Part shown: positions 1 through 64,000 of the stretch, one piece after another | How the letters are laid out: the number at the start of each line of letters is the position of its first letter | How positions within the stretch are numbered: the stretch's first letter is position 1 | Source: Asaia bogorensis | Lineage (GTDB): Bacteria; Pseudomonadota; Alphaproteobacteria; Acetobacterales; Acetobacteraceae | Direction: 5' to 3' | DNA length: 64,000 bases | Assembly (NCBI RefSeq): GCF_900465345.1 | Contig: NZ_UEGO01000038.1 | Span: forward strand, 62,001 to 126,000 | Program-made: the position numbers and the translations under genes | The notes under the pieces: model-generated | Told to the model about the DNA's origin: nothing | Database searches by the model: none | The model's input: only the letters and a program-made list of their open reading frames with translations

Positions 1-471
1 GAAAGCTATCAGCGCGTGTTCGCCGTCAATGTCGAAGGGCTGCTTTTCACGCTTCAGGCGGTCGCACGCCAGATGATCGCGCAGGGTCATGGCGGCAAGA
101 TCATCAATTTCGCCTCGCAGGCCGGGCGTCGCGGTGAGCCATTGGTCGCGATCTACTGCGCCTCGAAGGCAGCCGTGATTTCTCTCACCCAGAGCACCGG
201 GCTCGATCTCATCAAATACGGTATCAACGTCAATGCCATTGCACCGGGTGTGGTCGATAACGAGCACTGGGATGATGTGGACCGCCGCTTCGCCCAGTAC
301 GAGAACCTGCCTCTTGGTGAAAAGAAGCGGATCGTTGGCGCATCGGTACCGTTCGGGCGTATGGCGCGTCCTGACGAGATCGGGGGGCTTGCGGTGTTTC
401 TGGCCTCGAAGGATGCCGATTATATCGTCTCGCAAACCTATAATATCGACGGCGGCAACTGGATGAGCTGA
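1..471 (+). CDS. NAD-dependent sorbitol/polyol dehydrogenase, SDR family (5' end outside window)
   Basis: C-terminal 156 residues of a classical short-chain dehydrogenase; reading frame 1 is open from base 1, so the Rossmann GxxxGxG part lies upstream of the window. The catalytic Ser (FAS), Tyr and Lys (YCASK, Tyr codon at 154) are present, followed by the IAPGVVD motif and the usual C-terminal DGGNWMS. The remembered sequence of Rhodobacter sphaeroides sorbitol dehydrogenase (SmoS) is very similar over this whole stretch, which suggests cytosolic oxidation of D-sorbitol to D-fructose, possibly also galactitol or iditol. The downstream sugar/polyol symporter fits a polyol uptake role. Polyol class is fairly sure; the exact substrate is inferred. 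Confidence 0.85.
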   Translation, partial: ESYQRVFAVNVEGLLFTLQAVARQMIAQGHGGKIINFASQAGRRGEPLVAIYCASKAAVISLTQSTGLDLIKYGINVNAIAPGVVDNEHWDDVDRRFAQYENLPLGEKKRIVGASVPFGRMARPDEIGGLAVFLASKDADYIVSQTYNIDGGNWMS

Positions 472-493
472 GGCGCGATCGTTCATCGCGCCT
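471..493 (+). terminator. Hairpin directly after the SDR stop codon
   Basis: Perfect 9-bp inverted repeat aggcgcgat/atcgcgcct with a 5-nt loop, starting on the last base of the stop codon. The T-tract is weak, so it may be an inefficient terminator or an mRNA-stabilising stem in front of the transporter gene. Confidence 0.5.
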
Positions 494-708
494 TCCTGAG
501 CGCATGGGGGGGCTTGTGTGCCTCCCTGTCAGCGTTCAGTCCGATCTGATTTTTCCGGAACACTGAAACGACATGCTTCGTGTGTGCGGGCCGATAGGGC
601 CTGCGCCATGCGGCGGGCTGCGCCCATGCTGTCGAGCCGGTAACGACCCCCATCGTTGCCAGGCTTGGGCATGAAGGATGGTGCGCGCCCTGAAGAAGGG
701 GAAAAAGA

Positions 709-2220
709 ATGAAAACGCAGAGGCAACCCGGCATGGGTGATACCGATCGTGCTGGCATCGAGGCGATTGTCGAGCAGACCTCACCGGGGCGGTCCGCATG
801 GCTCATTCTCGCGGTAGCCTCTTTTGCCGCCGCAGTATGCGGTGGGCTTTACGGCTATGATACCGGTGTGATTTCCGGGGCGCTTTTGCTCATGACGCGT
901 GAATTCGGGCTGTCGCACACGCAGCAGGAAATCGTGACGGCCTCCATACTTGCTGGCGCAGTCGTGGGGGCGCTGGTCACGAGCTGGTCATCGGAGCATC
1001 TGGGCCGCAAGAAAACCGTCCTTGTCGTGTTATTCTTGTTCGCCCTGGGGGCGATTTTGTGCTCGATGGCCCCGAGTATCGGCAGCCTTCTTGCCGCACG
1101 TTTCCTGCTGGGTATCGCGGTAGGCGGCTCCACACAGGTTGTGCCCATGTATATTTCCGAATTATCGCCAAGCCGTTATCGCGGCACGCTGGTCACCACC
1201 TTCAATGTGGCGATCGGGGTCGGGATCGTTCTGGCGAATATCGTTGGATATTATTACCACGATGTCTGGTCATGGCGTCGCATGGTGTCGGTCGCTTCCA
1301 TCCCGGCGGGTCTGGTCTTTATGGTCATGCTGTTCATGCCGGCCAGCCCGCGCTGGATTGCCGAAAAGCGGGGCCTGACGGCGGCCGCGCGTATTCTTGA
1401 ACGGGTGCGACATACGAAGCTCGATATTCATCAGGAGCTTACCCAGATCGAGCGTATCCGTCAGTCAATCAACCCCGAAAATTCCGGCTGGGCCGGGTTG
1501 GCGCAGCCATGGGCACGCCCCGCGCTGATCGCTGCTCTGGGGGTGGCCTTCTTCACGCAATGTGGCGGGCTGGAGATGATGATCTATTATTCTCCCACTT
1601 TCCTGTCCGATGCCGGGTTTGGAAAAAATGCGGCCCTTCTGGCCAGCGTCGGGGTGGCTTTCGTTTATGCCATTGTCACCCTGGCTGGGTGTTTTCTGGT
1701 CGATCGCGTCGGGCGTCGTCGTCTGATGCTGATCATGATTCCGGGCTCGGTCATCAGTCTGATCGGGCTTGGCATTTCGTTCATGTCGGGCAGTCATCAG
1801 GGGTTTGGCGCGCTTGCCACTGTGGCTTTCCTCCTGCTTTTCATGATGTTCAATTCGGGCGGTATCCAGATCTGTGGCTGGCTGCTGGGGGCAGAGTTGT
1901 TTCCGCTTGGTATGCGCGGCCCGGCGACGGCGCTGCATGCGGCGATGCTCTGGGGCAGTAATCTGCTCGTGACCGGAACGGCACTCACTCTGGTGCAATC
2001 CGTTGGTATTGGCGCAACGATGTGGATTTATGCCGGAATCAATTTCCTGTCCTTTGTCTTCGTCTATCGCTTTGTGCCGGAAACGGCCGGTTTGTCGCTG
2101 GAGGATATCGAGGGCAATCTGCGGGCGGGCAGTTTCAGCCCGGGCAGGATCCGCAGGATCGACAAGGCTATCGTTACTTCGGGCCCGCAGGGATCAACGA
2201 CGGCAAGCGGCAGGGCTTGA
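709..2220 (+). CDS. MFS sugar/polyol:proton symporter (sugar porter family)
   Basis: 503 residues, about 12 membrane helices, inner membrane. Sugar-porter signatures are present: GYDTGVISGA in TM1 (residues 49-58), LGRKK in loop 2-3 (98-102), PASPRW after TM6 (211-216, usually PESPRW), VDRVGRRRL in loop 8-9 and PETAGLSLEDIE at the C-terminus (usually PETKG). ATG at 709 follows a purine-rich gaagaaggggaaaaaga; a second in-frame ATG at 733 is possible. It lies 237 bp after the sorbitol-type dehydrogenase, so it may import the same polyol; glucose, xylose or inositol cannot be excluded from sequence alone. Confidence 0.9.
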   Translation: MKTQRQPGMGDTDRAGIEAIVEQTSPGRSAWLILAVASFAAAVCGGLYGYDTGVISGALLLMTREFGLSHTQQEIVTASILAGAVVGALVTSWSSEHLGRKKTVLVVLFLFALGAILCSMAPSIGSLLAARFLLGIAVGGSTQVVPMYISELSPSRYRGTLVTTFNVAIGVGIVLANIVGYYYHDVWSWRRMVSVASIPAGLVFMVMLFMPASPRWIAEKRGLTAAARILERVRHTKLDIHQELTQIERIRQSINPENSGWAGLAQPWARPALIAALGVAFFTQCGGLEMMIYYSPTFLSDAGFGKNAALLASVGVAFVYAIVTLAGCFLVDRVGRRRLMLIMIPGSVISLIGLGISFMSGSHQGFGALATVAFLLLFMMFNSGGIQICGWLLGAELFPLGMRGPATALHAAMLWGSNLLVTGTALTLVQSVGIGATMWIYAGINFLSFVFVYRFVPETAGLSLEDIEGNLRAGSFSPGRIRRIDKAIVTSGPQGSTTASGRA

Positions 2221-2301
2221 AAACCGGTCCGATTTCATAGGGGCCGGATTTGTCTGGTAGCCTGTCGTACTGGATTATCGTGCAAAGAGTTGGGGGCTGT
2301 G

Positions 2302-3138
2302 ATGGGTTTTTCGGCGCAAACAGGACGGGTTGTCAGGATATGTGCGGGACTAAGCATGGCGGCCTTTCTGCCCTTGATCGCACAGGCGGCCGACACAGCT
2401 TTCGCGCCCACAGATCAGGCCCGACTGAGCCAGATTGAGGCGCAGATAAGGGCTGAGGCCCCGGAGCGGCCTGTCGACCCGGCAGGTTTCACGCATCGTC
2501 TCTCGACGGTTTCGGCACTGTTTCTCGGGACACCCTATATCGCCAATACACTGATCGGTGGTGCCGACACACCGGAGCGCCTGGTCATTCGTTTTGACGG
2601 GGTGGATTGCTACACGTTCATCGACCTTGTGCGCGCGCTCTCGCTTTCCAGCAACGAGGCCGGGTTTGTCGCGGCACTTGAAAAGACCCGTTATCGCGAT
2701 GGCAAGCTTGCCTATCTGAACCGGCGGCATTTCCTGACAGACTGGGTGGCGCTTGCACCGCATAATGCCCGTGACATGACGCGCGATTTGTCATCGCAGG
2801 CGCAGGTCACGCGTAAAAACCTGAATCAGCGTGCTGATGGCGGGGTCTATATCAAGGGGCTTGCCATTCACCCGCGCGACATCGCATGGCTGCCGCCTGA
2901 GTCCCTCACCCCGCAAATTGCCAGAAAAATCCATACAGGCGACGTGATCGGTATCTATACGGCCCTGCCTGGTCTGGACGTGACCCATACCGGCCTTGCT
3001 ATCTGGAAAGACGGGACGCTCTGGTTCCGTAATGCCTCATCGCTCAAGGCCAATATGAAAGTCGTGGATACGCCGCTGCAAACCTATCTGAAGGGCAAGC
3101 CGGGCTTTCTCGTTCTGCGTATGCCTGAAGCGGAATAG
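2302..3138 (+). CDS. Exported DUF1460 (NlpC/P60-like amidase fold) protein
   Basis: 278 residues with a Sec signal peptide (hydrophobic core LSMAAFLPLIA, likely cut after AQA). The mature part matches the DUF1460 family, cysteine amidases/peptidases related to NlpC/P60, which include N-acetylmuramoyl-L-alanine amidases. The probable nucleophile is Cys103 in GVDCYTFIDLV, with a histidine in VTHTGLAIW (about residue 229). ATG at 2302 is preferred over an upstream in-frame TTG at 2290 because a gggggc stretch sits just before it and the signal peptide then has normal length. A periplasmic peptidoglycan-related role is inferred. Confidence 0.8.
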   Translation: MGFSAQTGRVVRICAGLSMAAFLPLIAQAADTAFAPTDQARLSQIEAQIRAEAPERPVDPAGFTHRLSTVSALFLGTPYIANTLIGGADTPERLVIRFDGVDCYTFIDLVRALSLSSNEAGFVAALEKTRYRDGKLAYLNRRHFLTDWVALAPHNARDMTRDLSSQAQVTRKNLNQRADGGVYIKGLAIHPRDIAWLPPESLTPQIARKIHTGDVIGIYTALPGLDVTHTGLAIWKDGTLWFRNASSLKANMKVVDTPLQTYLKGKPGFLVLRMPEAE

Positions 3139-3201
3139 CGGGCGTCATATTGCTCGCAAGGGCTGGGGGCGGGAGGCCCGACGTCTTGTCCTGCAAGACC
3201 G

Positions 3202-4158
3202 TCAGGGGTTCTGGTTTGTCTGCGCGTCTGGCGTGAGCAGTTCGCAAATCCAGTCCTCGCCCTGCAGGGGGACGCCAAACAGATCATGCGGTGCGGTCGC
3301 AACGCAGGAAAAACCGTTTCTGGCGTAAAGACGACGGGCATTTTCAAGCACAGTATGGGTCCACAGAATAACGCGCCGGTAGTTCTTTTCACGGGCGAAA
3401 GCGAGACATTGCTGCACAAGCGCATCGCCAATGCCTCGCCTGCGGGCAAACGGCTCGACATGCAGCAATCGCAACCGGGCAACACCATCGCCTTCATCGG
3501 TCAGGAAAACGGCACCGGCCATGACCTGATCGAGATCGGCAACCCAGCAGGCTTCACGTGCCGGGTCGAACCCGCTCAGAAAGCGTGATGCCGTCTCGGC
3601 AATCAGACATTCAAGCTTGTGTCCCCAGCCATGGCTTTGTGCATATAGCGCTGATTGACGAGAAGCGATAAGGCTGACTTCTCCGGGCCGGGGGGCACGC
3701 AGGGTCAAAAGCGCGTCGGCTGATGGTGCCAGCAGAAAACGTGCATGGGTGAGCGATGTCACGAGGTCGTAGCGCGAAAGGGGGTCTAGGGCCGCCAGCG
3801 TGGTCCGAATGGCTTCCTGAACGCGCTTCTCAAGGCCCGAGAGCATCTCACGCCCGCCTGGGGTAAGTGTGATCGGGCGTAGACGCCTGTCATGTTCAGG
3901 GCAATCGCGATGGATCAGGTTACGGCGGGTCAGGCGGCCGATCATGCGGCTGAGTTGCCCCCGGTCGATCTGCAGGGAGTTCTGCAATGCCGCGGCGGTT
4001 ACGGGATTGCCCTGTATGTGTCCCTGACGGGCAATCTCGAAGATCAGACGGGCTTCGGCGAGGGTGATGTCCGACCCTGAAAAATGCGCATCCAGCGCAC
4101 CGACATGCTGGACAAAAAAGCGGTTGAAACGCCGGACGGCCTCGATTGCGTGGTCCAT
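3202..4158 (-). CDS. MarR-type HTH fused to GNAT acetyltransferase
   Basis: 318 residues in two domains. Residues 1-150 are a MarR-like winged helix (recognition helix about 54-80, wing DRRLRPITLT at 90-99). Residues 160-310 are a GNAT fold with the acetyl-CoA loop RRRGIGDAL (239-247) and a C-terminal NARRLYARNGF motif. MarR-GNAT fusions are a known small-molecule or protein acetyltransferase/regulator architecture, but target and ligand are unknown. It is transcribed divergently from the TonB receptor operon, so it could influence that operon, although the Fur-like site there points to iron control. The start follows aggcagacatc. Confidence 0.88.
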   Translation of the reverse strand: MDHAIEAVRRFNRFFVQHVGALDAHFSGSDITLAEARLIFEIARQGHIQGNPVTAAALQNSLQIDRGQLSRMIGRLTRRNLIHRDCPEHDRRLRPITLTPGGREMLSGLEKRVQEAIRTTLAALDPLSRYDLVTSLTHARFLLAPSADALLTLRAPRPGEVSLIASRQSALYAQSHGWGHKLECLIAETASRFLSGFDPAREACWVADLDQVMAGAVFLTDEGDGVARLRLLHVEPFARRRGIGDALVQQCLAFAREKNYRRVILWTHTVLENARRLYARNGFSCVATAPHDLFGVPLQGEDWICELLTPDAQTNQNP

Positions 4159-4534
4159 GATGTCTGCCTGAAACGAAATAACCCGAACCTTGGCTGCGCC
4201 CCTCCCGGTTTCCCGGTCCGCGCGGCCTTGTGGATGATCCTAGTCGTACAGGCCATTATCCGGGAGGCCAATATCGGCAAGGGCTACGCCGGATGGCGTC
4301 AGTATCGCATGAGCCATCCTGAGCCCATGAGGTGGATCCTCCAACGCTTTCCAGTGTCACCTGGCGAGCCTGCGCCACGCGTGTCGTTTGGCTGACATAG
4401 AGCAGTGTGGCTTGTCGGTGTCACCTGACCCGCGAAACCAGACTCACAAGACATTAATGAATTGACAATGATTCGCAATTGCACAAATTCAGCGCCAGTT
4501 ATTGGCCCACCATTATGATGTTGAATTTGAAACG
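4159..4534. other. Divergent intergenic region, MarR-GNAT / TonB receptor
   Basis: 376 bp without a convincing gene. It must hold both divergent promoters. Its right end is A+T-richer (4440-4534) and contains the Fur-box-like sequence listed separately. Short open frames here lack ribosome-binding sites and homology that I recognise. Confidence 0.6.
4464..4482. promoter_or_regulatory. Putative Fur box before TonB receptor
   Basis: The sequence gacaatgattcgcaattgc contains an imperfect dyad (caatgatt/aattg) resembling alphaproteobacterial Fur/Irr operators that precede siderophore receptors. It ends about 52 bp before the proposed receptor start, a usual place for a repressor site. Sequence-only call. 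Confidence 0.55.
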
Positions 4535-6787
4535 ATGCGCAGGATCACCGGTCTTGTCGCCCTGGCTCTGGCAGGCGCGACCTCTCTCACAACCGCACAG
4601 GCAGCAGACACACAGCCGCAATCGATCCTGCGGAAAAAACCGATGCCCGCTCAAAAGAAAAAACCTGACGAGATCATTGTCGTCTCGGCCACGGGCCTGT
4701 CTCAGGCAGGGGCAACCACCAAGACACGCACCCCCATTATCGAGTCACCGCAGACCATCTCGATCGTCACGCGTGAGGAAATCGAACTGCGCGCTTCCCC
4801 CACCATTGCCGATGCGCTGTCCTATATGGCGGGTGTGCAGGCTGAGCCCTCGGGCGTGGATAATCGCGTGGATGAGGTTTCAGTGCGCGGCTTCGGGGCA
4901 GGCGGCTTTTCGTCCAACAACAATTTTGTCGATGGGCTGCGTCTGCCTTCCGGCGGGCAATGGACACGTACATCATTCGATCCGTTCGCCCTTCAGCAGA
5001 TCGAGGTGCTGAAAGGGCCGTCTGGGGCGCTTTATGGCCAGACCGCGCCCGGTGGTATCGTCAATCTCACCACCAAGCGTCCGACCGAAAAATCGCATGG
5101 CGAGTTTTTCCTTCAGACCATCGGTTACACCAAGCTCGGCAACTGGCAGGGTCAGGCCTCGGGTGACGTCTCCGGCAAACTCAACAAATCCGGTACGGTG
5201 CGAGGACGGATCGTTGCAGTGGCCCGTTATGGCGGCACACAGGTCAATGATGTGAATAGCGGGCGGTATTATGTCTCGCCCAGCCTGACCTGGGCTTATG
5301 CGCCGGGGTCGAGCTGGACGCTGTTGGCGCAGTATCAGCGTGACACCGGCGGCTCGACCTTCCAGTTCCTGCCCATGACCGGCACGCTTGTGCCATCCAA
5401 GGGGCGCTATATCCGCAATGACGAAAACATAGGCGAGCCCGACTGGAACACCTTCGATCGCACACAGGTGCTGACGGGGTCATTCCTTGAGCATCGCTTC
5501 AACAATATCGTCACGCTGCGCAACAACACGCGCTACACCTATCTGGATAACCTTTATCGCTCGACGGTACTGTCGGGCGATACGCTGACGAAATGTACCG
5601 CCAGCATCAAGGGATGCGTGCCCTATCAGACCGTCAATCGACGGGCTGTCGAAGGACGCGGGCGCTCGCAGGGCGTGGCGACAGATACCCAGCTTGAGGT
5701 CAGGGCCAGAACAGGCATGGTGCGTCATACGCTGCTGTTCGGCACGGATTATTTCTACACAAACTGGGAAAGCTCGCGCGATCTGGTCAACTCGGCGCTT
5801 GTGCTGCCCCTGCTGAATATCTTCGACCCGGTGGCGCGTGGCACGACCGGTTATTCGGCCGGTCTGGCGCCGCAGGTCTATGGCGCCACGGAATCGCAGC
5901 AGAACGGTCTGTATTTCCAGGACCAGATGAAGATCGAAAATCTCTACATCACGGTCGGCGGTCGTCAGGACTGGGCGCGTGACAATACCCTCAATATTCT
6001 CACCAAAAAGCGCTATCTGAACGATAATGACCGCTTTACATGGCGTGCAGGGGCTGTTTACCGCACCAAAATCGGTCTGGCGCCCTATTTCAGCTATGCC
6101 ACGTCCTTCCAGCCGCAGGTGTCCGACCCCTCCACCGCACTCGATAACAAGCCTTTCAAGCCGACGACAGGCGACCAGTATGAGGCCGGGCTGCGTTACC
6201 AGTATGGAAAGAGCATTTACGTTACTTTCGGCGGGTATCAGATCACGCAGCAGAATGTGACGACCCCTGCGCCGAACGGCCAGCTTTGCGGCACGGCGAC
6301 ATGCCTTGTGCAGACGGGTGAGATGCGTGTGCGCGGTCTGGAGCTCGAAGGCCGTGCGACCCTGCCCTGGGATATGGCGGTTATTTTCACCGGTACGCGC
6401 AGTGCCGCCAAGATTACGGAATCGAACACGGCTTCGCAGATTGGCAATTATATGCCTCAGGCCCCGAAATGGATGGCCTCGCTTTTTGTCGATCAGCGCC
6501 TGTTGCATGGACCGATGCGCGGTGCCGGTTTTGGCGGTGGCGTGCGCTATACGGGCCATTCCTATGGCGATACGGCCAATACGCTCAGCATACCCGGGTA
6601 CACGCTCTATGACATGTTCCTGCGCTATGATTTCGGCGTGGCGCGGCCCCGCTATAATGGCCTCTCCTTCTCACTCAACATGCGCAATATCGCCAATAAG
6701 CGCTTCGTAGCGACCTGCACGGCGGTCTCTGCATGCTATTATGGTCAGGGCAGAAGCCTGACCATGCGTCTGGAATATCGCTGGTGA
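4535..6787 (+). CDS. TonB-dependent siderophore receptor
   Basis: 750 residues, outer membrane. Signal peptide cut probably after AQA (residue 23). A TonB-box-like segment DEIIVVSA follows at about 45-52, then the plug domain (about 65-185, with VSVRGFG and LKGPSGALYG) and a 22-strand barrel ending in an aromatic residue (RLEYRW). The plug motifs and barrel are of the FhuA/ferrichrome type, so a ferric hydroxamate or similar siderophore is likely. ATG at 4535 is preferred over an upstream TTG because it begins a clean signal peptide; its ribosome-binding site is weak. First gene of an operon with DUF3325-, DUF3649- and PepSY-type proteins, a set repeatedly found next to iron receptors. Confidence 0.93.
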   Translation: MRRITGLVALALAGATSLTTAQAADTQPQSILRKKPMPAQKKKPDEIIVVSATGLSQAGATTKTRTPIIESPQTISIVTREEIELRASPTIADALSYMAGVQAEPSGVDNRVDEVSVRGFGAGGFSSNNNFVDGLRLPSGGQWTRTSFDPFALQQIEVLKGPSGALYGQTAPGGIVNLTTKRPTEKSHGEFFLQTIGYTKLGNWQGQASGDVSGKLNKSGTVRGRIVAVARYGGTQVNDVNSGRYYVSPSLTWAYAPGSSWTLLAQYQRDTGGSTFQFLPMTGTLVPSKGRYIRNDENIGEPDWNTFDRTQVLTGSFLEHRFNNIVTLRNNTRYTYLDNLYRSTVLSGDTLTKCTASIKGCVPYQTVNRRAVEGRGRSQGVATDTQLEVRARTGMVRHTLLFGTDYFYTNWESSRDLVNSALVLPLLNIFDPVARGTTGYSAGLAPQVYGATESQQNGLYFQDQMKIENLYITVGGRQDWARDNTLNILTKKRYLNDNDRFTWRAGAVYRTKIGLAPYFSYATSFQPQVSDPSTALDNKPFKPTTGDQYEAGLRYQYGKSIYVTFGGYQITQQNVTTPAPNGQLCGTATCLVQTGEMRVRGLELEGRATLPWDMAVIFTGTRSAAKITESNTASQIGNYMPQAPKWMASLFVDQRLLHGPMRGAGFGGGVRYTGHSYGDTANTLSIPGYTLYDMFLRYDFGVARPRYNGLSFSLNMRNIANKRFVATCTAVSACYYGQGRSLTMRLEYRW

Positions 6788-7098
6788 GCGGGGCAAGCCT
6801 GTCGGGCCTTGCAGGATTTTACCCGCCCTGCCTGGTCCTGGCCGGGTTTTGTCTGGCCGTGGCCGCTGGCGCTGCTTTCTACCTCGCCAGTGGGCAACAG
6901 CAATGGTGTCGGGTGCGCCCCCCATCGCGCCCCTGCCTTGGGGCGGGCGCATTGTTCTCGGTGCTCTCGCTGGTCGGGTTTGTGGCAGCGACTGACTGGC
7001 TTGTCGGGGTTTTCATGACAGTGGCGATGCTGATGCTTGTGCTCAGCCTGCTCCCCCTTGGGGTTGCGCTTCATGCGCGAAGGGGCGTGCGCCTATGA
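6784..7098 (+). CDS. Small inner-membrane protein, DUF3325-like
   Basis: About 104 residues with three predicted membrane helices. GTG at 6784 overlaps the receptor stop codon by 4 bp (GTGA), which sets the start. The C-terminal helix region (TDWLVGVFMTVAMLMLVLSL) and the position between a siderophore receptor and a PepSY protein fit DUF3325 proteins of iron-uptake operons. Function unknown; family assignment is from pattern and context. Confidence 0.65.
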   Translation: MSGASLSGLAGFYPPCLVLAGFCLAVAAGAAFYLASGQQQWCRVRPPSRPCLGAGALFSVLSLVGFVAATDWLVGVFMTVAMLMLVLSLLPLGVALHARRGVRL

Positions 7099-7403
7099 AA
7101 GGGGCGAAACTCGATAACCGCCGCTGGTTCGCCAAGACGCTGGCCGGTTTGATTCCCGGTGCTGCACTGGCACTGGGGGCGATGGTTCTGGCCGGGCATC
7201 TTTGTGGTGCCACAGGCAATCCGATGATGCTCTCATCGCAGTTTCTCATGTGGGGGGCGGCACTGCTCTGGGTGATCTGTCTCAGCCTGTGTTTCCTGTT
7301 TCGCTCAGGTCTGGGGGCATGGTTTGGCCTTGGCTGGATTGCCTGTCTGCTATGGTTGGCCAACACGCTGCTTGCCGGGTTTTTCGGGGGTGGGCAGTCA
7401 TGA
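7095..7403 (+). CDS. Small inner-membrane protein, DUF3649-like
   Basis: 102 residues, about three membrane helices, beginning MKGAKLDNRRW. Both ends overlap neighbours by 4 bp (ATGA at 7095 and at 7400), so the four genes are translationally coupled. The SLCFLFRSGLGAWFGLGW segment resembles DUF3649, the usual partner of DUF3325 and PepSY proteins in siderophore operons. Role unknown, probably reductive iron release or assembly of the membrane complex. Confidence 0.65.
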   Translation: MKGAKLDNRRWFAKTLAGLIPGAALALGAMVLAGHLCGATGNPMMLSSQFLMWGAALLWVICLSLCFLFRSGLGAWFGLGWIACLLWLANTLLAGFFGGGQS

Positions 7404-8977
7404 AATTGCGCGCTGATATCGTGGAGGTCTATCGTGAAGTTCATAGCTGGGTCGGTGTGTTGGCAGGGCTGTTCCTGTTCATCGCCTTTTACGCGGGCGC
7501 CATCAGCATGTTCGAGCCAGCGCTCGAATCCTGGCTGACACCGCGGCCCGACCTGCCTGTTGCTGTTTCCATCGAGCATGTGCCGGATCTGCTCGACAAG
7601 GCCTTTGCTGTCTATCCTGAGGCACGGCGCCAATACAGCATTGTCGTCAGCCCCGATGCCGCCCATCCGGCGCGTCTGGTATGGCCACTGGGCCAAGGGC
7701 ATCATGGCCACGGGTCATCGGCCATGATGCTGGCGGCGCTCGATGCGCAGGGCGGTCTTGTAACCACAACGCATAGACCCTCGCCCGTAGCCCAGCTGAT
7801 TGACACGGTTCATCAGCGCATGGGGCTACCCTTGCCTCATGAGCCCGCCATGATCGTGATGGGATTTATTGCGCTGGCCTATGCACTGGCTCTGGTGTCA
7901 GGGACCATCGTTTACATCCCGGCCCTGGCACGGGCGCTTTTTGCTGTACGGCTGGTGGGGAGCGTCAGACGCAAATGGCTGGATCTGCATAATCTGCTCG
8001 GGTTCTGCTCCTTGCCGTTCCACATCGTCATGGCTCTGACATCCGTTGTGTTTGCCCTTCACGACGTGATTTTTACGGTGCAGGGTGAGTTTCTCTCCCA
8101 TGCCCAGAGTTCGAGCGCGCATGGTCGTCATGGTGCGGGGCATGGTGGTGGTCGGGGCATGGGGGGCATGGTTGCACCGCCACATGCGGGAGAGGGGGCA
8201 GTGCTGCTGGCTCCGGCGGAGATACTGGCGCGTCTGGCCCAGACGGCGCCGGGTTTTGTGCCTGACACGCTCGATTATTCCACGCGCCCTGGTGGGCCGC
8301 CCGGTTCAGGCCCGGTCTTGCGCGTTTCGGGGCATGATCCCGCCCATGTCATGCGTGGCCCCACCAGCGGATTTGCAACACTCGACCCTTATACGGGCCA
8401 AATTCTGTGGAGCGCTTATCTGCCGGGGTACCAGTCGGCAGGGTTTGCAGCGCTGACCAGTTTCTTTGCCCTGCATTTTGGCAGCTACGGGGGGGCGCCG
8501 ATACGCTGGACCTATCTCGTTCTCGGTTTTGCCGGGGCGTTTCTTTTCTATACGGGCAGCAAACTCTGGATTGCGGTGCGCCGACGCAAGGAGAAGGCGA
8601 CGGGGTGCCTGACAGATACGCGCGGAACCCGCTTTCTGTCCCGCCTGACGACCGGTTGCTGCACGGGCTGCATGACAGCCATTGCCCTTCTGCTTTGTGT
8701 CTCGCTGGTGCTTCCCCACCCCTTGAGTGAGGGCGGAGCATTCCGGCTTTATCACGGTGTGTTCTGGGTGATGATGCTGGGTGCGCTGCCCTTCGCATGG
8801 GGTGAGGCCCTTATGCTCTGGCTGGCAACGCTCGTCCATGCGGCGCTGGCAGTCATCGTTCTGCTCAGAGGCGGACAGACCGACGCCGTCAACTGGGGCG
8901 TTGCTCTTGTGGCGCTCGGCCTGACAATCGTGTTGATGCGGCTGGCCCGTCAGGGGAGTGCAGTGCGCCCTGCCTGA
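7400..8977 (+). CDS. PepSY-associated transmembrane protein (iron-uptake associated)
   Basis: 525 residues. N-terminal YREVHSWVGVLAGLFLFIAF is the conserved first helix of PepSY_TM proteins, whose membrane histidines are thought to carry haem in ferric-chelate reductases. A His/Gly-rich loop (about residues 236-262) lies in the middle, and further helices occur near 150-180, 210-240, 370-395 and 430-520. ATG at 7400 overlaps the previous stop by 4 bp. By context it may reduce ferric siderophore at the inner membrane; this is inferred from family and operon, not shown by the sequence. Confidence 0.82.
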   Translation: MKLRADIVEVYREVHSWVGVLAGLFLFIAFYAGAISMFEPALESWLTPRPDLPVAVSIEHVPDLLDKAFAVYPEARRQYSIVVSPDAAHPARLVWPLGQGHHGHGSSAMMLAALDAQGGLVTTTHRPSPVAQLIDTVHQRMGLPLPHEPAMIVMGFIALAYALALVSGTIVYIPALARALFAVRLVGSVRRKWLDLHNLLGFCSLPFHIVMALTSVVFALHDVIFTVQGEFLSHAQSSSAHGRHGAGHGGGRGMGGMVAPPHAGEGAVLLAPAEILARLAQTAPGFVPDTLDYSTRPGGPPGSGPVLRVSGHDPAHVMRGPTSGFATLDPYTGQILWSAYLPGYQSAGFAALTSFFALHFGSYGGAPIRWTYLVLGFAGAFLFYTGSKLWIAVRRRKEKATGCLTDTRGTRFLSRLTTGCCTGCMTAIALLLCVSLVLPHPLSEGGAFRLYHGVFWVMMLGALPFAWGEALMLWLATLVHAALAVIVLLRGGQTDAVNWGVALVALGLTIVLMRLARQGSAVRPA

Positions 8978-9020
8978 CAGGTACGGTGTTCCCCAAGGCC
9001 GGGTTGTTTCATCGCAAGAC

Positions 9021-9344
9021 TTATTTGTCGAGTGAGGCGATCTTGCGTTCGACCCAGTCGCGCGCAGGGTCCCCGCCCCAGAGAAGCCACGCGATATAGC
9101 CGGCAGAGGGGTCGCTATCCGATCCCCATTCATGGGTCTTGGTTTTCTGGTCCGATTTATGGCGGGCGAAGAAGCTGTGCATGGATTTGAGGTCGCTCTC
9201 ATCCAGATCCTTCTGTTCGGCCAGTTGCTCGGCGCGTTTGACACCGGCTTCTGTCCCGCCGCGATTGAATTTCTCGCGTAATTTGAGACCGTGGCGCGCC
9301 GCCGAGGCCATTTCCTTGGTGGGGTGAAAACTGCTCTGCGTCAT
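9021..9344 (-). CDS. Small phage-type protein of unknown function
   Basis: 107 residues starting at the ATG preceded by a strong aggagggatcttgatc ribosome-binding site. The pattern (RHGLKLREKFNRGGTE, then MHSFFARHKSD, then SAGYIAWLLWGGDPA) resembles a short domain I associate with phage and mobile-element genes, sometimes near prohead protease genes. It is charged, has no signal peptide or membrane segment, and stands alone here. It could be a domesticated phage gene; biochemical role unknown. Confidence 0.75.
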   Translation of the reverse strand: MTQSSFHPTKEMASAARHGLKLREKFNRGGTEAGVKRAEQLAEQKDLDESDLKSMHSFFARHKSDQKTKTHEWGSDSDPSAGYIAWLLWGGDPARDWVERKIASLDK

Positions 9345-9514
9345 GATCAAGATCCCTCCTGCCGGACGGGCGAAACGCCTGCCTGCTTGCAAGAGAGAAC
9401 TCGTCCGGCGGGGAGGAAGTTGCGCCTTTGCGTGGTCCAGCTCGATGCAGGGCTTGCAGGGCTCAGCCTCGGCGCTTTTGCCGTTTTGAAAAGTTTTTTT
9501 GTGCAAGCGACCAC

Positions 9515-9549
9515 GAAAAAAGGCCCGGATTGTGGGTCCGGGCCTTTTT
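9515..9549 (-). terminator. Rho-independent terminator of htpG
   Basis: ggcccgga/tccgggcc stem with a 7-nt loop, flanked by A6 on the left and T5 on the right, so it can terminate in both directions. On the minus strand it lies about 85 bp after the htpG stop. Confidence 0.85.
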
Positions 9550-9632
9550 CAACGTGATGTCATGCCTGCACAGACAATTTGCGCCGACCGCCAGTTTCAG
9601 GGGGTCGGCGCCTCGTGATCGGCGGTGACGAT

Positions 9633-11501
9633 TCAGGCTGTAGCAGCGCTCGTCAGCATGGCGGTCAGGCGCTGCGCGAAACCGGCGGCGTCTGGCAGGG
9701 TTTCGCCATCCTGAATACGGGCGACATCCAGCAGAACGCGGGCGAAATCGGCCACGCTCTCGCCTTTTTCCACTCGTGCTGCAAGATCACGGATGAGCGG
9801 GTGATGCGGGTTGATCTCCATGATGGGCGCTGCGGGGGGCATGCCCTGACCCGAGCGACGCATCAGGCGCTGCATCATCAGATCGGGACCACCTTCGCTC
9901 GTGATCACCACGGCGCTGCCAACCAGACGCACCGTGCCGCGCACATCCTTCACTTCCTCGCCAAGGGCTTCCTTGAGCGCAGGGATCAGTTTCTCAAGAT
10001 CCGCAGCCTCGCCTTCCGGCGTCGGGGCTTCGAACTTCTCAAGATCGCCGTGAGCCTGATTGATGGATTTCAGGGTCTTGTCTTCATAGGAAGACAGACG
10101 ATCGGGCCAGAAACCATCTACCTGATCGGAGAGCAGCAGCACTTCGATGCCACGGGCACGGAACCCTTCGAGCTGCGGCGAGGCAGCTAGCGCCTCGGCG
10201 TTTTCACCCGTCAGGTAGTAGATTGATTCCTGACCTGGCTTCATGCGCGTCAGATAGGCATCGAGCGTGGTCGGATCGTCAGACGCCGTGGAACGGAAGC
10301 GCGACAGGGCAGCGAGCTCCTGACGGTGCTCGGAATCCTCCCAGATACCTTCCTTGATGATCGGGCCGAAATTTTCCCAGAACGTGCCGAAGGATTCGGC
10401 ATTTTCCGTGTCCTTGGCGCGGTTCTTGATTTCGGTCATCACGCGCTTGGTCACGGCCTTGCGGATGCGCTGCAAGACGGGAGTCGATTGCAGCATTTCA
10501 CGAGAGACGTTCAGCGGCAGGTCTTCGGTATCGACAACGCCCTTCACGAAGCGCAGCCAGGCCGGCAGAAGCTCGGCCTCGTCGGTGATGAACATGCGGC
10601 GCACATGGAGATGCACCTTGCTCTCACGCGACTGCTCCATGAAGTCGAACGGGCGAGCACCGGGAATGAACAGCAATGCCGTAAATTCAGTCGTGCCTTC
10701 TGCGCTCCAGTGCAGGGTCGCATAAGGCTCGTCAAACTGGTGGGCAACGTGGCGGTAGAACTCGGTGTACTGCTCGGGCGTGATGTCGGATTTCGACTTG
10801 CGCCACAGGGCCGTGCCTTCATTGGCCGATTTGTCTTCCTCACCCTCGCGCAGCGTGATCGGCCATGAAATATGGTCGGCCCATTTGCGGATGATCGAGC
10901 GCAGGCGCCAGGCGTCGAGGAATTCATCAGCATCGGTTTTGACGTGCAGGATGATGTCTGTGCCGGGCTGTTCACGCATGGCTGGCGCAATGGTGTAGGC
11001 ACCCTTGCCATCAGACGACCACTGCCACGCCTGATCGGAGCCTGGCTGGCGCGAAATCACGTCCACCTTATCGGCCACCATGAAGGCGGCATAGAAGCCG
11101 ACGCCGAACTGGCCGATCAGGCTGGGGCGGTCTTCCGGCTTTGCGCTGTTCAGCTTCTCGCCAAAAGCGCGTGTGCCGGAGCGTGCGATCGTGCCGAGAT
11201 TGCTCGCCAGATCCTCACGGCTCATGCCTGCGCCATTATCGCTGATGGTCAGCAGGCGGGCATCCTTGTCGGGATGGATGCGAATGGCAGCGTCGGCCGG
11301 AAGGGCCTTGGCGGCATCAGTCAGCGCCTCGAAACGACGCTTGTCGGAAGCATCGGCGGCGTTGGCCACCAGCTCACGCAAAAAGATCTCGCGCTCGGAG
11401 TAAAGAGCATGAACCACGAGATCGAGCAGACGCCCGACTTCTGCGCTGAATTCATGCTTTTCGGCGCCCTGGACCTGATCTTTTTCGGTGTTTTCGGTCA
11501 T
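9633..11501 (-). CDS. htpG: Molecular chaperone HtpG (Hsp90)
   Basis: 622 residues, usual length. GHKL ATPase domain with Glu43 and Asn47 ([12 protein letters not shown]), DNGAGM (88-93) and GQFGVGFY (130-137), followed by the middle domain and a C-terminal dimerisation domain. The cytosolic protein remodels clients in an ATP-dependent way, often with DnaK. The start codon follows gagggatctcc. No heat-shock promoter was identified with confidence in the 76 bp upstream. Confidence 0.98.
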
Positions 11502-11577
11502 GGAGATCCCTCAAGACTGTGATGGTGCCGCAAGGGCACTGATTTGCAGGGAGAAGTAGAAATGCTGCCGTCTTTTT

Positions 11578-11976
11578 TCAAGAGAGGCTCGCATGGAGAG
11601 GCAGGACGTATTCACGCGTGAGGGGCGCCAGAATCAGGCCTCGTGCGTCCTCGGGGGTGACCCAGCGCGCCTCCTCGATCTCGGCGGCGATGATGACAGG
11701 GCCGGACCAGGGCAGGGCGAACAGATCGGCGCGTACGACATGGCCCGGCTCGTTGGCAGCCAGGGCTTCGATCTGCCTGATGAAGTGGCACGAACTTGCC
11801 TCTGGCTGGATACCCAACTCCTCGTCGATTTCGCGTAAAAGCGCGGCCAACGGGGTCTCGCCTGGCTCGATCTTGCCGCCTGGCTGCATGAAGGCCTGCG
11901 TACCCCGTTTGCGTACCAGCAAAAGACGGCCCGCCCCGTCATGCAACAGGGCGGCGGCGATGGTGATGACAGACAT
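11578..11976 (-). CDS. Nudix hydrolase
   Basis: 132 residues. Complete Nudix box: Gly34, Glu40, Arg48-Glu49, Glu52-Glu53, Gly55, consistent with Mg-dependent cleavage of a nucleoside diphosphate linked to another group. Substrate is not predictable. The gene starts 18 bp after the HAD phosphatase gene on the same strand, so they probably share a transcript; ribosome-binding site gggaaacaacc. Confidence 0.92.
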   Translation of the reverse strand: MSVITIAAALLHDGAGRLLLVRKRGTQAFMQPGGKIEPGETPLAALLREIDEELGIQPEASSCHFIRQIEALAANEPGHVVRADLFALPWSGPVIIAAEIEEARWVTPEDARGLILAPLTREYVLPLHASLS

Positions 11977-11994
11977 GGTTGTTTCCCGACTGTC

Positions 11995-12672
11995 TCAGCC
12001 GGCGTTGTCGCCCAGGATGGACAGGCGGCCATCGGGCAGACGATGGGCCTTGAGGGCCTCGTAACCCGGCACAGTGGGATGGGGTACATCCACCTCATGG
12101 GTATGAGTGGCTGTGATCACCACCACGCTGGCACCTGCGGCCTCGCCTGCCTTGATCCCGGCAGGGGCATCCTCGAATACAGCGCAGTCCTTGGCCTCGA
12201 AGCCCAGACGTTGCGCGCCGAGCAGGAAGCAGTCAGGGGCCGGTTTGCCATTGGGGGCGTCTTCAGCCGTGATCAGGATTTTCGGCAAAGGCAGTCCGGC
12301 AATCTCGATGCGTTTGAGCGCAAGCTCACGCGAGGCTGAGGTGACGATGGCCCAGCGATCGGCAGGCAGGCTGTTCAGAAACGCCGTGGCACCCGGAATG
12401 GGGTCGATGCCATGCGTATCTTCCAGCTCGCGACTGGTAATCCAGTGGGCTTCAGCGACCGGATCAACGCCCGGCAGTTTCTGGCGGCGTATGGTTTCGA
12501 CGGTCTGAACGCCATGAATGGTGGGAAGGAATTTCTCAACATCCAGACCGTGCTTCTGGGCCCAGAGGGTCCATACGCGCTCTGCCGCGATGATGGAGGT
12601 CAGGATTGTGCCATCCATGTCGAACAGGAAGGCGTCGAAGGCTTTACCGGGAAACAGATCGTGCGCGGCCAA
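11995..12672 (-). CDS. HAD phosphatase, glycerol-3-phosphatase (GPP)-like
   Basis: 225 residues with the HAD nucleophile motif DMDGT (Asp18, Asp20), TSA in motif II (IVTSASREL), the motif III lysine in NGKPAPDCF and the motif IV acidic pair in VFEDAPAGI. HGVQTVETI and VFEDAPAGIKAGEAAG match the yeast Gpp1/Gpp2 layout closely, so dephosphorylation of glycerol-3-phosphate or a related sugar phosphate is the best guess. The start is TTG, preceded by gatggagaactccc; the only other in-frame methionine early on lies inside the catalytic motif. The gene sits 94 bp downstream of a glycerophosphodiesterase, whose product would be its substrate. Confidence 0.85.
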   Translation of the reverse strand: MAAHDLFPGKAFDAFLFDMDGTILTSIIAAERVWTLWAQKHGLDVEKFLPTIHGVQTVETIRRQKLPGVDPVAEAHWITSRELEDTHGIDPIPGATAFLNSLPADRWAIVTSASRELALKRIEIAGLPLPKILITAEDAPNGKPAPDCFLLGAQRLGFEAKDCAVFEDAPAGIKAGEAAGASVVVITATHTHEVDVPHPTVPGYEALKAHRLPDGRLSILGDNAG

Positions 12673-12766
12673 GGGAGTTCTCCATCATGAGGGCAGGATA
12701 TACAGGGCGCAAACCCTGCATGACCTGTCCAACGCAGGCAAGTTTGCGCCGGATCAACTTATCGGC

Positions 12767-13879
12767 TCACCCCGCCGTATCGACTGCCAGTCGGCCAAGG
12801 GCCGGGTCATCCGTGAAGAACCCGTCCAGCCCCATATCGAGATAGCGCTTCACCTCGGCAATCATGCCTTGCGGGTTGCGGGCGTTCAGCGCGCCCCCAT
12901 CGCGCAGTTCCTTCGGCAGGAAATAGTTCTCAGGGCGCGCCGTGTAGGAATGAACCAGCAGCCCGGCTTCATGAGCGTCGGTGATCAACGAGGTGGGCGT
13001 ACCCCACGAGCCGTCCGGTTTGCGCGGGATCAGATCGGTGTTGGACGGGCCGATCACATCGGCAAAGCGGCGTATCTCGCGCAGGCCTTCGGGCTTCATG
13101 AAATCGCCAAAGCTTTTTGCATCGTTTTTGCCCAGAAGATCGGGCGGTGTCTGGTCAGGGCCACCCATCAGGAACATGACCCGCGCCTGCGGGTTGATGG
13201 CGCGCGTCTTTTCACCGATCGCTCGCAGATTGGCGGTTTCGAAAGACTGGAGTTCCAGAGGGGCCTGGCGGGTATATTCATGCGCTGCGATGGTGCGCAG
13301 GAACGTGGTTTCCGGATCCAGACCGAGGCTGTGGAAATGGGTGGAGTTCTTGATTTCGGGAATGAGCCCGTACACCTTGCCACGCGCGGCGGATTCACCG
13401 GCTACGAAATCGATCACTTCTTCAAAAGTCGGCACATCGAAATGCCCGTCATAGCGTGTGTTATGCGGGCGAAGCTGCGGCAGGCGCTCTTTCGCCCGCA
13501 GGGTCTTGAGCTCGGCGAGGGTGAAATCGGTGGTGAACCAACCGGTCTCTTTCTGTCCGTCAATGGTCAGGCTGCGCTTGCGGGCGGCAAATTCCGGGCG
13601 CGAGCCGACATCGGTGGTATCGGCAATATTGCTCTCATGGCGCACGATCAGCACGCCGTCTTTCGTCATGACCAGATCGGGTTCGATATAGTCGGCACCG
13701 TCTTCCATTGCCTTGGCGTAAGAGGCCAGCGTGTGCTCGGGCCGCAAGGCAGAAGCGCCACGATGGGAGAAGACGAGTGGCTTGGGCGCCAGAGACGGGG
13801 CCGCGAAGGAGCGCGAGGCGAGGGCCGGCGCACAGAATCCGGCGGCGCCAAGAGTGAGAGCGTGACGACGTGACAGCAA
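12767..13879 (-). CDS. glpQ: Glycerophosphodiester phosphodiesterase, exported
   Basis: 370 residues. Twin-arginine-like signal (SRRHALTLGA; cut near SFAA), then the GDPD TIM-barrel with HRGAS (His39, Arg40), YIEPDLV (Glu66, Asp68) and RHE (His81), the metal-binding and catalytic residues. The C-terminal DGFFTDDP motif is typical. It hydrolyses glycerophosphodiesters to glycerol-3-phosphate and an alcohol in the periplasm. The TTG start is supported by a strong aggaggttcgat. It lies 113 bp after a TonB receptor that has a Pho-box-like site, suggesting phosphate-starvation expression. The glpQ symbol is used for the periplasmic type. Confidence 0.93.
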   Translation of the reverse strand: MLSRRHALTLGAAGFCAPALASRSFAAPSLAPKPLVFSHRGASALRPEHTLASYAKAMEDGADYIEPDLVMTKDGVLIVRHESNIADTTDVGSRPEFAARKRSLTIDGQKETGWFTTDFTLAELKTLRAKERLPQLRPHNTRYDGHFDVPTFEEVIDFVAGESAARGKVYGLIPEIKNSTHFHSLGLDPETTFLRTIAAHEYTRQAPLELQSFETANLRAIGEKTRAINPQARVMFLMGGPDQTPPDLLGKNDAKSFGDFMKPEGLREIRRFADVIGPSNTDLIPRKPDGSWGTPTSLITDAHEAGLLVHSYTARPENYFLPKELRDGGALNARNPQGMIAEVKRYLDMGLDGFFTDDPALGRLAVDTAG

Positions 13880-13992
13880 ATCGAACCTCCTCAGGCCCGC
13901 TCCCGCAAGAGACAGGCGCGGGAGGAGGCATTTTGAAAGAAGGACGACGCGGCCCGGTTGATCGGGCGGCGCCGTTCCTGTGTCGGGCTATG

Positions 13993-16410
13993 TTACCAGT
14001 TGGCGCTCAGCGTCAGGAAATACATGCGCGGTGCAATGGGGTAGGCCGTGAACTGACCTGAAGTCTGCGTTGTGCTGACCGTGGACCAGCCACGCGTATT
14101 GGTCAGGTTGGTGATGTTTCCCTGAACGCGCAAGGCAGGAATATGGGGGATACCGTGAATGGTGTAGCCCGCATTCATGCTGAACTGTGCGGTCGGCGAG
14201 GCCCAGAGATCGTTGGTGTAGGTGGTGTAGCGCTTGCCCATGACATCGCCGATGAACTGGCCGTAGAAATTGCCCCAGTTCGTGGTGGCGACGAATTTCT
14301 CGGTCCAGTCCGGCTGACCCGCCACATTGCGGCCTGCAATGCGTATGGTGGACGTGCCGGAGTTGTAATTGTCGTTATAGACCGACTTGTTATAGCTCAG
14401 CCCGTTATAGATCGAGAAATGCGGGCCGAACTGTGCGGTGAAGGAGAAATCCATGCCATCCGTTGTGACCGAACCCACATTGGCGAGCGTCGTGGCCGAA
14501 CCGATGATGGAGGACAGGGATTGCGTGGTGGCAATGGCGACCAGACGGTTTGAGAAATGCACATGATAATATTCAGCCTGTGCCGAGATATCGGTCAGCG
14601 GGCCGAGATTGACATGGTGATGGGTACGCAGGCCGGTCTCATAGGTCCATGAGGTCTCGACCTTGCCGTTCTTCTTGAAATCCTCGAAGGCGGCCTGGCT
14701 TGTGGCACCCCAGGGGGTGGCATTGCCGTAACCGGCGCTCTGATAGGAACGCATGTTTTCCTGGATATTGGCGAACCACTGCTCGTTGGGCGTGATGTTC
14801 CACAGCGCACCGAAAGACGGCAGGAACGGCTTGACCGCGGCAATCGTGCCGCCCGGCACGGTCACGGCTGTTGCCGGTGAGAGCGATCCTGGCTTGCCAG
14901 CTACGGGCAGGGTGCCGTTTGTGTAGACCAGCTCGGATTTGAAGCCTGCCGAGAGGGTAAAGTTCTTCGTCACCTTCCAGCTGTCCTGCAGATGGGTAGT
15001 GAAGGTGTTGGTATAGAAATAGTTGGTGTACTGCTTGATCAGGGCATCCTGCTGGCGGTCATAAGGTGTGGTCGGGCTGTTTGCGTCCAGCGGATACCAG
15101 CGACGGGCCTGCGTGTTGTTGTTGCGCTCGTACCAGCCCCCGACCTCAAGGTCGTGATGGCCCAGCTTGTAGCGCAGCGTGGTGATCAGGCCGCCGCGAT
15201 TATCCCAGTATTCGGTCGTGCGTGTGGCATAGCCCGAGCCGCCGAACACGTTGCTGAGCTGGCTGGCGCTCTGGTTCGGGAAATAGGCGCTGAACAGCGT
15301 GGGCAGACCTGCGGCCGTGATCGGCCCCGCCACAACGCCCTCACCCAGATTGTGATGGTAATAGAGCTTGTTGTCCCAATGCAGGTTGGCATTGAAGTCG
15401 TGCTGCCAACCCAGATAGGTCAGAAAATCCTCGCGCTGGGCGGCGGAATAGTAATTGCGATAGTTCAGCCCGGCATTCTTGTAGGCAGCCGAATTCAGAT
15501 ATGATTTGGCGTAGTTGAAATCCGGATAGGTGAAGGGGCGCACATAGGTCCCATACCCATTGGGCAGCACGATGCCGTCTTCATTGGGTTCGACCTTGTC
15601 AGACCAGTCAAAGAAATAGGTAATCTTGTCCTTGCTTCCCTTGTGCACGAATTTCGCATTGACCTGATTGCCGCCCTGATGACCGGCAAAATCCCAGGCA
15701 CGGGCATCCTGCCGCGCCCATGAGATATAGGCCGAGTTGCCATTGCCGAAATTGCCGGTATCGAACCGGGCAAAGGTGCGGAAGGTCGAGAAGCTGCCGA
15801 AGGTCTGATCGAGCTGACCACCCATTTTCTGCTTCGGGTCGAGCGAGGAAAACAGCAGAGTTCCGCCCAGATTGGAGGTCGAGGCGGTGCCAAGCGCGCC
15901 AGAGCCGGTTGCGACCGTGGCGTTGCCCACGTTTTCACTGATTACGGCGCGCTGTGGCGACAGACCGTTATAGTTGCCATAGGCCTGATCACCCAGCGGG
16001 ATACCATCGAGCGTATAGCCGAGCTGGTTCTGGTTGAAGCCATGGATGAAAAGCGATGAGTTCTGTTCGTTATTGCCCCAGGGATCGGCGTTGTTGAACA
16101 CCACGCCCGGCAGAATCTGCAACGCCTTGAGCGGGCTCAGACCGGGCAGGATGCGTTGCAGCTGCGTATGGCCCACACTCTGCTCTGAACGCGTGCGACG
16201 CGCGGTTGCAATGACTTCTTCCGCCGGCGCGGTGGAGGTCAGGGCCTTTGCCTTACGCGAAGCGTTCTGGGCATGCAGCTGCGAGACGGGTGCTGTATTC
16301 TGATGAACGGGAAGCTTCGCATCTGCGGCGTGAGCGGTGGCGCTCAGCAGGGCGAGGGGAGAGCAGAAGAGAGACAGCGTAAGGGCATGGCGCTGCTTGC
16401 GAAGCTTCAT
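13993..16410 (-). CDS. TonB-dependent receptor, possibly phosphate-ester related
   Basis: 805 residues, outer membrane. Signal peptide cut after AHA (residue 28), a TonB-box-like AEEVIAT at about 63-69, a plug domain with SLFIHGFNQNQLGYTLDGIP and a barrel ending in LTLSANW. Receptors of this group are not classical siderophore receptors. The gene is followed by a glycerophosphodiesterase and preceded by a Pho-box-like sequence, so uptake of organophosphates is a reasonable hypothesis; iron complexes remain possible. No Fur-like site was seen upstream. Confidence 0.9.
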   Translation of the reverse strand: MKLRKQRHALTLSLFCSPLALLSATAHAADAKLPVHQNTAPVSQLHAQNASRKAKALTSTAPAEEVIATARRTRSEQSVGHTQLQRILPGLSPLKALQILPGVVFNNADPWGNNEQNSSLFIHGFNQNQLGYTLDGIPLGDQAYGNYNGLSPQRAVISENVGNATVATGSGALGTASTSNLGGTLLFSSLDPKQKMGGQLDQTFGSFSTFRTFARFDTGNFGNGNSAYISWARQDARAWDFAGHQGGNQVNAKFVHKGSKDKITYFFDWSDKVEPNEDGIVLPNGYGTYVRPFTYPDFNYAKSYLNSAAYKNAGLNYRNYYSAAQREDFLTYLGWQHDFNANLHWDNKLYYHHNLGEGVVAGPITAAGLPTLFSAYFPNQSASQLSNVFGGSGYATRTTEYWDNRGGLITTLRYKLGHHDLEVGGWYERNNNTQARRWYPLDANSPTTPYDRQQDALIKQYTNYFYTNTFTTHLQDSWKVTKNFTLSAGFKSELVYTNGTLPVAGKPGSLSPATAVTVPGGTIAAVKPFLPSFGALWNITPNEQWFANIQENMRSYQSAGYGNATPWGATSQAAFEDFKKNGKVETSWTYETGLRTHHHVNLGPLTDISAQAEYYHVHFSNRLVAIATTQSLSSIIGSATTLANVGSVTTDGMDFSFTAQFGPHFSIYNGLSYNKSVYNDNYNSGTSTIRIAGRNVAGQPDWTEKFVATTNWGNFYGQFIGDVMGKRYTTYTNDLWASPTAQFSMNAGYTIHGIPHIPALRVQGNITNLTNTRGWSTVSTTQTSGQFTAYPIAPRMYFLTLSANW

Positions 16411-16498
16411 CAGTAAACTTTCCTTTAAGACGGGCTCGAACGCGGCGCACCCTATTCGGAGAGTTCGTTACGGTGTGTGAAGCTTCGGTGATTTGGAT

Positions 16499-16516
16499 AT
16501 GACAGGGCTGTGACAC
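16499..16516 (-). promoter_or_regulatory. Putative Pho box before TonB receptor
   Basis: Minus-strand sequence GTGTCAC-AGCC-CTGTCAT: two 7-bp direct repeats, 11-bp period, matching the PhoB consensus CTGTCAT-N4-CTGTCAY at 6/7 and 7/7 positions. It ends 88 bp before the receptor start codon. Sequence-only call. Confidence 0.6.
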
Positions 16517-16540
16517 GGTAAGGGCCAGGCCCGGAACGAA

Positions 16541-16571
16541 AAAAGGCCACCCTATGCAGGGTGGCCTCTTT
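16541..16571 (-). terminator. Rho-independent terminator of ompW
   Basis: 9-bp stem ggccaccct/agggtggcc with loop atgc; on the minus strand it is followed by a T-rich run. It lies about 35 bp after the ompW stop. Confidence 0.85.
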
Positions 16572-16599
16572 CATTCCGATGTTCCCGGGGAGGGGAATA

Positions 16600-17412
16600 T
16601 CAGAAGCGGTATTCGATACCAGCTGCGACCGTGGTGGGGTCGAGCGAGTCATGGGCCTTGATGAAGGCGCCCGACCCACGGTCATTGGCCCAGGCATGCA
16701 TGCGCATGAACATCTGCTTGGCATCCATGTTGAAGAACCAGTTGCCAACCAGCTGATAGTCAAAGCCGACATTGACCGACGGGCCGCCCGTCACGCCAAC
16801 ATTGAGCTTCTGCACCAGGCCACCGGCGGGCGACACATTGTGGAACCATGCCAGTGTTGCACCGACGCCCACATAGGGGTTGAAGCGCTTGTGGGGACGG
16901 AAATGCCAGGCCAGCGTGATTGTGGGCGGAAGAGCCCAGGCGCTACCGACATCAATACCACCCAGCGGGGTGTCCTTGGCAGCCACTTCATGACGGGTGC
17001 TGGCGGCAATCAGGTCGATCGAGATATTATCCGTGAAGAAGTATTCGAACGTCAGTTCCGGCATGACCTGATTGGTGGTCTTGACGCGGCCTGGAATGGC
17101 GGCGCCATTGAGCCAGAGCTTGCTGTCACGATCCTGCGGAATGACGCCGAGGGCAGACAGGCGGATGATGAAGTCACCCTTGCCAAGGCCGATCTTGGTG
17201 CTGGAGCAGGTCTTGAACAGGCCGCATTCATCGCTGGAGGATGAGCGGGGCGCAGCAACGGCCTGAGCCTGGGGTGCGAGCACCATGTTCGTTGAAACTG
17301 GCGTGTTGACGACGGGGGTCGTCTGGGCCTGTGCGACGGGTGCTGCAACAGCGGCAACAAAACCGGTCAGAAGAGCGGTGGAAATCTTGAAAGAGGTCTT
17401 CATCAACGTCAT
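16600..17412 (-). CDS. ompW: OmpW-family outer membrane protein
   Basis: 270 residues. Signal peptide cut after AQA (residue 29), then a 40-residue spacer with DECGLFKTCSS and an eight-stranded OmpW barrel ending in GIEYRF. The motifs TFEYFFTDNISIDLIAA and NPYVGVGATLAWF are typical. OmpW forms a narrow hydrophobic channel and in enterobacteria responds to oxygen and redox state. A perfect FNR box lies 50 bp upstream, next to a divergent FNR gene. In-frame ATGs at 17412 and 17403 both exist; neither has a strong ribosome-binding site. Confidence 0.92.
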   Translation of the reverse strand: MTLMKTSFKISTALLTGFVAAVAAPVAQAQTTPVVNTPVSTNMVLAPQAQAVAAPRSSSSDECGLFKTCSSTKIGLGKGDFIIRLSALGVIPQDRDSKLWLNGAAIPGRVKTTNQVMPELTFEYFFTDNISIDLIAASTRHEVAAKDTPLGGIDVGSAWALPPTITLAWHFRPHKRFNPYVGVGATLAWFHNVSPAGGLVQKLNVGVTGGPSVNVGFDYQLVGNWFFNMDAKQMFMRMHAWANDRGSGAFIKAHDSLDPTTVAAGIEYRF

Positions 17413-17461
17413 CCGTGATTAAACAGTGACGTTCTCTCACCATGCGCTATGATGTCGTGCC

Positions 17462-17475
17462 TTGATCCAGATCAA
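17462..17475. promoter_or_regulatory. FNR box between ompW and fnr
   Basis: TTGATCCAGATCAA is an exact match to the FNR consensus TTGAT-N4-ATCAA. It lies 50 bp from the ompW start and 87 bp from the fnr start, so it can serve ompW activation and fnr autoregulation. Confidence 0.85.
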
Positions 17476-17561
17476 GACAATAGCAACGTTGCTGATGACC
17501 GTGGGGAATTGGCAACAGTATATGACGTATTGTTAACCGAACAAGAACAAAAATAAAAAAG

Positions 17562-18308
17562 ATGAGGGTCGTTGACGCCATGGATGCGCAGACGAGGGAC
17601 AGTATCAGTGCGCTTGGACCTTGCGGCAGTTGCGGGCAATGCCTTCACTGCGAGGCGCGTACGCGGAGTATTTGTTCCGTTATCGATCCGGATAACATGG
17701 CGCGACTTGCACAGTATTCCCACCGCCTGTCCGTCGCGCCCGGCAAGACGTTCATCCAGGAGGGTGAGGCGGCCACCGATTTCTACATCGTGACGGCGGG
17801 GCACGTTAAGATCTTTACCCTCATGCCTGATGGAAGGCGTCAGATCACGGGCTTTGGGCAATCAGGTGATTTTCTCGGGCTTGCGAGCGGTGCCACCTAT
17901 GCCTTCAGCGCCGAAGCCCTCGGTCCGTTGTCGCTCTGCCGTTTCTCCCGCACCGGGCTTGGCCTGTTGCGTCGGGAATTTCCGGCGCTTGAGCTGCGCC
18001 TGATGGAAGAGGCCTCGCGCGAGTTGGTCCAGGCGCAACGCCGTATGCTGCTGCTGGGCCGCAAGACGGCGCGTGAGCGTCTGGCCAGCTTCCTGCTGGA
18101 GCAGCATCATCGGTCCCCCACAAAAGAGATCGTCATTCACCTGCCCATGAGCCGCACAGGGATTGCCGATTATCTTGGCCTTACCATCGAGACAGTCAGC
18201 CGCACCCTGAATGCCCTGCAACGTGAAATGATGATCACCATCACCCAGGTCACACAGATCACTCTGCTCAATCTTCCTGCGCTGGAACACCTCGCCAGAG
18301 GGGGATAG
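17562..18308 (+). CDS. fnr: FNR-type oxygen-responsive transcription regulator
   Basis: 248 residues. The N-terminus carries Cys21, 24, 27, 30 and 38; Cys27-x2-Cys30-x7-Cys38 is the pattern of alphaproteobacterial FnrL/FnrN, and Cys126 (SLCRFSR) occupies the position of the fourth ligand, so an oxygen-labile 4Fe-4S cluster is expected. A cyclic-nucleotide-type beta roll (about 45-150) is followed by a Crp-type HTH whose recognition helix has Glu210-xx-Ser213-Arg214, the residues that read TTGAT. Cys21 and Cys24 are extra. In-frame ATGs at 17562 and 17580 are alternative starts. The gene faces ompW across an FNR box. Orthologues in Gluconobacter are known as GoxR/FnrG-type regulators. Confidence 0.93.
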   Translation: MRVVDAMDAQTRDSISALGPCGSCGQCLHCEARTRSICSVIDPDNMARLAQYSHRLSVAPGKTFIQEGEAATDFYIVTAGHVKIFTLMPDGRRQITGFGQSGDFLGLASGATYAFSAEALGPLSLCRFSRTGLGLLRREFPALELRLMEEASRELVQAQRRMLLLGRKTARERLASFLLEQHHRSPTKEIVIHLPMSRTGIADYLGLTIETVSRTLNALQREMMITITQVTQITLLNLPALEHLARGG

Positions 18309-18424
18309 GCACCTCATTGCGGGCAGGGGGCAGGATTGCCCAATTGATGCCTTGACGAAGCCATGATGACGGGGGAGAGAGAACCCTTTCCCGCGTGAGC
18401 CTCATCCTTCAGGAGCGACAGATC

Positions 18425-19687
18425 ATGGACCGTTTCATCATACGTGGCGGCAGACGTCTTGAAGGCGAGATCGTGATTGGCGGCGCCAAGAATGCCGGTC
18501 TCAAGCTCATGGTCGCGGGGCTTCTGACGTCTGAGCGACTCATTCTCTCCAACGTGCCGAAGATCGCCGATATCGAGACCATGCAGGTGCTGCTGCGTCA
18601 GCATGGCATTGCGGTCGAGCCGGTCGATGCGGAAGGGCGTACGCTGTCGATTGGTGGCCCGATCACGTCCGTCGAGGCGCCGTACGATATTGTTTCCAAA
18701 ATGCGGGCCTCCATCCTGGTTCTGGGGCCTCTGCTTGCCCGCGCTCATGAGGCCCGTGTCTCGCTGCCGGGTGGCTGCGCCATTGGCACGCGCCCTGTCG
18801 ATCTGCATCTCAAGGGCCTTGAGACACTTGGGGCGACCATCCGTCTCGAAAACGGCTATATCAATGCCAGTGCGCCCGGTGGTCTGGTGGGCGATCGTAT
18901 CCTGCTGCCTTTCGCATCTGTTGGTGCAACCGAAAACCTGCTGATGGCCGCGACCCTCGCCAAGGGCCGCACCGAGATCGTCAATGCGGCGCGTGAGCCG
19001 GAAATCAGCGATCTGGTCGAGTGCCTCAACCGCATGGGCGCGCGGATCAGCGGGGCCGGCACCGGTACCCTCGTCATCGATGGTGTCGAGGCGCTGACCG
19101 GGGCAGAGCACGCGATCATGGCCGATCGTATCGAATGTGGCACCTATGCCTGCGCGGCTGGCATTACCGGGGGTGATCTGCGTCTGATCGGTGGTCGCGT
19201 TCGCGATCTCGGAGCGGTCGTGCGTACGCTGGAAGAGGCGGGCGTTGAGGTGCTGGAAGAGGAAAACGCCATCCGTGTGCGTCGTACAGGGGCACTCAAG
19301 GGCGTCGACATCATGACCGAGCCCTATCCGGGTTTCCCGACCGACATGCAGGCCCAGTTCATGGCTATGCTGGCGGTTGCCGAAGGCGCGTCAATGGTGA
19401 CGGAAACGATCTTCGAGAACCGTTTCATGCACGTACCCGAGCTCAACCGCATGGGCGCGCGTATCAACGTTCATGGCTCTTCTGCGATTATCCGAGGAGT
19501 GGACCATCTCTCGGGCGCGCCCGTCATGGCGACCGATCTGCGTGCTTCGTTCTCCCTGATTCTTGCGGGTCTGGGCGCACGTGGTGAGACCTCACTCAGC
19601 CGCATCTATCATCTGGATCGCGGGTACGAAGCCGTCGATCGCAAGCTTTCCGCGGTCGGGGCCGATATTGAGCGTATCCGTGAATAA
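18425..19687 (+). CDS. murA: UDP-N-acetylglucosamine 1-carboxyvinyltransferase MurA
   Basis: 420 residues, usual length. Catalyses the first committed step of peptidoglycan synthesis, transferring enolpyruvate from PEP to UDP-GlcNAc. Lys23-Asn24 (GAKNAG), Arg94 and the reactive Cys118 ([11 protein letters not shown]), target of fosfomycin, are present. ATG at 18425 has aggag nine bases upstream; an in-frame ATG at 18395 would add a non-conserved tail. Confidence 0.98.
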
Positions 19688-19696
19688 TTGAAGCTA

Positions 19697-19721
19697 CGCC
19701 CCCTACCTTTCAGGGGGGGCG
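19697..19721 (+). terminator. Hairpin after murA
   Basis: cgccccct/agggggggcg stem of 8-9 bp starting 10 bp after the murA stop; no T-run. Followed by the repeat-like hairpins at 19734-19779. Confidence 0.45.
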
Positions 19722-19733
19722 AACGTGCGACAG

Positions 19734-19779
19734 GGGGCGCTGCCCCGTGTCCCGCCAGATGGGTTACCCTTCTGGCGGG
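19734..19779. repeat. G+C-rich intergenic double hairpin (Acetobacteraceae-type)
   Basis: ggggcgctgcccc (19734-19746) then cccgccaga..tctggcggg with an inner gggt/accc stem (19751-19779), in the convergent gap between murA and the GMC gene. The build resembles the modules at 61179-61429, and such elements recur between genes in acetic acid bacteria. It may also terminate the GMC operon. Confidence 0.55.
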
Positions 19780-19804
19780 GGTATTCTCTCCTGCAAAGCG
19801 CTTC

Positions 19805-21328
19805 TCAGCGCCCTTCCTTGATCGCTGCCGCAGTGCGCAGGCTCAGGGCCATGATGGCAAGAGCCGGATTGGCGGCCGTGGCGCTCGGGAAAATCGAGTG
19901 ATCGCTGATCCAAAGATTGTCGATGTCATGGCTGCGACCGAACGGATCCACGACGGAGTCATCTGGATCAGTCCCCATACGACATGTGCCAATCATGTGC
20001 GCCGCGCGGTCCATCGACCAGATATCTCTGGCCCCCGCGGCTTCCCAGATCGACGTCATGGTGCGGGCCATGTGTTCATGCATAGCCTGCTCGTTCGGGC
20101 CATAGCTGAAGATAATCTTCGGCTTGGGCACACCGGCTCGACCGGTCTCATCGGACAAGGTCACACGGTTATCGTCGCTGGGCAGGCAGTCGCCATGCGC
20201 GCCCAGCCCGGCCATGTGATTATAGCCGCGTAGATAACGCGTGAGGTCATCACCCCACAGGCCGCGCCCACGGGCCACGCCTGTTGCCCAGGTAAGGGGC
20301 ATCATGCCGAGTGACTGGATCAGGTACCCCCCGGCGAACTCGGCGTCCTTGGGGCGCATCATGTCTTCAGTGATGGTGAGAGACGGATAGCCCTTGTTGG
20401 GGCGTATGATCTCGTCGAACGTGCCCCAGACCTGAGTGGAGATGTGAGCCATGTAGTTGCGCCCGACCTGACCACTACGATTGGCAAGCCCGGTGTGAAG
20501 CAGCAATCTGGCGGTCTCCACGGCTCCTGCTGCGAGGACGAGATTGGCGCATTTCTGCACCCGGTCCTTACCCTCCTCGCGATAGACAACGCCAGTGACG
20601 CGTCCCGCCGTATCGCGTTCGATGCCGTGCACGAAGCAGTTCGGCCTGATTTCTGCGCCTGCCGAAACGGCAAGAGGAAGGTATGTGACATCGGTGCCTG
20701 ATTTGGCGCCGTTACGGCATCCCTGATGGCAGGCGCCACATCCGGTACAGGCTTTTCTGTCACCCCAATCGCGCGTGATCAGCGCCGTAGGGCCATCGGC
20801 ATTGCGTATGCCGAGAGCATCGCATCCACGCGCCATCGCCTGTGCCGCCCCATTGCGCTGCGGCGGCGGGTAGGCATAACGTCGACTCGGCTCCCAAGGG
20901 TAATTCTCTGGCCCCGAGACGCCGATCTCGCGTTCGACCCGCTCGATATAGGGCAGCATGGTCCCGAAATCGAAAGGCCAGTCGACGCCCTTGCCGGTTT
21001 CGCTGTGCAGTTTCATGTCGCGCGGATCGATGCGCGGCATGAAAGCGCCGAAATGCAGCATGGAGCCGCCCACGCCCGTGCCGCTGTTGTTACCGCCAAA
21101 CGCCATCGGGTTAGCCCCACCCGAAAGACGCTCTTCAAGCCAGTAGATTTCCGAAGCCGTCGCTTCGTCTGGCGTATGTTGCTTGGGGTCGAAGCGCGGT
21201 CCGGCTTCGAGCGCCACCACCTTCATGCCTGTACGCGCCAGTTCGGCCAGCAGCGGGGCGCCACCGGCCCCCGTGCCGACGACGACCACATCGACGATAT
21301 CGTTATCTGCGAAACGGCGTGACTTCAT
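19805..21328 (-). CDS. GMC-type flavoprotein dehydrogenase, large subunit
   Basis: 507 residues. FAD-binding GTGAGG at 18-23, a GMC core, and a C-terminal catalytic histidine in AHMIGTCRMG plus NPALAIMAL. Cys194, 197, 200 and 204 (CTGCGACHQGC) form a cluster like the proposed iron-sulphur site of FAD-glucose dehydrogenase-type enzymes. Its start overlaps the stop of the upstream small-subunit gene by 4 bp (ATGA). Related pairs oxidise gluconate, 2-ketogluconate, sorbitol or glucose at the membrane; the substrate here is unknown. No cytochrome c subunit is encoded next to it. Confidence 0.9.
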   Translation of the reverse strand: MKSRRFADNDIVDVVVVGTGAGGAPLLAELARTGMKVVALEAGPRFDPKQHTPDEATASEIYWLEERLSGGANPMAFGGNNSGTGVGGSMLHFGAFMPRIDPRDMKLHSETGKGVDWPFDFGTMLPYIERVEREIGVSGPENYPWEPSRRYAYPPPQRNGAAQAMARGCDALGIRNADGPTALITRDWGDRKACTGCGACHQGCRNGAKSGTDVTYLPLAVSAGAEIRPNCFVHGIERDTAGRVTGVVYREEGKDRVQKCANLVLAAGAVETARLLLHTGLANRSGQVGRNYMAHISTQVWGTFDEIIRPNKGYPSLTITEDMMRPKDAEFAGGYLIQSLGMMPLTWATGVARGRGLWGDDLTRYLRGYNHMAGLGAHGDCLPSDDNRVTLSDETGRAGVPKPKIIFSYGPNEQAMHEHMARTMTSIWEAAGARDIWSMDRAAHMIGTCRMGTDPDDSVVDPFGRSHDIDNLWISDHSIFPSATAANPALAIMALSLRTAAAIKEGR

Positions 21329-21966
21329 GATCCTGCGCCTTTCTGAGCTGGCTCCCACGCTTCTTCCACACCTTCTCCCATTTCCGAGAAACCCTGGAAG
21401 AAACCGTCGCCGCCGTTGAAGATCGCGTCGATGCCAAGCTGAGCCTGTACGGCCGGATGAGAGATGAAGATCTGCACGCAATCCGCGCGCAGATCTGCAA
21501 ACCAGGCGCGCATCTGCGTGGCATCCAGATGCGCGGTGTCAAACGCGCCCTCGGCCATGCCATGAATGATCTGATCCTGTTCGGCTGCACCGAGGGCAGC
21601 AAAGGCCTTGCCCTTGCTGGAGCGTGCATGGACGTCCAGCCCGTCCAGGGCCTGTTCATAGGCCTCCTGATCGGGCGGCAAGGTCGCAAACCGCCAGCCA
21701 TCGCCCGGTGTTCCAAGGCGTGCGTCGATCCGGGCGGCCAGATTGATGCTGGCATCGCTGAGAACCGATTTCTGGGGCAGCACGCGGGCCGTGAGCGCGA
21801 TAAGCGTCTCATAGGCGCCGGACGACAGGTGACGCGGTACGTAATCCGCATCGCTGGTCTGGGCCCGCTCCTCCATGATCTGGCGCGTACGACCCGAGAT
21901 ACGATCGGAATCAAGCAGAGCCAGATAATCCGGGTCGATAGCGGGGGGGAGAGATGTCTGGCTCAT
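21325..21966 (-). CDS. Gluconate 2-dehydrogenase subunit 3-family protein
   Basis: 213 residues from the ATG at 21966 (upstream gggaacgcacc). Members of this family are the small gamma-like partners that help fold and export flavin dehydrogenases, usually with a Tat signal. This copy has no clear twin-arginine signal: the N-terminus is MSQTSLPPAIDPDY. The export route of the pair is therefore unclear. Overlaps the GMC gene by 4 bp, so stoichiometric coupled translation is likely. Confidence 0.85.
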   Translation of the reverse strand: MSQTSLPPAIDPDYLALLDSDRISGRTRQIMEERAQTSDADYVPRHLSSGAYETLIALTARVLPQKSVLSDASINLAARIDARLGTPGDGWRFATLPPDQEAYEQALDGLDVHARSSKGKAFAALGAAEQDQIIHGMAEGAFDTAHLDATQMRAWFADLRADCVQIFISHPAVQAQLGIDAIFNGGDGFFQGFSEMGEGVEEAWEPAQKGAGS

Positions 21967-22256
21967 GGTGCGTTCCCAAAACCGTGATGACGCCTCTAAC
22001 ATGCCCGCAGTGTGGAAAGTTGCCAAGCAATGGCTGTGCCAAGTTATTGAGAACGCTTCGCAAAAAGGATTTTATGGCTCTAGCCCGAGTCGCAGTTGAG
22101 CAGAATCACGGTTGATCGGCAGGCGTATCGAGGGGCGATGTCTGGCGCCCCCCAGGAGGGATGCGTTTTCTCTTCATGCCTTGGCCGGACAGGACACGCA
22201 GGAACGGTCCGGTGCGGGCAAGGGAAGCGGCAGGGCCCCTTATGAGGGTCAGGCTA

Positions 22257-22808
22257 TCAGAGGCGTGGGGTCGTGACGCCAAGTTGCTTCATGTACTTCC
22301 CAGCGCGATCGGCATAGCTCGTTTCGCAGGGCGAGGCGCCCTGGAAGAACAGGAACTGGCAGATACCCTCATTGGCATAGATACGTGCGGGCAGCTTGGT
22401 CGTGTTGCTGATCTCGATAGTGACCTGACCTTCCCATTCGGGTTCGAGCGGGGTCACGTTCACGATGATGCCGCAGCGGGCATAGGTGGATTTGCCAAGG
22501 CAGACCACAAGCACATCGCGCGGGATGCGGAAATATTCGACCGTGTGGGCGAGGGCGAAGCTGTTCGGCGGAATGGTGATATCGCCCGTGCGCGTGACGA
22601 AACTGTTTGCCGCGAACTTCTTAGGGTCCACCACAGCGTTGTCGACATCGGTGAAGATTTTGAAATCCTCGCCAACGCGCGCGTCATACCCGTAGGAGGA
22701 AAGGCCATACGAAATGACGCCCTCGCGCTTCTGGGCTTCGACGAAGGGCTCGATCATGCCCTTTTCCTGGGCCATCTGGCGGATCCAGCTATCTGGCATG
22801 ATGGGCAT
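22257..22808 (-). CDS. dcd: dCTP deaminase
   Basis: 183 residues. Converts dCTP to dUTP for thymidylate synthesis. Conserved [10 protein letters not shown] and [17 protein letters not shown] (catalytic Glu) and the C-terminal GICQFLFF are present. Start [16 protein letters not shown] at 22799 is an alternative. Confidence 0.97.
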
Positions 22809-22913
22809 CGCGAGTCTCTCGATCTGTGGGGAATGAACGGGTTTGCAGGTCTAGCCGCGCAGCGGTGGTCCTGCAAACCGGGGAGGACGGGCTAGGAACC
22901 CGAACGCTCGAAA

Positions 22914-23207
22914 TCAGGCGATATGGGTCAGGAATACGACCTGCGACGCACCACCCTCGACGAGGGTCTTGATGGCGTTGTTGAACACCTTGCCATGTTC
23001 CATGCCCATATGGGCCTTGAAGGCATCGTCGTCACGATAGGTCTCTTCGACATGGAAGAAATCGGGGTCGGCTTCGAGGGTATAGACCACGAAGCGTTCA
23101 TTGCCGGGTTCGCCGCGCACGTCATCGGCCAGGGCCGTGAGCAGACGGGCGACTTCCTCGCGCTTGCCGGGCAGGGCGCGCATGGTGGCGTAGAGAGCCT
23201 TGGACAT
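22914..23207 (-). CDS. Antibiotic biosynthesis monooxygenase (ABM) domain protein
   Basis: 97 residues, a single dimeric alpha/beta ABM domain (MSKALYATMRALPGKREEV, then FFHVEETYRDDDAFKAHM). Related YgiN-like proteins act as quinol monooxygenases, but many are uncharacterised. The next small gene follows 12 bp upstream in the same direction. Confidence 0.85.
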   Translation of the reverse strand: MSKALYATMRALPGKREEVARLLTALADDVRGEPGNERFVVYTLEADPDFFHVEETYRDDDAFKAHMGMEHGKVFNNAIKTLVEGGASQVVFLTHIA

Positions 23208-23219
23208 GAATGGTTCCTT

Positions 23220-23408
23220 TCAGGAAGAAGAAGTCTCGGTAGAAGGTGCCGGCATGTCCTGGTCCTCAGGCGCCTTGACCGCGCGGTTGCGCACCTGGGC
23301 CTTGCGACGCAGCAGGTTGGCGCGCAGGGCTGCGGCCTCACGCGCCAGACGCTTGTCGAGATCAGCCTGCGCTTTTTCGGACAGGCTCGGGCGGGGTGGT
23401 GTGGTCAT
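23220..23408 (-). CDS. Small conserved alphaproteobacterial protein
   Basis: 62 residues, hydrophilic, with an Arg/Ala-rich helix RLAREAAALRANLLRRKAQ. Its ATG overlaps the glycosyltransferase stop by 4 bp, supporting expression. No function known; such short R-rich helical proteins are common beside unrelated genes in this family. Confidence 0.7.
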   Translation of the reverse strand: MTTPPRPSLSEKAQADLDKRLAREAAALRANLLRRKAQVRNRAVKAPEDQDMPAPSTETSSS

Positions 23409-24586
23409 GGGCAGTATTCCCGAAAATTGTCCGACAGGCAGCTACCGAGCAGCTCATCATAGACGGCGAGCGTGGCCGATTGCATCTGCCGCGTCGTGTA
23501 GTTTTCCGCAATGTGATGACGTGCCGTTTCCGATAGCAGAGAGCGGGCGCCCTGGGACAGGGTGAGGATCTGAAACAGCGCGTCGGCCAGCGCCTGGGCA
23601 TCGTCGGGCGGGATGAGCAGCCCGGTCTGATAAGGCAGAACAGTTTCCATGGCACCACCCTGCGCGGTCACAACCACGGGTCGTCCCATAGCCTGTGCCT
23701 CGATAACCACGCGGCCAAAAGGCTCGGGGCGAAGAGAGGGAACGGTCACGACATCGGCCAGCGCATAGGCTGCGGGCATGTCCTGACAGAGCCCCGCGAA
23801 ACGCAGGCGCTCGCGCAGACCGAGCTGCGCGGCGGTTGCCTCGATCTCCCTGACATAACTGTCTTTCGGATCGGCCGGGCCGACAAGCACGGCAAGCCAG
23901 GGACCGGGTAGCAGATGTTGCAGTCGTGCCATCGCGCGCAGGAGAAACAACTGTCCCTTCCAGCGTGTGAGACGGCCCGGCAACATGATGACGGGCGTAC
24001 CGGGAGGGACCTGCCATCTTTCGGCAAGGGCCTGGATACGGGCGCCGTTGACGAGGTCGGGATCAAAGCGGGCCATGTCGGCCCCGCGTGGGATCAGGCG
24101 CAGCCGGTCCTCGCCTACCTGATAATCATCACGCAGGCGGGTGGCGATATAGGTGCTGATGGCAATGACGCGCGCTCCACGCGCCAGCACCGCATTATAG
24201 CGTTTCTTGCCCGGGAAACTGGCCTTGTGCACACCATGCCACGTCGTGACGAAGGGCGTACGGGTGCGACGCGTGGCGCGCCACGCCGCCCAGGCGGGTG
24301 CTCTGGAACGCGCATGGACCAGATCAATCCCCTCGTCACGGATCAGCTGCGACAGGGTGCGGGCATTGCGCAAGATGGCGAGAGGAGATTTCTGACCAAG
24401 CGGCAGCTCGATATGGCGGGCGCCGATCGAGAGAAGGCGTGGCACGAGGGCTCCGCGCGCACTCGCTACTACGGCGCGACCACCAGCGGCAATAATGGCC
24501 TCTGCCATTTCCACTGTCCCCTGTTCGATCCCCCCCGTGCCGAGGGCCGGGAGAACCTGAAGGATGTGGGGACGAAGACGTGACAT
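23405..24586 (-). CDS. Glycosyltransferase family 4-like
   Basis: 393 residues. N-terminal Rossmann segment with GTGGIEQG (acceptor side), GRLTRWKGQ at about 204-212 and the GT4 EX7E motif (Glu288, Glu296; EPFGRVVIE). Cytosolic, nucleotide-sugar dependent, probably acting on LPS or another cell-surface glycan. Start chosen at MSRLRPHILQVL, with a weak ribosome-binding site; sequence further upstream is not family-like. Confidence 0.9.
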   Translation of the reverse strand: MSRLRPHILQVLPALGTGGIEQGTVEMAEAIIAAGGRAVVASARGALVPRLLSIGARHIELPLGQKSPLAILRNARTLSQLIRDEGIDLVHARSRAPAWAAWRATRRTRTPFVTTWHGVHKASFPGKKRYNAVLARGARVIAISTYIATRLRDDYQVGEDRLRLIPRGADMARFDPDLVNGARIQALAERWQVPPGTPVIMLPGRLTRWKGQLFLLRAMARLQHLLPGPWLAVLVGPADPKDSYVREIEATAAQLGLRERLRFAGLCQDMPAAYALADVVTVPSLRPEPFGRVVIEAQAMGRPVVVTAQGGAMETVLPYQTGLLIPPDDAQALADALFQILTLSQGARSLLSETARHHIAENYTTRQMQSATLAVYDELLGSCLSDNFREYCP

Positions 24587-24730
24587 GGGTTGCCGGTAGC
24601 ATGAAGCGTGCGTCGCCGGGAGGGGAAAGACAGGGCCGCAGCCAAAAAACCCACATGATGCGGGCGTTGTGCCACAGATCAGGCAATCAGATGCAGCGGG
24701 TTGTTCTGCGCTGCGCAAAGCGTGGCGAAA

Positions 24731-24766
24731 AGGAAAAGACCGGAGGTTTCCCTCCGGCCTTTTCCT
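24731..24766 (-). terminator. Rho-independent terminator of sldBA
   Basis: aggaaaagaccggagg/cctccggccttttcct, about 16 bp with a tttc loop and one mismatch, 56 bp after the sldA stop. Confidence 0.8.
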
Positions 24767-24821
24767 CAGTCTGTCAGGGCGCAGGCGATGACGCGCCTGA
24801 GCCCTGTTTGAAGAGCAGAAC

Positions 24822-27023
24822 TCAGTGCTTCGCCTCGGCCTCATCCGGCAGGGCATAGACAACGAGCTGGTCAGTGACAGGTGTCATCATGAAGTGATGA
24901 CCACCGGCCATGATGGCGACATACTGCTTGCCGTTGACTTCATAGGTCATCGGGTTGGCCTGGCCGCCGCCGGGGAGCACGTCGGACCACACATCCTTGC
25001 CGGTCTTGATGTCAATGGCGCGGATCTGGTTGTCGGTTGCTGCCGCCACAAAGACGAGACCGCCCTTGGTGATGACCGAGCCACCGTTATTCGGCGTGCC
25101 GATATTCAGCGGCAGGCCGGTCGGCATGTTCCACGGGCCATTGGCGCGAGCCGTACCGAGGGGGCGCGACCACAGGACCTTCTTGGTCTTGATGTCGATG
25201 GCCTCGATCATGCCGTAAGGCGGCTTGTTGCACATCATGCCCGTGTAGTGGTTCCAGAACGGGGTCACGACAATACCGTAAGGCGTGTCGGCCTGGGCGC
25301 CATTACCTTCGGCACCACCGCCAGCGGGGTTGTAGGTGGGGTTGTCGATCGGCTTCAGGCCCAGCGCATCAGCCTTCTTGCGGGTGATGAGCTGATCGTA
25401 CATCGGGGTGGAGTTCCAGTTGGCAATGACAATGCCCGATTGCGGGTCATAGGCCATGCTGCCCCAGTCGCTGCCACCGTTATAGCCGGGATATTCGATA
25501 TTCGGCTTGTCGAGTGCAGGCGGGGTGAACTCACCGACATAACGTGCCTTGCGGAACATGATGCGGCAATAAAGCTGATCGATGGGCGACATGCCCCACA
25601 TGTCGCTTTCCTTCAGGTCAGGGAAAGCAAGGCGCGGGAAGGCGGTCGACCAGGGCTGTGTCGGGCTGCGCGGATCATCCGACATCGTGCTGGCGGGCGC
25701 AGGCTTTTCAACCACCGGGAATTCCGGCAGCGGCTTGCCTGTTGCACGGTCGAGCACGAAGGTCTGGCCACGCTTGGTGGGTACCAGCAGGGCTGGCGTG
25801 ACCGAGCCATCGGCATGATGATAGTCGAACTTGGTCGCCTGTGAGCCGATGTCGTAGTCCCAGACATCCTTGTGCGCCGTCTGGAAAACCCAGCGCGGTT
25901 CGCCTGTCTTGACGTCAAGTGCTACGATGGAGGACGAGACAGCGTTCTCCTTATCGGTACGCATGGCGCTGTAATAATCGGCGGCCGAGTTGCCGGTCGG
26001 GACATAGACCAGGCCAAGCTCGTTATCGCCCGTCATGGCAGCCCATGAATTGGGCGTGCCGCGGCTGTAGAACTTGCCGGGCTCGGGCTGGTGATGGTTG
26101 TCGGGGTTGTTGACATCCCAGGCCCAGACGAACTTGCCGCTTTCAGCGTCGTAGCCACGGATCACGCCCGAAGGCGCCCAGCGGCGCTGACCATCGAGAA
26201 CCTCGTGGTTCACGACAGCGATCCCGTTGATGACCGGGGGCGGGGTGGTCATGGACACAAAACCGGGCACCGATTCACCCATGCCCTGCATCAGGTTGAC
26301 CTGACCGCCAAAGCCGAAGCCCTCGCACAGCTTGCCCGTCTCGGCATCGACCTGGATCAGGCGCATGTCGAGCGTGGCTTCCATGATGCGGTTATGGCAG
26401 GGCTGGCCCTCAGGGATGGTCGATGAGGTGTAATAGGTCACGCCCTTGCACGCAGCGGTGTAGGGAATGGACTGGTACTTCACCCCGGCATCGTGACGCC
26501 AGATTTCCTTGCCGGTGGCGGCATCAATACGCATCATGTCGTTCATGGCTGAACACATGTAGAGCGAGTTGCCGACCTTGATGGGGGTGGTTTCAGCGGC
26601 CCATTTATTGGCCTGCCCCGGACCGGGCTTGCTGCCGGTGTGATAGACGAAGGCGCGCTTGAGCTTGCCGACATTTTCCGGCGTCAGCTGATCCAGCGGC
26701 GAAAAGCGCGACTGGTTGGAGTCACGGCCATAGGCGGGCCAGTCCTCACGGGCGGGGGTATTGTCGATCTGCGGTACGGCAGCCGGAACATCGGCAATGC
26801 CGATCTCGGAAATATCGGGCAGATTGGCGGCGTTTACGCCAGGAGCCTGCGGCGCGGAGGGAGCGGGACCACCAAAGCGGCCGGGACCCTGCTTGTGGGC
26901 TTCTTCAGGCGCTGTGTGATCTTCACCAGGTGTCGAGTTCGACGGCGGGATCTGCGCGAAAGCCACGGTTGCGGAAATGAGGCCACCAAGGATGGTGGCG
27001 GTCATGAGGGCTGGTTTACGCAT
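24822..27023 (-). CDS. sldA: PQQ-dependent glycerol/sorbitol (polyol) dehydrogenase, large subunit
   Basis: 733 residues. Signal peptide cut after AFA, then an eight-bladed PQQ propeller. Long stretches such as QAPGVNAANLPDI, NKWAAETTPIKVG, HEVLDGQRRWAPSG and GGGQANPMTYE agree with Gluconobacter SldA as I remember it, and WDYDIGSQ is the likely active-site region. The enzyme oxidises D-sorbitol to L-sorbose, glycerol to dihydroxyacetone and other polyols in the periplasm, with ubiquinone as acceptor. It starts one base before the sldB stop (TGATG). An in-frame ATG six codons later is less likely. Confidence 0.95.
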   Translation of the reverse strand: MRKPALMTATILGGLISATVAFAQIPPSNSTPGEDHTAPEEAHKQGPGRFGGPAPSAPQAPGVNAANLPDISEIGIADVPAAVPQIDNTPAREDWPAYGRDSNQSRFSPLDQLTPENVGKLKRAFVYHTGSKPGPGQANKWAAETTPIKVGNSLYMCSAMNDMMRIDAATGKEIWRHDAGVKYQSIPYTAACKGVTYYTSSTIPEGQPCHNRIMEATLDMRLIQVDAETGKLCEGFGFGGQVNLMQGMGESVPGFVSMTTPPPVINGIAVVNHEVLDGQRRWAPSGVIRGYDAESGKFVWAWDVNNPDNHHQPEPGKFYSRGTPNSWAAMTGDNELGLVYVPTGNSAADYYSAMRTDKENAVSSSIVALDVKTGEPRWVFQTAHKDVWDYDIGSQATKFDYHHADGSVTPALLVPTKRGQTFVLDRATGKPLPEFPVVEKPAPASTMSDDPRSPTQPWSTAFPRLAFPDLKESDMWGMSPIDQLYCRIMFRKARYVGEFTPPALDKPNIEYPGYNGGSDWGSMAYDPQSGIVIANWNSTPMYDQLITRKKADALGLKPIDNPTYNPAGGGAEGNGAQADTPYGIVVTPFWNHYTGMMCNKPPYGMIEAIDIKTKKVLWSRPLGTARANGPWNMPTGLPLNIGTPNNGGSVITKGGLVFVAAATDNQIRAIDIKTGKDVWSDVLPGGGQANPMTYEVNGKQYVAIMAGGHHFMMTPVTDQLVVYALPDEAEAKH

Positions 27024-27406
27024 CAGACGGCTCCGCGGGAAACTGGACGAACCGTATCCTGACGACGCAGGACAGGCAGGCTGAGCACGACGAGAATGGC
27101 AATCAGCGTCGGGCCGAACAGGCGCGGCAGCCAGCCCCACCAGTCAAAGCCACATTCGGCAATGGTCCAGACCAGTGTGCCGGCCCAGGCGAGAAGGAAG
27201 AGATAGCCACCCAGAAGGCGGCCCATGGCCATGAAAAGGCCTGAGGCCAGCAGCACGATGCCGCAGATCAGATAATAGGCTGAGCCACCGAGGCTGAGCA
27301 GATAGCCGCCACCGCCGACAAAGATCAGTCCGAACAGGACAATGAGTATGGCGAGCGCCAATGTCCCCCAGTCGCTGATGCGTCTGGGTCTGGTACGAGA
27401 CGTCAT
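27023..27406 (-). CDS. sldB: PQQ polyol dehydrogenase, membrane small subunit
   Basis: 127 residues, about four to five membrane helices (ILIVLFGLIFVGGGGYLLSL, AYYLICGIVLLASGLFM, GPTLIAILVVLSLPVLRR). It resembles the N-terminal membrane domain of PQQ glucose dehydrogenase and Gluconobacter SldB, including the PVLRR tail. It anchors SldA and passes electrons to ubiquinone. Strong ribosome-binding site aaggaggtttc. The preceding 160 bp separate it from a LysR gene in the same direction. Confidence 0.93.
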   Translation of the reverse strand: MTSRTRPRRISDWGTLALAILIVLFGLIFVGGGGYLLSLGGSAYYLICGIVLLASGLFMAMGRLLGGYLFLLAWAGTLVWTIAECGFDWWGWLPRLFGPTLIAILVVLSLPVLRRQDTVRPVSRGAV

Positions 27407-27566
27407 GAAACCTCCTTGAGACGAGCTGCGGAGACTATCCTGAAGGCAAACAGAACAGGGCAACACATATCGGTGAAAATCATGATACGTTCGATGAGAT
27501 GGCGAGTTTTCCGGCCCGGGAGCATCTCTGAACGGATCTCGACTCAGTGTGTCTGAAGCGCACCGG

Positions 27567-28550
27567 TCAGCATGACCTGCCCGGACTCTCCTGTGGGGAC
27601 CCCGTCCTGTCTCGCAGGGCTTTGACCACGGATTGAACTGTTGCGAGAATGGTCTCGCGGAGCCATCGGTGAACCGGGTCGTTGTCCAGCCGCGGATGCC
27701 ATGCCTGAAAACTGACAAGATCGGGAAGCGGAAACGGAAAGGCGAAGGCACGGGCCCCGATAGCTTCAAGCGGCAGGCGCCGGATGATGATTTCCGGCAA
27801 AGGCAGGATCATGTCTGTTTCACGCATGGTCTCGATCATGGCGTAATCGCTGGGAACCACCAGAGCGATGCGTCTTTCCAGACCGAATTTCTCCGCAAGG
27901 ACCGCATCGATCGGCCCATGAGCACGTCCCTTGCGGGAGGTGCTGATGTGATCGTAGGCGACCAGCGTCTGTGGTGTGATTTCCTGATCGAGGATCGGAT
28001 GTCCCGTACGGACTACGGCCTCGAACCGGGTCTGGAACAGGGTCTGCTTCTTGATCTCGGGCAGCAGGTCTTCGGTGGCGCCGATATAGAGGTCGATCGT
28101 GCCACGCCTGAGCGCGTCTCCGATGGAGTCCTCGGTCTCGGGTGAGAAAACGAGTTGGCAGCGGGGGCAGGACTCCCTGAGCTTCTCGGCGATGGCGCTA
28201 CCGAAAGCCCCAATGAAAAGGTCACGTGCACGGATCGTGAAATGCGGCGCGATCTGCGACAGATCCAATTGGGCGCGCGCGCTGACAAGCGCCTCTGCCT
28301 CGGCCAGAACTGTCTGCACTCTGCCCAGAAGATCGGCGGCGAAGGGTGTCGGAACCAGTTGTCTGCCAGAGAGTACCAGCAGGGGGTCTCCGAACAGGGT
28401 GCGCAGTGAGGCGAGATGGCGGCTTGCGGCGGCTTCACTCACCCTGAGCCTTCTGGCGGCGCGCGTAACGCTTTCCTCTTCAAGCAGAACCTGAAGCCAG
28501 CGGAGATGATCGAGCGAATAACCGCGTTTGGCTGGCAGGTTTCTGGTCAT
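27567..28550 (-). CDS. LysR-family transcription regulator
   Basis: 327 residues. N-terminal winged HTH (YSLDHLRWLQVLLEEESV then TRAARRLRVSEAAASRHLA), then a substrate-binding domain with RARDLFIGAFGSAIAEKL. Inducer unknown. Start at MTRNLPAKRG preceded by ggagggtcggcccc. It is divergent from an efflux operon with dyad sequences between them, and 160 bp upstream of sldB in the same direction, so regulation of the efflux pump is most likely, sldBA possible. Confidence 0.92.
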   Translation of the reverse strand: MTRNLPAKRGYSLDHLRWLQVLLEEESVTRAARRLRVSEAAASRHLASLRTLFGDPLLVLSGRQLVPTPFAADLLGRVQTVLAEAEALVSARAQLDLSQIAPHFTIRARDLFIGAFGSAIAEKLRESCPRCQLVFSPETEDSIGDALRRGTIDLYIGATEDLLPEIKKQTLFQTRFEAVVRTGHPILDQEITPQTLVAYDHISTSRKGRAHGPIDAVLAEKFGLERRIALVVPSDYAMIETMRETDMILPLPEIIIRRLPLEAIGARAFAFPFPLPDLVSFQAWHPRLDNDPVHRWLRETILATVQSVVKALRDRTGSPQESPGRSC

Positions 28551-28580
28551 GGGGCCGACCCTCCAGGGATTGCATGGAAT

Positions 28581-28639
28581 GAAAAGGATCTGCCTGACCC
28601 TTACGCTAACTGGAAGGATTCTTTTCACGGATTAAGGGT
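28581..28639. promoter_or_regulatory. Nested dyads between LysR gene and efflux operon
   Basis: Outer/inner inverted repeats: gaaaaggatc (28581-28590) with gattcttttc (28618-28627), 9 of 10 paired, and accctta (28597-28603) with taagggt (28633-28639), perfect. Spaced like LysR-type recognition and activation sites in the 140-bp divergent promoter. Confidence 0.5.
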
Positions 28640-28690
28640 TATTGAGGCTGGGGGGCGAGGCTAGAGACCGGGCGGAGAGGATGTCGCCCC

Positions 28691-30295
28691 ATGATTGCAC
28701 CCAAGACGCAGGATTCAAGGATCCTGCCACCTATGGCGGTCACGCCCCCCTTCGGGTTCAGAACAATCATCGGGTGTCTGGGCATGTTGCTGACCGTGCA
28801 TGTCGCGGGGTTCAATGAACATGTGACAGAGCTTGGCCTGTCCGATCTTCGCGGCGCCATGCATCTTGGTCACGACGAGGGGACGTGGTTCATCTCGATC
28901 TACGAGGCCTTCAACATTACGGCGATGGCCTTTACGCCGTGGTTCTACATCACATTCTCGATCTACCGCTTTGCGCTGTTCATGACGGCAGCGCTGGCCC
29001 TGTTGTCTCTGCCTTTGCCGTTCATGACCGATATGGTCCCGATCGGTATTCTTCGTGCCATGCAGGGTCTGAGCGCCGGGTGTCTTCCGCCCATCCTCAT
29101 GACCGTCATGCTCAAATATCTTCCGCCGCCGCTCAAGGTTTTTGGCATTGGCGGTTACGCCATGAGTGCGACCTTTGGCCCTAATCTGGGTATGCCTTTC
29201 GAAGCCCTGCTCTTCGAACGGTTCGGCTGGCACTGGCTCTACTGGGAGGTGTTACCGCTCGGTGCTGTGGCGCTTGGCATGATCGCCTGGGGATTGCCGC
29301 AGGACCCCGTCCAGCTTTCGCGTTTTCGCAGCTTCAACTGGCGCGGATTCCTGATCGGCGCGCCCTCCATCCTGTGCGTCGTGACTGTGCTCTATCAGGG
29401 CGACCGGCTCGACTGGTTCCGCTCACCTCTCATCACCCACCTGACATTCTGGGGTGGGGCGTTCTTCATCGGGTTTCTGATCCATGAATGGCATCACCAT
29501 AGTCCATTCTTTCGTCTGCAATACTGGAAGAGCCGCAACATCACGATGTCCCTGCTGTCACTCGTGGCGGTACTGATCGTGTGTGCTTTGATGAATGAAG
29601 TCACGACGACATTTCTTGAGGAGATCAAGGGATATCGCCCCATTCAGGCCGCTCCAGTTTCCCTGACCGTGGCCCTGCCCCAGCTTGTCGTGCTGCCGCT
29701 GGTTGCGGCGCTGTGCAACATGCGTCGGGTGGATTGCCGGTGGGTGCTCGGGATCGGCATGGCGCTCCTCGGGCTTTCTGCCTGGCTTGGACTAGACCTG
29801 ACATCCGAATGGGTGCGCGACAATTTCTATCTCATTCAGGCGCTTCAGATTTTTGGTCAGCCCATGGTGGTCATTCCGGTTCTGATGCTGGCCACTCTCG
29901 CGCTTGGCCCGAGCGACGGCCCGTTTATTTCGGGCATGGTCAACATGCTCAAGGGCATGGCCAATGCTCTCGCATTCGCCCTGTTCTCGATCCTGCTGCG
30001 CCGCCGCGAGCACTATCATTCGACCATGCTGCTGGATCATCCCCACATGACGCAGGGCTTCGACGGGGTCGATGCGCTGCACAGCTTGCATGAAATGCTG
30101 TCAGCGCAGGCGCTGGTGCTCTCCCTGGTCGATATCCTGCTCGTGGTGGTCGTGATCTGCGCCGTTTTCGTGGTGCTGACAGCCGTGCTTCCCGGTCGCG
30201 TCTATCCCCCCGGGAAAGCACCCTCCAGTCCCAAGCCCGCGCAGCCTGCCGCATCTGCACAGCAGCCCGAAAACGCCCCTCTCGCAATACAGTAA
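28691..30295 (+). CDS. MFS drug-efflux transporter, DHA2/EmrB-like
   Basis: 534 residues, about 14 membrane helices, inner membrane. Starts with a short cytosolic segment then FRTIIGCLGMLLTVHV; EGTWFISIYEAFNITAM corresponds to the EmrB acidic/TM2 region. The C-terminus ends in a Pro/Ala-rich tail. Followed within 13 bp by an EmrA-like fusion protein and then a NodT-type channel, so the three build one tripartite pump. Substrates unknown; phenolics, hydrophobic acids or antibiotics are typical. Confidence 0.9.
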   Translation: MIAPKTQDSRILPPMAVTPPFGFRTIIGCLGMLLTVHVAGFNEHVTELGLSDLRGAMHLGHDEGTWFISIYEAFNITAMAFTPWFYITFSIYRFALFMTAALALLSLPLPFMTDMVPIGILRAMQGLSAGCLPPILMTVMLKYLPPPLKVFGIGGYAMSATFGPNLGMPFEALLFERFGWHWLYWEVLPLGAVALGMIAWGLPQDPVQLSRFRSFNWRGFLIGAPSILCVVTVLYQGDRLDWFRSPLITHLTFWGGAFFIGFLIHEWHHHSPFFRLQYWKSRNITMSLLSLVAVLIVCALMNEVTTTFLEEIKGYRPIQAAPVSLTVALPQLVVLPLVAALCNMRRVDCRWVLGIGMALLGLSAWLGLDLTSEWVRDNFYLIQALQIFGQPMVVIPVLMLATLALGPSDGPFISGMVNMLKGMANALAFALFSILLRRREHYHSTMLLDHPHMTQGFDGVDALHSLHEMLSAQALVLSLVDILLVVVVICAVFVVLTAVLPGRVYPPGKAPSSPKPAQPAASAQQPENAPLAIQ

Positions 30296-30308
30296 CGGAA
30301 ATCTCCTC

Positions 30309-31385
30309 ATGGCTTACAAGAAACCGCTCCTGTTTGCGGGATGCACTGCGCTTGTCCTGACCGGTCTCGCCTGGAGCGCAGATCGCTTTTTCGTCGGCGA
30401 CGGGCGTCATCAATCGACCAATGATGCGTATATCACCGCCGATTTTACGCGGGTGGCGCCCAAGGTCGCCGGGCGGATAGACAGCGTGCCTGTTGCGGAC
30501 AATCAGAAGGTGCGGGCGGGAGACGTTCTGGCGCACATCGAAGACGATGACTATCGTACGGCCCTCGATACGGCTCGGGGCAAGCACCGTGCCGCGCAGG
30601 CCGATATCGCCAATCTCGCAGCAGCGCAGCAGCGTCAGTCGGCCCTGATCGACGCGGCGCTTTCCACGATCGAGGCCGATGAGGCCGCCCTGCTTTTCGC
30701 GCGGCAGAATGCGGCCCGCTACCGCGCGCTTTCAGCAGGGGGAGCGAGCACGATCGAGCAGCAGCAGGGGGCCGAGGACCGTCAGCGCGAGGCTGTTGCG
30801 CGGCTGGCCCGTGACAAGGCGGCTGTGAATGCCGATCGCGCCGGGCTCGCCGTACTCGCTGCAGAAAGCGAGCGTGCGCAGGGTGTCCTGATTCAGACCC
30901 AAAGCCTTGTGCGGCAGGCTGAACTCGATCTGTCCTATTGCACCATCACGGCCCCGGTCGATGGGGTAGTCGGGGCGCGTGACGTGCGTGTCGGTATGTA
31001 TGTCCATCCCGGTACCGGGCTTCTGGCCGTCGTACCGGTGCGTCAGGCCTATGTGATTGCCAATTTTCAGGAAACGCAGATGGCCCGTATGCAGACGGGG
31101 CAGAAAGCCGAGATACGGGTCGACAGCTTTCCCGATGCGGTGCTCCATGCCCATGTCGATAGCGTGGCACCGGCGACGAATGTCGCCTTCGCCGTGATCC
31201 AGCCGGACAACGCGACCGGGAACTTCACAAAGGTGGTGCAGCGCGTCCCGGTAAAGCTGGTTTTTGATGACGGGCAGCCTCTGGCACGGCGTGTTCGTGT
31301 CGGTATGTCCGTCGAGGCCATGATCGATACGGCCTCGCCGCGAGACGGCGCTCATGGCACCGATGCGCGTTTCGTGTGGGAGTGA
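30309..31385 (+). CDS. Membrane fusion protein, HlyD/EmrA family
   Basis: 358 residues. One N-terminal anchor helix, the EmrA signature STNDAYITADFTRVAPKVAG, a long coiled-coil hairpin (about 90-190), lipoyl and beta-barrel domains (TITAPVDGVVGARDV, VIANFQETQMARMQ). Couples the MFS pump with the outer-membrane channel. Ends with TGA that overlaps a potential GTG start of the next gene. Confidence 0.92.
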   Translation: MAYKKPLLFAGCTALVLTGLAWSADRFFVGDGRHQSTNDAYITADFTRVAPKVAGRIDSVPVADNQKVRAGDVLAHIEDDDYRTALDTARGKHRAAQADIANLAAAQQRQSALIDAALSTIEADEAALLFARQNAARYRALSAGGASTIEQQQGAEDRQREAVARLARDKAAVNADRAGLAVLAAESERAQGVLIQTQSLVRQAELDLSYCTITAPVDGVVGARDVRVGMYVHPGTGLLAVVPVRQAYVIANFQETQMARMQTGQKAEIRVDSFPDAVLHAHVDSVAPATNVAFAVIQPDNATGNFTKVVQRVPVKLVFDDGQPLARRVRVGMSVEAMIDTASPRDGAHGTDARFVWE

Positions 31386-31390
31386 GGGAG

Positions 31391-32890
31391 ATGAGACATT
31401 TGTCCCGCACGACAGTGCTGAGCCTATTCCTGATCCTCGGGGGGTGTTCGGTCGGCCCCGATTTCCACAAACGCGACCCGGGGGCGGCGCCCCACTGGCA
31501 CGAAAGCGTGACACCCCGGAGAAGCCATCCGGATGAAACCGCGCCGGTCGAGGCACAATGGTGGAAGCTCTACAAGGACCCGGTGCTGACGGCGCTTGAG
31601 CAGGATGTGCTCGATGCCAATCTCGACCTCAGGGAAGCGGCGCTTCATTTCGAACAGAGTCGCGCCGAGCGCAGGATCGCAGCCGCGGCGCGTCTGCCCC
31701 AGGTGCAGGGCGCCGGCTCTTATGCGCGCGAACGTGCCAGTACGAATGGCATCCTGGGCCTGCTCGGCACGGAAGGGAACCGCGACCCGGCACAGATCGC
31801 GGATGGAACACAGGGGTTTGGGCCCGCCGCTGCAGCCGGGCCAAAGGGTAATCCTTCCTTCAACCTGCCTCAGTACGGGCTCAGTGCGTCGTGGGAGGTC
31901 GATCTGTGGGGGCATGTGCGCCGTCAGGTCGAGGCCGCGACAGCCTCCATGCAGGCAATGCGCGAGATGCAGCGCGATACGCTGGTTTCGCTCATGGCGG
32001 AGACCGCCCAGAACTATATCGCTCTGCGCAATGTGCAGGCTCAGACCGAGATTACCCGACAGAGTCTGGATATCGCCCGCCACAGTGTCGATCTGACCGT
32101 CCTGCGTGTGACCCAGGGTACGGCGACAAAACTCGACCTGGCCTATGCGCGTGGTCAGCTGCATGGTTTCGAGGCCCGTTTGCCGCAACTGCATCGTGAA
32201 GAAGTCCATCTTCTCAATGCCCTCGCCTTTTTGATGGCACGCGAACCGGGGACCCTGTCACAGCGTCTTGGAGGCAAGGGCAATATTCCACCGCTCCCTG
32301 AAACCATTCCGGTTGGATTGCCCTCGCAGCTTGCCGAGAGACGCCCGGATATACGGGCAGCCCAGGCGCGTCTGCATGCAGCGACGGCGACGATCGGGGT
32401 TGCTGTGGCCGATTTCTTTCCTCGTATCACGTTGTCCGGCAGTCTGGATGTCCAGGCGCTTCAGTTCAGTGGCCTCGGGTCATGGGCATCGCGTCAGTAT
32501 GGTTTTGGTCCGACCATGACCATTCCGCTGTTCGAGGGCGGGAAGCTTGCGGGGCAACTTGCCTTGCGTAGGCTTCAGCAGAAAGAAGCGGCCATCGTGC
32601 TCCAAAGAACGGTTCTTCACGCATGGGAGGAGGTCGATGATGCCATGGCCGATCTGGGCACAGCCCAGGAGCGCCACGATCGACTGGCTGAGGCGGTCAC
32701 TGAGAGTGAGACCGCCGTGCGGGTGGCGCAGTTGCAGTATGCTCAGGGGGCAGGCGATTTTCTCAACGTTCTGACGACGCAGAACGGGCTGCTTGAGAGC
32801 CGGAGTGCCCTTTCGGATGCGCGGGCCGATGTCTCGGCGTCGATGGCGCGGCTCTACCGGGCTTTGGGCGGTGGCTGGGCCCGATCATAG
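31391..32890 (+). CDS. Outer-membrane efflux lipoprotein, NodT/OprM family
   Basis: 499 residues. Lipoprotein signal with lipobox LGGC (Cys19), then SVGPDFHKR and two OEP repeats (about 60-260, 285-495), including GLPSQLAERRPDIRAAQ and QYAQGAGDFLNVL. Forms the trimeric TolC-like channel of the pump. ATG at 31391 gives the cleanest signal; GTG at 31376 or 31382 are alternatives. Some long stretches carry low complexity but the frame is intact. Confidence 0.9.
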   Translation: MRHLSRTTVLSLFLILGGCSVGPDFHKRDPGAAPHWHESVTPRRSHPDETAPVEAQWWKLYKDPVLTALEQDVLDANLDLREAALHFEQSRAERRIAAAARLPQVQGAGSYARERASTNGILGLLGTEGNRDPAQIADGTQGFGPAAAAGPKGNPSFNLPQYGLSASWEVDLWGHVRRQVEAATASMQAMREMQRDTLVSLMAETAQNYIALRNVQAQTEITRQSLDIARHSVDLTVLRVTQGTATKLDLAYARGQLHGFEARLPQLHREEVHLLNALAFLMAREPGTLSQRLGGKGNIPPLPETIPVGLPSQLAERRPDIRAAQARLHAATATIGVAVADFFPRITLSGSLDVQALQFSGLGSWASRQYGFGPTMTIPLFEGGKLAGQLALRRLQQKEAAIVLQRTVLHAWEEVDDAMADLGTAQERHDRLAEAVTESETAVRVAQLQYAQGAGDFLNVLTTQNGLLESRSALSDARADVSASMARLYRALGGGWARS

Positions 32891-32933
32891 CCGGGCGCCG
32901 TGACGGTGCTTCAGGCCCCCCCGTACACCCAGC

Positions 32934-34070
32934 CTAGCCTGCGGGAATTGTAATGACGGCGCCGGGTGAGTGGCTGGTGGCGGCAAGGGCAGCAAGAATC
33001 TGCATCATGGTGAAGCTTAGCTTGCTGCGGAAATCGTCATCGCTGATCCAGTACCAGCGGTCCCGGTAGTGCACCTCGTCGTAATTATGCTCAGGTGCGG
33101 ATTTGCCGGAATGGATCACCACATCGGGGCGTGTCTCGATACCGACCGGGCTGATGGTGGGCAGCGTGCGTCTCGCTCTCACATCCTCCTCGGGCACATC
33201 CATCTCATAGGCGATCTGCGACAGCATGGCGAACATGGAGCGCGTGAGGATGGCGATCTGTCCCGGCACCTTGGGATAGGGGCCGTAAACGATTTCGGCC
33301 TCTTCAGCATGGGGGTCGAGATGCAGCAGACGGCGCACCTCGGCCTGGATGGTGGTCAGGGCTGGGTCTGAGGTGGCGGTCAGAACCAGATAGGCGTGTT
33401 CGGGCTGTGTCCCCGCCGGTTTGTTGGCGGAGCCCGAGGGGGGCTGGTCGCCTGAAGGTTTGGGGGCATCGGTCGAGATGCGTATGGTCATGGCACCCTG
33501 GATCTGCAACTGGCGCAGATCATGCAGCAGCAGGTAGAAACGCACGGAACCACCGCCCGTCGGCCCTGCGCCAAGGGCGCGGACATTGGACAATCCATCG
33601 ATCGACTGCGCTGTCAGGCGCAGAAGCGTGTCGATGGGCAGGCCGCCAAGACTGAGCGGCATGATGACCACAGGCGAGATGGGCCGGATGACGTTTTCTG
33701 CATATTGCTGCCCGGTTTCGGGCTGGTAGGTAAAGGTCGGGCTTTCCTGCAGCGTGGCAGTGCCGCTGCCGAACAGATAGCTTCCCACGCCAGAGGGGAA
33801 GGCGTTGAACCCGCCATTGACCGAACGATTGAACTGATAGCCCGCGATGACCTGCGTGGTATCGAGAAAGGTCGGCGGGTCGGCATAGCGTATGCGTATG
33901 ATGTTCAGCAGCATCGCATGCTTCTCGGCCTCACCCAGAGCACGCGAATAATCGAGCTGATCATGTGACAGGCGTGTCGGCCCGATGGTGATGCAGCCCG
34001 TCAGCAGGCAAGGCAGCATGATGGCGCGAAGCGCAGGCAGAAGCGGGTGGAGAAAACGGAGCACGGTCAT
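32934..34070 (-). CDS. Lipoprotein of unknown function
   Basis: 378 residues with lipobox LLTGC (Cys26). The part YSRALGEAEKHAMLLNIIRI then RYADPPTFLDTTQVIAGY recurs in a family of uncharacterised proteobacterial lipoproteins. A Pro/Ser-rich linker (about 225-245) separates two halves. Start at the ATG preceded by ggaagcgccc. Convergent with the efflux operon (43-bp gap). No enzyme motif was recognised. Confidence 0.8.
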   Translation of the reverse strand: MTVLRFLHPLLPALRAIMLPCLLTGCITIGPTRLSHDQLDYSRALGEAEKHAMLLNIIRIRYADPPTFLDTTQVIAGYQFNRSVNGGFNAFPSGVGSYLFGSGTATLQESPTFTYQPETGQQYAENVIRPISPVVIMPLSLGGLPIDTLLRLTAQSIDGLSNVRALGAGPTGGGSVRFYLLLHDLRQLQIQGAMTIRISTDAPKPSGDQPPSGSANKPAGTQPEHAYLVLTATSDPALTTIQAEVRRLLHLDPHAEEAEIVYGPYPKVPGQIAILTRSMFAMLSQIAYEMDVPEEDVRARRTLPTISPVGIETRPDVVIHSGKSAPEHNYDEVHYRDRWYWISDDDFRSKLSFTMMQILAALAATSHSPGAVITIPAG

Positions 34071-34244
34071 GGGCGCTTCCGGCTTAGCGTATCCGTGAAC
34101 AGGGTTGCCAGTCCGGAATGACTTTTTTGCCGGAAATAGAATTTTCAAAGCGGATGTCTCATCGACGCCTTCAGCATCTCATCTCCGGGGGTGGTGTGTG
34201 TTACAGGGTGTAAGGGACATACCATGTGCAGAGCCTTTTGCCAT

Positions 34245-35093
34245 TCAGGGTGTTTCAGAGGCGTAAATGGCAGCCAGTCCCTCCCGATAGCTGGGGTAAA
34301 GCCAGGACCGCCTAAGATGACGCTGTGTCAGCCTGCTTTGCACCACGCGCCTCTCTGACCAGAAGCTGCGGGCCATCGGGCTCAGCTCTGCCCAGGCGGC
34401 CTCAAGGCTTACTCTGGGGGGGAGGGGATGATGGCTGAGTCGTGCGGCTTCCTCGAACACATCGGCCTGAGGGCTGGGACAGTCATCGACAAAATTCATG
34501 ATGCGGGATGAGGCAGGAGAGGCCGTGGCTATCGCTGCAAGCGTGGCACCGGCGATATCGTCGCGATGGATGCGGCTGAACAGGTGACCGGGTGCATCGA
34601 CCAGCCTGGCCTTGCCTGAGCGCAGCGTGTCGAACGCCGAGCGCCCGGGGCCATATATGCCGCCAAGCCGCATGATATCGCAGGCGATCTGGCGGTCGCG
34701 TGCAAGCGCCTGCCAGTCCTGCTCGGCCTGCACGCGGGCACGGCTGCGTGACTGACTGGGAGCGACGGGCGTGGTTTCATCAACACTGCCACCCTGACGG
34801 TCGCCATAAACCCCGGTGGTGGAGTAATAGCCGATCCAGCGCAGATGGGGTGCCTCGCGCAGCACGTCCCCATAGCGGAGCAATGCCGGGTCACCCGCCT
34901 CGGAAGGCGGCGCACTGATCAGCACATGGGTGGCCCCATGCAGGGCCTCCCCGGCGGCATCGAAAGCGAGCAGAGTCGAGTCCGGCTCGGGCGCACGTTT
35001 CGTACCGGTCACGTGCCAGCCCTGTGCCTTGGCGGGCGCGACAACGGCACTGGCAGAATAGCCCTGACCCAGAATAACGAGGTGAGGTGGCAT
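34245..35093 (-). CDS. NAD(P)-dependent epimerase-like protein (YeeZ-like SDR)
   Basis: 282 residues. Rossmann GQGYSAS near residue 10, then GYYSTTGVYGDRQG with the Tyr (YSTTGVYGD), RLGGIYGPGRSA and a C-terminal SYREGLAAI. Belongs to extended SDRs such as YeeZ; no defined substrate. ATG chosen because gggagctttc lies just upstream. Confidence 0.85.
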   Translation of the reverse strand: MPPHLVILGQGYSASAVVAPAKAQGWHVTGTKRAPEPDSTLLAFDAAGEALHGATHVLISAPPSEAGDPALLRYGDVLREAPHLRWIGYYSTTGVYGDRQGGSVDETTPVAPSQSRSRARVQAEQDWQALARDRQIACDIMRLGGIYGPGRSAFDTLRSGKARLVDAPGHLFSRIHRDDIAGATLAAIATASPASSRIMNFVDDCPSPQADVFEEAARLSHHPLPPRVSLEAAWAELSPMARSFWSERRVVQSRLTQRHLRRSWLYPSYREGLAAIYASETP

Positions 35094-35148
35094 GAAAGCT
35101 CCCATTCGTGCTTGACCGCTGGCGCGATGCCGCGCCAATTCACAAGGT

Positions 35149-36057
35149 ATGAAACATGCTTTTGGTGCCTTGGCGATAGGGAGTAGCCTTTGGGCAGGGG
35201 GGGCACTGGCCTATTCCCCGCCGCAAACCCTTGCGCATTGCCTGGCACCGTTACCCGATACCCCCGATCTGGTGCTGGAAACGGCGCAGGACTGGCTGCA
35301 TCACGGCGGGGGGCGCGGCGCCCATGAGTGTCTGGCGCAGGCTGATCTGGCACTTGGCGCCTATCGGGATGCCGCAATCGAGTATGATGGTCTGGCAGCG
35401 CCGGAGGCGCAGAGTGCCATGCAGGGTGGAAAAGGCCAGCAAGGGCATGGCACGTCGGTGCCGGCAGGGCCTGCCTTGCCTTCCCATGCCGCTACCGCGC
35501 AGGATGGACATGATGGGGACCCTGGTGAGCGTGCCGTTTTTGCCGAGCAGGCGGCCGCAGCCTGGTTGCTGGCGGGGGATGGAAAAGCAGCGGAACGCGC
35601 AGCGCGGCAGGCATTGTCGCATGATTCCGGGCCGCTTGGGCGCAGGGTGCTTCTGGCCCGCAGCCTGTCAATGCAGGGGCAATTTGGAGAAACGATCACC
35701 GCTCTCGGCGCCCTGCCGGGTGACGGTCCGGCTGTGCCACCAACGGCACCGGTGGTAGTAAAACCTGACGCTGTGCCAGACCCCTATCTGGTCGGTGCTT
35801 TCGTGGTACGCGCTACCGCCTATCGTTATCTTGGGCAGAGCGCGAAAGCGATGGCAGATGCCAATAGGGCGCTGGCCCTGTCGCCCGATGATGTCGAGGC
35901 CCTGCTGGAGCGTGGGATCCTGAATGTGCGCCTGCGGCAATACGGGCAGGCGCGTCAGGACTGGGACCGTGTGATTACCCTCGCCCCGGACGGCCACGAA
36001 GCCTATCTGGCAAGACAGGACGAGGCCGTTCTCGACGCCGACCCCGATCAGGACTGA
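35149..36057 (+). CDS. Exported TPR protein
   Basis: 302 residues with a signal peptide (cut near ALA, residue 21). Two tetratricopeptide-like repeats near the C-terminus (VRATAYRYLGQSAKAMADAN..ALSPDD and GILNVRLRQYGQARQDWDRV). The middle contains a Gly/His-rich low-complexity stretch. Role unknown; TPRs suggest a periplasmic protein-interaction scaffold. Confidence 0.78.
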   Translation: MKHAFGALAIGSSLWAGGALAYSPPQTLAHCLAPLPDTPDLVLETAQDWLHHGGGRGAHECLAQADLALGAYRDAAIEYDGLAAPEAQSAMQGGKGQQGHGTSVPAGPALPSHAATAQDGHDGDPGERAVFAEQAAAAWLLAGDGKAAERAARQALSHDSGPLGRRVLLARSLSMQGQFGETITALGALPGDGPAVPPTAPVVVKPDAVPDPYLVGAFVVRATAYRYLGQSAKAMADANRALALSPDDVEALLERGILNVRLRQYGQARQDWDRVITLAPDGHEAYLARQDEAVLDADPDQD

Positions 36058-36092
36058 CCTGGCGTCAGCCTCGATGGTCGGTTTCGCCCCGG

Positions 36093-37049
36093 TCAGGACG
36101 CCGGTCTGCTTTCGACCATCGCTGTGACATCGTGCCAGTGGGGTGCTGATTCGGCAGCGCCAAGCCGCGTGGTCGCGAGCGCACCGCAGGCTGCGGCAAA
36201 ATGCACCGCCTCGTCGAACGGCTTGCCCAGCGTGAGGGCTGCGGCGAGACCGGCGTTGAAGCAATCGCCTGCTGCGACAGTGTCGATAGCCTTGACCGGA
36301 TAAGGGGGGACAAAGCCTTCCCGATCACCGCTGAGATAATACACCCCCCTTGCCCCCATCTTGACCAGTGCATGGGTGGCACCAAGGGCCTGCAATTTGC
36401 GCGCAGCCCGCGCAGCGTCTTCCTGCGTTTCAGGGTAGATGCCAGTCAGAAGGCGCGTTTCGGTTTCGTTGGGGGTGACGATATCGAGAGCGCGCCACAG
36501 GGCCTCAGGCAGGCCACCGGCCGGGGCGGGGGCCGGGTCGACAATCACGAGCGTTCCTGCGTTTTTGGCGGTCTCGGCGATTTCGATTGTGAGGGCGAGA
36601 GGAATTTCGAGCTGAAGAAGCAGCACCGATGCCTGTTCGATCAGGAATCGATGGGCGGCGACATCACTGCTGTCGAGCGCCATATTGGCACCGCCTGCGA
36701 CGGTAATGATGTTCTCGGCCTTTTCATCGACCGTGATCAGCGCAACGCCTGTCGGGTGGGCGGGGTCCTCTCGCAGGGCTTTGAGATCGACGCCAAAAGG
36801 GGTGAGAAGCTTGCGCGCCATGGCACCGAAATTATCGGTGCCGGTGCGGCCTGCCATGAAAACGTTCAGCCCACATCCCTGTCCGAGACGCGCTGCGGCA
36901 GCAGCCTGATTGGCCCCCTTGCCACCAAGCCCAATGGCGTAGCTTGCGGCATGGACCGTTTCGCCCGGATGGGGGATGCGCTCGGCGCGGGCGGTGATGT
37001 CGATATTGACGCTGCCGAAGGAAAGGATGTGGGAAGGATTGTCGGACAT
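36093..37049 (-). CDS. rbsK: Ribokinase (PfkB family)
   Basis: 318 residues. PfkB signatures: GGKGANQAAAAARLG near the N-terminus and DTVAAGDCFNAGLA near the C-terminus, with the catalytic Asp in AAGD as in E. coli RbsK. Phosphorylates D-ribose to ribose-5-phosphate; other sugar specificity cannot be excluded. Starts at MSDNPSHILSFG with ribosome-binding site aggaacccccc. No ribose transporter is nearby. Confidence 0.9.
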   Translation of the reverse strand: MSDNPSHILSFGSVNIDITARAERIPHPGETVHAASYAIGLGGKGANQAAAAARLGQGCGLNVFMAGRTGTDNFGAMARKLLTPFGVDLKALREDPAHPTGVALITVDEKAENIITVAGGANMALDSSDVAAHRFLIEQASVLLLQLEIPLALTIEIAETAKNAGTLVIVDPAPAPAGGLPEALWRALDIVTPNETETRLLTGIYPETQEDAARAARKLQALGATHALVKMGARGVYYLSGDREGFVPPYPVKAIDTVAAGDCFNAGLAAALTLGKPFDEAVHFAAACGALATTRLGAAESAPHWHDVTAMVESRPAS

Positions 37050-37172
37050 GGGGGGTTCCTGCACCGGATTCTGGTCCTGCTTGCGGGGCGACACGGGTCC
37101 GGGCATGGCCTGACGCCGGGAGAGCAGACAGATGGCGTATCATCGCAGCGCGCCCTCGGCTAGGATGGCCGG

Positions 37173-38084
37173 ATGTTTCGTATACTCGTGATCAAGCTCG
37201 GCGCGCTGGGTGATTTCGTGCAGGCCTTCGCCCCTTTTGCCGCCATCAGGGCGCACTGGCCCGAGGCAGAGATCACCCTGCTGACCACCACGCTGTTTGC
37301 ACCGCTGGCCAAGGCCAGCCCGTGGTTTGATCATGTGACCGTCGATGTGCGACCGCGCTGGTCGGACCTGCGTGGCATGATGGCCCTGCGTCGCACCCTG
37401 CGCGGGTATGATCTGGTGATTGATCTGCAGACATCAGGGCGCAGTACCCGGTATCAGCGTCTGGCCGGGCAGAAACGCTGGTGCGGGATTGCGCCGGACG
37501 GGGCATTTTTTCACGACAACCCCTATCGTGATGCCATGCACAGCGTAGCGCGACAGCGTGATCAGCTGGCACGGCTGGGTGTGTCTGAATTGTCCGGCAC
37601 GGATCTGGAGTGGCTGGGGCGTGGTGGCCCCGATCTGCCTGCCCCCTATGCGGTCATCGTGCCGGGGGCGGCCCCTCACCGGCCCGCCAAACGCTGGCCA
37701 GCCAGCCATTATGCGGCTCTGGCGCATGAACTGCTCGCATCGGGCCTGCATGTCGTCATGATCGGCGCAGCCAGCGAATCCGGTCTAGCCGAAACGATCA
37801 AGGCTCAGGTGCCCGCCATGCTCGACCTGACAGGACAGACGGATCTGCTTTCGCTAGGGGGGATCTTCGCGCGCGCCGCTCTGGCGGTTGGTAATGATAC
37901 AGGCCCGATGCATCTGGCGGCTGCGATGGGTTGCCGGTCTCTTGTTCTGTTTTCCGGTGAAAGTAACCCGCGTCTGACGGCGCCGGTTGGGTGTGCTCCA
38001 GGTCAGGTGCGTATTCTGGCCGTTGATGATCTGCGCAGGCTTGACGTTTCCAGGGTTGCGGCCTGCCTTAACTGGGGCCATTAG
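37173..38084 (+). CDS. Glycosyltransferase family 9 (heptosyltransferase-like)
   Basis: 303 residues. N-terminal ILVIKLGALGDFVQA and C-terminal GNDTGPMHLAAAMG, both diagnostic of GT9/LPS heptosyltransferases. Probably adds a heptose or other sugar in LPS core assembly, cytosolic/peripheral membrane. Ribosome-binding site aggatggccgg. Ends 39 bp before thrS, so co-transcription is possible. Confidence 0.9.
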   Translation: MFRILVIKLGALGDFVQAFAPFAAIRAHWPEAEITLLTTTLFAPLAKASPWFDHVTVDVRPRWSDLRGMMALRRTLRGYDLVIDLQTSGRSTRYQRLAGQKRWCGIAPDGAFFHDNPYRDAMHSVARQRDQLARLGVSELSGTDLEWLGRGGPDLPAPYAVIVPGAAPHRPAKRWPASHYAALAHELLASGLHVVMIGAASESGLAETIKAQVPAMLDLTGQTDLLSLGGIFARAALAVGNDTGPMHLAAAMGCRSLVLFSGESNPRLTAPVGCAPGQVRILAVDDLRRLDVSRVAACLNWGH

Positions 38085-38123
38085 AACAGCTCAACTTATC
38101 TCTTACGCCAGGAGCGCATCTCC

Positions 38124-40058
38124 ATGCCTGCCATTACCCTGCCCGATGGTTCCGTTCGCACGTTCGACGGTGCCACGACTGGCACGGCAGTCGCGGCTTC
38201 GATCGGTCCCGGTCTGGCGCGTGCTGCCGTTGCGATGAGCCTGAATGGCAAGCTGGTCGATCTCTCGACGGCCATTGCCGAGGATTCAGAGCTGCGCTTC
38301 ATTACGCGCAAGGACGATATCGTTCTGGAGATGATCCGCCATGATACCGCCCATGTGCTGGCCGAAGCCGTGCAGGCGCTTTGGCCCGGCACGCAGGTGA
38401 CGATTGGCCCTTCCATCAAGGACGGGTTCTATTACGATTTCTTCCGCAATCAGCCTTTCACACCCGAGGATTTCGAGGCGATCGAGGCCAAGATGCGCGA
38501 GATTATCGCGGCCAATGCGCCGTTCGAGCGTGAGGAATGGGATCGTGACGCCGCCATTGCCTTCTTCGAGGAGAAGGGTGAGCGCTTCAAGGCGGAGCTG
38601 ATCCGCGATCTGCCCGAGAGCGAGACCATCTCGATCTATCGCCAAGGGGCATGGCTCGATCTGTGCCGTGGGCCGCATATGCGTGGCACTGGCGATATCG
38701 GCACGGCGTTCAAGCTCATGAAGGTGGCAGGCGCGTATTGGCGCGGCGACCATCGTAACCCCATGCTGACGCGTATCTACGGCACGGCCTGGCGCGACCA
38801 GAAGGAACTCGACGCCTATCTGCATCAGCTAGAGGAAGCCGAGAAGCGTGACCATCGCCGTATCGGCCGCGAGATGGATCTGTTCCATATCCAGGAAGAA
38901 GCGGTGGGGCAGATTTTCTGGCACGCCAAGGGCTGGCGTCTGTACACCGTGCTTCAGGACTATATGCGTCGTATCCAGACGCGCTATGGCTATGAGGAAG
39001 TGCGTACGCCGCAGCTGGTGGACCGTGCCCTGTGGGAAGCCTCGGGCCATTGGGACAAATATCGCGAGCACATGTTCATCGCGACGGTTGAGGATGAGGA
39101 AAAGACCCTCGCCCTCAAGCCCATGAACTGCCCCTGCCATGTGCAGATCTTCCGCCATGGGCTGCGCTCCTATCGCGAGCTGCCGCTGCGTATGGCGGAG
39201 TTCGGCGCGTGTCATCGTTACGAGCCCTCGGGAGCGCTGCATGGCATCATGCGTGTCCGTGGCTTCACGCAGGACGATGCGCATATCTTCTGCACCGAGG
39301 AACAGATTGCAGCCGAGACGGCGACGTTCGTTGCCATGCTCGATGAGGTCTATCGCGATCTGGGCTTCGAGAATTTCCGCGTGAAGTTCTCCGACCGTCC
39401 TGATGCGCGTGCGGGTGACGACGCAACCTGGGACAAGTCGGAAAAGGCGCTCAAGGAAGCCTGTGCATTAGCGGGTGTGACATTCGAGACCAATCCGGGC
39501 GAAGGCGCCTTCTATGGCCCGAAACTCGAATTCGTGCTGACGGATGCGATCGGTCGCGACTGGCAGTGCGGCACGTTGCAGGTCGATTTCATCCTGCCCG
39601 AGCGTCTGGATGCTTCCTATATCGGTGAGGACAGCGCGCGCCATCGCCCGGTGATGCTGCATCGTGCCATTCTCGGTAGCTTCGAGCGCTTCATCGGTAT
39701 CCTGATCGAGCAGTTTGCCGGCAAGTTCCCGCTCTGGCTGGCCCCGACGCAGGTTGTGGTGGCAAGCATCGTGACGGATGCCGAGCCTTATGCGCAGGAC
39801 GTGGCTGCAAAGCTGCGCCGCGCCGGGCTTCAGGTTGAGGTGGACGGGCGCAACGAGAAGATCAACGCGAAGATCCGCGAGCATTCGCTTGCCCGTGTTC
39901 CTGTCATCCTCGTCGTGGGGCGCCGTGAGGCGGAAGAAGGCAAGGTGGCCATGCGTCGTCTGGGCGGCGCAGCACAGGAAATTCTGGGCCTTGAGGAAGT
40001 GGTCACACTTCTGGGCGAAGAAGCCAAGGCACCCGATATGCAACGCTTGCAGGGCTGA
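38124..40058 (+). CDS. thrS: Threonyl-tRNA synthetase
   Basis: 644 residues. TGS domain (1-60), editing/SAD domain, then the class II catalytic core with zinc ligand Cys in [10 protein letters not shown] (about 335), motif 2 [13 protein letters not shown] and a C-terminal anticodon-binding domain. Essential enzyme of translation. Full length, no anomalies. Confidence 0.98.
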
Positions 40059-40091
40059 AACGCAGCAGACAGACGCGAAAACCTTGCAATC

Positions 40092-40122
40092 CCGGTGCTT
40101 CGTGACTATGTCGGGGCACCGG
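40092..40122 (+). terminator. Hairpin between thrS and infC
   Basis: ccggtgc/gcaccgg 7-bp stem with a 17-nt loop, 33 bp after the thrS stop and without a T-run. It may attenuate read-through into infC. Confidence 0.4.
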
Positions 40123-40228
40123 CCTTCCCGCAAACAAGCCGTTAATTTCGTCACGCTAAGGTGATGAAATTTTTGGCCGGGTTGCGCGTATTGAAGTGCC
40201 GACAAGCACAAGATCTGAAAACGTCGAC

Positions 40229-40242
40229 AGGAGACGACCATA
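40229..40242 (+). promoter_or_regulatory. infC ribosome-binding site and AUA start
   Basis: aggag (40229-40233), 6-nt spacer, then ATA at 40240. No ribosome-binding site precedes the first ATG (40255). Confidence 0.7.
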
Positions 40243-40776
40243 GCTAGACCACCGATGCAGGCCGCACCCACCCGTGAAGGGCCCCGAGTTAACGAGGAAA
40301 TCCGCGTTCCTCAGGTGCGCTTGATTGACGCCGACGGCGAAATGGCTGGCGTCATGACAACGCGCGATGCTCTTGCACGCGCCTATTCGGTCGGACTCGA
40401 CCTTCTGGAAATCAGCCCGACGGCTGAGCCGCCGGTCGTCAAGATTCTCGACTACGGCAAGTTCAAATACGAACAGCAGAAGAAGAAGAACGAAGCGCGC
40501 AAAAAGCAGAAGGTCATCGAGATCAAGGAAGTCAAGGTGCGCCCCAGCACCAATGAAAATGACTACCAGGTGAAGCTGCGCGCCATGAATTCCTTCCTGG
40601 CTGAAGGCGACAAGGTCAAGGTTTCGCTGCGCTTCAAGGGGCGCGAAATGGCCCATCAGGAACTCGGCATCAAGATGCTTGAGCGCATCCGCACCGAGAT
40701 GGAAGACAAGGCCAAGGTTGAGCAGATGCCCAAGCTTGAGAACCGTCAGATGATCATGGTGCTCGCACCACGCTAA
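40240..40776 (+). CDS. infC: Translation initiation factor IF-3
   Basis: 178 residues if begun at ATA 40240 (173 from ATG 40255). The N-domain ([20 protein letters not shown]), linker helix [18 protein letters not shown] and C-domain ([27 protein letters not shown]) are typical. The Shine-Dalgarno sequence is placed for the ATA codon, and non-canonical starts in infC are a known conserved autoregulation device, since IF-3 rejects non-AUG starts. A terminator follows at 40807. IF-3 itself is certain; the ATA start is inferred. Confidence 0.95.
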
Positions 40777-40806
40777 GCAGATTCTCATCGAGAACATGTT
40801 TAAAAG

Positions 40807-40832
40807 ACCCCGGCTTGTCCGGGGTTTTTTTT
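40807..40832 (+). terminator. Rho-independent terminator of infC
   Basis: ccccgg-cttg-tccgggg stem followed by T8, about 30 bp after the infC stop. Confidence 0.9.
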
Positions 40833-41445
40833 ATCCCGCTTCCCTGGCTCCGGCCTCCCCTTTGAGGAGCAAGGTACAAGACGCATGGATGCCCCCTTCC
40901 GGGCCTGAACGCCCGCTATCCTTCTGTCATATGTTCTGTGCCCATACCTTGTGGGCGCCGTGCATCGACCCGAAGCGCGGTTGTGTCGCTCCAGTTCTCT
41001 TTCCGCTATGCGCAGGGAGTGCGATCTGGCCTGAGTCTCGTATCTGGCTGCGAGGATGCTCAGTAAAAATATTGGAAAGGACAGCATCTTTTCCTGCCCC
41101 TGCGGCAAGGGAGGAACCCATTTCATGGGTATATTGATAGTTGATAACGGCTCGAGATGCAGCTCTTAACGAAGTTTGACATCTGTAACAGTCAGATAGT
41201 GGAGGAATATGGGATTCTTCATTTTTTCTAGATTGGCGCACTAAGTCTTTATAGATAATTATAAAAGCGCAGACAGTAAACGCGGAATAATTCGTAGTTT
41301 CGTTCCCTTGCCGCGATGTATTTTAATATCACATTCTGGTGAGAAATTTGTCTGTGAATTAATGGAATTTAAATCTCCTGGGTGCAGACTGTAAAGCGCA
41401 CGGGGCGTAGAGTTTATTTAACGAAACAAGAGGGTCAAATTAACG
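40833..41445. other. A+T-richer intergenic region before RTX-like gene
   Basis: 613 bp with no supported gene. The right half (41140-41445) is clearly richer in A+T than its surroundings. It holds TTGACA at 41176-41181 without a well-spaced -10, an 11-codon frame with GGAGG at 41201-41205, and the leader of the large gene. Promoter(s) of that gene should lie here. Confidence 0.6.
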
Positions 41446-43839
41446 ATGGGTACGAATGATACTGATACGACAACCTATGTATACAGTAACCCTAGTGTAA
41501 GCGGCCCCAATCTGCCGATGAATACGCAGCAGGTCGTTAATGGGCAGATTATCTATAACAGTTCCATGTCTGAGCTCAGTGGCGAGCAATCCCCTGACTG
41601 GGCTATCATCCAATGGAATCAGGCGACGGCCTTTGATCCGCTCACTGGTGATGACACCCGCGTTTGGGACAGTAATTTCGGCTATTCTGTCGGGCATTGG
41701 ACGCAGGGCTCTGCGACATCTACAGCAGGCAAGACGAGCTACAACGTCTTCAAGGATCCGGATGACGGTCATTATATCTATCAGATGGCAGCTCAGGGCG
41801 GTCATCTGCTTGATGTTCAGCTCTCCGCAGTCAAGGCAGTTGATGGCCAGTACTCGTTCAACCATCAGATAACAGCGTCTCTCAAGCAGGGAATAAGCAA
41901 TTATTCTGGCACAACTGGTGTCTATCAGGCCGGGATGAACTTCACGATCAATTATCATGGGCCATCCATGAGTTTTGGTATATTTCTTCAATTTGAAACG
42001 ATTGATTACAAGGGGAAGCCACAAAGCTACGCTTCGATCACATCGACGATCGGTGGTTCTATTTATAACTTCACTGGTTCGCAGGCTGATTACATCAATC
42101 CTACTTTCGCCTCAAATAACGGCGTCATGTACCAGACGACCATCGACGTAAACCAGGGATTGATGGCTGCCATCAAGTCGATCGTTCGCCTCTACCCCAA
42201 TATGGCCAGCGATCTTGAGAACCTGAGTAACTGGTACCTGAGCGGTAGTTATATCGGAGTCGAGACGATTGGTACCGGCCAGGCGACGGATGTGACCGGT
42301 AATTACAACGTCGAAGATCCGCTCATCACCTACGATACCAGCAAGAACGTCACTTATGCAGATCGTTCAACCACGGCAAAGGTCGTTTCGATCGTACCAG
42401 AAGATAACGCGTCAACGCAGATAACCAGCGAGGTCTCCATGCCCAATCTTGTCGTCAAGGGTGTCAACAACACTGTCTATGTGCCCTATAGCTCCAGCGA
42501 CACGGCGGGCATGATGGCGAAAACCTATGCATCGAGCATCCAGACCATGCTCGCGGCAGGATCGCTTGATAACAGTATTCTCTCCACTGGCTCGAATGGC
42601 TATGTTTCTTCACAGAAGGCTTCGCAGGCCATTATCGACAGTGCCGGGACATACGGCGTATCGGGAAATTACACCCATATTGTTGTTGGATCGACTGACA
42701 GCAGCACACTGAATGGCAGTACGATACTTGATACGACACAGGATACTGCAAACTATATAAATATAGTTTCCGGCAACCAATATGGTTCCACCGTAAAGGT
42801 CGGTAACAGCTCGGGCAGTTTTGCGGGCACGCAGGGTAACAACGTCTTTAACGCTTCTGGATCCACGGGAAAGTGGAATATTGCGACTGGCGCAGGCAAT
42901 GATACGATATATGGCGCGCAAGGCACGAACACCATTACGGGGGGAACCGGGAACAACCTGATCTATCTCGGTGGATCGAACAACTTCGTAAATTCGGTGG
43001 GTCAGGATACGATCTACGGCGCAGCCGGGGCGATCGATACTGTCTCGCTGCAGGGGGGGAATTCGACGGCACTCCTCAAGACGAATGCCGCGGTTATGGA
43101 TTTCTCGAGCAACAACCGGATCACGGTGGCTGATAACAGCTCGGTTTACGGGGGTACTTCTTCCGTCGTGAATGTCAGCTCGGGCTCCGCAACCGTGACT
43201 GGCACCCAGGGCGACACAATCTCGGCCGTGGGCAATCTGCAGGTCGTGCATGGGAGTGACCAGACGATCAGTGTGGGAGGGGCACTCTCCTTTATCTCCG
43301 GTACCGGAAAAACTGCCATTTCAGCCGGGAGCGGGACGATCTATGGGGCTGACGGACTGACCGCAACACTGAGTTCCGCGTCACGCCTGCTTTTCACGGC
43401 AAACCAGCCCTATACGACCGGCGCCCAGAACATTGATGGGCGTAACGTTGCAGGTGGCCTTGCAGCCTGGACTGGTGCGGGACAGCAGACGGTGATTGGC
43501 GGCACGGCCTCCGACCAGTTCTATCTTGGTACGGCTTTCACCGGCTCCTCAGACACTGCGACTTCCGCCACGGTCACGGGCGGCTCCGGCGCCGGAAATC
43601 TTTTTGGTATGCTGAACAACCACACTGCTGGCACCTTCACCATTACAGACTTCCGGGCCGCTGCTAACAAGTTCTTCCTCTACAATTACAAGCCTTCTTC
43701 TGCCGATGCCGCCGCTCAGAGCATTTTGAATACGGCTACGGTATCGGGTGGAAATACGTCCGTCATGATCGACGGCAATGCCAAGGTAACCTTCCTCGGG
43801 GTTACTGATCTCAAGACCAGCGATTTCACCATCAGCTAA
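41446..43839 (+). CDS. Large RTX-like secreted protein, cysteine-free
   Basis: 797 residues, rich in Ser, Thr, Gly, Asn and Asp, with no cysteine seen and no N-terminal signal peptide. Residues 1 to about 330 look like a beta-rich globular domain (SFGIFLQFETIDY). RTX-like calcium-binding turns follow, e.g. GAGNDTIYGAQGTNTITGG around 481-500 and GGTASDQFYLG around 685. The last 60 residues (TITDFRAAANKFFLYNY..VTFLGVTDLKTSDF) resemble a C-terminal type I secretion signal. An adhesin, matrix protein or enzyme is possible; no catalytic motif was recognised. No cognate ABC exporter is encoded in the window. Base composition and the long flanks suggest an accessory gene. Confidence 0.75.
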   Translation: MGTNDTDTTTYVYSNPSVSGPNLPMNTQQVVNGQIIYNSSMSELSGEQSPDWAIIQWNQATAFDPLTGDDTRVWDSNFGYSVGHWTQGSATSTAGKTSYNVFKDPDDGHYIYQMAAQGGHLLDVQLSAVKAVDGQYSFNHQITASLKQGISNYSGTTGVYQAGMNFTINYHGPSMSFGIFLQFETIDYKGKPQSYASITSTIGGSIYNFTGSQADYINPTFASNNGVMYQTTIDVNQGLMAAIKSIVRLYPNMASDLENLSNWYLSGSYIGVETIGTGQATDVTGNYNVEDPLITYDTSKNVTYADRSTTAKVVSIVPEDNASTQITSEVSMPNLVVKGVNNTVYVPYSSSDTAGMMAKTYASSIQTMLAAGSLDNSILSTGSNGYVSSQKASQAIIDSAGTYGVSGNYTHIVVGSTDSSTLNGSTILDTTQDTANYINIVSGNQYGSTVKVGNSSGSFAGTQGNNVFNASGSTGKWNIATGAGNDTIYGAQGTNTITGGTGNNLIYLGGSNNFVNSVGQDTIYGAAGAIDTVSLQGGNSTALLKTNAAVMDFSSNNRITVADNSSVYGGTSSVVNVSSGSATVTGTQGDTISAVGNLQVVHGSDQTISVGGALSFISGTGKTAISAGSGTIYGADGLTATLSSASRLLFTANQPYTTGAQNIDGRNVAGGLAAWTGAGQQTVIGGTASDQFYLGTAFTGSSDTATSATVTGGSGAGNLFGMLNNHTAGTFTITDFRAAANKFFLYNYKPSSADAAAQSILNTATVSGGNTSVMIDGNAKVTFLGVTDLKTSDFTIS

Positions 43840-43842
43840 AAT

Positions 43843-43861
43843 CTTCCCCCTTGCGGGGGAG
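43843..43861 (+). terminator. Hairpin after RTX-like gene
   Basis: cttccccc-ttgc-gggggag, stem of 7 bp, immediately after the stop codon at 43839, no T-run. May instead be a REP-like palindrome. Confidence 0.45.
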
Positions 43862-44272
43862 TGTTGTGAGCGGGAAAACCTCTCCGAGGGGGACCCACAA
43901 GAGGGTGTTATCTCGAACTTCCCTGTGGGTGCCGCGCTTCTGAAGCGTGCCCAAGAGATCACCTGTTGAAGGGGCTGGTGTAGATGTATCCTCGCCGGCC
44001 GCTTTCCTGCGGGCGAGGCTGGCTGGCGTATCCCGCTGGTGTTGTTCGTAAAGCCGTATCATGAAACCATCGAGCATCCTCAGGGTGCGGATGCGGTGTC
44101 CAACGGTTCCAAAGCCATGACGTGCCTCCCGCTTCGGGAGCAATGGCTCTCTCGGGATGTGATCGTGCACTCTAATGGCGGCCTGGGGACATATCAGTGT
44201 CAGTCGCCTTGCGTCGGGGCGGGCTGAAGACCTGATGTGTCAAGGTCACCCTTGCGGTCATGTTTTGGGGGG
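43862..44272. other. Gene-poor strip beside tRNA-Ser
   Basis: About 410 bp. A minus-strand open frame (43832-44170) encodes low-complexity sequence with no recognisable family, and overlaps the RTX-like stop; I see no gene. The position at the 3' end of a tRNA gene is where integrative elements commonly insert, but no direct repeat of the tRNA end was found by eye. Confidence 0.5.
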
Positions 44273-44363
44273 TGGCGGAGAGAGTGGGATTCGAACCCAC
44301 GGTACGCTATTAACGTACACACGCTTTCCAAGCGTGCGCCTTAAGCCGCTCGGCCATCTCTCC
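44273..44363 (-). tRNA. tRNA-Ser(GGA)
   Basis: 91 nt including encoded CCA. Acceptor 5' ggagaga pairs with tctctcc; long variable arm typical of class II serine tRNA; anticodon loop ttGGAaa reads UCC/UCU; T-loop ggttcgaatcc. Lies 17 bp downstream of the trpF stop on the same strand. Confidence 0.95.
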
Positions 44364-44380
44364 AGCGCGGGCGGACCATA

Positions 44381-45079
44381 TCAGTTTCTATCGCGCGCGC
44401 AAGGGCCGCAATGCGGCGCACGGGCATTTTCGACGAAGTTTCGTATCAGAGTGGTTGATTTCCGGCCGGGCGCGGATTCAACGCCAGAGGACACATCGAC
44501 GAAAGCTGCGCCACTCTCATCAATGGCTTGTCGGACATTGTCAGGGGTAAGGCCCCCGGCCAGCATCCAGGGCGCGGGAGCTTGCCAGTCACGAAGGACG
44601 CTCCAGTCCAGCCGCAGACCATTGCCACCGGGGTTGGCAGCAGAGGCAGGCGCGCGAGGTTCGATTACAAATCCGTCCAGATCGCGGCTTGTAGGGAGAT
44701 CATTGCGCGTGGTGACCGGGCATGAGAGCCAGACGGGTCGACCAAATTTCTGCCTAAGGCTGCGTGCACGATCTGGCGTGTCATAAACCTGCAGGATATC
44801 GAGGTTGCAACTGGCCAGGGTTTCCGCGATAGCGTCATCGGTGGCTCTGACGAAAAGACCGACGACCGCGGGGCGAATGGCCCTATCCTGCTCAAGAAGG
44901 GCCGCTGCCTGATCAGGTGTGACATGGCGGGGTGAGCGATCGAAGAAAACGAGGCCTATCCAGTTGGCCCCTGCCGCACTTGCTGCCTGGAGCGCAGAAG
45001 CATCAGTGATCCCGCAAATCTTCACGCCAACCTGATCTGCTTCGGCTCGGAGGTTTCCCTGCGTGGCCGCAGTTCTCAT
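44381..45079 (-). CDS. trpF: Phosphoribosylanthranilate isomerase
   Basis: 232 residues. TIM barrel with VKICGITDASAL near the N-terminus (general base Cys22), GLVFFDRSPRHV, and the C-terminal DVSSGVESAPGRKS phosphate-binding loop. Third step of tryptophan synthesis. Overlaps the pyrF stop by 4 bp (ATGA). Confidence 0.95.
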   Translation of the reverse strand: MRTAATQGNLRAEADQVGVKICGITDASALQAASAAGANWIGLVFFDRSPRHVTPDQAAALLEQDRAIRPAVVGLFVRATDDAIAETLASCNLDILQVYDTPDRARSLRQKFGRPVWLSCPVTTRNDLPTSRDLDGFVIEPRAPASAANPGGNGLRLDWSVLRDWQAPAPWMLAGGLTPDNVRQAIDESGAAFVDVSSGVESAPGRKSTTLIRNFVENARAPHCGPCARDRN

Positions 45080-45780
45080 GCTGAAGCCAGCTCGGCCTGA
45101 ATGGCAGCGGCAGCAGCGGCCGGGTCGGCGGCCTGGGTGATGGGGCGACCTACCACAATCCAGTCTGCGCCTGCCTGCGCCGCCTGACGAGGTGTCATGA
45201 TGCGTTTCTGGTCATTGGCGTCTGCCCCTGCAGGGCGGATGCCGGGCACGACCAGAACGGGTGCGTCACCCAGCGCATCACGCAGAGGGGCGATTTCCTC
45301 GGCCGAGCAGACGAGGCCGTCCGCCCCTGCCGTCATGGCCAGACGCCCAAGACGCACCACCTGCTCGCGAGGCGTGGCGGGCACACCGATCTCACGCAGG
45401 GCTGCCTCATCGATGCTGGTCAGAACAGTCACGGCGAGCAACACTGGCCGATGCAACGGCGGGTAGCTCGCGTCGATTGCCTGTCTTGCCGCCGTGATCA
45501 TGGCAGCACCACCGCTGGCATGGATCGTCAGAAGCGACGCCCCGATCGGGGCGAGGCTGCTCAGGCCTTTGGCAACTGTATTTGGGATGTCATGCAGTTT
45601 GAGATCGAGGAAAAGCGGATTGCGACCTGCGACCTCACGCAGGGCGGAAAAACCCTGGGCATAGGTGAATTCCATACCAAGCTTGATCGCATCGACATGA
45701 CCATCGAGCGCGCTCGCCCAGTGACGTGCCTGGTCGAGGCTCTGGGTGTCGAGGGCGGCGATCAGGCGGGTACGTTTCAT
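45076..45780 (-). CDS. pyrF: Orotidine 5'-phosphate decarboxylase
   Basis: 234 residues. Last step of UMP synthesis. Active-site Asp/Lys tetrad segment FLDLKLHDIPNTV is intact, as are the C-terminal GIRP and phosphate-binding VVGRPIT. Start at MKRTRLIAALD with gagacattttc upstream; an in-frame GTG-type extension is not conserved. Confidence 0.97.
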   Translation of the reverse strand: MKRTRLIAALDTQSLDQARHWASALDGHVDAIKLGMEFTYAQGFSALREVAGRNPLFLDLKLHDIPNTVAKGLSSLAPIGASLLTIHASGGAAMITAARQAIDASYPPLHRPVLLAVTVLTSIDEAALREIGVPATPREQVVRLGRLAMTAGADGLVCSAEEIAPLRDALGDAPVLVVPGIRPAGADANDQKRIMTPRQAAQAGADWIVVGRPITQAADPAAAAAAIQAELASA

Positions 45781-45844
45781 GAAAATGTCTCGATACAGGG
45801 GCTTGGAATGGGGCAGGCCGTCCGGATGGGGAGGCCTGGTCAAA

Positions 45845-46189
45845 TCAGGGGGCAGGCGGAACGGTGCTGGTCTGGGTCTCGTAGGGCGCGCGGCTCGGGT
45901 CGGTTGCGATTGTCAGGCGGTCAATACGCTGGTGAAGGTCAAGCACCTGCGTTTCAAGGGCACGCACCTGCTGCTCGGCCTTGCGGGCTCTTGAGCGCTG
46001 CTTGATCTCGCCGATGAACATCACGAAACCGCCAATGAGGAAGCTGGCAGCGCCTACGCCCAGAACCAGCATCCCGACCGAGAACTGCCAGCCATAGGAA
46101 ACAATCCACAGAGGCTGTGCATCGGGGTTGCTCAAAGCAAAAGTGATGAGAACAACAAGAAAAACGACGATAACGAGCAGGCGAACCAT
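45845..46189 (-). CDS. lapA: LapA-domain (DUF1049) inner-membrane protein
   Basis: 114 residues, two membrane helices (LLVIVVFLVVLITFAL, FSVGMLVLGVGAASFLIGG) and a C-terminal coiled coil (AEQQVRALETQVLDLHQRI). This is the LapA/YciS layout, which in E. coli works with LapB in LPS control. ATG at 46189 chosen over an adjacent GTG. Located 64 bp before pyrF, same strand, an arrangement seen in alphaproteobacteria. Confidence 0.85.
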   Translation of the reverse strand: MVRLLVIVVFLVVLITFALSNPDAQPLWIVSYGWQFSVGMLVLGVGAASFLIGGFVMFIGEIKQRSRARKAEQQVRALETQVLDLHQRIDRLTIATDPSRAPYETQTSTVPPAP

Positions 46190-46366
46190 CACAAAGACCC
46201 CTTATTTCCGGGTGGCGACGCAAGAATATCGTGCCGCGCATTCATCGTATCGCCTTAGCCCGGGTTCCTGCCAGCGGCAAGGTTTGTTGCTTTTTCTTGA
46301 CCCGGGGCCAGATGGCATGGTGGCGTGGCAGGCCGTGCATGGTCCTGAGCGAGGCTTTACCCAATC

Positions 46367-46657
46367 ATGTCCCAGCTTATCACCTTCCGCCCGCCTCTTC
46401 CCAATACGGACCGGCTATGGGCTGTCATGGCCTGGCAGGGGCGACGCAGCCGTATCGCCAACGTGCATGCCACACGCGAAGCCGCTCAGGCTGATTGCGA
46501 GTGGCGCAGCCGACAGGTCCATGAATACCGGCATTTCCTGGCCTCGGAGCAAAAGGCTCCTTTACGCTACGATGTGCGGTCGATCGGCCGAGCCGAGTTG
46601 CCTCGCAGCTGGTCGCCCCTGCCGGCACTGGGGTTCCTGCGTGGCCAGTCTTTCTGA
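46367..46657 (+). CDS. Small hypothetical protein
   Basis: 96 residues, Arg-rich and hydrophilic (AWQGRRSRIANVHATREAAQ, then CEWRSRQVHEYRHFLASEQ). No family recognised, no signal or membrane segment, and the ribosome-binding site is weak. Kept because it is the longest open frame in the gap between lapA and secB and has protein-like composition; expression is uncertain. Confidence 0.45.
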   Translation: MSQLITFRPPLPNTDRLWAVMAWQGRRSRIANVHATREAAQADCEWRSRQVHEYRHFLASEQKAPLRYDVRSIGRAELPRSWSPLPALGFLRGQSF

Positions 46658-46801
46658 GAAGGGCAGGCCATGTCTGGCAAGGGGCGGCACAGGAGATTTG
46701 CAGCGTTGGATGCATGGTCTGTTTTAAAACATGACCAGAACCCTGGTTTGACGTGCCTCATCTGGTCTTGATCGCCAAGTCATGACAGAAGCACTGGCGG
46801 A

Positions 46802-46826
46802 CTATGCTTGTTGTTGGCAAGCATAG
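46802..46826. promoter_or_regulatory. Perfect palindrome upstream of secB
   Basis: ctatgcttg-ttgttgg-caagcatag, 9-bp arms and 7-nt loop, ending 31 bp before the secB start. Could be an operator or an mRNA hairpin near the start; no T-run follows. Confidence 0.5.
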
Positions 46827-46857
46827 ACATCGAAAGATATCAAAGGAACGGGATACC

Positions 46858-47358
46858 ATGTCAAAAAGCGAAAGCAGGGAGCCGTCCGGACGTGCAGATC
46901 AGGCCGTCCTGGAGACATTGCTTGTCTCCGGAACACAGTATCTGAAATCCTCCACGATTGCCTCGATTGGTACCCCAGAGGTTTTTTTCAGCCTTCCGGC
47001 CAGGCCGCATATCGGATTGCGCATTGATGTGAACGCGCGTCAGCTGGCCGAGGATCAACCAAATTTCGAGGTGACCCTGGTACTCCAGGGGGTGGGGTAT
47101 CGTACGGCACCAACCCCCGACGCGCCTGAACCCGAGACGCTGTACAAGATCGAACTGGCCTATTCCGGTCTGTTTACTGTCCAGAATGCGCGCCCTGACC
47201 AGCTTGAAGAACTGCTTCTGGTCGAGGCGCCGCGTCGGCTCTTTCCTGCTGCGCGACATGTTCTGTTGAGTCTGATTCGGGAGGCCGGTTTCCCGGTGGT
47301 CAATATTCAGCCCGTGGATTTTCATGCGCTTATGCTGAGTCGTCGTGCCCAATCCTAA
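46858..47358 (+). CDS. secB: Protein-export chaperone SecB
   Basis: 166 residues. Typical segments QPNFEVTLVLQ, YKIELAYSGLFTV and the C-terminal LVEAPRRLFPAARHVLLSL and INIQPVDFHAL-like stretch. Holds preproteins unfolded and delivers them to SecA. Start with ribosome-binding site aaaggaacggg. First gene of a plus-strand run reaching pdxJ. Confidence 0.92.
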   Translation: MSKSESREPSGRADQAVLETLLVSGTQYLKSSTIASIGTPEVFFSLPARPHIGLRIDVNARQLAEDQPNFEVTLVLQGVGYRTAPTPDAPEPETLYKIELAYSGLFTVQNARPDQLEELLLVEAPRRLFPAARHVLLSLIREAGFPVVNIQPVDFHALMLSRRAQS

Positions 47359-47392
47359 ACTTTATACGCCCTGAAAAGACCGGACCGGAACG

Positions 47393-50368
47393 ATGACACA
47401 GATCACCAATATTCTCGCTGCGATCGGACCAGGTGACGAACCTCGTGCCAGTGTCCCGCTCTGGGCGGTGTTCGATCCGGGGTGGTATCGTGAACGCTAT
47501 CGAGAGGCTGTCATCGGCATGACCGGCAGTTTGCCGGATGATCGGGGACTCTATGAGTTCTGGCTGCGTGACGGGGCACGTTATGCGCACTCACCCAACC
47601 GTTATTTCGATGAGATATGGTATCGTAGGGCCCATCTCGATGTGGAAAACGGGATCAGGATGGGTGTGTTCGATTCCGGATTTCAGCATTATTGCGAGAC
47701 TGGTCATCGTGGCCGCTCCTGCCACTGGCTGTTTTCCGAGAGTAACTATTTTGGACTGAACCCCGATCTGACCCCCGCTCTCGTGCGGCAGATGGGCTAT
47801 GCCAACGGGTACGACCATTACCTGTCAATCGGGCAGCAGGAGCGTCGCGTCAGCTCGGCGTTCTTCGTGCCTGACGTTTTGCGCACCGAGATTTTTCAGA
47901 GACGTCTGCCCCATGACCTCGGGGAAGGAGAGTTCTCCCGGGTCTTGCTGGGTCCTGATGTCACAGCCCTGCGTACCTCCTGGTATTTCGATCCGGTATG
48001 GTACCTGGAACAATATCCCGCAGTGAGCACACTGATTGCACAGAAGGAATATGCTTCTGCGCTGCATCACTATCTGTCGAACGAGGATCCTACGGCTTTC
48101 TGCCCGAATCCCTATTTCGATGAGGCCTTTTATCTCACGCGTTATGACGATGTGAATGAGCAGGTGCGGGCCCGCGCCTTGCGCAACGGCTACGAGCATT
48201 TCGTGCATCATGGCGTTTTTGAGGGACGCAGCCCGTGCGAGACGATCTCCCTTCCTCCCCTTTGCCGTGACGGCGACATGCCGGGCTGGCGGGATATTTG
48301 CGACAATGCTTTCGTGCAGATCGTAAAGCAGGCAGGCGAGACCGGTGAGAGTGAGCCATTCGAACTGCCTTCGTTGCGTGCGTTGGCTGCGTTGCAGGCA
48401 ATGCGCGGTGAGACGCTTATGCCGCTTGTTTCCCGTACACCGCTTGATTTTCGCTATGTGGGTCCGCCGCGCCTGAGCGTCATTATCAACGCGCCTGATA
48501 CGTTTCTTGATCTGGTGCAAACGCTCGCGTCACTTCATTCGGCCAATTGTGGTTCGATGCAGGTCATTCTGCTCAGTGGTCATGCGCGTGACGAAACAGC
48601 CAATATCAACCGCTATGCTTACGGTGTCGAAGTAATCGCGTCGGGGAAGCTCAACCTGCAGGGTGGCTGGCTCAGGGCCGGCTTGGCGATAGCTGCCCCG
48701 AAGGTGCTTCTGATTGATTCTGGAACCACGCTGTTCGCGGGTGCACTTGAGGCTGCAATGATGCGGCTTGAACAGACAGACGTTATTGCGGTTGCTCCCC
48801 AGGTTCTGGGGCTTGATCTGCGTGTGGTCGAGGCCGGGCTCTCAGTCACCAGGGATGGCCACTGCATTGCATATGGCGAGGGGGCAGAGGCATTCTCGCC
48901 AGGCGTTGACTTCGTTCGTCCGTGCGATGGTGCAGGGGGCGGAGCTCTTCTGTGCCGGTCGGACGCTCTGCGGGCTGTTCCCGTACCTGATGACGCCCTC
49001 GTCAAGCTTCGTATCGCGACACACATATGGGCGGCACTGTCTCTTTCCCTGCGCCAGACCCTGCGTACAGGCCAGATCAGATACGACCCGGATTTTCTGA
49101 TCAGTGTTGCCCCGCGTGAGCCGGCAGGTACCACGTTGGCCGCGCAGGAAACCCTTGTGCTGCGCCGTCACTTCGCCGAAGTGCTGCGCGGAAATCTGCC
49201 CCATCGGCCCGCGGATCCCGGCGTGTTGCACAAGCCAGCTCGCTGGGGGCAGCGTATTCTTGTCATCAAGCGTGCAATTCCCGCGGAGCAGTTCGCGCAG
49301 CGGGCACGCCTGCATTCCCTGTGCAGAAACCTGGTGGCGTATCGCCAGCAGGTGACAGTTTTCGCACTGGACGAGCACAGCCTGCGTACTGACAGGGGCA
49401 GAGCCATGCTGCCGGACGAGGTTGAATATCTGCGTGGCGGGGTGGACGAACTCGGACAGTTGTTCGAGCAGCGTCCTCGCGGTTTTGACAGGATCTGGAT
49501 CATGGGGGGGCATACGCTCAACATGATATTCGATCTCTGCAACGAGAAGGCGGCATTGCTGCCAGAAGAGGGGCTTATTCTCGACCTTCGTTGGCTTGAA
49601 GCGGTTGAAGCCCGGTGCGATGCCCGCAAGGTGCAGGCTGTGCCCGAGGCGAATGATAGCGATGGGTGCATTGATCTGTTTGCTATCGAAGCAGGCAATG
49701 CCTGGTTCTGCCAGGATATCGTCGTGGCCGATGCGATCCAGGCCGGGATACTGGGTGAGGTGGGTGTTACCGGTGTGACAATCCTGGGTGATGACCTGCC
49801 GTCACAGGAAAGCCCGGATTTCGACCGCAGGCATGATCTTCTTTTTGCTGCGCAGCCCGCGCTGGTTGCAGGCTACAGTGCGGCTTTTCTCAAATGGTTC
49901 GTGCGCAGTGTGATGACGCGTCTCAACGGACGTTTGTCGGAGCCGGTCCGGCTCATTCTGGCCTGCGAAACAACGCAGTCCTACGAGCTTGCCATGATCA
50001 CGCACCATCAGAATGTTGCACCGCTTCTGGCTGGCCAGTCTGATTTTCAGGATCTTGCGGCTCAATGTCGCCTCATAGTTGCCCCCGACATCTGCGAGGG
50101 GCAGGTTGCATACGAGCGTATGAGCGCAGGGGCTTGTGGGCTACCCGCCGTCACCGGGGGAAATCAGCCGCTTGCCGGGGCGCAAATTGCCGCGCTCGAC
50201 CCTGATGCATTTGCAGAGGCGATTGTCACCCTTTATCAGGATCGGAAGACATGGCAGCGTCTGTCTGATGAGGCGAGGCAGCAGGCACGAGTGATGACGA
50301 CCGTCTATCGCGAGACGCTTGCCTCCTTGTTGCGACAGAGCTTGGTAAAGGAAGAGATGCGTGACTGA
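47393..50368 (+). CDS. Large multidomain glycosyltransferase-like protein
   Basis: 991 residues in one frame. N-terminal 280 residues hold repeats of the pattern FD-x2-[WF]Y-L/R-x2-Y (FDPGWYRERY 27-36, YFDEIWYRRA 71-80, WYFDPVWYLEQY 197-208, YFDEAFYLTRYDDV 241-254), each followed by a HYL/HF-x3-G(x)2-E-G-R-like turn, as in some large bacterial glycosyltransferases. A GT2-like Rossmann segment follows (PRLSVIINAPDTFLDLV about 365; VLLIDSG about 440). The last 370 residues look GT4/GT1-like (QRILVIKRA at 620, CEGQVAYERMSAGACGLP near 910). Probably two transferase modules. Starts 34 bp after secB and overlaps the next gene by 8 bp. Substrate, and whether all modules are active, are unknown. Confidence 0.75.
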   Translation: MTQITNILAAIGPGDEPRASVPLWAVFDPGWYRERYREAVIGMTGSLPDDRGLYEFWLRDGARYAHSPNRYFDEIWYRRAHLDVENGIRMGVFDSGFQHYCETGHRGRSCHWLFSESNYFGLNPDLTPALVRQMGYANGYDHYLSIGQQERRVSSAFFVPDVLRTEIFQRRLPHDLGEGEFSRVLLGPDVTALRTSWYFDPVWYLEQYPAVSTLIAQKEYASALHHYLSNEDPTAFCPNPYFDEAFYLTRYDDVNEQVRARALRNGYEHFVHHGVFEGRSPCETISLPPLCRDGDMPGWRDICDNAFVQIVKQAGETGESEPFELPSLRALAALQAMRGETLMPLVSRTPLDFRYVGPPRLSVIINAPDTFLDLVQTLASLHSANCGSMQVILLSGHARDETANINRYAYGVEVIASGKLNLQGGWLRAGLAIAAPKVLLIDSGTTLFAGALEAAMMRLEQTDVIAVAPQVLGLDLRVVEAGLSVTRDGHCIAYGEGAEAFSPGVDFVRPCDGAGGGALLCRSDALRAVPVPDDALVKLRIATHIWAALSLSLRQTLRTGQIRYDPDFLISVAPREPAGTTLAAQETLVLRRHFAEVLRGNLPHRPADPGVLHKPARWGQRILVIKRAIPAEQFAQRARLHSLCRNLVAYRQQVTVFALDEHSLRTDRGRAMLPDEVEYLRGGVDELGQLFEQRPRGFDRIWIMGGHTLNMIFDLCNEKAALLPEEGLILDLRWLEAVEARCDARKVQAVPEANDSDGCIDLFAIEAGNAWFCQDIVVADAIQAGILGEVGVTGVTILGDDLPSQESPDFDRRHDLLFAAQPALVAGYSAAFLKWFVRSVMTRLNGRLSEPVRLILACETTQSYELAMITHHQNVAPLLAGQSDFQDLAAQCRLIVAPDICEGQVAYERMSAGACGLPAVTGGNQPLAGAQIAALDPDAFAEAIVTLYQDRKTWQRLSDEARQQARVMTTVYRETLASLLRQSLVKEEMRD

Positions 50369-51752
50369 CAGCACGGCAGCGGTATTGCAGCAGGTCGACC
50401 GGGATCTGGAAAAAAGTCTGGATCGTCTTTTTGCCTTCCTGCGCATACCGAGTGTTTCGGCCCAGCCGAAACATGCTGCCGATTGCAGGGCCGCCGCCGA
50501 ATGGCTGCGTGAGGAGCTCTCAGCCCTCGGGTTCGATGCCAGCGTGCGTGAAACAGCCGGGCACCCGATGGTTGTGGGTCATGAGCAGACAGCGTCATCC
50601 GGCCCGCATGTGCTGTTTTATGGCCATTATGACGTTCAGCCCACGGACCCGCTCAATCTGTGGAAGAGTGATCCCTTTGACCCCGCCATTGTGACAGAGG
50701 CCGATGGCCGCAAGATCATCGTGGCGCGTGGTGCATCCGACGATAAGGGACAGCTGCTCACCTTCATCGAAGCCTGCCGTGCCTGGAGAGCGATCAAGGG
50801 CGATCTGCCGTTGAAGATCTCGATCCTGATCGAGGGTGAGGAAGAAAGCGGCGGAGCCAATCTGATGCCGTTCCTCAAGGCCAATGCCGCAGAGCTCAAG
50901 GCCGATGTGGCGCTGATTTGCGACACCGGCATGCCCGATCGGCGCACACCGGCGATCACGACGGGGCTGCGTGGGCTGGTTGGTGAGGAAGTGGTGATCG
51001 ACTGCGCCACGCATGACCTTCATTCAGGCATGTTCGGCAATGCAGCGCGCAATCCCATCGAACTGCTCTGCAAGGCACTTGGCAGTGTGCGTGACGACAA
51101 GGGCCGTGTGACGCTTCCCGGGTTCTATGATGGGGTGGTTGCGCCGTCCGACACGGTTCGCGCGCAGTGGCGAGCCATTTTCCCGGATGACGCGGCGACA
51201 CTTGGCCCGGTGGGGCTGTCGAGCGCTGCCGGTGAGGATGGCTTTACGGCCATCGAGCAGATCTGGGCCCGGCCAAGCTATGAGATCAACGGCATTTCGG
51301 GCGGGTATGAGGGTGATGGTTTCAAGACCGTGCTCCCGGCTCGTGCCATGGCGAAGGTTTCGTTCCGTCTGGTACCGGGGCAGAACCCGGAGCGCGTCCG
51401 TGAGGCGTTCCGCGCCCATGTCCGATCCGTCCTGCCGGTAGATGCCAAGGTCAGCTTTGCCGAGCATGGTGCATCGAGCGGCTTTGCCGTGCCGGAAGAG
51501 GGGCCATTTCTGAAAACTGCCCTGGCCGCGCTGGGCGAGGAATGGGGTGTTCCTGCCGTATCGATCGGCTGCGGTGGATCGATCCCTGTTGTTGCCGAGG
51601 TCAAGGAAGCGCTCGACATGGACTCGCTCCTTGTCGGGTTTGCCCAGGATGACGATCGTATCCACTCGCCCAACGAGCAATATGGTGTCGAATCCTTCCA
51701 TAAGGGAATTCGCTCCTGGGTTCGTATTCTGGATGCCTTTTCCACCAAGTGA
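50361..51752 (+). CDS. M20-family dipeptidase/peptidase
   Basis: 463 residues. Di-zinc ligands His89 and Asp91 (YGHYDVQP), Asp127 (GASDDKGQ), the catalytic Glu in GEEESGG (about 160) and a C-terminal HSPNEQYG His are in place. A lid/dimerisation domain fills the middle. GTG start with ribosome-binding site aaggaagag and an 8-bp overlap with the upstream gene. Cytosolic dipeptide or N-acyl amino acid hydrolase; exact substrate unknown. Confidence 0.9.
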
Positions 51753-51766
51753 CCCTTGAGGGGGGC

Positions 51767-52753
51767 ATGATGCTGCCTGCACTCACGATGGGCGATCCTG
51801 CCGGGATCGGCCCTGAATTGACCGTCAAGGCCTGGGAGCAGCTTAGGACACAAGGCGAGGGGTTCCTGTGGATTGGTGATCCGGCTCTGATCGAGGGGAT
51901 TCCCACGCAGATCGTGGACGAACCTGAGCAGGCAGAGGCGGTATTCCCCCATGCCCTGCCTGTTCTGCCCGTGTATCTTCCCGGCCCTGTCGTTCCGGGT
52001 CGGCCAGATTCCGCAATGGCAGGTCAGGTGATCGCCTCGATCGAGCGCGCTACCCGGCTGGCGCTTGAGGGGCGCGTTAGCGCCGTCGTGACCAATCCGA
52101 TCAGCAAGGTGGTGCTGAAAGCTGCCGGTTTCGGCTTTCCGGGTCATACCGAATTCCTGGCCTCGCTTTGCGGCGTGCCGGGTAAGGAAATCATGATGCT
52201 GGCCTCGCCACAGCTGCGTGTGGTGCCGGTCACGGTGCATGTCAGCCTGCGCGAGGCGCTGGACAGTCTGACGACGGATAAAATCGTGCAGGTTGGCAAG
52301 GCACTTGCTCAGGCTTTGCGCCGTGACTTCGGGTTTGAGGCGCCACGTATTGCCGTGGCTGGCCTGAACCCTCATGCGGGTGAGGGCGGGGTGATGGGCC
52401 TGGAAGAACAGGTCATGATCGAGCCGGCCATCAGGATTCTGCGCGAAGCTGGCATTGATGCCAGCGGTCCGTATCCGCCCGATACGCTTTTCATGGATCT
52501 TGCACGGCCACTCTATGACGCGGCGCTGTGCATGTATCACGATCAGGCGCTGATACCGCTCAAGACGCTCGACATGGCCAGCGGTGTGAATGTGACACTG
52601 GGTCTGCCCATTGTCAGGACATCGCCCGACCACGGGACAGCCTTTGCGATTGCAGGCAAAAACAGGGCCGATCCGACGAGCCTGCTTTCAGCCTTGCGTC
52701 TTGCGCGTGATCTTGGCGCGAGATGTGCCTCAGGCAAGGAAAAAAGACCATGA
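51767..52753 (+). CDS. pdxA: 4-hydroxythreonine-4-phosphate dehydrogenase
   Basis: 328 residues from ATG 51767 (gaggggggc directly upstream; an overlapping GTG at 51749 is the alternative). Motifs [37 protein letters not shown] and PYPPDTLF are present. Works in vitamin B6 synthesis, giving the 3-amino-1-hydroxyacetone phosphate used by PdxJ. Its stop overlaps the pdxJ start by 4 bp. Confidence 0.96.
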
Positions 52754-53481
52754 TCCGACTTGGCGTGAATATCGATCACGTGGCGACCGTCCGTAATGCC
52801 CGGGGTGGCACGCATCCTGATCCGGTCGGGGCAGCCCTGCTGGCAGCCATGCATGGCGCTGACGGCATTACGGCGCATCTCCGCGAGGACCGGCGCCACA
52901 TACGTGATGAAGACATGCAGAGGCTGCGTCGTGAACTGACCGTGCCGCTCAATTTCGAAATGGGCGCGACGGAAGAAATGGTTGGTATGGCCTGCGCCTT
53001 GCGCCCTCATGCCTGTTGTCTTGTGCCCGAGCGACGCGAGGAAGTGACGACCGAAGGCGGCCTCGACGTGGCAGGTCAGATGAATGACTTACGCGGCAAG
53101 GTGGCGCGGCTGAGAGACGCCGGTATCCGTGTTTCGCTCTTCGTGGACCCTGACCCTGTCCAGATCGAGGCTGCGGCCGCAATTGGTGGACAGGTGGTGG
53201 AATTGCACACCGGCGCTTATGCCCATGACGACGGCGAGGCAGAGTTCCGGAGGCTTTTTGAAGGTGCGCAGGCCGCCACTGCGAGCGGGCTGGAGCTTCA
53301 TGCCGGTCATGGGCTCACTTACGCCAATGTGGGACGAGTGGCGGGTCTGCCCGGGCTGAAAGAGCTCAACATCGGACATTTCCTGATTGGCGAGGCAATC
53401 TTCAGCGGCTTGCCCGCCGCGATTGCCCGCATGAAGCAGGAAATCGCAACCGGTGCGCTGTTCAGGGCCGTGGTACGATAA
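52750..53481 (+). CDS. pdxJ: Pyridoxine 5'-phosphate synthase
   Basis: 243 residues. [17 protein letters not shown] at the N-terminus is diagnostic; [18 protein letters not shown] and HTGAYA follow. Condenses DXP and aminoacetone phosphate to PNP. Ribosome-binding site aaggaaaaaag. Ends 20 bp inside the convergent lipoprotein gene. Confidence 0.97.
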
Positions 53482-54052
53482 CCGGCTTCGATTTGTCGGT
53501 ATAGTTCGGCACGGTCTCGCCGGACTGCTTGTTGTAGGTCGCGGTCGTGCTCTGATTGGGCGCTGCAGGCGAATGGAACGCGGAGACAGGTCCAAACGGA
53601 CCCCCGCTGACCTTGCGCATGCTGGCCTCGGGTTGTCTGGCGCACCCACGGGTAATGATCGAGCAGATACCGTCGGAGCCGATGATCTCGTCATCATCAC
53701 CAGCATAATGGACCTCGGAGACCCGGTCATGGTCGAGGCGTATGATCGCCTTGCACGTCGTGCCAGCCCCGCCTAGCGTAACCTGCGTCATGTTCAAGAG
53801 CTGTTGAACCGGGATGATGGTTGAATCGCTTGCCGTGGGCAAATTCATGGTCGCAGTATACTGGTAGATCTGCGTGGTGTCGTTCAGGGTCTTGGTTGAT
53901 GCCGGAATGCCCGCACAGGCCTGAAGATCGTTCGATGTCATGCCGATCATGGCAAGCTGTGCCCTGTGGGCTTCGCGTGAGTCGAAATAGCCGCAGCCAG
54001 TGAGGCCCACGAGCGGTAGAACGCCGAGGGCGAGACGCAGGGTGGAAGTCAA
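53462..54052 (-). CDS. Small lipoprotein, BamE/SmpA-like N-terminal part
   Basis: 196 residues. Lipobox VGLTGC (Cys20), then [29 protein letters not shown] and [13 protein letters not shown], reminiscent of SmpA/BamE-type small lipoproteins, but the long C-terminal part is not. TTG start with gaggaaaatct upstream. Overlaps the pdxJ end by 20 bp tail-to-tail. Function unknown. Confidence 0.75.
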
Positions 54053-54156
54053 AGATTTTCCTCGATGCGAAAAGGGAGCAGGGAACCCATGAGGGTTTCG
54101 TTATGACAACAGAACTTGAGGGAAGAAGTTCTGTGTGCCTGCTCAAGCCATGCGTT

Positions 54157-54642
54157 TCAATGCCTGGAATGTAACCTTAACGCATTTAAACAAGACTCGC
54201 GTTGCAAGGCATAAACGATGTCATGAGTCGCGGTAACCATGGGTGCAACCTGATGCTTCCAACGTGCCTCACCACCCCCGCATATGGCGTGCCCCGAATA
54301 AGGGCTGTGAGACACCGGTGATAGCACAGCAAGTCCGGAAAGAGCGTCATTCTGCAATCTTGCCCGTAGGGCATGCTGCATGGCGGATCGCTCGAACCGG
54401 GGTGTGTAATCAAGAAGCGCGCGCAGCGTCGCCGAGCTCAGCGCTGGATCATTCGTCGCGACATTCTGTTCCACCTTGGCCCAGTCGTGATTGAGCGTGA
54501 GCGACCACGCCGCAGCACGGGGGCCGTCACTGGAAATCTGCCGTGACAGCGCTGATCCGAAATGAGGCGGCACGCCGGCAGCGAGGCTCGACCCGGCCGG
54601 AGCAAACACGAGAAGCGCAAAGGCAAAGAGGATGCGACGCAT
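54157..54642 (-). CDS. Exported hypothetical protein
   Basis: 161 residues with a clear Sec signal (cut near SLAA, residue 22) and a good ribosome-binding site (gacagggagaacc). No family recognised. The mature part is helical and contains ALSSATLRALLDYTPRFERSA. Confidence 0.75.
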   Translation of the reverse strand: MRRILFAFALLVFAPAGSSLAAGVPPHFGSALSRQISSDGPRAAAWSLTLNHDWAKVEQNVATNDPALSSATLRALLDYTPRFERSAMQHALRARLQNDALSGLAVLSPVSHSPYSGHAICGGGEARWKHQVAPMVTATHDIVYALQRESCLNALRLHSRH

Positions 54643-54813
54643 GGTTCTCCCTGTCTTGGAAATCCCAGATCAATGACGAAGGCGTGAAGCGTGCCGATGA
54701 ATCATGGCAGCATCGTGGCCCAATCCGTAACTTTGGATAGACGTTAAAGGTGGTTTCACAGGGGGGCGGGATGTTCTACAGATCGCACAACCTGCCAAAT
54801 TCCAGGAGTTATC

Positions 54814-55038
54814 ATGGCTGCTATTTCTGCTTCGGAGCTGTCCCGTCTGCAAACGACCCTGCGTCGTCTGCTCGGTTCCCAGCAACTGACGATCAATGCC
54901 CCGGCACGCGCTGGCCATACGGTTGAGCTGGCCGTCAATGGCGAGGTGATCGGCACCGTGCACCGGGATGATGACGAAGGCGAGGTCTCCTATGCCATTC
55001 ACATCACCGTCCTTGAGGAAGATCTCCCTCCGGCCTGA
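54814..55038 (+). CDS. DUF3126 family protein
   Basis: 74 residues, an almost complete match to the DUF3126 layout of alphaproteobacteria (SELSRLQTTLRRLLG then HRDDDEGEVSYAIHITVLEEDL). Ribosome-binding site ccaggagttatc. Function unknown. Confidence 0.9.
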   Translation: MAAISASELSRLQTTLRRLLGSQQLTINAPARAGHTVELAVNGEVIGTVHRDDDEGEVSYAIHITVLEEDLPPA

Positions 55039-55435
55039 CGGAAGACGTTGCGCCGGGCATCTACCTGTCTTTCTGCAAGATTACGCATGAAAGACAGGCC
55101 GGGCACGACCTCTCCTGACATGCAGGCAGACGCGAGGCCACGCCCCTTCCGAAAGATGCTGGATCACTCCCGGAGCGTATGAGGGCGATGCTCAGAGGGT
55201 GGTGACGGCCGACATCTCCCTGCCTCAGTTTGGCCTCTGTCCCCATTCACATTATGCACAATGTTGGAATCATCGGGAGCAGGGTTCCCGGCGAGGGCAG
55301 CGCCTTCACGATCTGTGTGCATGAGAAACGCGGATTGGGGTAGCGTATGTGCATCCAGATTACGGAGCCGGGCGCTATGCCGTCATGCGCTTGCGTAGCA
55401 ATGTACGAGCCTGGAAAATCAAGGATCGTTTGTCC
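55039..55435. other. Intergenic region with hairpin
   Basis: About 400 bp between the DUF3126 gene and the GT2 start. No gene was found apart from a possible N-terminal extension of the GT2 gene (from 55349 or 55385). A perfect 10-bp inverted repeat lies at 55064-55098. Confidence 0.6.
55064..55098. terminator. Hairpin after DUF3126 gene
   Basis: cctgtctttc/gaaagacagg, perfect 10-bp arms with a 15-nt loop, 26 bp after the stop; no T-run, so terminator strength is doubtful. Confidence 0.5.
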
Positions 55436-56485
55436 ATGGCCGATGCAAGGCTGAACTCTGTCGCCGTTATTATTCCTTTCTATAATGGCTCGAAATACAT
55501 TGATCGGGCGATACAAAGCGTTCTGTCACAGACCATTCCCGCCGATGAGTTTCTGATCATCGATGATGGATCAAGCGAGTCGGAGCGCATCGCCCTGGCT
55601 GAAATCGCTGCGAAATCCGGTGTCACGGTGCATCGCAAGGAGAATGGCGGGCAGGGAAGTGCACGCAATCTGGGCGTATCGCTCACACAGTCGGCCTATA
55701 TCTGCTTTCTCGATCAGGACGACTTTTTCCTGAAAAACCATATCGAACTGCTGCTCGAACAGGTCAGGACGAAAGACCCCCATTTTGGCTGGGCCTATGG
55801 TGAATTGATGGAGGCCGATGAGGAGGGGCATATTGTCGCCACCTCGATCGCCGCGCGCTACAGCAAGCACCCCAAGATCTCGATCGAGGATCTGCTTGAG
55901 CGTGACATGCATGTCCTGCCTTCAGCCTCGATCATCAGCCGTGCCGCGTTCGAGGCCGTGGGCGGCTTTGATCCTCAGTTCATGGGTTATGAGGATGACG
56001 ATCTTTTCCTGCGGATTTTCCGCAAGGGCTATACAAACTACTTCTTCCCGCAAGCTGTGACCGTCTGGTGCATCAACAAGAACAGCACCTCTTACAGCAT
56101 CCGCATGAGCCGCAGCCGTATGCGCTATATCAGCAAGCTCTGCGGGATGTTCGACTCCGATCCTGAGCGACGCAGCGTGTATGTGCGTGATCTGATCTTT
56201 CCGCGCTTTTGCAATCTGATCGCCGGAGAGGCTTTCAAGTCGATCTATTTTTCGCGCTACGAGCACGAAAAGCGCATGGCGCAGTATAGTGACGAACTGG
56301 TGGGGATGCTCGATACCTTCGCATCCCTGGTGGCAGCCAATACGCGGCTGCGCCTTGAGGACCGTCTCAAGCTGCGGCTCTATCTGCTGTGCCTGAGACA
56401 AAGGTCGCGCCGTATGCTGGTCGTGCCCTATACGATTGCCCGTGTTCTGCGCCGTCTCGGTCTGGGTTTTCGCGCTAGGCGGTGA
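55436..56485 (+). CDS. Glycosyltransferase family 2
   Basis: 349 residues. GT-A fold: VAVIIPFYNGSKYIDRAIQ, IIDDGSS (about 41-47), DQDD (93-96, DxD-type metal site) and GGFDPQFMGYEDDDLFLR. C-terminal Arg-rich helices. ATG at 55436 chosen because it lies one short strand before the first conserved motif; GTG 55349 or ATG 55385 would add non-conserved residues. Probably cell-surface polysaccharide synthesis. Confidence 0.88.
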   Translation: MADARLNSVAVIIPFYNGSKYIDRAIQSVLSQTIPADEFLIIDDGSSESERIALAEIAAKSGVTVHRKENGGQGSARNLGVSLTQSAYICFLDQDDFFLKNHIELLLEQVRTKDPHFGWAYGELMEADEEGHIVATSIAARYSKHPKISIEDLLERDMHVLPSASIISRAAFEAVGGFDPQFMGYEDDDLFLRIFRKGYTNYFFPQAVTVWCINKNSTSYSIRMSRSRMRYISKLCGMFDSDPERRSVYVRDLIFPRFCNLIAGEAFKSIYFSRYEHEKRMAQYSDELVGMLDTFASLVAANTRLRLEDRLKLRLYLLCLRQRSRRMLVVPYTIARVLRRLGLGFRARR

Positions 56486-56617
56486 TCCCGCTGACGTATG
56501 GGAAGTCGCCATTTTGGGTTTGGTGGCGTGCTGAGCGCGATAAGACGGCCACTCGGCGGTGTCAGGCACAGCGCACCCTTACTTGCCGCCGGTAAAACCG
56601 CGGCAGCGCAGAGGGCG

Positions 56618-57208
56618 TCAGGCTGCCTTGGGAAGATCCAACTGGGTGATCTTCCAGTGCCACTGCTCGAATTTCATATGCACAATGGCCGGTTTCTGAC
56701 CAGGCGTCGTGACGAGTCCGGCTTCAAAGCGCAGAGGCGACACGAAATGAGCCGAAAGTCTGCTGTAAAGTTCGCTCATGCTCAGGGAAGCCGCAGGCTG
56801 GTGTCCTGTGACCATTTGGGAGGCGAAGGTCATGAGCAACTCAGGCGTCAGACGTGTATCAATCGCATGCGAGACAGCACTGGTGGCGAAGGATGAGCCG
56901 AAATCCGGCAGATCGTCAGAAGCTGGCGGTGGTCCGATCAGCGCATCGATCGCCTCGGTTTTCAGGCTGGTCGTCAGCGCACTCCAGTCGATATGCTGGG
57001 CAAGGGTCGTCGTGTCATGCGTGCGCAGGGCAGAGGAGAGCGACCAAAGCGCCAGATAAGGCGAGAGCGCATAGATGCAGACAACGGCAACCATCAGGGC
57101 GCCAGCAATATGAGGCAGCTTCCTGCTGGATGGCCATGACAGCCTGTCCGGGAACGTTGCGAGTTCTACGGGCATTCCTGCCGGGGGCAATCCTGCGGGG
57201 TCTCTCAT
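56618..57208 (-). CDS. DUF2939 membrane-anchored protein
   Basis: 196 residues. One N-terminal helix (IAGALMVAVVCIYALSP), then a periplasmic domain with SSALRTHDTTTLAQHIDWSALTTSLK, the DUF2939 pattern. ATG at 57208 preferred (agagaaaagaa upstream). Function unknown. Confidence 0.82.
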   Translation of the reverse strand: MRDPAGLPPAGMPVELATFPDRLSWPSSRKLPHIAGALMVAVVCIYALSPYLALWSLSSALRTHDTTTLAQHIDWSALTTSLKTEAIDALIGPPPASDDLPDFGSSFATSAVSHAIDTRLTPELLMTFASQMVTGHQPAASLSMSELYSRLSAHFVSPLRFEAGLVTTPGQKPAIVHMKFEQWHWKITQLDLPKAA

Positions 57209-57417
57209 TTCTTTTCTCTGCAACTGGCGAAAGGGACGTGAACACGCAGCCTATGCGTGCCTTTATCGATCAAGCCGGTAACAAGCCTGGTTCCGAATGG
57301 CAGATGCCTCTGTTTTCTTCACTGAACATCACTATGCTATGGGATCACGCAGGCTTTTGTCATCTAAATCCTGAAAGCCGATGAAGTTTTCTTTCCAGCC
57401 CGGATTCCCTCTTCGCA

Positions 57418-58221
57418 ATGTCGTCCATCTTGTCTGATCTGACCTTCACCGACGAGGAACTGCACCGCTATTCACGCCATATCCTGCTGCCCGAAGTGGG
57501 TGCATCAGGGCAGGCAAAGCTGCGCGACTCGTCAGTGCTCGTGATCGGTGCAGGGGGACTCGGAAGCCCGCTGTCCCTTTATCTCGCCGCGGCGGGTGTC
57601 GGTCGCATCGGGCTGGTGGATGATGACAGGGTGGAGCTGAGCAATCTGCAACGGCAGATCCTGTTTTCCACGCAGGATATCGGGGGCGGGAAGGCCGAGC
57701 AGGCGGCGGAAAGGCTCGGCGGACTCAATCCGGGTATCGAGGTCATACCGCATGACCTGCGGGTGGATGCCGATAATCTGCCCTCACTTGTCAGCCAGTA
57801 CGACCTTGTTTGCGACGGCAGTGACAACTTCACAACCCGATACGCGGTGGCTGATTGCTGTCATGCCTTGGGCAAAACGCTCGTTTCGGGCGCTGTACAG
57901 CGTTTTGAGGGGAGCCTTTCCACCTTTGCTCCCCAACGTGGTGGCCCCTGCTATCGCTGTCTTTATCCCGATGCCGATGAAAACGCGGCGCTGAGCTGCG
58001 GTCAGGCGGGCATTTTCGGCGCGGTTACGGGGGTGATTGGTACGCTGATGGCGACTGAGGCCCTGAAGGAAATCTTGGGTCTCGGGCGAAGCATGAGCGG
58101 TCGTGTTCTCATCTGGCATGCGCTGGAGGCGAGTTTCCGTAGTTTCGATCTCCCAGCCGATCCCGACTGTCCGTGCTGTGGCCGAGGGGCAGGGTCCGGG
58201 AGCGGGAGTGAGGGCGTATGA
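57418..58221 (+). CDS. moeB: Molybdopterin-synthase adenylyltransferase (MoeB/ThiF type)
   Basis: 267 residues. ATP loop GAGGLGSP (44-51), Asp136 in DGSDNF, Cys194 in ALSCGQAG, and a zinc site from Cys178/Cys181 (CYRC) and CPCC near 251-254. Adenylates the C-terminus of MoaD/ThiS-like sulphur carriers. The tail is Gly/Ser-rich. Overlaps a DsrE-like gene by 4 bp. Confidence 0.92.
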   Translation: MSSILSDLTFTDEELHRYSRHILLPEVGASGQAKLRDSSVLVIGAGGLGSPLSLYLAAAGVGRIGLVDDDRVELSNLQRQILFSTQDIGGGKAEQAAERLGGLNPGIEVIPHDLRVDADNLPSLVSQYDLVCDGSDNFTTRYAVADCCHALGKTLVSGAVQRFEGSLSTFAPQRGGPCYRCLYPDADENAALSCGQAGIFGAVTGVIGTLMATEALKEILGLGRSMSGRVLIWHALEASFRSFDLPADPDCPCCGRGAGSGSGSEGV

Positions 58222-58595
58222 TGCGTGTCATGGGCATTACGCTTGCAGATCGCTCGTTCGAACGGGCTCATCACGCTTTTGTGCTCGCAGCAGGGGCTCT
58301 GGCTCTGGGGCGTGAAGTCGTCCTATTCGGTGGGGGGCTGAGTGTTGCGGCGTTATGCCGGGACTGGTCCTCGCTCGACGACGTGGGGCTCGATCAGATG
58401 TTTCAGTCGCGTGGCGTTGCTGGCTTCGAAACGCTGCGTTCTGCCATTTTCGAGCTGGACGGCGAGGTGCTGGCCTGCGAAGCCGGTATGAAGGCCTCAG
58501 GTCTGACGCAGGCCGATCTGTGCCCCGGCGTGCGTATCTGTGGGGTGACGACGTTTCTGGAACGCACGATCGATGCCCAGATTCTGAGCCTGTGA
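58218..58595 (+). CDS. DsrE/DsrF-like protein
   Basis: 125 residues. Compact alpha/beta DsrE fold (MRVMGITLADRSFERAHHAF, AAGALALGREVVLF). Cysteines in LCPGVRICGV and LACEAG could carry sulphur. ATGA overlap with moeB argues for a shared pathway, such as sulphur transfer for cofactors or tRNA, but the family also contains unrelated proteins. Confidence 0.8.
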   Translation: MMRVMGITLADRSFERAHHAFVLAAGALALGREVVLFGGGLSVAALCRDWSSLDDVGLDQMFQSRGVAGFETLRSAIFELDGEVLACEAGMKASGLTQADLCPGVRICGVTTFLERTIDAQILSL

Positions 58596-58644
58596 AGCGG
58601 CCCCCCTCTTGCCCCGAACGCCACAACTTGGCACCCATGCACCC

Positions 58645-59649
58645 ATGAAGACATTCCGCATCGTCTACGGCATCGGGCTGGCGATTCTGCTGCCGCTTGG
58701 CGCACAGGCAGAAGCCGCGCCCCAGACGACCAAACACGCGACTCACCATCACAAACATGGCACGGCGGCGGCGTCTGCCAGTGGCAAGAGCTCAGCACAC
58801 GGTGCTTCTGCCCATCACGGTAAAACGAAAGCGACCGCGGCAAAGGCGACAGACGGGACGACCGCGGGTAGCCGCAAAAAGCGCAAGGCCGCACGTGCGG
58901 CGGAGGAAGCCCGGGCGGCTCATGCGCATCATGCGGGCAAGCATCATGTGCGCACGGCCGCAGGTGTCGCTGCCGGTGCCGCTGTAGCGGGTGCGGCGAC
59001 AGCTGCCGCCCAGCCTGCCACGCCACCTGCCAGTGACGATGCTGCCGCAGCGGCTGCCGCCGCACCTGATGCACCGCCGCAGGACAAGGGAACCAACACG
59101 GGTCTGCCCTTGCCACGCTTTGCCGCAATGCGTGCCGACAAGGTGTTCATGCGCAAGGGGCCGGGTCAGCGCTATCCGATCGAATGGGTCTATCATCGCC
59201 GTGGTCTGCCGGTTGAGGTCGAGCGCGAGTTTGATGTCTGGCGTCTGATCGAGGATTCGGACGGTATGAAGGGCTGGGTCCATCAGGCGACGCTCGTCGG
59301 ACAGCGCACTTTCGTGATTCCGGGGCAACCACCCGAGGGTCATGCTGCTGCAGTGGGTGAGGCCTCGGCCAAATCAGGCGACGTGATTGGCAAGGCCGAT
59401 GCCCGCGTGCTGGGCTATGTGCCGAACGAGACCGAGGCACGACAGCGCCAAGGCGATACGCTGCTCTACAGCCAATCGGATGAAAACAGCGCTGTCGTGG
59501 CTGTGTTGCAACCCGGGACAGTGGGCACGCTCAAGCTGTGCCCCCAGGGGTCAACATGGTGCAAGGTGGTGGTCAAGGGCTATACGGGATGGCTTCCCAG
59601 ACGTGTGTTCTGGGGGCTGTTGCCAGGAGAGACGCTTCAGCCTAGCTGA
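58645..59649 (+). CDS. Exported SH3-domain protein with His/Ala-rich linker
   Basis: 334 residues. Signal peptide (cut near AQAEA), then about 140 residues low in complexity, rich in Ala, His and Lys (HHHKHG, AHAHHAGKHHV), then an SH3-like domain (MRADKVFMRKGPGQRYPIEW, GMKGWVHQATLVG) and a further SH3-like C-terminal region (GYTGWLPRRVFWG). SH3_4/DUF1058 proteins bind peptidoglycan or metals. Periplasmic; function unknown. Confidence 0.82.
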   Translation: MKTFRIVYGIGLAILLPLGAQAEAAPQTTKHATHHHKHGTAAASASGKSSAHGASAHHGKTKATAAKATDGTTAGSRKKRKAARAAEEARAAHAHHAGKHHVRTAAGVAAGAAVAGAATAAAQPATPPASDDAAAAAAAAPDAPPQDKGTNTGLPLPRFAAMRADKVFMRKGPGQRYPIEWVYHRRGLPVEVEREFDVWRLIEDSDGMKGWVHQATLVGQRTFVIPGQPPEGHAAAVGEASAKSGDVIGKADARVLGYVPNETEARQRQGDTLLYSQSDENSAVVAVLQPGTVGTLKLCPQGSTWCKVVVKGYTGWLPRRVFWGLLPGETLQPS

Positions 59650-59691
59650 AGCTATGATATGCAACGTGCAGCAAATGGATCGGAGATCAGT

Positions 59692-61164
59692 ATGACGTCC
59701 TCACCTCAAGCAGCTTCGGCTCAGGGTACGGGAGTGAAGAAAGAGGCCGAACAGCGCCGCACGAAGATCGTTGCGACCCTCGGCCCGGCCTCCTCCACGC
59801 ATGAGATGATCCGTACCCTGGCGCTGGCCGGGGCTGACGTGTTTCGCCTGAACTTCTCGCATGGTTCGCATGAAGACCATGCCAAGCGTCACGCCACCAT
59901 CCGTGATGTTGAAGCCGAACTTGGTCGCCCGCTGGCCATTCTGGCCGACATGCAGGGCCCCAAGCTGCGCGTTGGCACCTTTGCCGATGGCAAGGTGGAA
60001 CTGATTGAAGGCGCACGCTTCCGTCTGGATCTGGATCGTACGCCGGGTGATGCCCGTCGCGCCTGTCTGCCGCACCCCGAGATCATGCGCGCTGCCGAGC
60101 CCGGCAGCCGCCTGCTGCTCGATGACGGCAAGATGCGTCTGCGTGTGATCTCCTGCGACGAAACGCATATGGAGACCGAAGTTGAAGTCGGTGGCTGGCT
60201 GTCAGAGCGCAAGGGCGTGAATGTGCCTGACGTTGTGTTGCCCATCCCGGCCCTGACCGAGAAGGACCACAAGGACTTCACTTTCGCGCTCGACCTTGGT
60301 GTCGAATACGTGGCCCTTTCTTTCGTGCAGCGCCCCGAGGACGTGCAGGAAGCCAAGGACATTGCCAAGGGTCGCGCCTGGATCATGACCAAGCTCGAAA
60401 AGCCGCAGGCCATGGAGCGTCTGAGCGACATCATCGCGCTTTCTGACGCTGTGATGGTGGCGCGTGGCGACCTTGGTGTCGAACTCCCTGCCGAGGAAGT
60501 GCCGATCGAGCAGAAGCGTGCCATTCGTGAAGCGCGCTTTCAGGGCAAGCCGGTGATCGTGGCCACGCAGATGCTGGAAAGCATGATCACCTCGCCCACG
60601 CCGACGCGCGCTGAGGTATCTGACGTCTCGAACGCCGTATTCGACGGCACCGATGCCGTAATGCTTTCGGCCGAGAGCGCTGCGGGCAAGTATCCGTGCG
60701 AAGCCGTCGAGGTGATGGCCCGCGTGACGCGTCGCGTCGAGAACGATCTCGAGTGGCGCATGCAGGAAGAGGCTCTTCGCCCTGACAGCGACGGCACGAC
60801 CGGTGGCGCTATTGCCGAAGCCGCCTGGCATGTTGCCCAGTCGGTCTCGGCTGCCGTGATCGTGGTTTATACGCAGAGCGGCCGTGGCGCCCTGCAGATT
60901 GCCCGTGAGCGCGCTGATTGCCCGGTTCTGGCGCTGACGCCGGATGATGAAACCGCTCGTCGTCTGAACATGGTCTGGGGCGTACGCGCCATGTCCGTGG
61001 GTCAGGAAACGCCGGTTTACGGTGTTGAAGGCGTGGTCGATCAGGCGGTCGGTCTGGCCGTTTCCGAAGGCTATGCCGAGAAGGGTGACAAGCTGGTTCT
61101 GCTCGTCGGCCTTCCCTTCGGGCAGCAGGGTTCGACCAACACCCTGCGTGTTGTCACGATCTGA
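59692..61164 (+). CDS. pyk: Pyruvate kinase
   Basis: 490 residues. RTKIVATLGPASS, FRLNFSHGS, ADMQGPKLRVG, MTKLEKPQ, MVARGDLGVE and VATQMLESM give the TIM barrel and active site; the C-terminal regulatory domain is complete. Final glycolytic/Entner-Doudoroff step, PEP + ADP to pyruvate + ATP. ATG at 59692 has cggag upstream. Confidence 0.97.
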   Translation: MTSSPQAASAQGTGVKKEAEQRRTKIVATLGPASSTHEMIRTLALAGADVFRLNFSHGSHEDHAKRHATIRDVEAELGRPLAILADMQGPKLRVGTFADGKVELIEGARFRLDLDRTPGDARRACLPHPEIMRAAEPGSRLLLDDGKMRLRVISCDETHMETEVEVGGWLSERKGVNVPDVVLPIPALTEKDHKDFTFALDLGVEYVALSFVQRPEDVQEAKDIAKGRAWIMTKLEKPQAMERLSDIIALSDAVMVARGDLGVELPAEEVPIEQKRAIREARFQGKPVIVATQMLESMITSPTPTRAEVSDVSNAVFDGTDAVMLSAESAAGKYPCEAVEVMARVTRRVENDLEWRMQEEALRPDSDGTTGGAIAEAAWHVAQSVSAAVIVVYTQSGRGALQIARERADCPVLALTPDDETARRLNMVWGVRAMSVGQETPVYGVEGVVDQAVGLAVSEGYAEKGDKLVLLVGLPFGQQGSTNTLRVVTI

Positions 61165-61243
61165 TCAGGGTCAGGTGCGGGGCTCTGCCCCGCGCCCGGG
61201 ACAGGGCGCAGTCCCTGTATCCCGATTGGCACAGGTAGACTCC

Positions 61244-61286
61244 CGAAGGACGAGTGTCCTTCGGTGGCGTGTGGGGCTAAGCCCCA
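61244..61286. repeat. Intergenic hairpin module, copy 1
   Basis: Stem 1 cgaaggac-gagt-gtccttcg (61244-61263), then 8 nt, then stem 2 tggggc-taa-gcccca (61272-61286). Pairs with copy 2 by sequence and spacing. Confidence 0.75.
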
Positions 61287-61385
61287 GGACTGCCAAATGT
61301 GCGAGCCCAACATTCCTGCGGTGACATTGTCCCGCATTTCGACAAGAGCCACTTCCCTCAACACCTGATTTATTCAAACAGGTTT

Positions 61386-61429
61386 CCAAAGGACGACCGT
61401 CCTTTGGTGGGATATGGGGCAACGCCCCA
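61386..61429. repeat. Intergenic hairpin module, copy 2
   Basis: Stem 1 ccaaaggac-gacc-gtcctttgg (61386-61407), then stem 2 tggggc-aac-gcccca (61415-61429), same spacing as copy 1. A G-C pair of copy 1 is replaced by A-T with the partner changed too. Confidence 0.75.
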
Positions 61430-61473
61430 CGACGACGACCCACCATCCTCTACACTTGCCAGCAGGCAGAGGC

Positions 61474-62361
61474 TCAGGCCTGACGATTTTCGAGCAGGGA
61501 ACGACGGATGCGTCGACCGCGCGAGATCGTATCGACAATGGTTTTCTCGTCGCCCTCGCGAATGGCCTTGGCCATGGCGGCGGCGTCCTGGCTGAAACGG
61601 TCCAGCACGCTGAGCAGGGCGTCGCTGTTGTTCAGGAAGATGTCACGCCACATGGTCGGGTCTGAGGCGGCGATACGGGTGAAATCGCGAAAGCCCGAGG
61701 CGGCAAAATCCAGCACTTCGGCACGCATGTCTTCTGCAAGCGTATCGGCGGTGCCGCAGATGGTGAAGGCGATCAGATGAGGCAGGTGGCTCACCATCGC
61801 GCAGATCGTGTCGTGATGATCGACATCCATGATCCGGATACGGGCCCCCATTTCTCTCCAGAAAGCCGCAAGACGGTCGATGTCGGTCTGCGGGGCGTGG
61901 GGGTCCGGCGTCAGGAGGCACCAGCGATCCTCGAACAGGCTGGCAAAGCCGGCATCCGGGCCTGAATGTTCGGTACCGGCCATGGGGTGGGCCGGGATAT
62001 AGGCAATATCGTCGCGCAGATGGGGTGTGAGGGCGTCAACCACGCTACGGCGCGTCGAGCCGACATCGGTCAGGATCGCGCCCGCCTTGAGGTGGGGCAT
62101 GATGGCCTCGGCCACCGGGGCGATAGCCCCGACGGGTACGCAGAGCATGACGCAATCAGCATCGGCGACAGCCTTGGCGAGATCGGCTGTGATCTCGTCG
62201 CCCAGATCGAGGGCGCGCACCCGATCGAGTACCGCGGGGTCACGATCGGCGACGACGAGGTGATTGACCAGACCGGGACGCTCGCGCAACCGGCGCAGGA
62301 CGGAGGAGCCGATCAGACCGGGACCGATGACGCAGAGCGTCTCGAACAAGGGCGTGGTCAT
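61474..62361 (-). CDS. tyrA: Prephenate/arogenate dehydrogenase
   Basis: 295 residues. NAD(P)-binding GPGLIGSSV (13-21), DVGSTR, HPMAGTEHSG (catalytic His) and a helical dimerisation domain (ASGFRDFTRIAASDPTMW). Tyrosine pathway; whether it uses prephenate or arogenate is unclear, so it could also be named tyrC. Start overlaps the hpnL-like stop by 4 bp. Confidence 0.93.
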   Translation of the reverse strand: MTTPLFETLCVIGPGLIGSSVLRRLRERPGLVNHLVVADRDPAVLDRVRALDLGDEITADLAKAVADADCVMLCVPVGAIAPVAEAIMPHLKAGAILTDVGSTRRSVVDALTPHLRDDIAYIPAHPMAGTEHSGPDAGFASLFEDRWCLLTPDPHAPQTDIDRLAAFWREMGARIRIMDVDHHDTICAMVSHLPHLIAFTICGTADTLAEDMRAEVLDFAASGFRDFTRIAASDPTMWRDIFLNNSDALLSVLDRFSQDAAAMAKAIREGDEKTIVDTISRGRRIRRSLLENRQA

Positions 62362-63416
62362 GAGGCTTCGCTCCGTGAGGATGTGTCAGCGTAATCGAGG
62401 GTCGTATCGGCGGATGTCGGGCGCTTGGGCTGACGCAGGCGGCGCATTTCGGAAAGCTGCCACAAGGCCATGACGGGGATACCGATGGCGATGTCACGGC
62501 CACGACGCAGCAGCGACAGGCCCAGTGAGATTTCGGCATCGACGCCGAAGAAATAGCCGAGCGCGACATAGGCGGCTTCCTGAACGCCCAGAGCGGCTGG
62601 CACAAGGAACGAGGCGGACATGAGGCCGCAAACGACACCTTCAATGGCGATGGCGCCGACAACACCGATATGGGCACCCAGCAATTCGAGTGAGAGCCAG
62701 GTAATGGCGGCGCCGCCGAGCCAGCAAAGAAGGTGGATGGTGGCTCCCAGAGCGATGCGACCGGGGCGTGACCAGAGTTGATCGAGTTCGGCCTGGAAAT
62801 TATCCATGTTGTCGATCAGCGAGGTGCGCCAGCCATCGGCAATATGACGGCCCAGAAAGCGGGCGGCATAATGGATAGCAGCCCCGCCACGCTGCTGCGT
62901 CCAGATGAAACCAGCGATGCCAAGCGCAAGAAGCGCCATGCCGCCCAGAACAGGCCAGGTGAACCTGTTGGTGCCCGCATGGTCGAACAGGCAGGCGAGG
63001 GCGATGATCACGAACACGATCTGACCCAGCACCTCGGTTGTGATATCCACGATGTTGGTGGCGACAGCCGCAGGCCACTGGAGCGGGCCGAGTCTGCGGG
63101 TGAGGGTAGGGATGCTGCATGTGGCGCGTATGCCAATCACCATGCCGCCAAGCTGGGAGAAGGGCAGGCAGTTCCCGGCGGCGTCACGCACGGCGCGTGA
63201 GGCAATGGCCCGAAAGAGCCCGAGTTCGGGACAGGCACTGAACCAGGCAATGCCGAGACCGATATCAACCAGCGCCTGACCACCGACGATGGACGCAAAG
63301 CCCCCTATGCCGATACGCTGCATGGCGCTGAAAACATGACCGATGCCAAGCCAGGCCATGATTCCCGTAAGAAGGGCAAGGCCCATGAGGGCGAGAACAA
63401 GGGTGAGTGTTTTCAA
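62358..63416 (-). CDS. hpnL: Hopanoid-associated HpnL-like membrane protein (LPG_synthase_TM)
   Basis: About 352 residues, roughly eight membrane helices, of the lysylphosphatidylglycerol-synthase TM family; hopanoid-cluster HpnL belongs there, perhaps as a lipid transporter. Typical PFSQLGGMVIGIRA and CGLMSASFLVPAALGVQEAA. The start is uncertain: TTG 63416 begins MKTLTLVLALMGL, while TTG 63500 would add a Cys-rich head (aggag only 2 nt before it). Next to divergent hpnA, which supports the hopanoid link. Confidence 0.82.
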   Translation of the reverse strand: MKTLTLVLALMGLALLTGIMAWLGIGHVFSAMQRIGIGGFASIVGGQALVDIGLGIAWFSACPELGLFRAIASRAVRDAAGNCLPFSQLGGMVIGIRATCSIPTLTRRLGPLQWPAAVATNIVDITTEVLGQIVFVIIALACLFDHAGTNRFTWPVLGGMALLALGIAGFIWTQQRGGAAIHYAARFLGRHIADGWRTSLIDNMDNFQAELDQLWSRPGRIALGATIHLLCWLGGAAITWLSLELLGAHIGVVGAIAIEGVVCGLMSASFLVPAALGVQEAAYVALGYFFGVDAEISLGLSLLRRGRDIAIGIPVMALWQLSEMRRLRQPKRPTSADTTLDYADTSSRSEAS

Positions 63417-63686
63417 GGCCAGTCGGTTCCGAACGTCGCAGGGTTGCGGAGGCGCATTGTCTGGCCAGGAACAGGCCCGGCAATGCGGGAGGTTGGACAA
63501 AGCTCCTGCGGCAATTTGCGAGTATGTGCGCTGTCGCGTGCTCGCGGCTGTCTACACCAGACAGTCAGTTTTCGCTACTGCGCGGCTCAATATGACGAAA
63601 AAGCCATCAGGCGCAGGTTGCTTGTCCTTGCGCGAGCGGTATGGTGCGGTATCGATTTGCAATAAATGAGAGCATCAGGGCCTATC
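63417..63686. other. Divergent hpnL/hpnA promoter region
   Basis: About 270 bp, or 186 bp if hpnL starts at 63500. No gene or clear palindrome seen. Confidence 0.5.
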
Positions 63687-64000
63687 ATGGGTGAATACAC
63701 GCTGATTACCGGCGCGACCGGCTTTGTTGGCTCGGCAGTGGCGCGTATTCTCAAGCAACGGGGCCATCGCATCAGATTGATGGTCCGTGCCGGGGCCGAT
63801 CTTTCCAACCTTGAGGGGCTCGATGCCGATCTGGTGATTGGCGACCTGACGGCCCCCGAGAGCTTCGGACCGGCGCTGGAAAACTGCCGCTATCTCTTTC
63901 ATGTAGCGGCGGACTATCGCCTTTGGGTGCCGGATCCGGCTGTGATGATGCGGGCCAATGTCGAGGGCACAAGGCGGCTCATGATGGCGGCACTCGATGC
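63687..64000 (+). CDS. hpnA: Hopanoid-associated sugar epimerase HpnA (3' end outside window)
   Basis: First about 104 residues. ATG at 63687 (cagggcctatc upstream), NAD-binding GATGFVG, RGHRIRLMVRAGADLSNLEG, and YRLWVPDPAVMMRANVEGTR, diagnostic of HpnA. An in-frame ATG at 63666 is an alternative. The protein runs off the window end. Acts in hopanoid head-group synthesis, probably together with more hpn genes downstream. Confidence 0.92.
   Translation, partial: MGEYTLITGATGFVGSAVARILKQRGHRIRLMVRAGADLSNLEGLDADLVIGDLTAPESFGPALENCRYLFHVAADYRLWVPDPAVMMRANVEGTRRLMMAALD

Follow-up and report, generated by a model that had tools for sequence, protein, structure and literature searches.

A conserved pair of TonB-dependent receptor and glycerophosphodiesterase in acetic acid bacteria as a probable PhoB-regulated module for organophosphate scavenging

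Introduction

The idea that a receptor and a phosphodiesterase together scavenge organophosphates is already familiar from other bacteria, and comparable systems have been reported for Flavobacterium, Caulobacter, and Xanthomonas. The PusCD/PUSI system of Flavobacterium johnsoniae has been described as a low-phosphate-induced TonB-dependent transporter that is encoded with predicted periplasmic phosphodiesterases (PMC8115612). PhoB of Caulobacter crescentus has been reported to control glycerophosphodiesterases and TonB receptors with a proposed role in the uptake of alternative phosphate donors (PMC11208175). The XanT-XanP system of Xanthomonas consists of a TonB-dependent transporter and a phosphodiesterase on one transcript, and mutants show that it is needed in phosphodiester uptake (PMC12807533). 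The PUMA3 vreAIR genes of Pseudomonas aeruginosa encode a PhoB-controlled receptor, an ECF sigma factor, and an anti-sigma factor (PMC4971064). Bioleaching mutants of Gluconobacter oxydans include those of the TonB receptor GO_19 and phoB (PMC12041372); GO_19 is not equated with the receptor in this work.

The window analysed in this work is a stretch of 64,000 nucleotides from an Asaia bogorensis contig (NZ_UEGO01000038.1), and it encodes a TonB-dependent receptor next to a GlpQ-like glycerophosphodiester phosphodiesterase (GDPD). Like PusCD, this locus has a TonB-dependent transporter gene with a phosphodiesterase gene. However, PusCD is of the SusC/SusD type with a surface lipoprotein, whereas the Asaia receptor lacks a SusD partner and comes with a single GDPD and a Pho array. 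The Caulobacter regulon is alike in gene types, and the accessible portion of that paper does not speak of an adjacent pair (PMC11208175). XanP is a 2H phosphoesterase whereas the Asaia partner is a GDPD; the XanT-XanP substrate is an effector-made sugar phosphodiester, and the cluster carries a ROK-type regulator gene, so that the likeness drawn here is one of a receptor paired with a phosphodiesterase. The periplasmic GlpQ of Escherichia coli (PDB 1ydy) shares family and export with the Asaia GDPD. Unlike GlpQ, the Asaia GDPD has a Tat-like signal, an outer-membrane receptor partner, and a score below the GlpQ cut-off. The likeness to PUMA3 concerns only a sister clade of receptors with ECF sigma and anti-sigma genes, and VreA has been described as seemingly periplasmic rather than a receptor for uptake (PMC4971064), whereas the sister receptors of Gluconobacter, with a length of about 890 aa and a plug domain, lie beside PhoD.

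The accessible portions of PMC12405394, PMC6667682, PMC2996285, and PMC12502724 hold nothing decisive on the receptor-GDPD pair. No report of such a pair from Acetobacteraceae was found in searches of an open-licence literature library. The window is compared below with related loci. To our knowledge, few TonB receptors have an experimentally shown phosphorus substrate.

Results

Layout of the locus

Genes for the receptor, the GDPD, a HAD phosphatase, and a Nudix hydrolase lie on the minus strand of the Asaia contig at window positions 11578-16516, and the neighbours of the receptor are OmpW and the GDPD. The genes lie on one strand at the place given by the sequence-only reading, and the domains that it assigned were borne out by Pfam. 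The features are listed in Table 1. The hairpin scan reported the hairpin between OmpW and the array for the plus strand only.

Table 1. Features of the receptor-GDPD locus, with positions in the window.
Feature	Position	Strand	Basis or remark
TonB-dependent receptor, 805 aa	13993..16410	-	Pfam PF00593/PF07715, predicted plug and barrel
GlpQ-like glycerophosphodiester phosphodiesterase, predicted exported, 370 aa	12767..13879	-	PF03009; TTG start behind AGGAGG
Four 11-bp TCA half-sites (GTGTCACAGCC CTGTCATATCC AAATCACCGAA GCTTCACACAC), proposed PhoB operator	16473..16516	-	
Pho box of the sequence-only reading (array units 1 and 2, less conserved half)	16499..16516	-	
Array units 3 and 4	16473..16494	-	Promoter alignment
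-10-like TAGGGT, 22 bp past unit-4 TCAC	16449..16454	-	
Terminator-like hairpin then T run (minus strand), between OmpW and array	16544..16567	.	Sequence
Two adjacent RNA hairpins in the GDPD-HAD gap	12694..12753	-	Form kept in Asaia; z-scores
HAD-IA phosphatase, resident neighbour probably outside the module	11995..12672	-	Pfam, NCBIfam, neighbourhoods
MutT-like Nudix hydrolase	11578..11976	-	Pfam, NCBIfam, neighbourhoods

Receptor and GDPD

In Pfam the receptor matched the TonB barrel domain at 3e-26 and the plug domain at 8.8e-8, both over their cut-offs. NCBIfam gave no match for it at E <= 0.001, and its family is without a name there. The predicted model (pLDDT 69, pTM 0.71) matched many solved receptors in Foldseek, where the best match was PqqU (9c4o, TMq 0.65), followed mostly by siderophore receptors. 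No solved receptor was matched by phmmer, and the receptor profile gave two weak matches among solved structures, one of which is an enantio-pyochelin receptor. Neither the sequence nor the fold comparison of the receptor pointed to a substrate.

The GDPD is the sole PF03009 match in the genome (7.5e-44, 151.1 bits against a cut-off of 23.6). It was matched by E. coli GlpQ over 300 residues (5e-32, 114.6 bits) and scored 154.7 on the NCBIfam GlpQ equivalog PRK11143, under the cut-off of 254. The motif HR...ExD...H is found in 46/47 orthologous ORFs, the exception (L013) being a shortened ORF. All 47 carry a Tat-like [ST]RRxx[LMFI] motif, which suggests that the GDPD is exported by a Tat-type signal.

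Conservation of the pair

Where enough DNA is available downstream, the GDPD adjoins the receptor in 50/60 core loci and in 53/79 of all loci. One locus (L069) was left out of the count, where a GDPD is present and overlaps the receptor end. The linkage of receptor and exported GDPD that had been proposed for this locus is supported as a recurrent arrangement. The ten core loci without an adjacent GDPD are from Komagataeibacter, Novacetimonas, Gluconacetobacter, and one MAG. The pair is also adjacent in 5/5 further genomes, two of which are new since L016, L023, and L064 were already in the 80-locus set.

Among the evaluable homologues outside the family, two of five have a neighbouring GDPD (L242 and L237, and not L238, L239, and L243); L232 was too short to evaluate. 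The GDPD of L242, which lies outside the class, is directly downstream of the receptor with 50% identity, and a Pho-like site of 16.7 bits lies 69 bp upstream of the receptor ORF. In L237 a divergent GDPD lies immediately upstream of the receptor. No strong Pho-like site was found at the receptors of L237, L238, L239, and L243.

Promoter array

The sequence at 16499-16516 is GTGTCACAGCCCTGTCAT, in which the half-sites match CTGTCAT at 5/7 and 7/7 positions, or 6/7 and 7/7 once C or T is allowed as the last base. The pattern CTGTCAY-N4-CTGTCAY with at most one mismatch occurs at 10 places in the whole genome and the reversed control pattern at 2, so the 18-mer alone is modest evidence. The 10 sites of this strict-consensus scan lie in mixed contexts and do not define the regulon.

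The period of PhoB is 11 bp. Four TCA triplets at 11-bp spacing occur once in the window when both strands are scanned, starting at 16513 on the minus strand. This array was found in 0/100 first-order Markov resamples, where the triplet and the spacing had been picked after viewing the sequence, and four TCA at a spacing of 9 bp likewise occur once. All 8 aligned Asaia and Swaminathania promoters share the same unit-3 TCA and unit-4 TTCACACAC. The TCA array is also found upstream of orthologous receptors in other genera, with a near-consensus four-unit Pho array in Gluconobacter. TCAC lies exactly 22 bp before a -10-like TAGKKT in 33/59 core promoters, and no other spacing was seen in the 59 within the allowed range of 15-30; the TAGKKT form is absent from the other 26.

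A matrix was built from 14 Gluconobacter and Brytella promoters, these being the ones that fitted the pattern out of 20 loci tried. On this orthologous training set the window site scored 25.2 bits and the runner-up in the window scored -13.8. Conservation of the Pho box in relatives had been set beforehand as a test, and the array is indeed kept at the orthologous receptors. The box proposed earlier stands as part of this conserved array, of which it forms the weaker and less conserved half. As judged from sequence, the conserved unit is the receptor and the GDPD behind a conserved Pho-type array.

Pho regulon

A second matrix was built from 10 sites chosen by eye from 30 fetched pstC upstreams when the receptor array was already known; the other 20 had no comparable site. 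With 717 control upstreams as background, 37/58 core receptor promoters exceeded the 99th percentile on this matrix and 45/58 the 95th. The top 25 control upstreams include eight of PhoD and two of PstC. The window site scored 9.1 bits (rank 14 in the window) and the exact 18-mer 4.5 bits (rank 107), so the matrix alone failed to single out the site. Five of seven Asaia and Swaminathania promoters scored below the 95th percentile, the eighth (L068) having been left out for its broken start. The window site is weak on the pstC matrix and its case rests on conservation.

The genome encodes PhoB over the TIGR02154 cut-off (298.6 against 296.2 bits), an adjoining PhoR under its cut-off (256.2 against 334.2), PstS, PstC, and PhoU. 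A Pho-like motif, CTTTCATAAAACTATCAT, is found at pstS2 and none was seen upstream of pstS1. L162, which is porin-like and has a Pho-like site, was set aside; neither Pfam at E <= 0.001 nor NCBIfam at E <= 1e-20 gave a match for it. The receptor-GDPD module very likely belongs to the Pho regulon.

HAD and Nudix neighbours

Pfam identified the HAD hydrolase (2.6e-21) and the NUDIX domain (4.4e-17). The HAD was found at E <= 1e-40 in 11 of 80 genomes and adjoins the GDPD in four of these. Among the 80 loci, the Nudix follows only in those of Asaia and Swaminathania. The hairpins kept in Asaia separate the GDPD from the HAD (z-scores of -2.8 for the window and of -5.4 and -3.3 for two relatives); they possibly act as a transcript end or stabiliser, with no good T run. 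The HAD and Nudix look like resident neighbours and not module members, so a four-gene pathway is unsupported, and their earlier assignment to it was not upheld, given that the gene order is mostly not kept and that the hairpins intervene. As a practical caution, neighbours on the same strand are not necessarily members of a pathway.

Discussion

A receptor and an exported GDPD behind an apparent phosphate-starvation switch probably scavenge organic phosphorus. We give a probability of about 0.6 to a two-gene, PhoB-regulated organophosphate scavenging module in which the receptor imports phosphodiesters for periplasmic hydrolysis. Regulation by PhoB is likely from the promoter sequences, and the substrate is one that we infer. 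The PhoD and phospholipase C genes next to sister receptors are in line with this reading. When phosphate is scarce, phospho-PhoB would bind the four half-sites upstream of the -10-like element and activate the receptor gene, with read-through into the GDPD, as the conserved sequence suggests. The TonB-powered receptor would then carry phosphodiesters across the outer membrane, the likeliest cargo being headgroups from deacylated phospholipids, for example glycerophosphocholine, -ethanolamine, -glycerol, or -inositol. The GDPD, with its family and signal motif, would cut the cargo in the periplasm into glycerol-3-phosphate and an alcohol. Phosphate might enter by PstSCAB after a periplasmic phosphatase has acted, or as glycerol-3-phosphate by some carrier. 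Import of a phosphodiester or other organophosphate by the receptor is probable, and its restriction to glycerophosphodiesters is proposed with some hesitation.

The cargo could instead be another phosphorus compound (sugar phosphodiester, nucleotide, phosphonate, metal-phosphate or phytate complex) in a pair that is still PhoB-regulated, with the GDPD acting separately, for instance on endogenous lipids in membrane remodelling. Sister receptors adjoin a PhoD gene in 14 loci (one Pfam-tested) or phospholipase C (L088) and not a GDPD, and together with the ten core receptors that have no neighbouring GDPD they indicate that substrate and enzyme need not match. The import of a sugar phosphodiester described for XanT (PMC12807533) and the Caulobacter PhoB targets, which include glycerophosphodiesterases tied to phospholipid degradation (PMC11208175), agree with this. 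However, recurrence of the pair in two orders and beyond the class hints at a common substrate, and we regard the other-cargo explanation as unlikely, although it deserves weight.

It is improbable that the receptor takes up iron, haem, or a cofactor such as PQQ under another OmpR-type regulator, with the GDPD next to it by chance. The Foldseek matches to PqqU and siderophore receptors and the weak enantio-pyochelin profile match agree with such a role, as do the FecI/FecR genes, typical of iron systems, that lie beside the PhoD-linked sister clade. Against it, the promoter motif is common to pstC, phosphoesterases neighbour the receptors in several layouts, and phmmer matched no solved receptor. 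Still less credible is the pathway of the sequence-only reading, in which the receptor, the GDPD, the HAD as cytosolic glycerol-3-phosphatase, and the Nudix act in sequence. The genes share a strand with close spacing in Asaia and Swaminathania, the HAD neighbours the GDPD in a further two genera (G030 and G033), and its best solved match is yeast Gpp1 (90 bits). However, the HAD adjoins OmpW (L249) or HSP90 (L251) in genomes where the GDPD lies at a distance of 0.6 Mb or on a different contig, and in the window the hairpins lie between the two genes. The HAD reached no NCBIfam equivalog at cut-off, the best being the sugar phosphatase PRK11587 below its cut-off, and a search of the genome for a GlpT-type transporter as the glycerol-3-phosphate carrier gave none at cut-off.

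The scavenging module may tentatively be extended to the whole family, which could serve proteobacteria as a dedicated importer of organophosphates, combined under PhoB with exchangeable phosphoesterases (GDPD here; PhoD or phospholipase C with ECF sigma and anti-sigma genes in the sister clade). If so, the ECF sigma and anti-sigma pair of the sister clade would allow a loaded receptor to signal the presence of organic phosphorus at the cell surface. As a test case in acetic acid bacteria, the receptor-GDPD family is small and genetically simple. If the proposed scavenging is true, it would account for how these bacteria subsist on lipid headgroups under phosphate shortage.

Gene order and conservation of the receptor-GDPD pair

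The features of the receptor locus are listed in the table below. At the TonB-dependent receptor, the closest named relatives come from Asaia, with 91-99% identity, and from Swaminathania, with 90%. Elsewhere in the window, a repetitive protein of 797 aa (41446-43839) sits in the lowest-GC stretch (51-54% in 40001-44000).

Features of the receptor locus in transcription order (window coordinates)
Feature	Position	Strand	Remark
OmpW	16600-17412	-	first in transcription order
Terminator-like hairpin and T run	between OmpW and array	-	
Proposed Pho array	16473-16516	-	upstream of receptor
TonB-dependent receptor	13993-16410	-	
GDPD	12767-13879	-	TTG start
HAD	11995-12672	-	
Nudix	11578-11976	-	
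HSP90	9633-11501	-	last in listed transcription order

The family set consists of 80 loci kept out of 421 confirmed relatives, 79 of which have enough downstream DNA. The GDPD lies within 900 bp 3' of the receptor gene in 53 of these 79 loci and in 50 of the 60 loci of the core group; L069, whose GDPD overlaps the receptor end, was left out of the count. The ten core loci without a GDPD after the receptor belong to Novacetimonas, Komagataeibacter, Gluconacetobacter, and one MAG. The pair is adjacent in all five genomes of a separate retrieval; three of the five repeat loci of the 80-locus set (L016, L023, L064), and two are new.

Both HAD and Nudix are found downstream only in the eight Asaia/Swaminathania loci of the 80-locus set. 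The HAD was detected (E <= 1e-40) in 11 of the 80 family genomes and adjoins the GDPD in 4 of the 11. The HAD directly follows OmpW at L249 of genome G111, the same genome as the Brytella locus L023, and the receptor and GDPD are on another contig. At L251 of genome G078, the HAD is beside HSP90, with the receptor and GDPD about 0.6 Mb off. Most simply, an ancestor of Asaia would have acquired a receptor-GDPD cassette at the junction of OmpW and HAD. The GDPD-HAD gap contains strong paired RNA hairpins (window 12694-12753) that are kept in Asaia and Swaminathania loci and lack a good T run; z-scores were computed for 3 of 9 sequences.

The Pho array and promoter tests across the family

The window has a single run of four TCA half-sites at 11-bp steps, and none of 100 resamples has one. 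The sequence-only reading had proposed an 18-mer (16499-16516) as the Pho box. This 18-mer does belong to the array, where it covers units 1 and 2 of the four 11-bp half-sites, but the constant part in eight aligned Asaia/Swaminathania promoters is formed by units 3 and 4. The Gluconobacter array is near-consensus and reads CTGTCATAATT CTGTCATTACA CGTTCACAGGA GCTTCACACGC.

The Gluconobacter-type matrix was built from 14 promoters out of 20 loci tried. The array site scored 25.2 bits in the window and the runner-up -13.8, with a training set that is orthologous to the tested site. A second matrix was therefore made from 10 pstC promoters chosen by eye from 30 fetched. With this matrix, the array site scored 9.1 bits, which is under the 95th percentile and rank 14 in the window, and the 18-mer ranked 107. 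The site has therefore drifted in Asaia, and it is the relatives that carry the argument.

On the pstC matrix, core receptor promoters were compared with 717 upstreams of other ORFs from the same loci. The 99th percentile of these controls was exceeded by 37/58 and the 95th percentile by 45/58; L021 and L049 (no upstream DNA) and L068 (broken start) were excluded. The rank-test p-value is no true probability because the loci are related. The 25 top-scoring control upstreams include 8 of PhoD and 2 of PstC (58-62% identical to Asaia PstC), so the pstC matrix favours Pho genes. A spacing of exactly 22 bp from TCAC to a following TAG[GAT][GT]T is shared by 33 of 59 core promoters, and no other spacing in the range 15-30 was seen among the 59. 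The genera with this spacing are Asaia, Swaminathania, Gluconobacter, Acidomonas, Brytella, Neokomagataea, and one Acetobacter; the window promoter likewise has 22 bp. In Gluconacetobacter entanii (L039:133-1155) and Novacetimonas maltaceti (L048:148-1179), pstC lies ~7 kb from the receptor gene and has a high-scoring Pho-like site.

The Asaia genome encodes a PhoB above its cut-off, and PstC, PstS, and PhoU each above at least one cut-off. The kinase adjoining PhoB matches PhoR best, below the PhoR cut-off. Sites matching the array motif are present at pstC and pstS2. The same genome also encodes a 584-aa outer-membrane-type protein without a Pfam match (L162:2732-4594; G000:C36 near 131.5 kb), whose gene is preceded, at a distance of about 65 bp, by the Pho-like repeats TTGTCATCGAACTGTCATATGGGAGTCATC and which has homologs in 34 of 80 family genomes, its own counted. 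This protein is a candidate phosphate-regulated porin.

Receptor, GDPD, and HAD proteins

The receptor matches both Pfam domains of TonB receptors. No match was obtained in NCBIfam or, by phmmer, in PDB, and a profile search of solved structures returned two receptors, both weak matches. An AlphaFold model was built from 31 sequences (the window and kept family loci; pLDDT 69, pTM 0.71). Among the many solved TonB receptors that it matches, PqqU ranks at the top, followed by siderophore receptors. A TonB receptor fold is thus supported by the predicted model, and its comparison with solved structures indicated no substrate.

The GDPD is GlpQ-like: it matches 1ydy at 5e-32, does not reach the NCBIfam GlpQ equivalog cut-off, and is the one PF03009 match in the whole genome. 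A twin-arginine type motif, [ST]RRxx[LMFI], lies near the N-terminus in 47/47 orthologous GDPD ORFs. The closest solved structure to the HAD is yeast glycerol-3-phosphatase (90 bits), and its closest NCBIfam model is a sugar phosphatase, scored below cut-off.

Wider family and sister clade

Close receptor homologs are rare, being found in 6/385 genomes of the class (E <= 1e-150) and 5/398 of the phylum (E <= 1e-120), the query genome counted in both. The receptor is followed by a GDPD at L242, outside the class, together with a Pho-like site, and at L236 (the L071 locus, within the family), with a 5'-nucleotidase-type enzyme close by. At L237, a divergent GDPD lies just before the receptor. 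No GDPD was seen near the receptor at L238, L239, and L243; L232 is too short to judge.

The sister clade in Gluconobacter (L072-L085) shows 51-54% identity. PhoD is adjacent in 14/14 loci, of which 13 also have FecI and 11 FecR, with domains checked on L072 and L074. Distant and sister receptors score low on the pstC matrix at their own start codons; the sister clade has its Pho-like site ahead of FecI instead, with TTCATGAAACTGTCAC in the PhoD-FecI gap of 13/14 loci. These loci may represent PhoB-controlled cell-surface signalling for organic phosphorus. In L074:4286-10307, for instance, PhoD is transcribed away from FecI, FecR, and the receptor, which is extended at its N-terminus. In Acetobacter garciniae (L088:6585-12899), the sister receptor gene has FecR before it and phospholipase C after it.

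Proposed mechanism and its meaning

Low phosphate would activate PhoB, which would switch on the receptor and GDPD. Judging from protein families, the signal motif, and the pairing, the receptor would import phosphodiesters and the periplasmic GDPD would free G3P. Among G3P carriers, the GlpT family was searched, and no protein in the genome is above cut-off (best 154.8 vs 407.75). Periplasmic phosphate release with uptake by PstSCAB is therefore no less likely than dephosphorylation in the cytosol by the HAD.

Published reports describe comparable arrangements: low-phosphate TonB transporters with phosphodiesterases in Flavobacterium (PMC8115612), TonB receptors and GDPDs under PhoB control in Caulobacter (PMC11208175), and XanT-XanP, a TonB transporter and partner phosphodiesterase with demonstrated phosphodiester uptake (PMC12807533). 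This kind of system is therefore already known, and the Asaia pair adds one more. What is less ordinary is that one receptor family is accompanied by three kinds of phosphoesterase.
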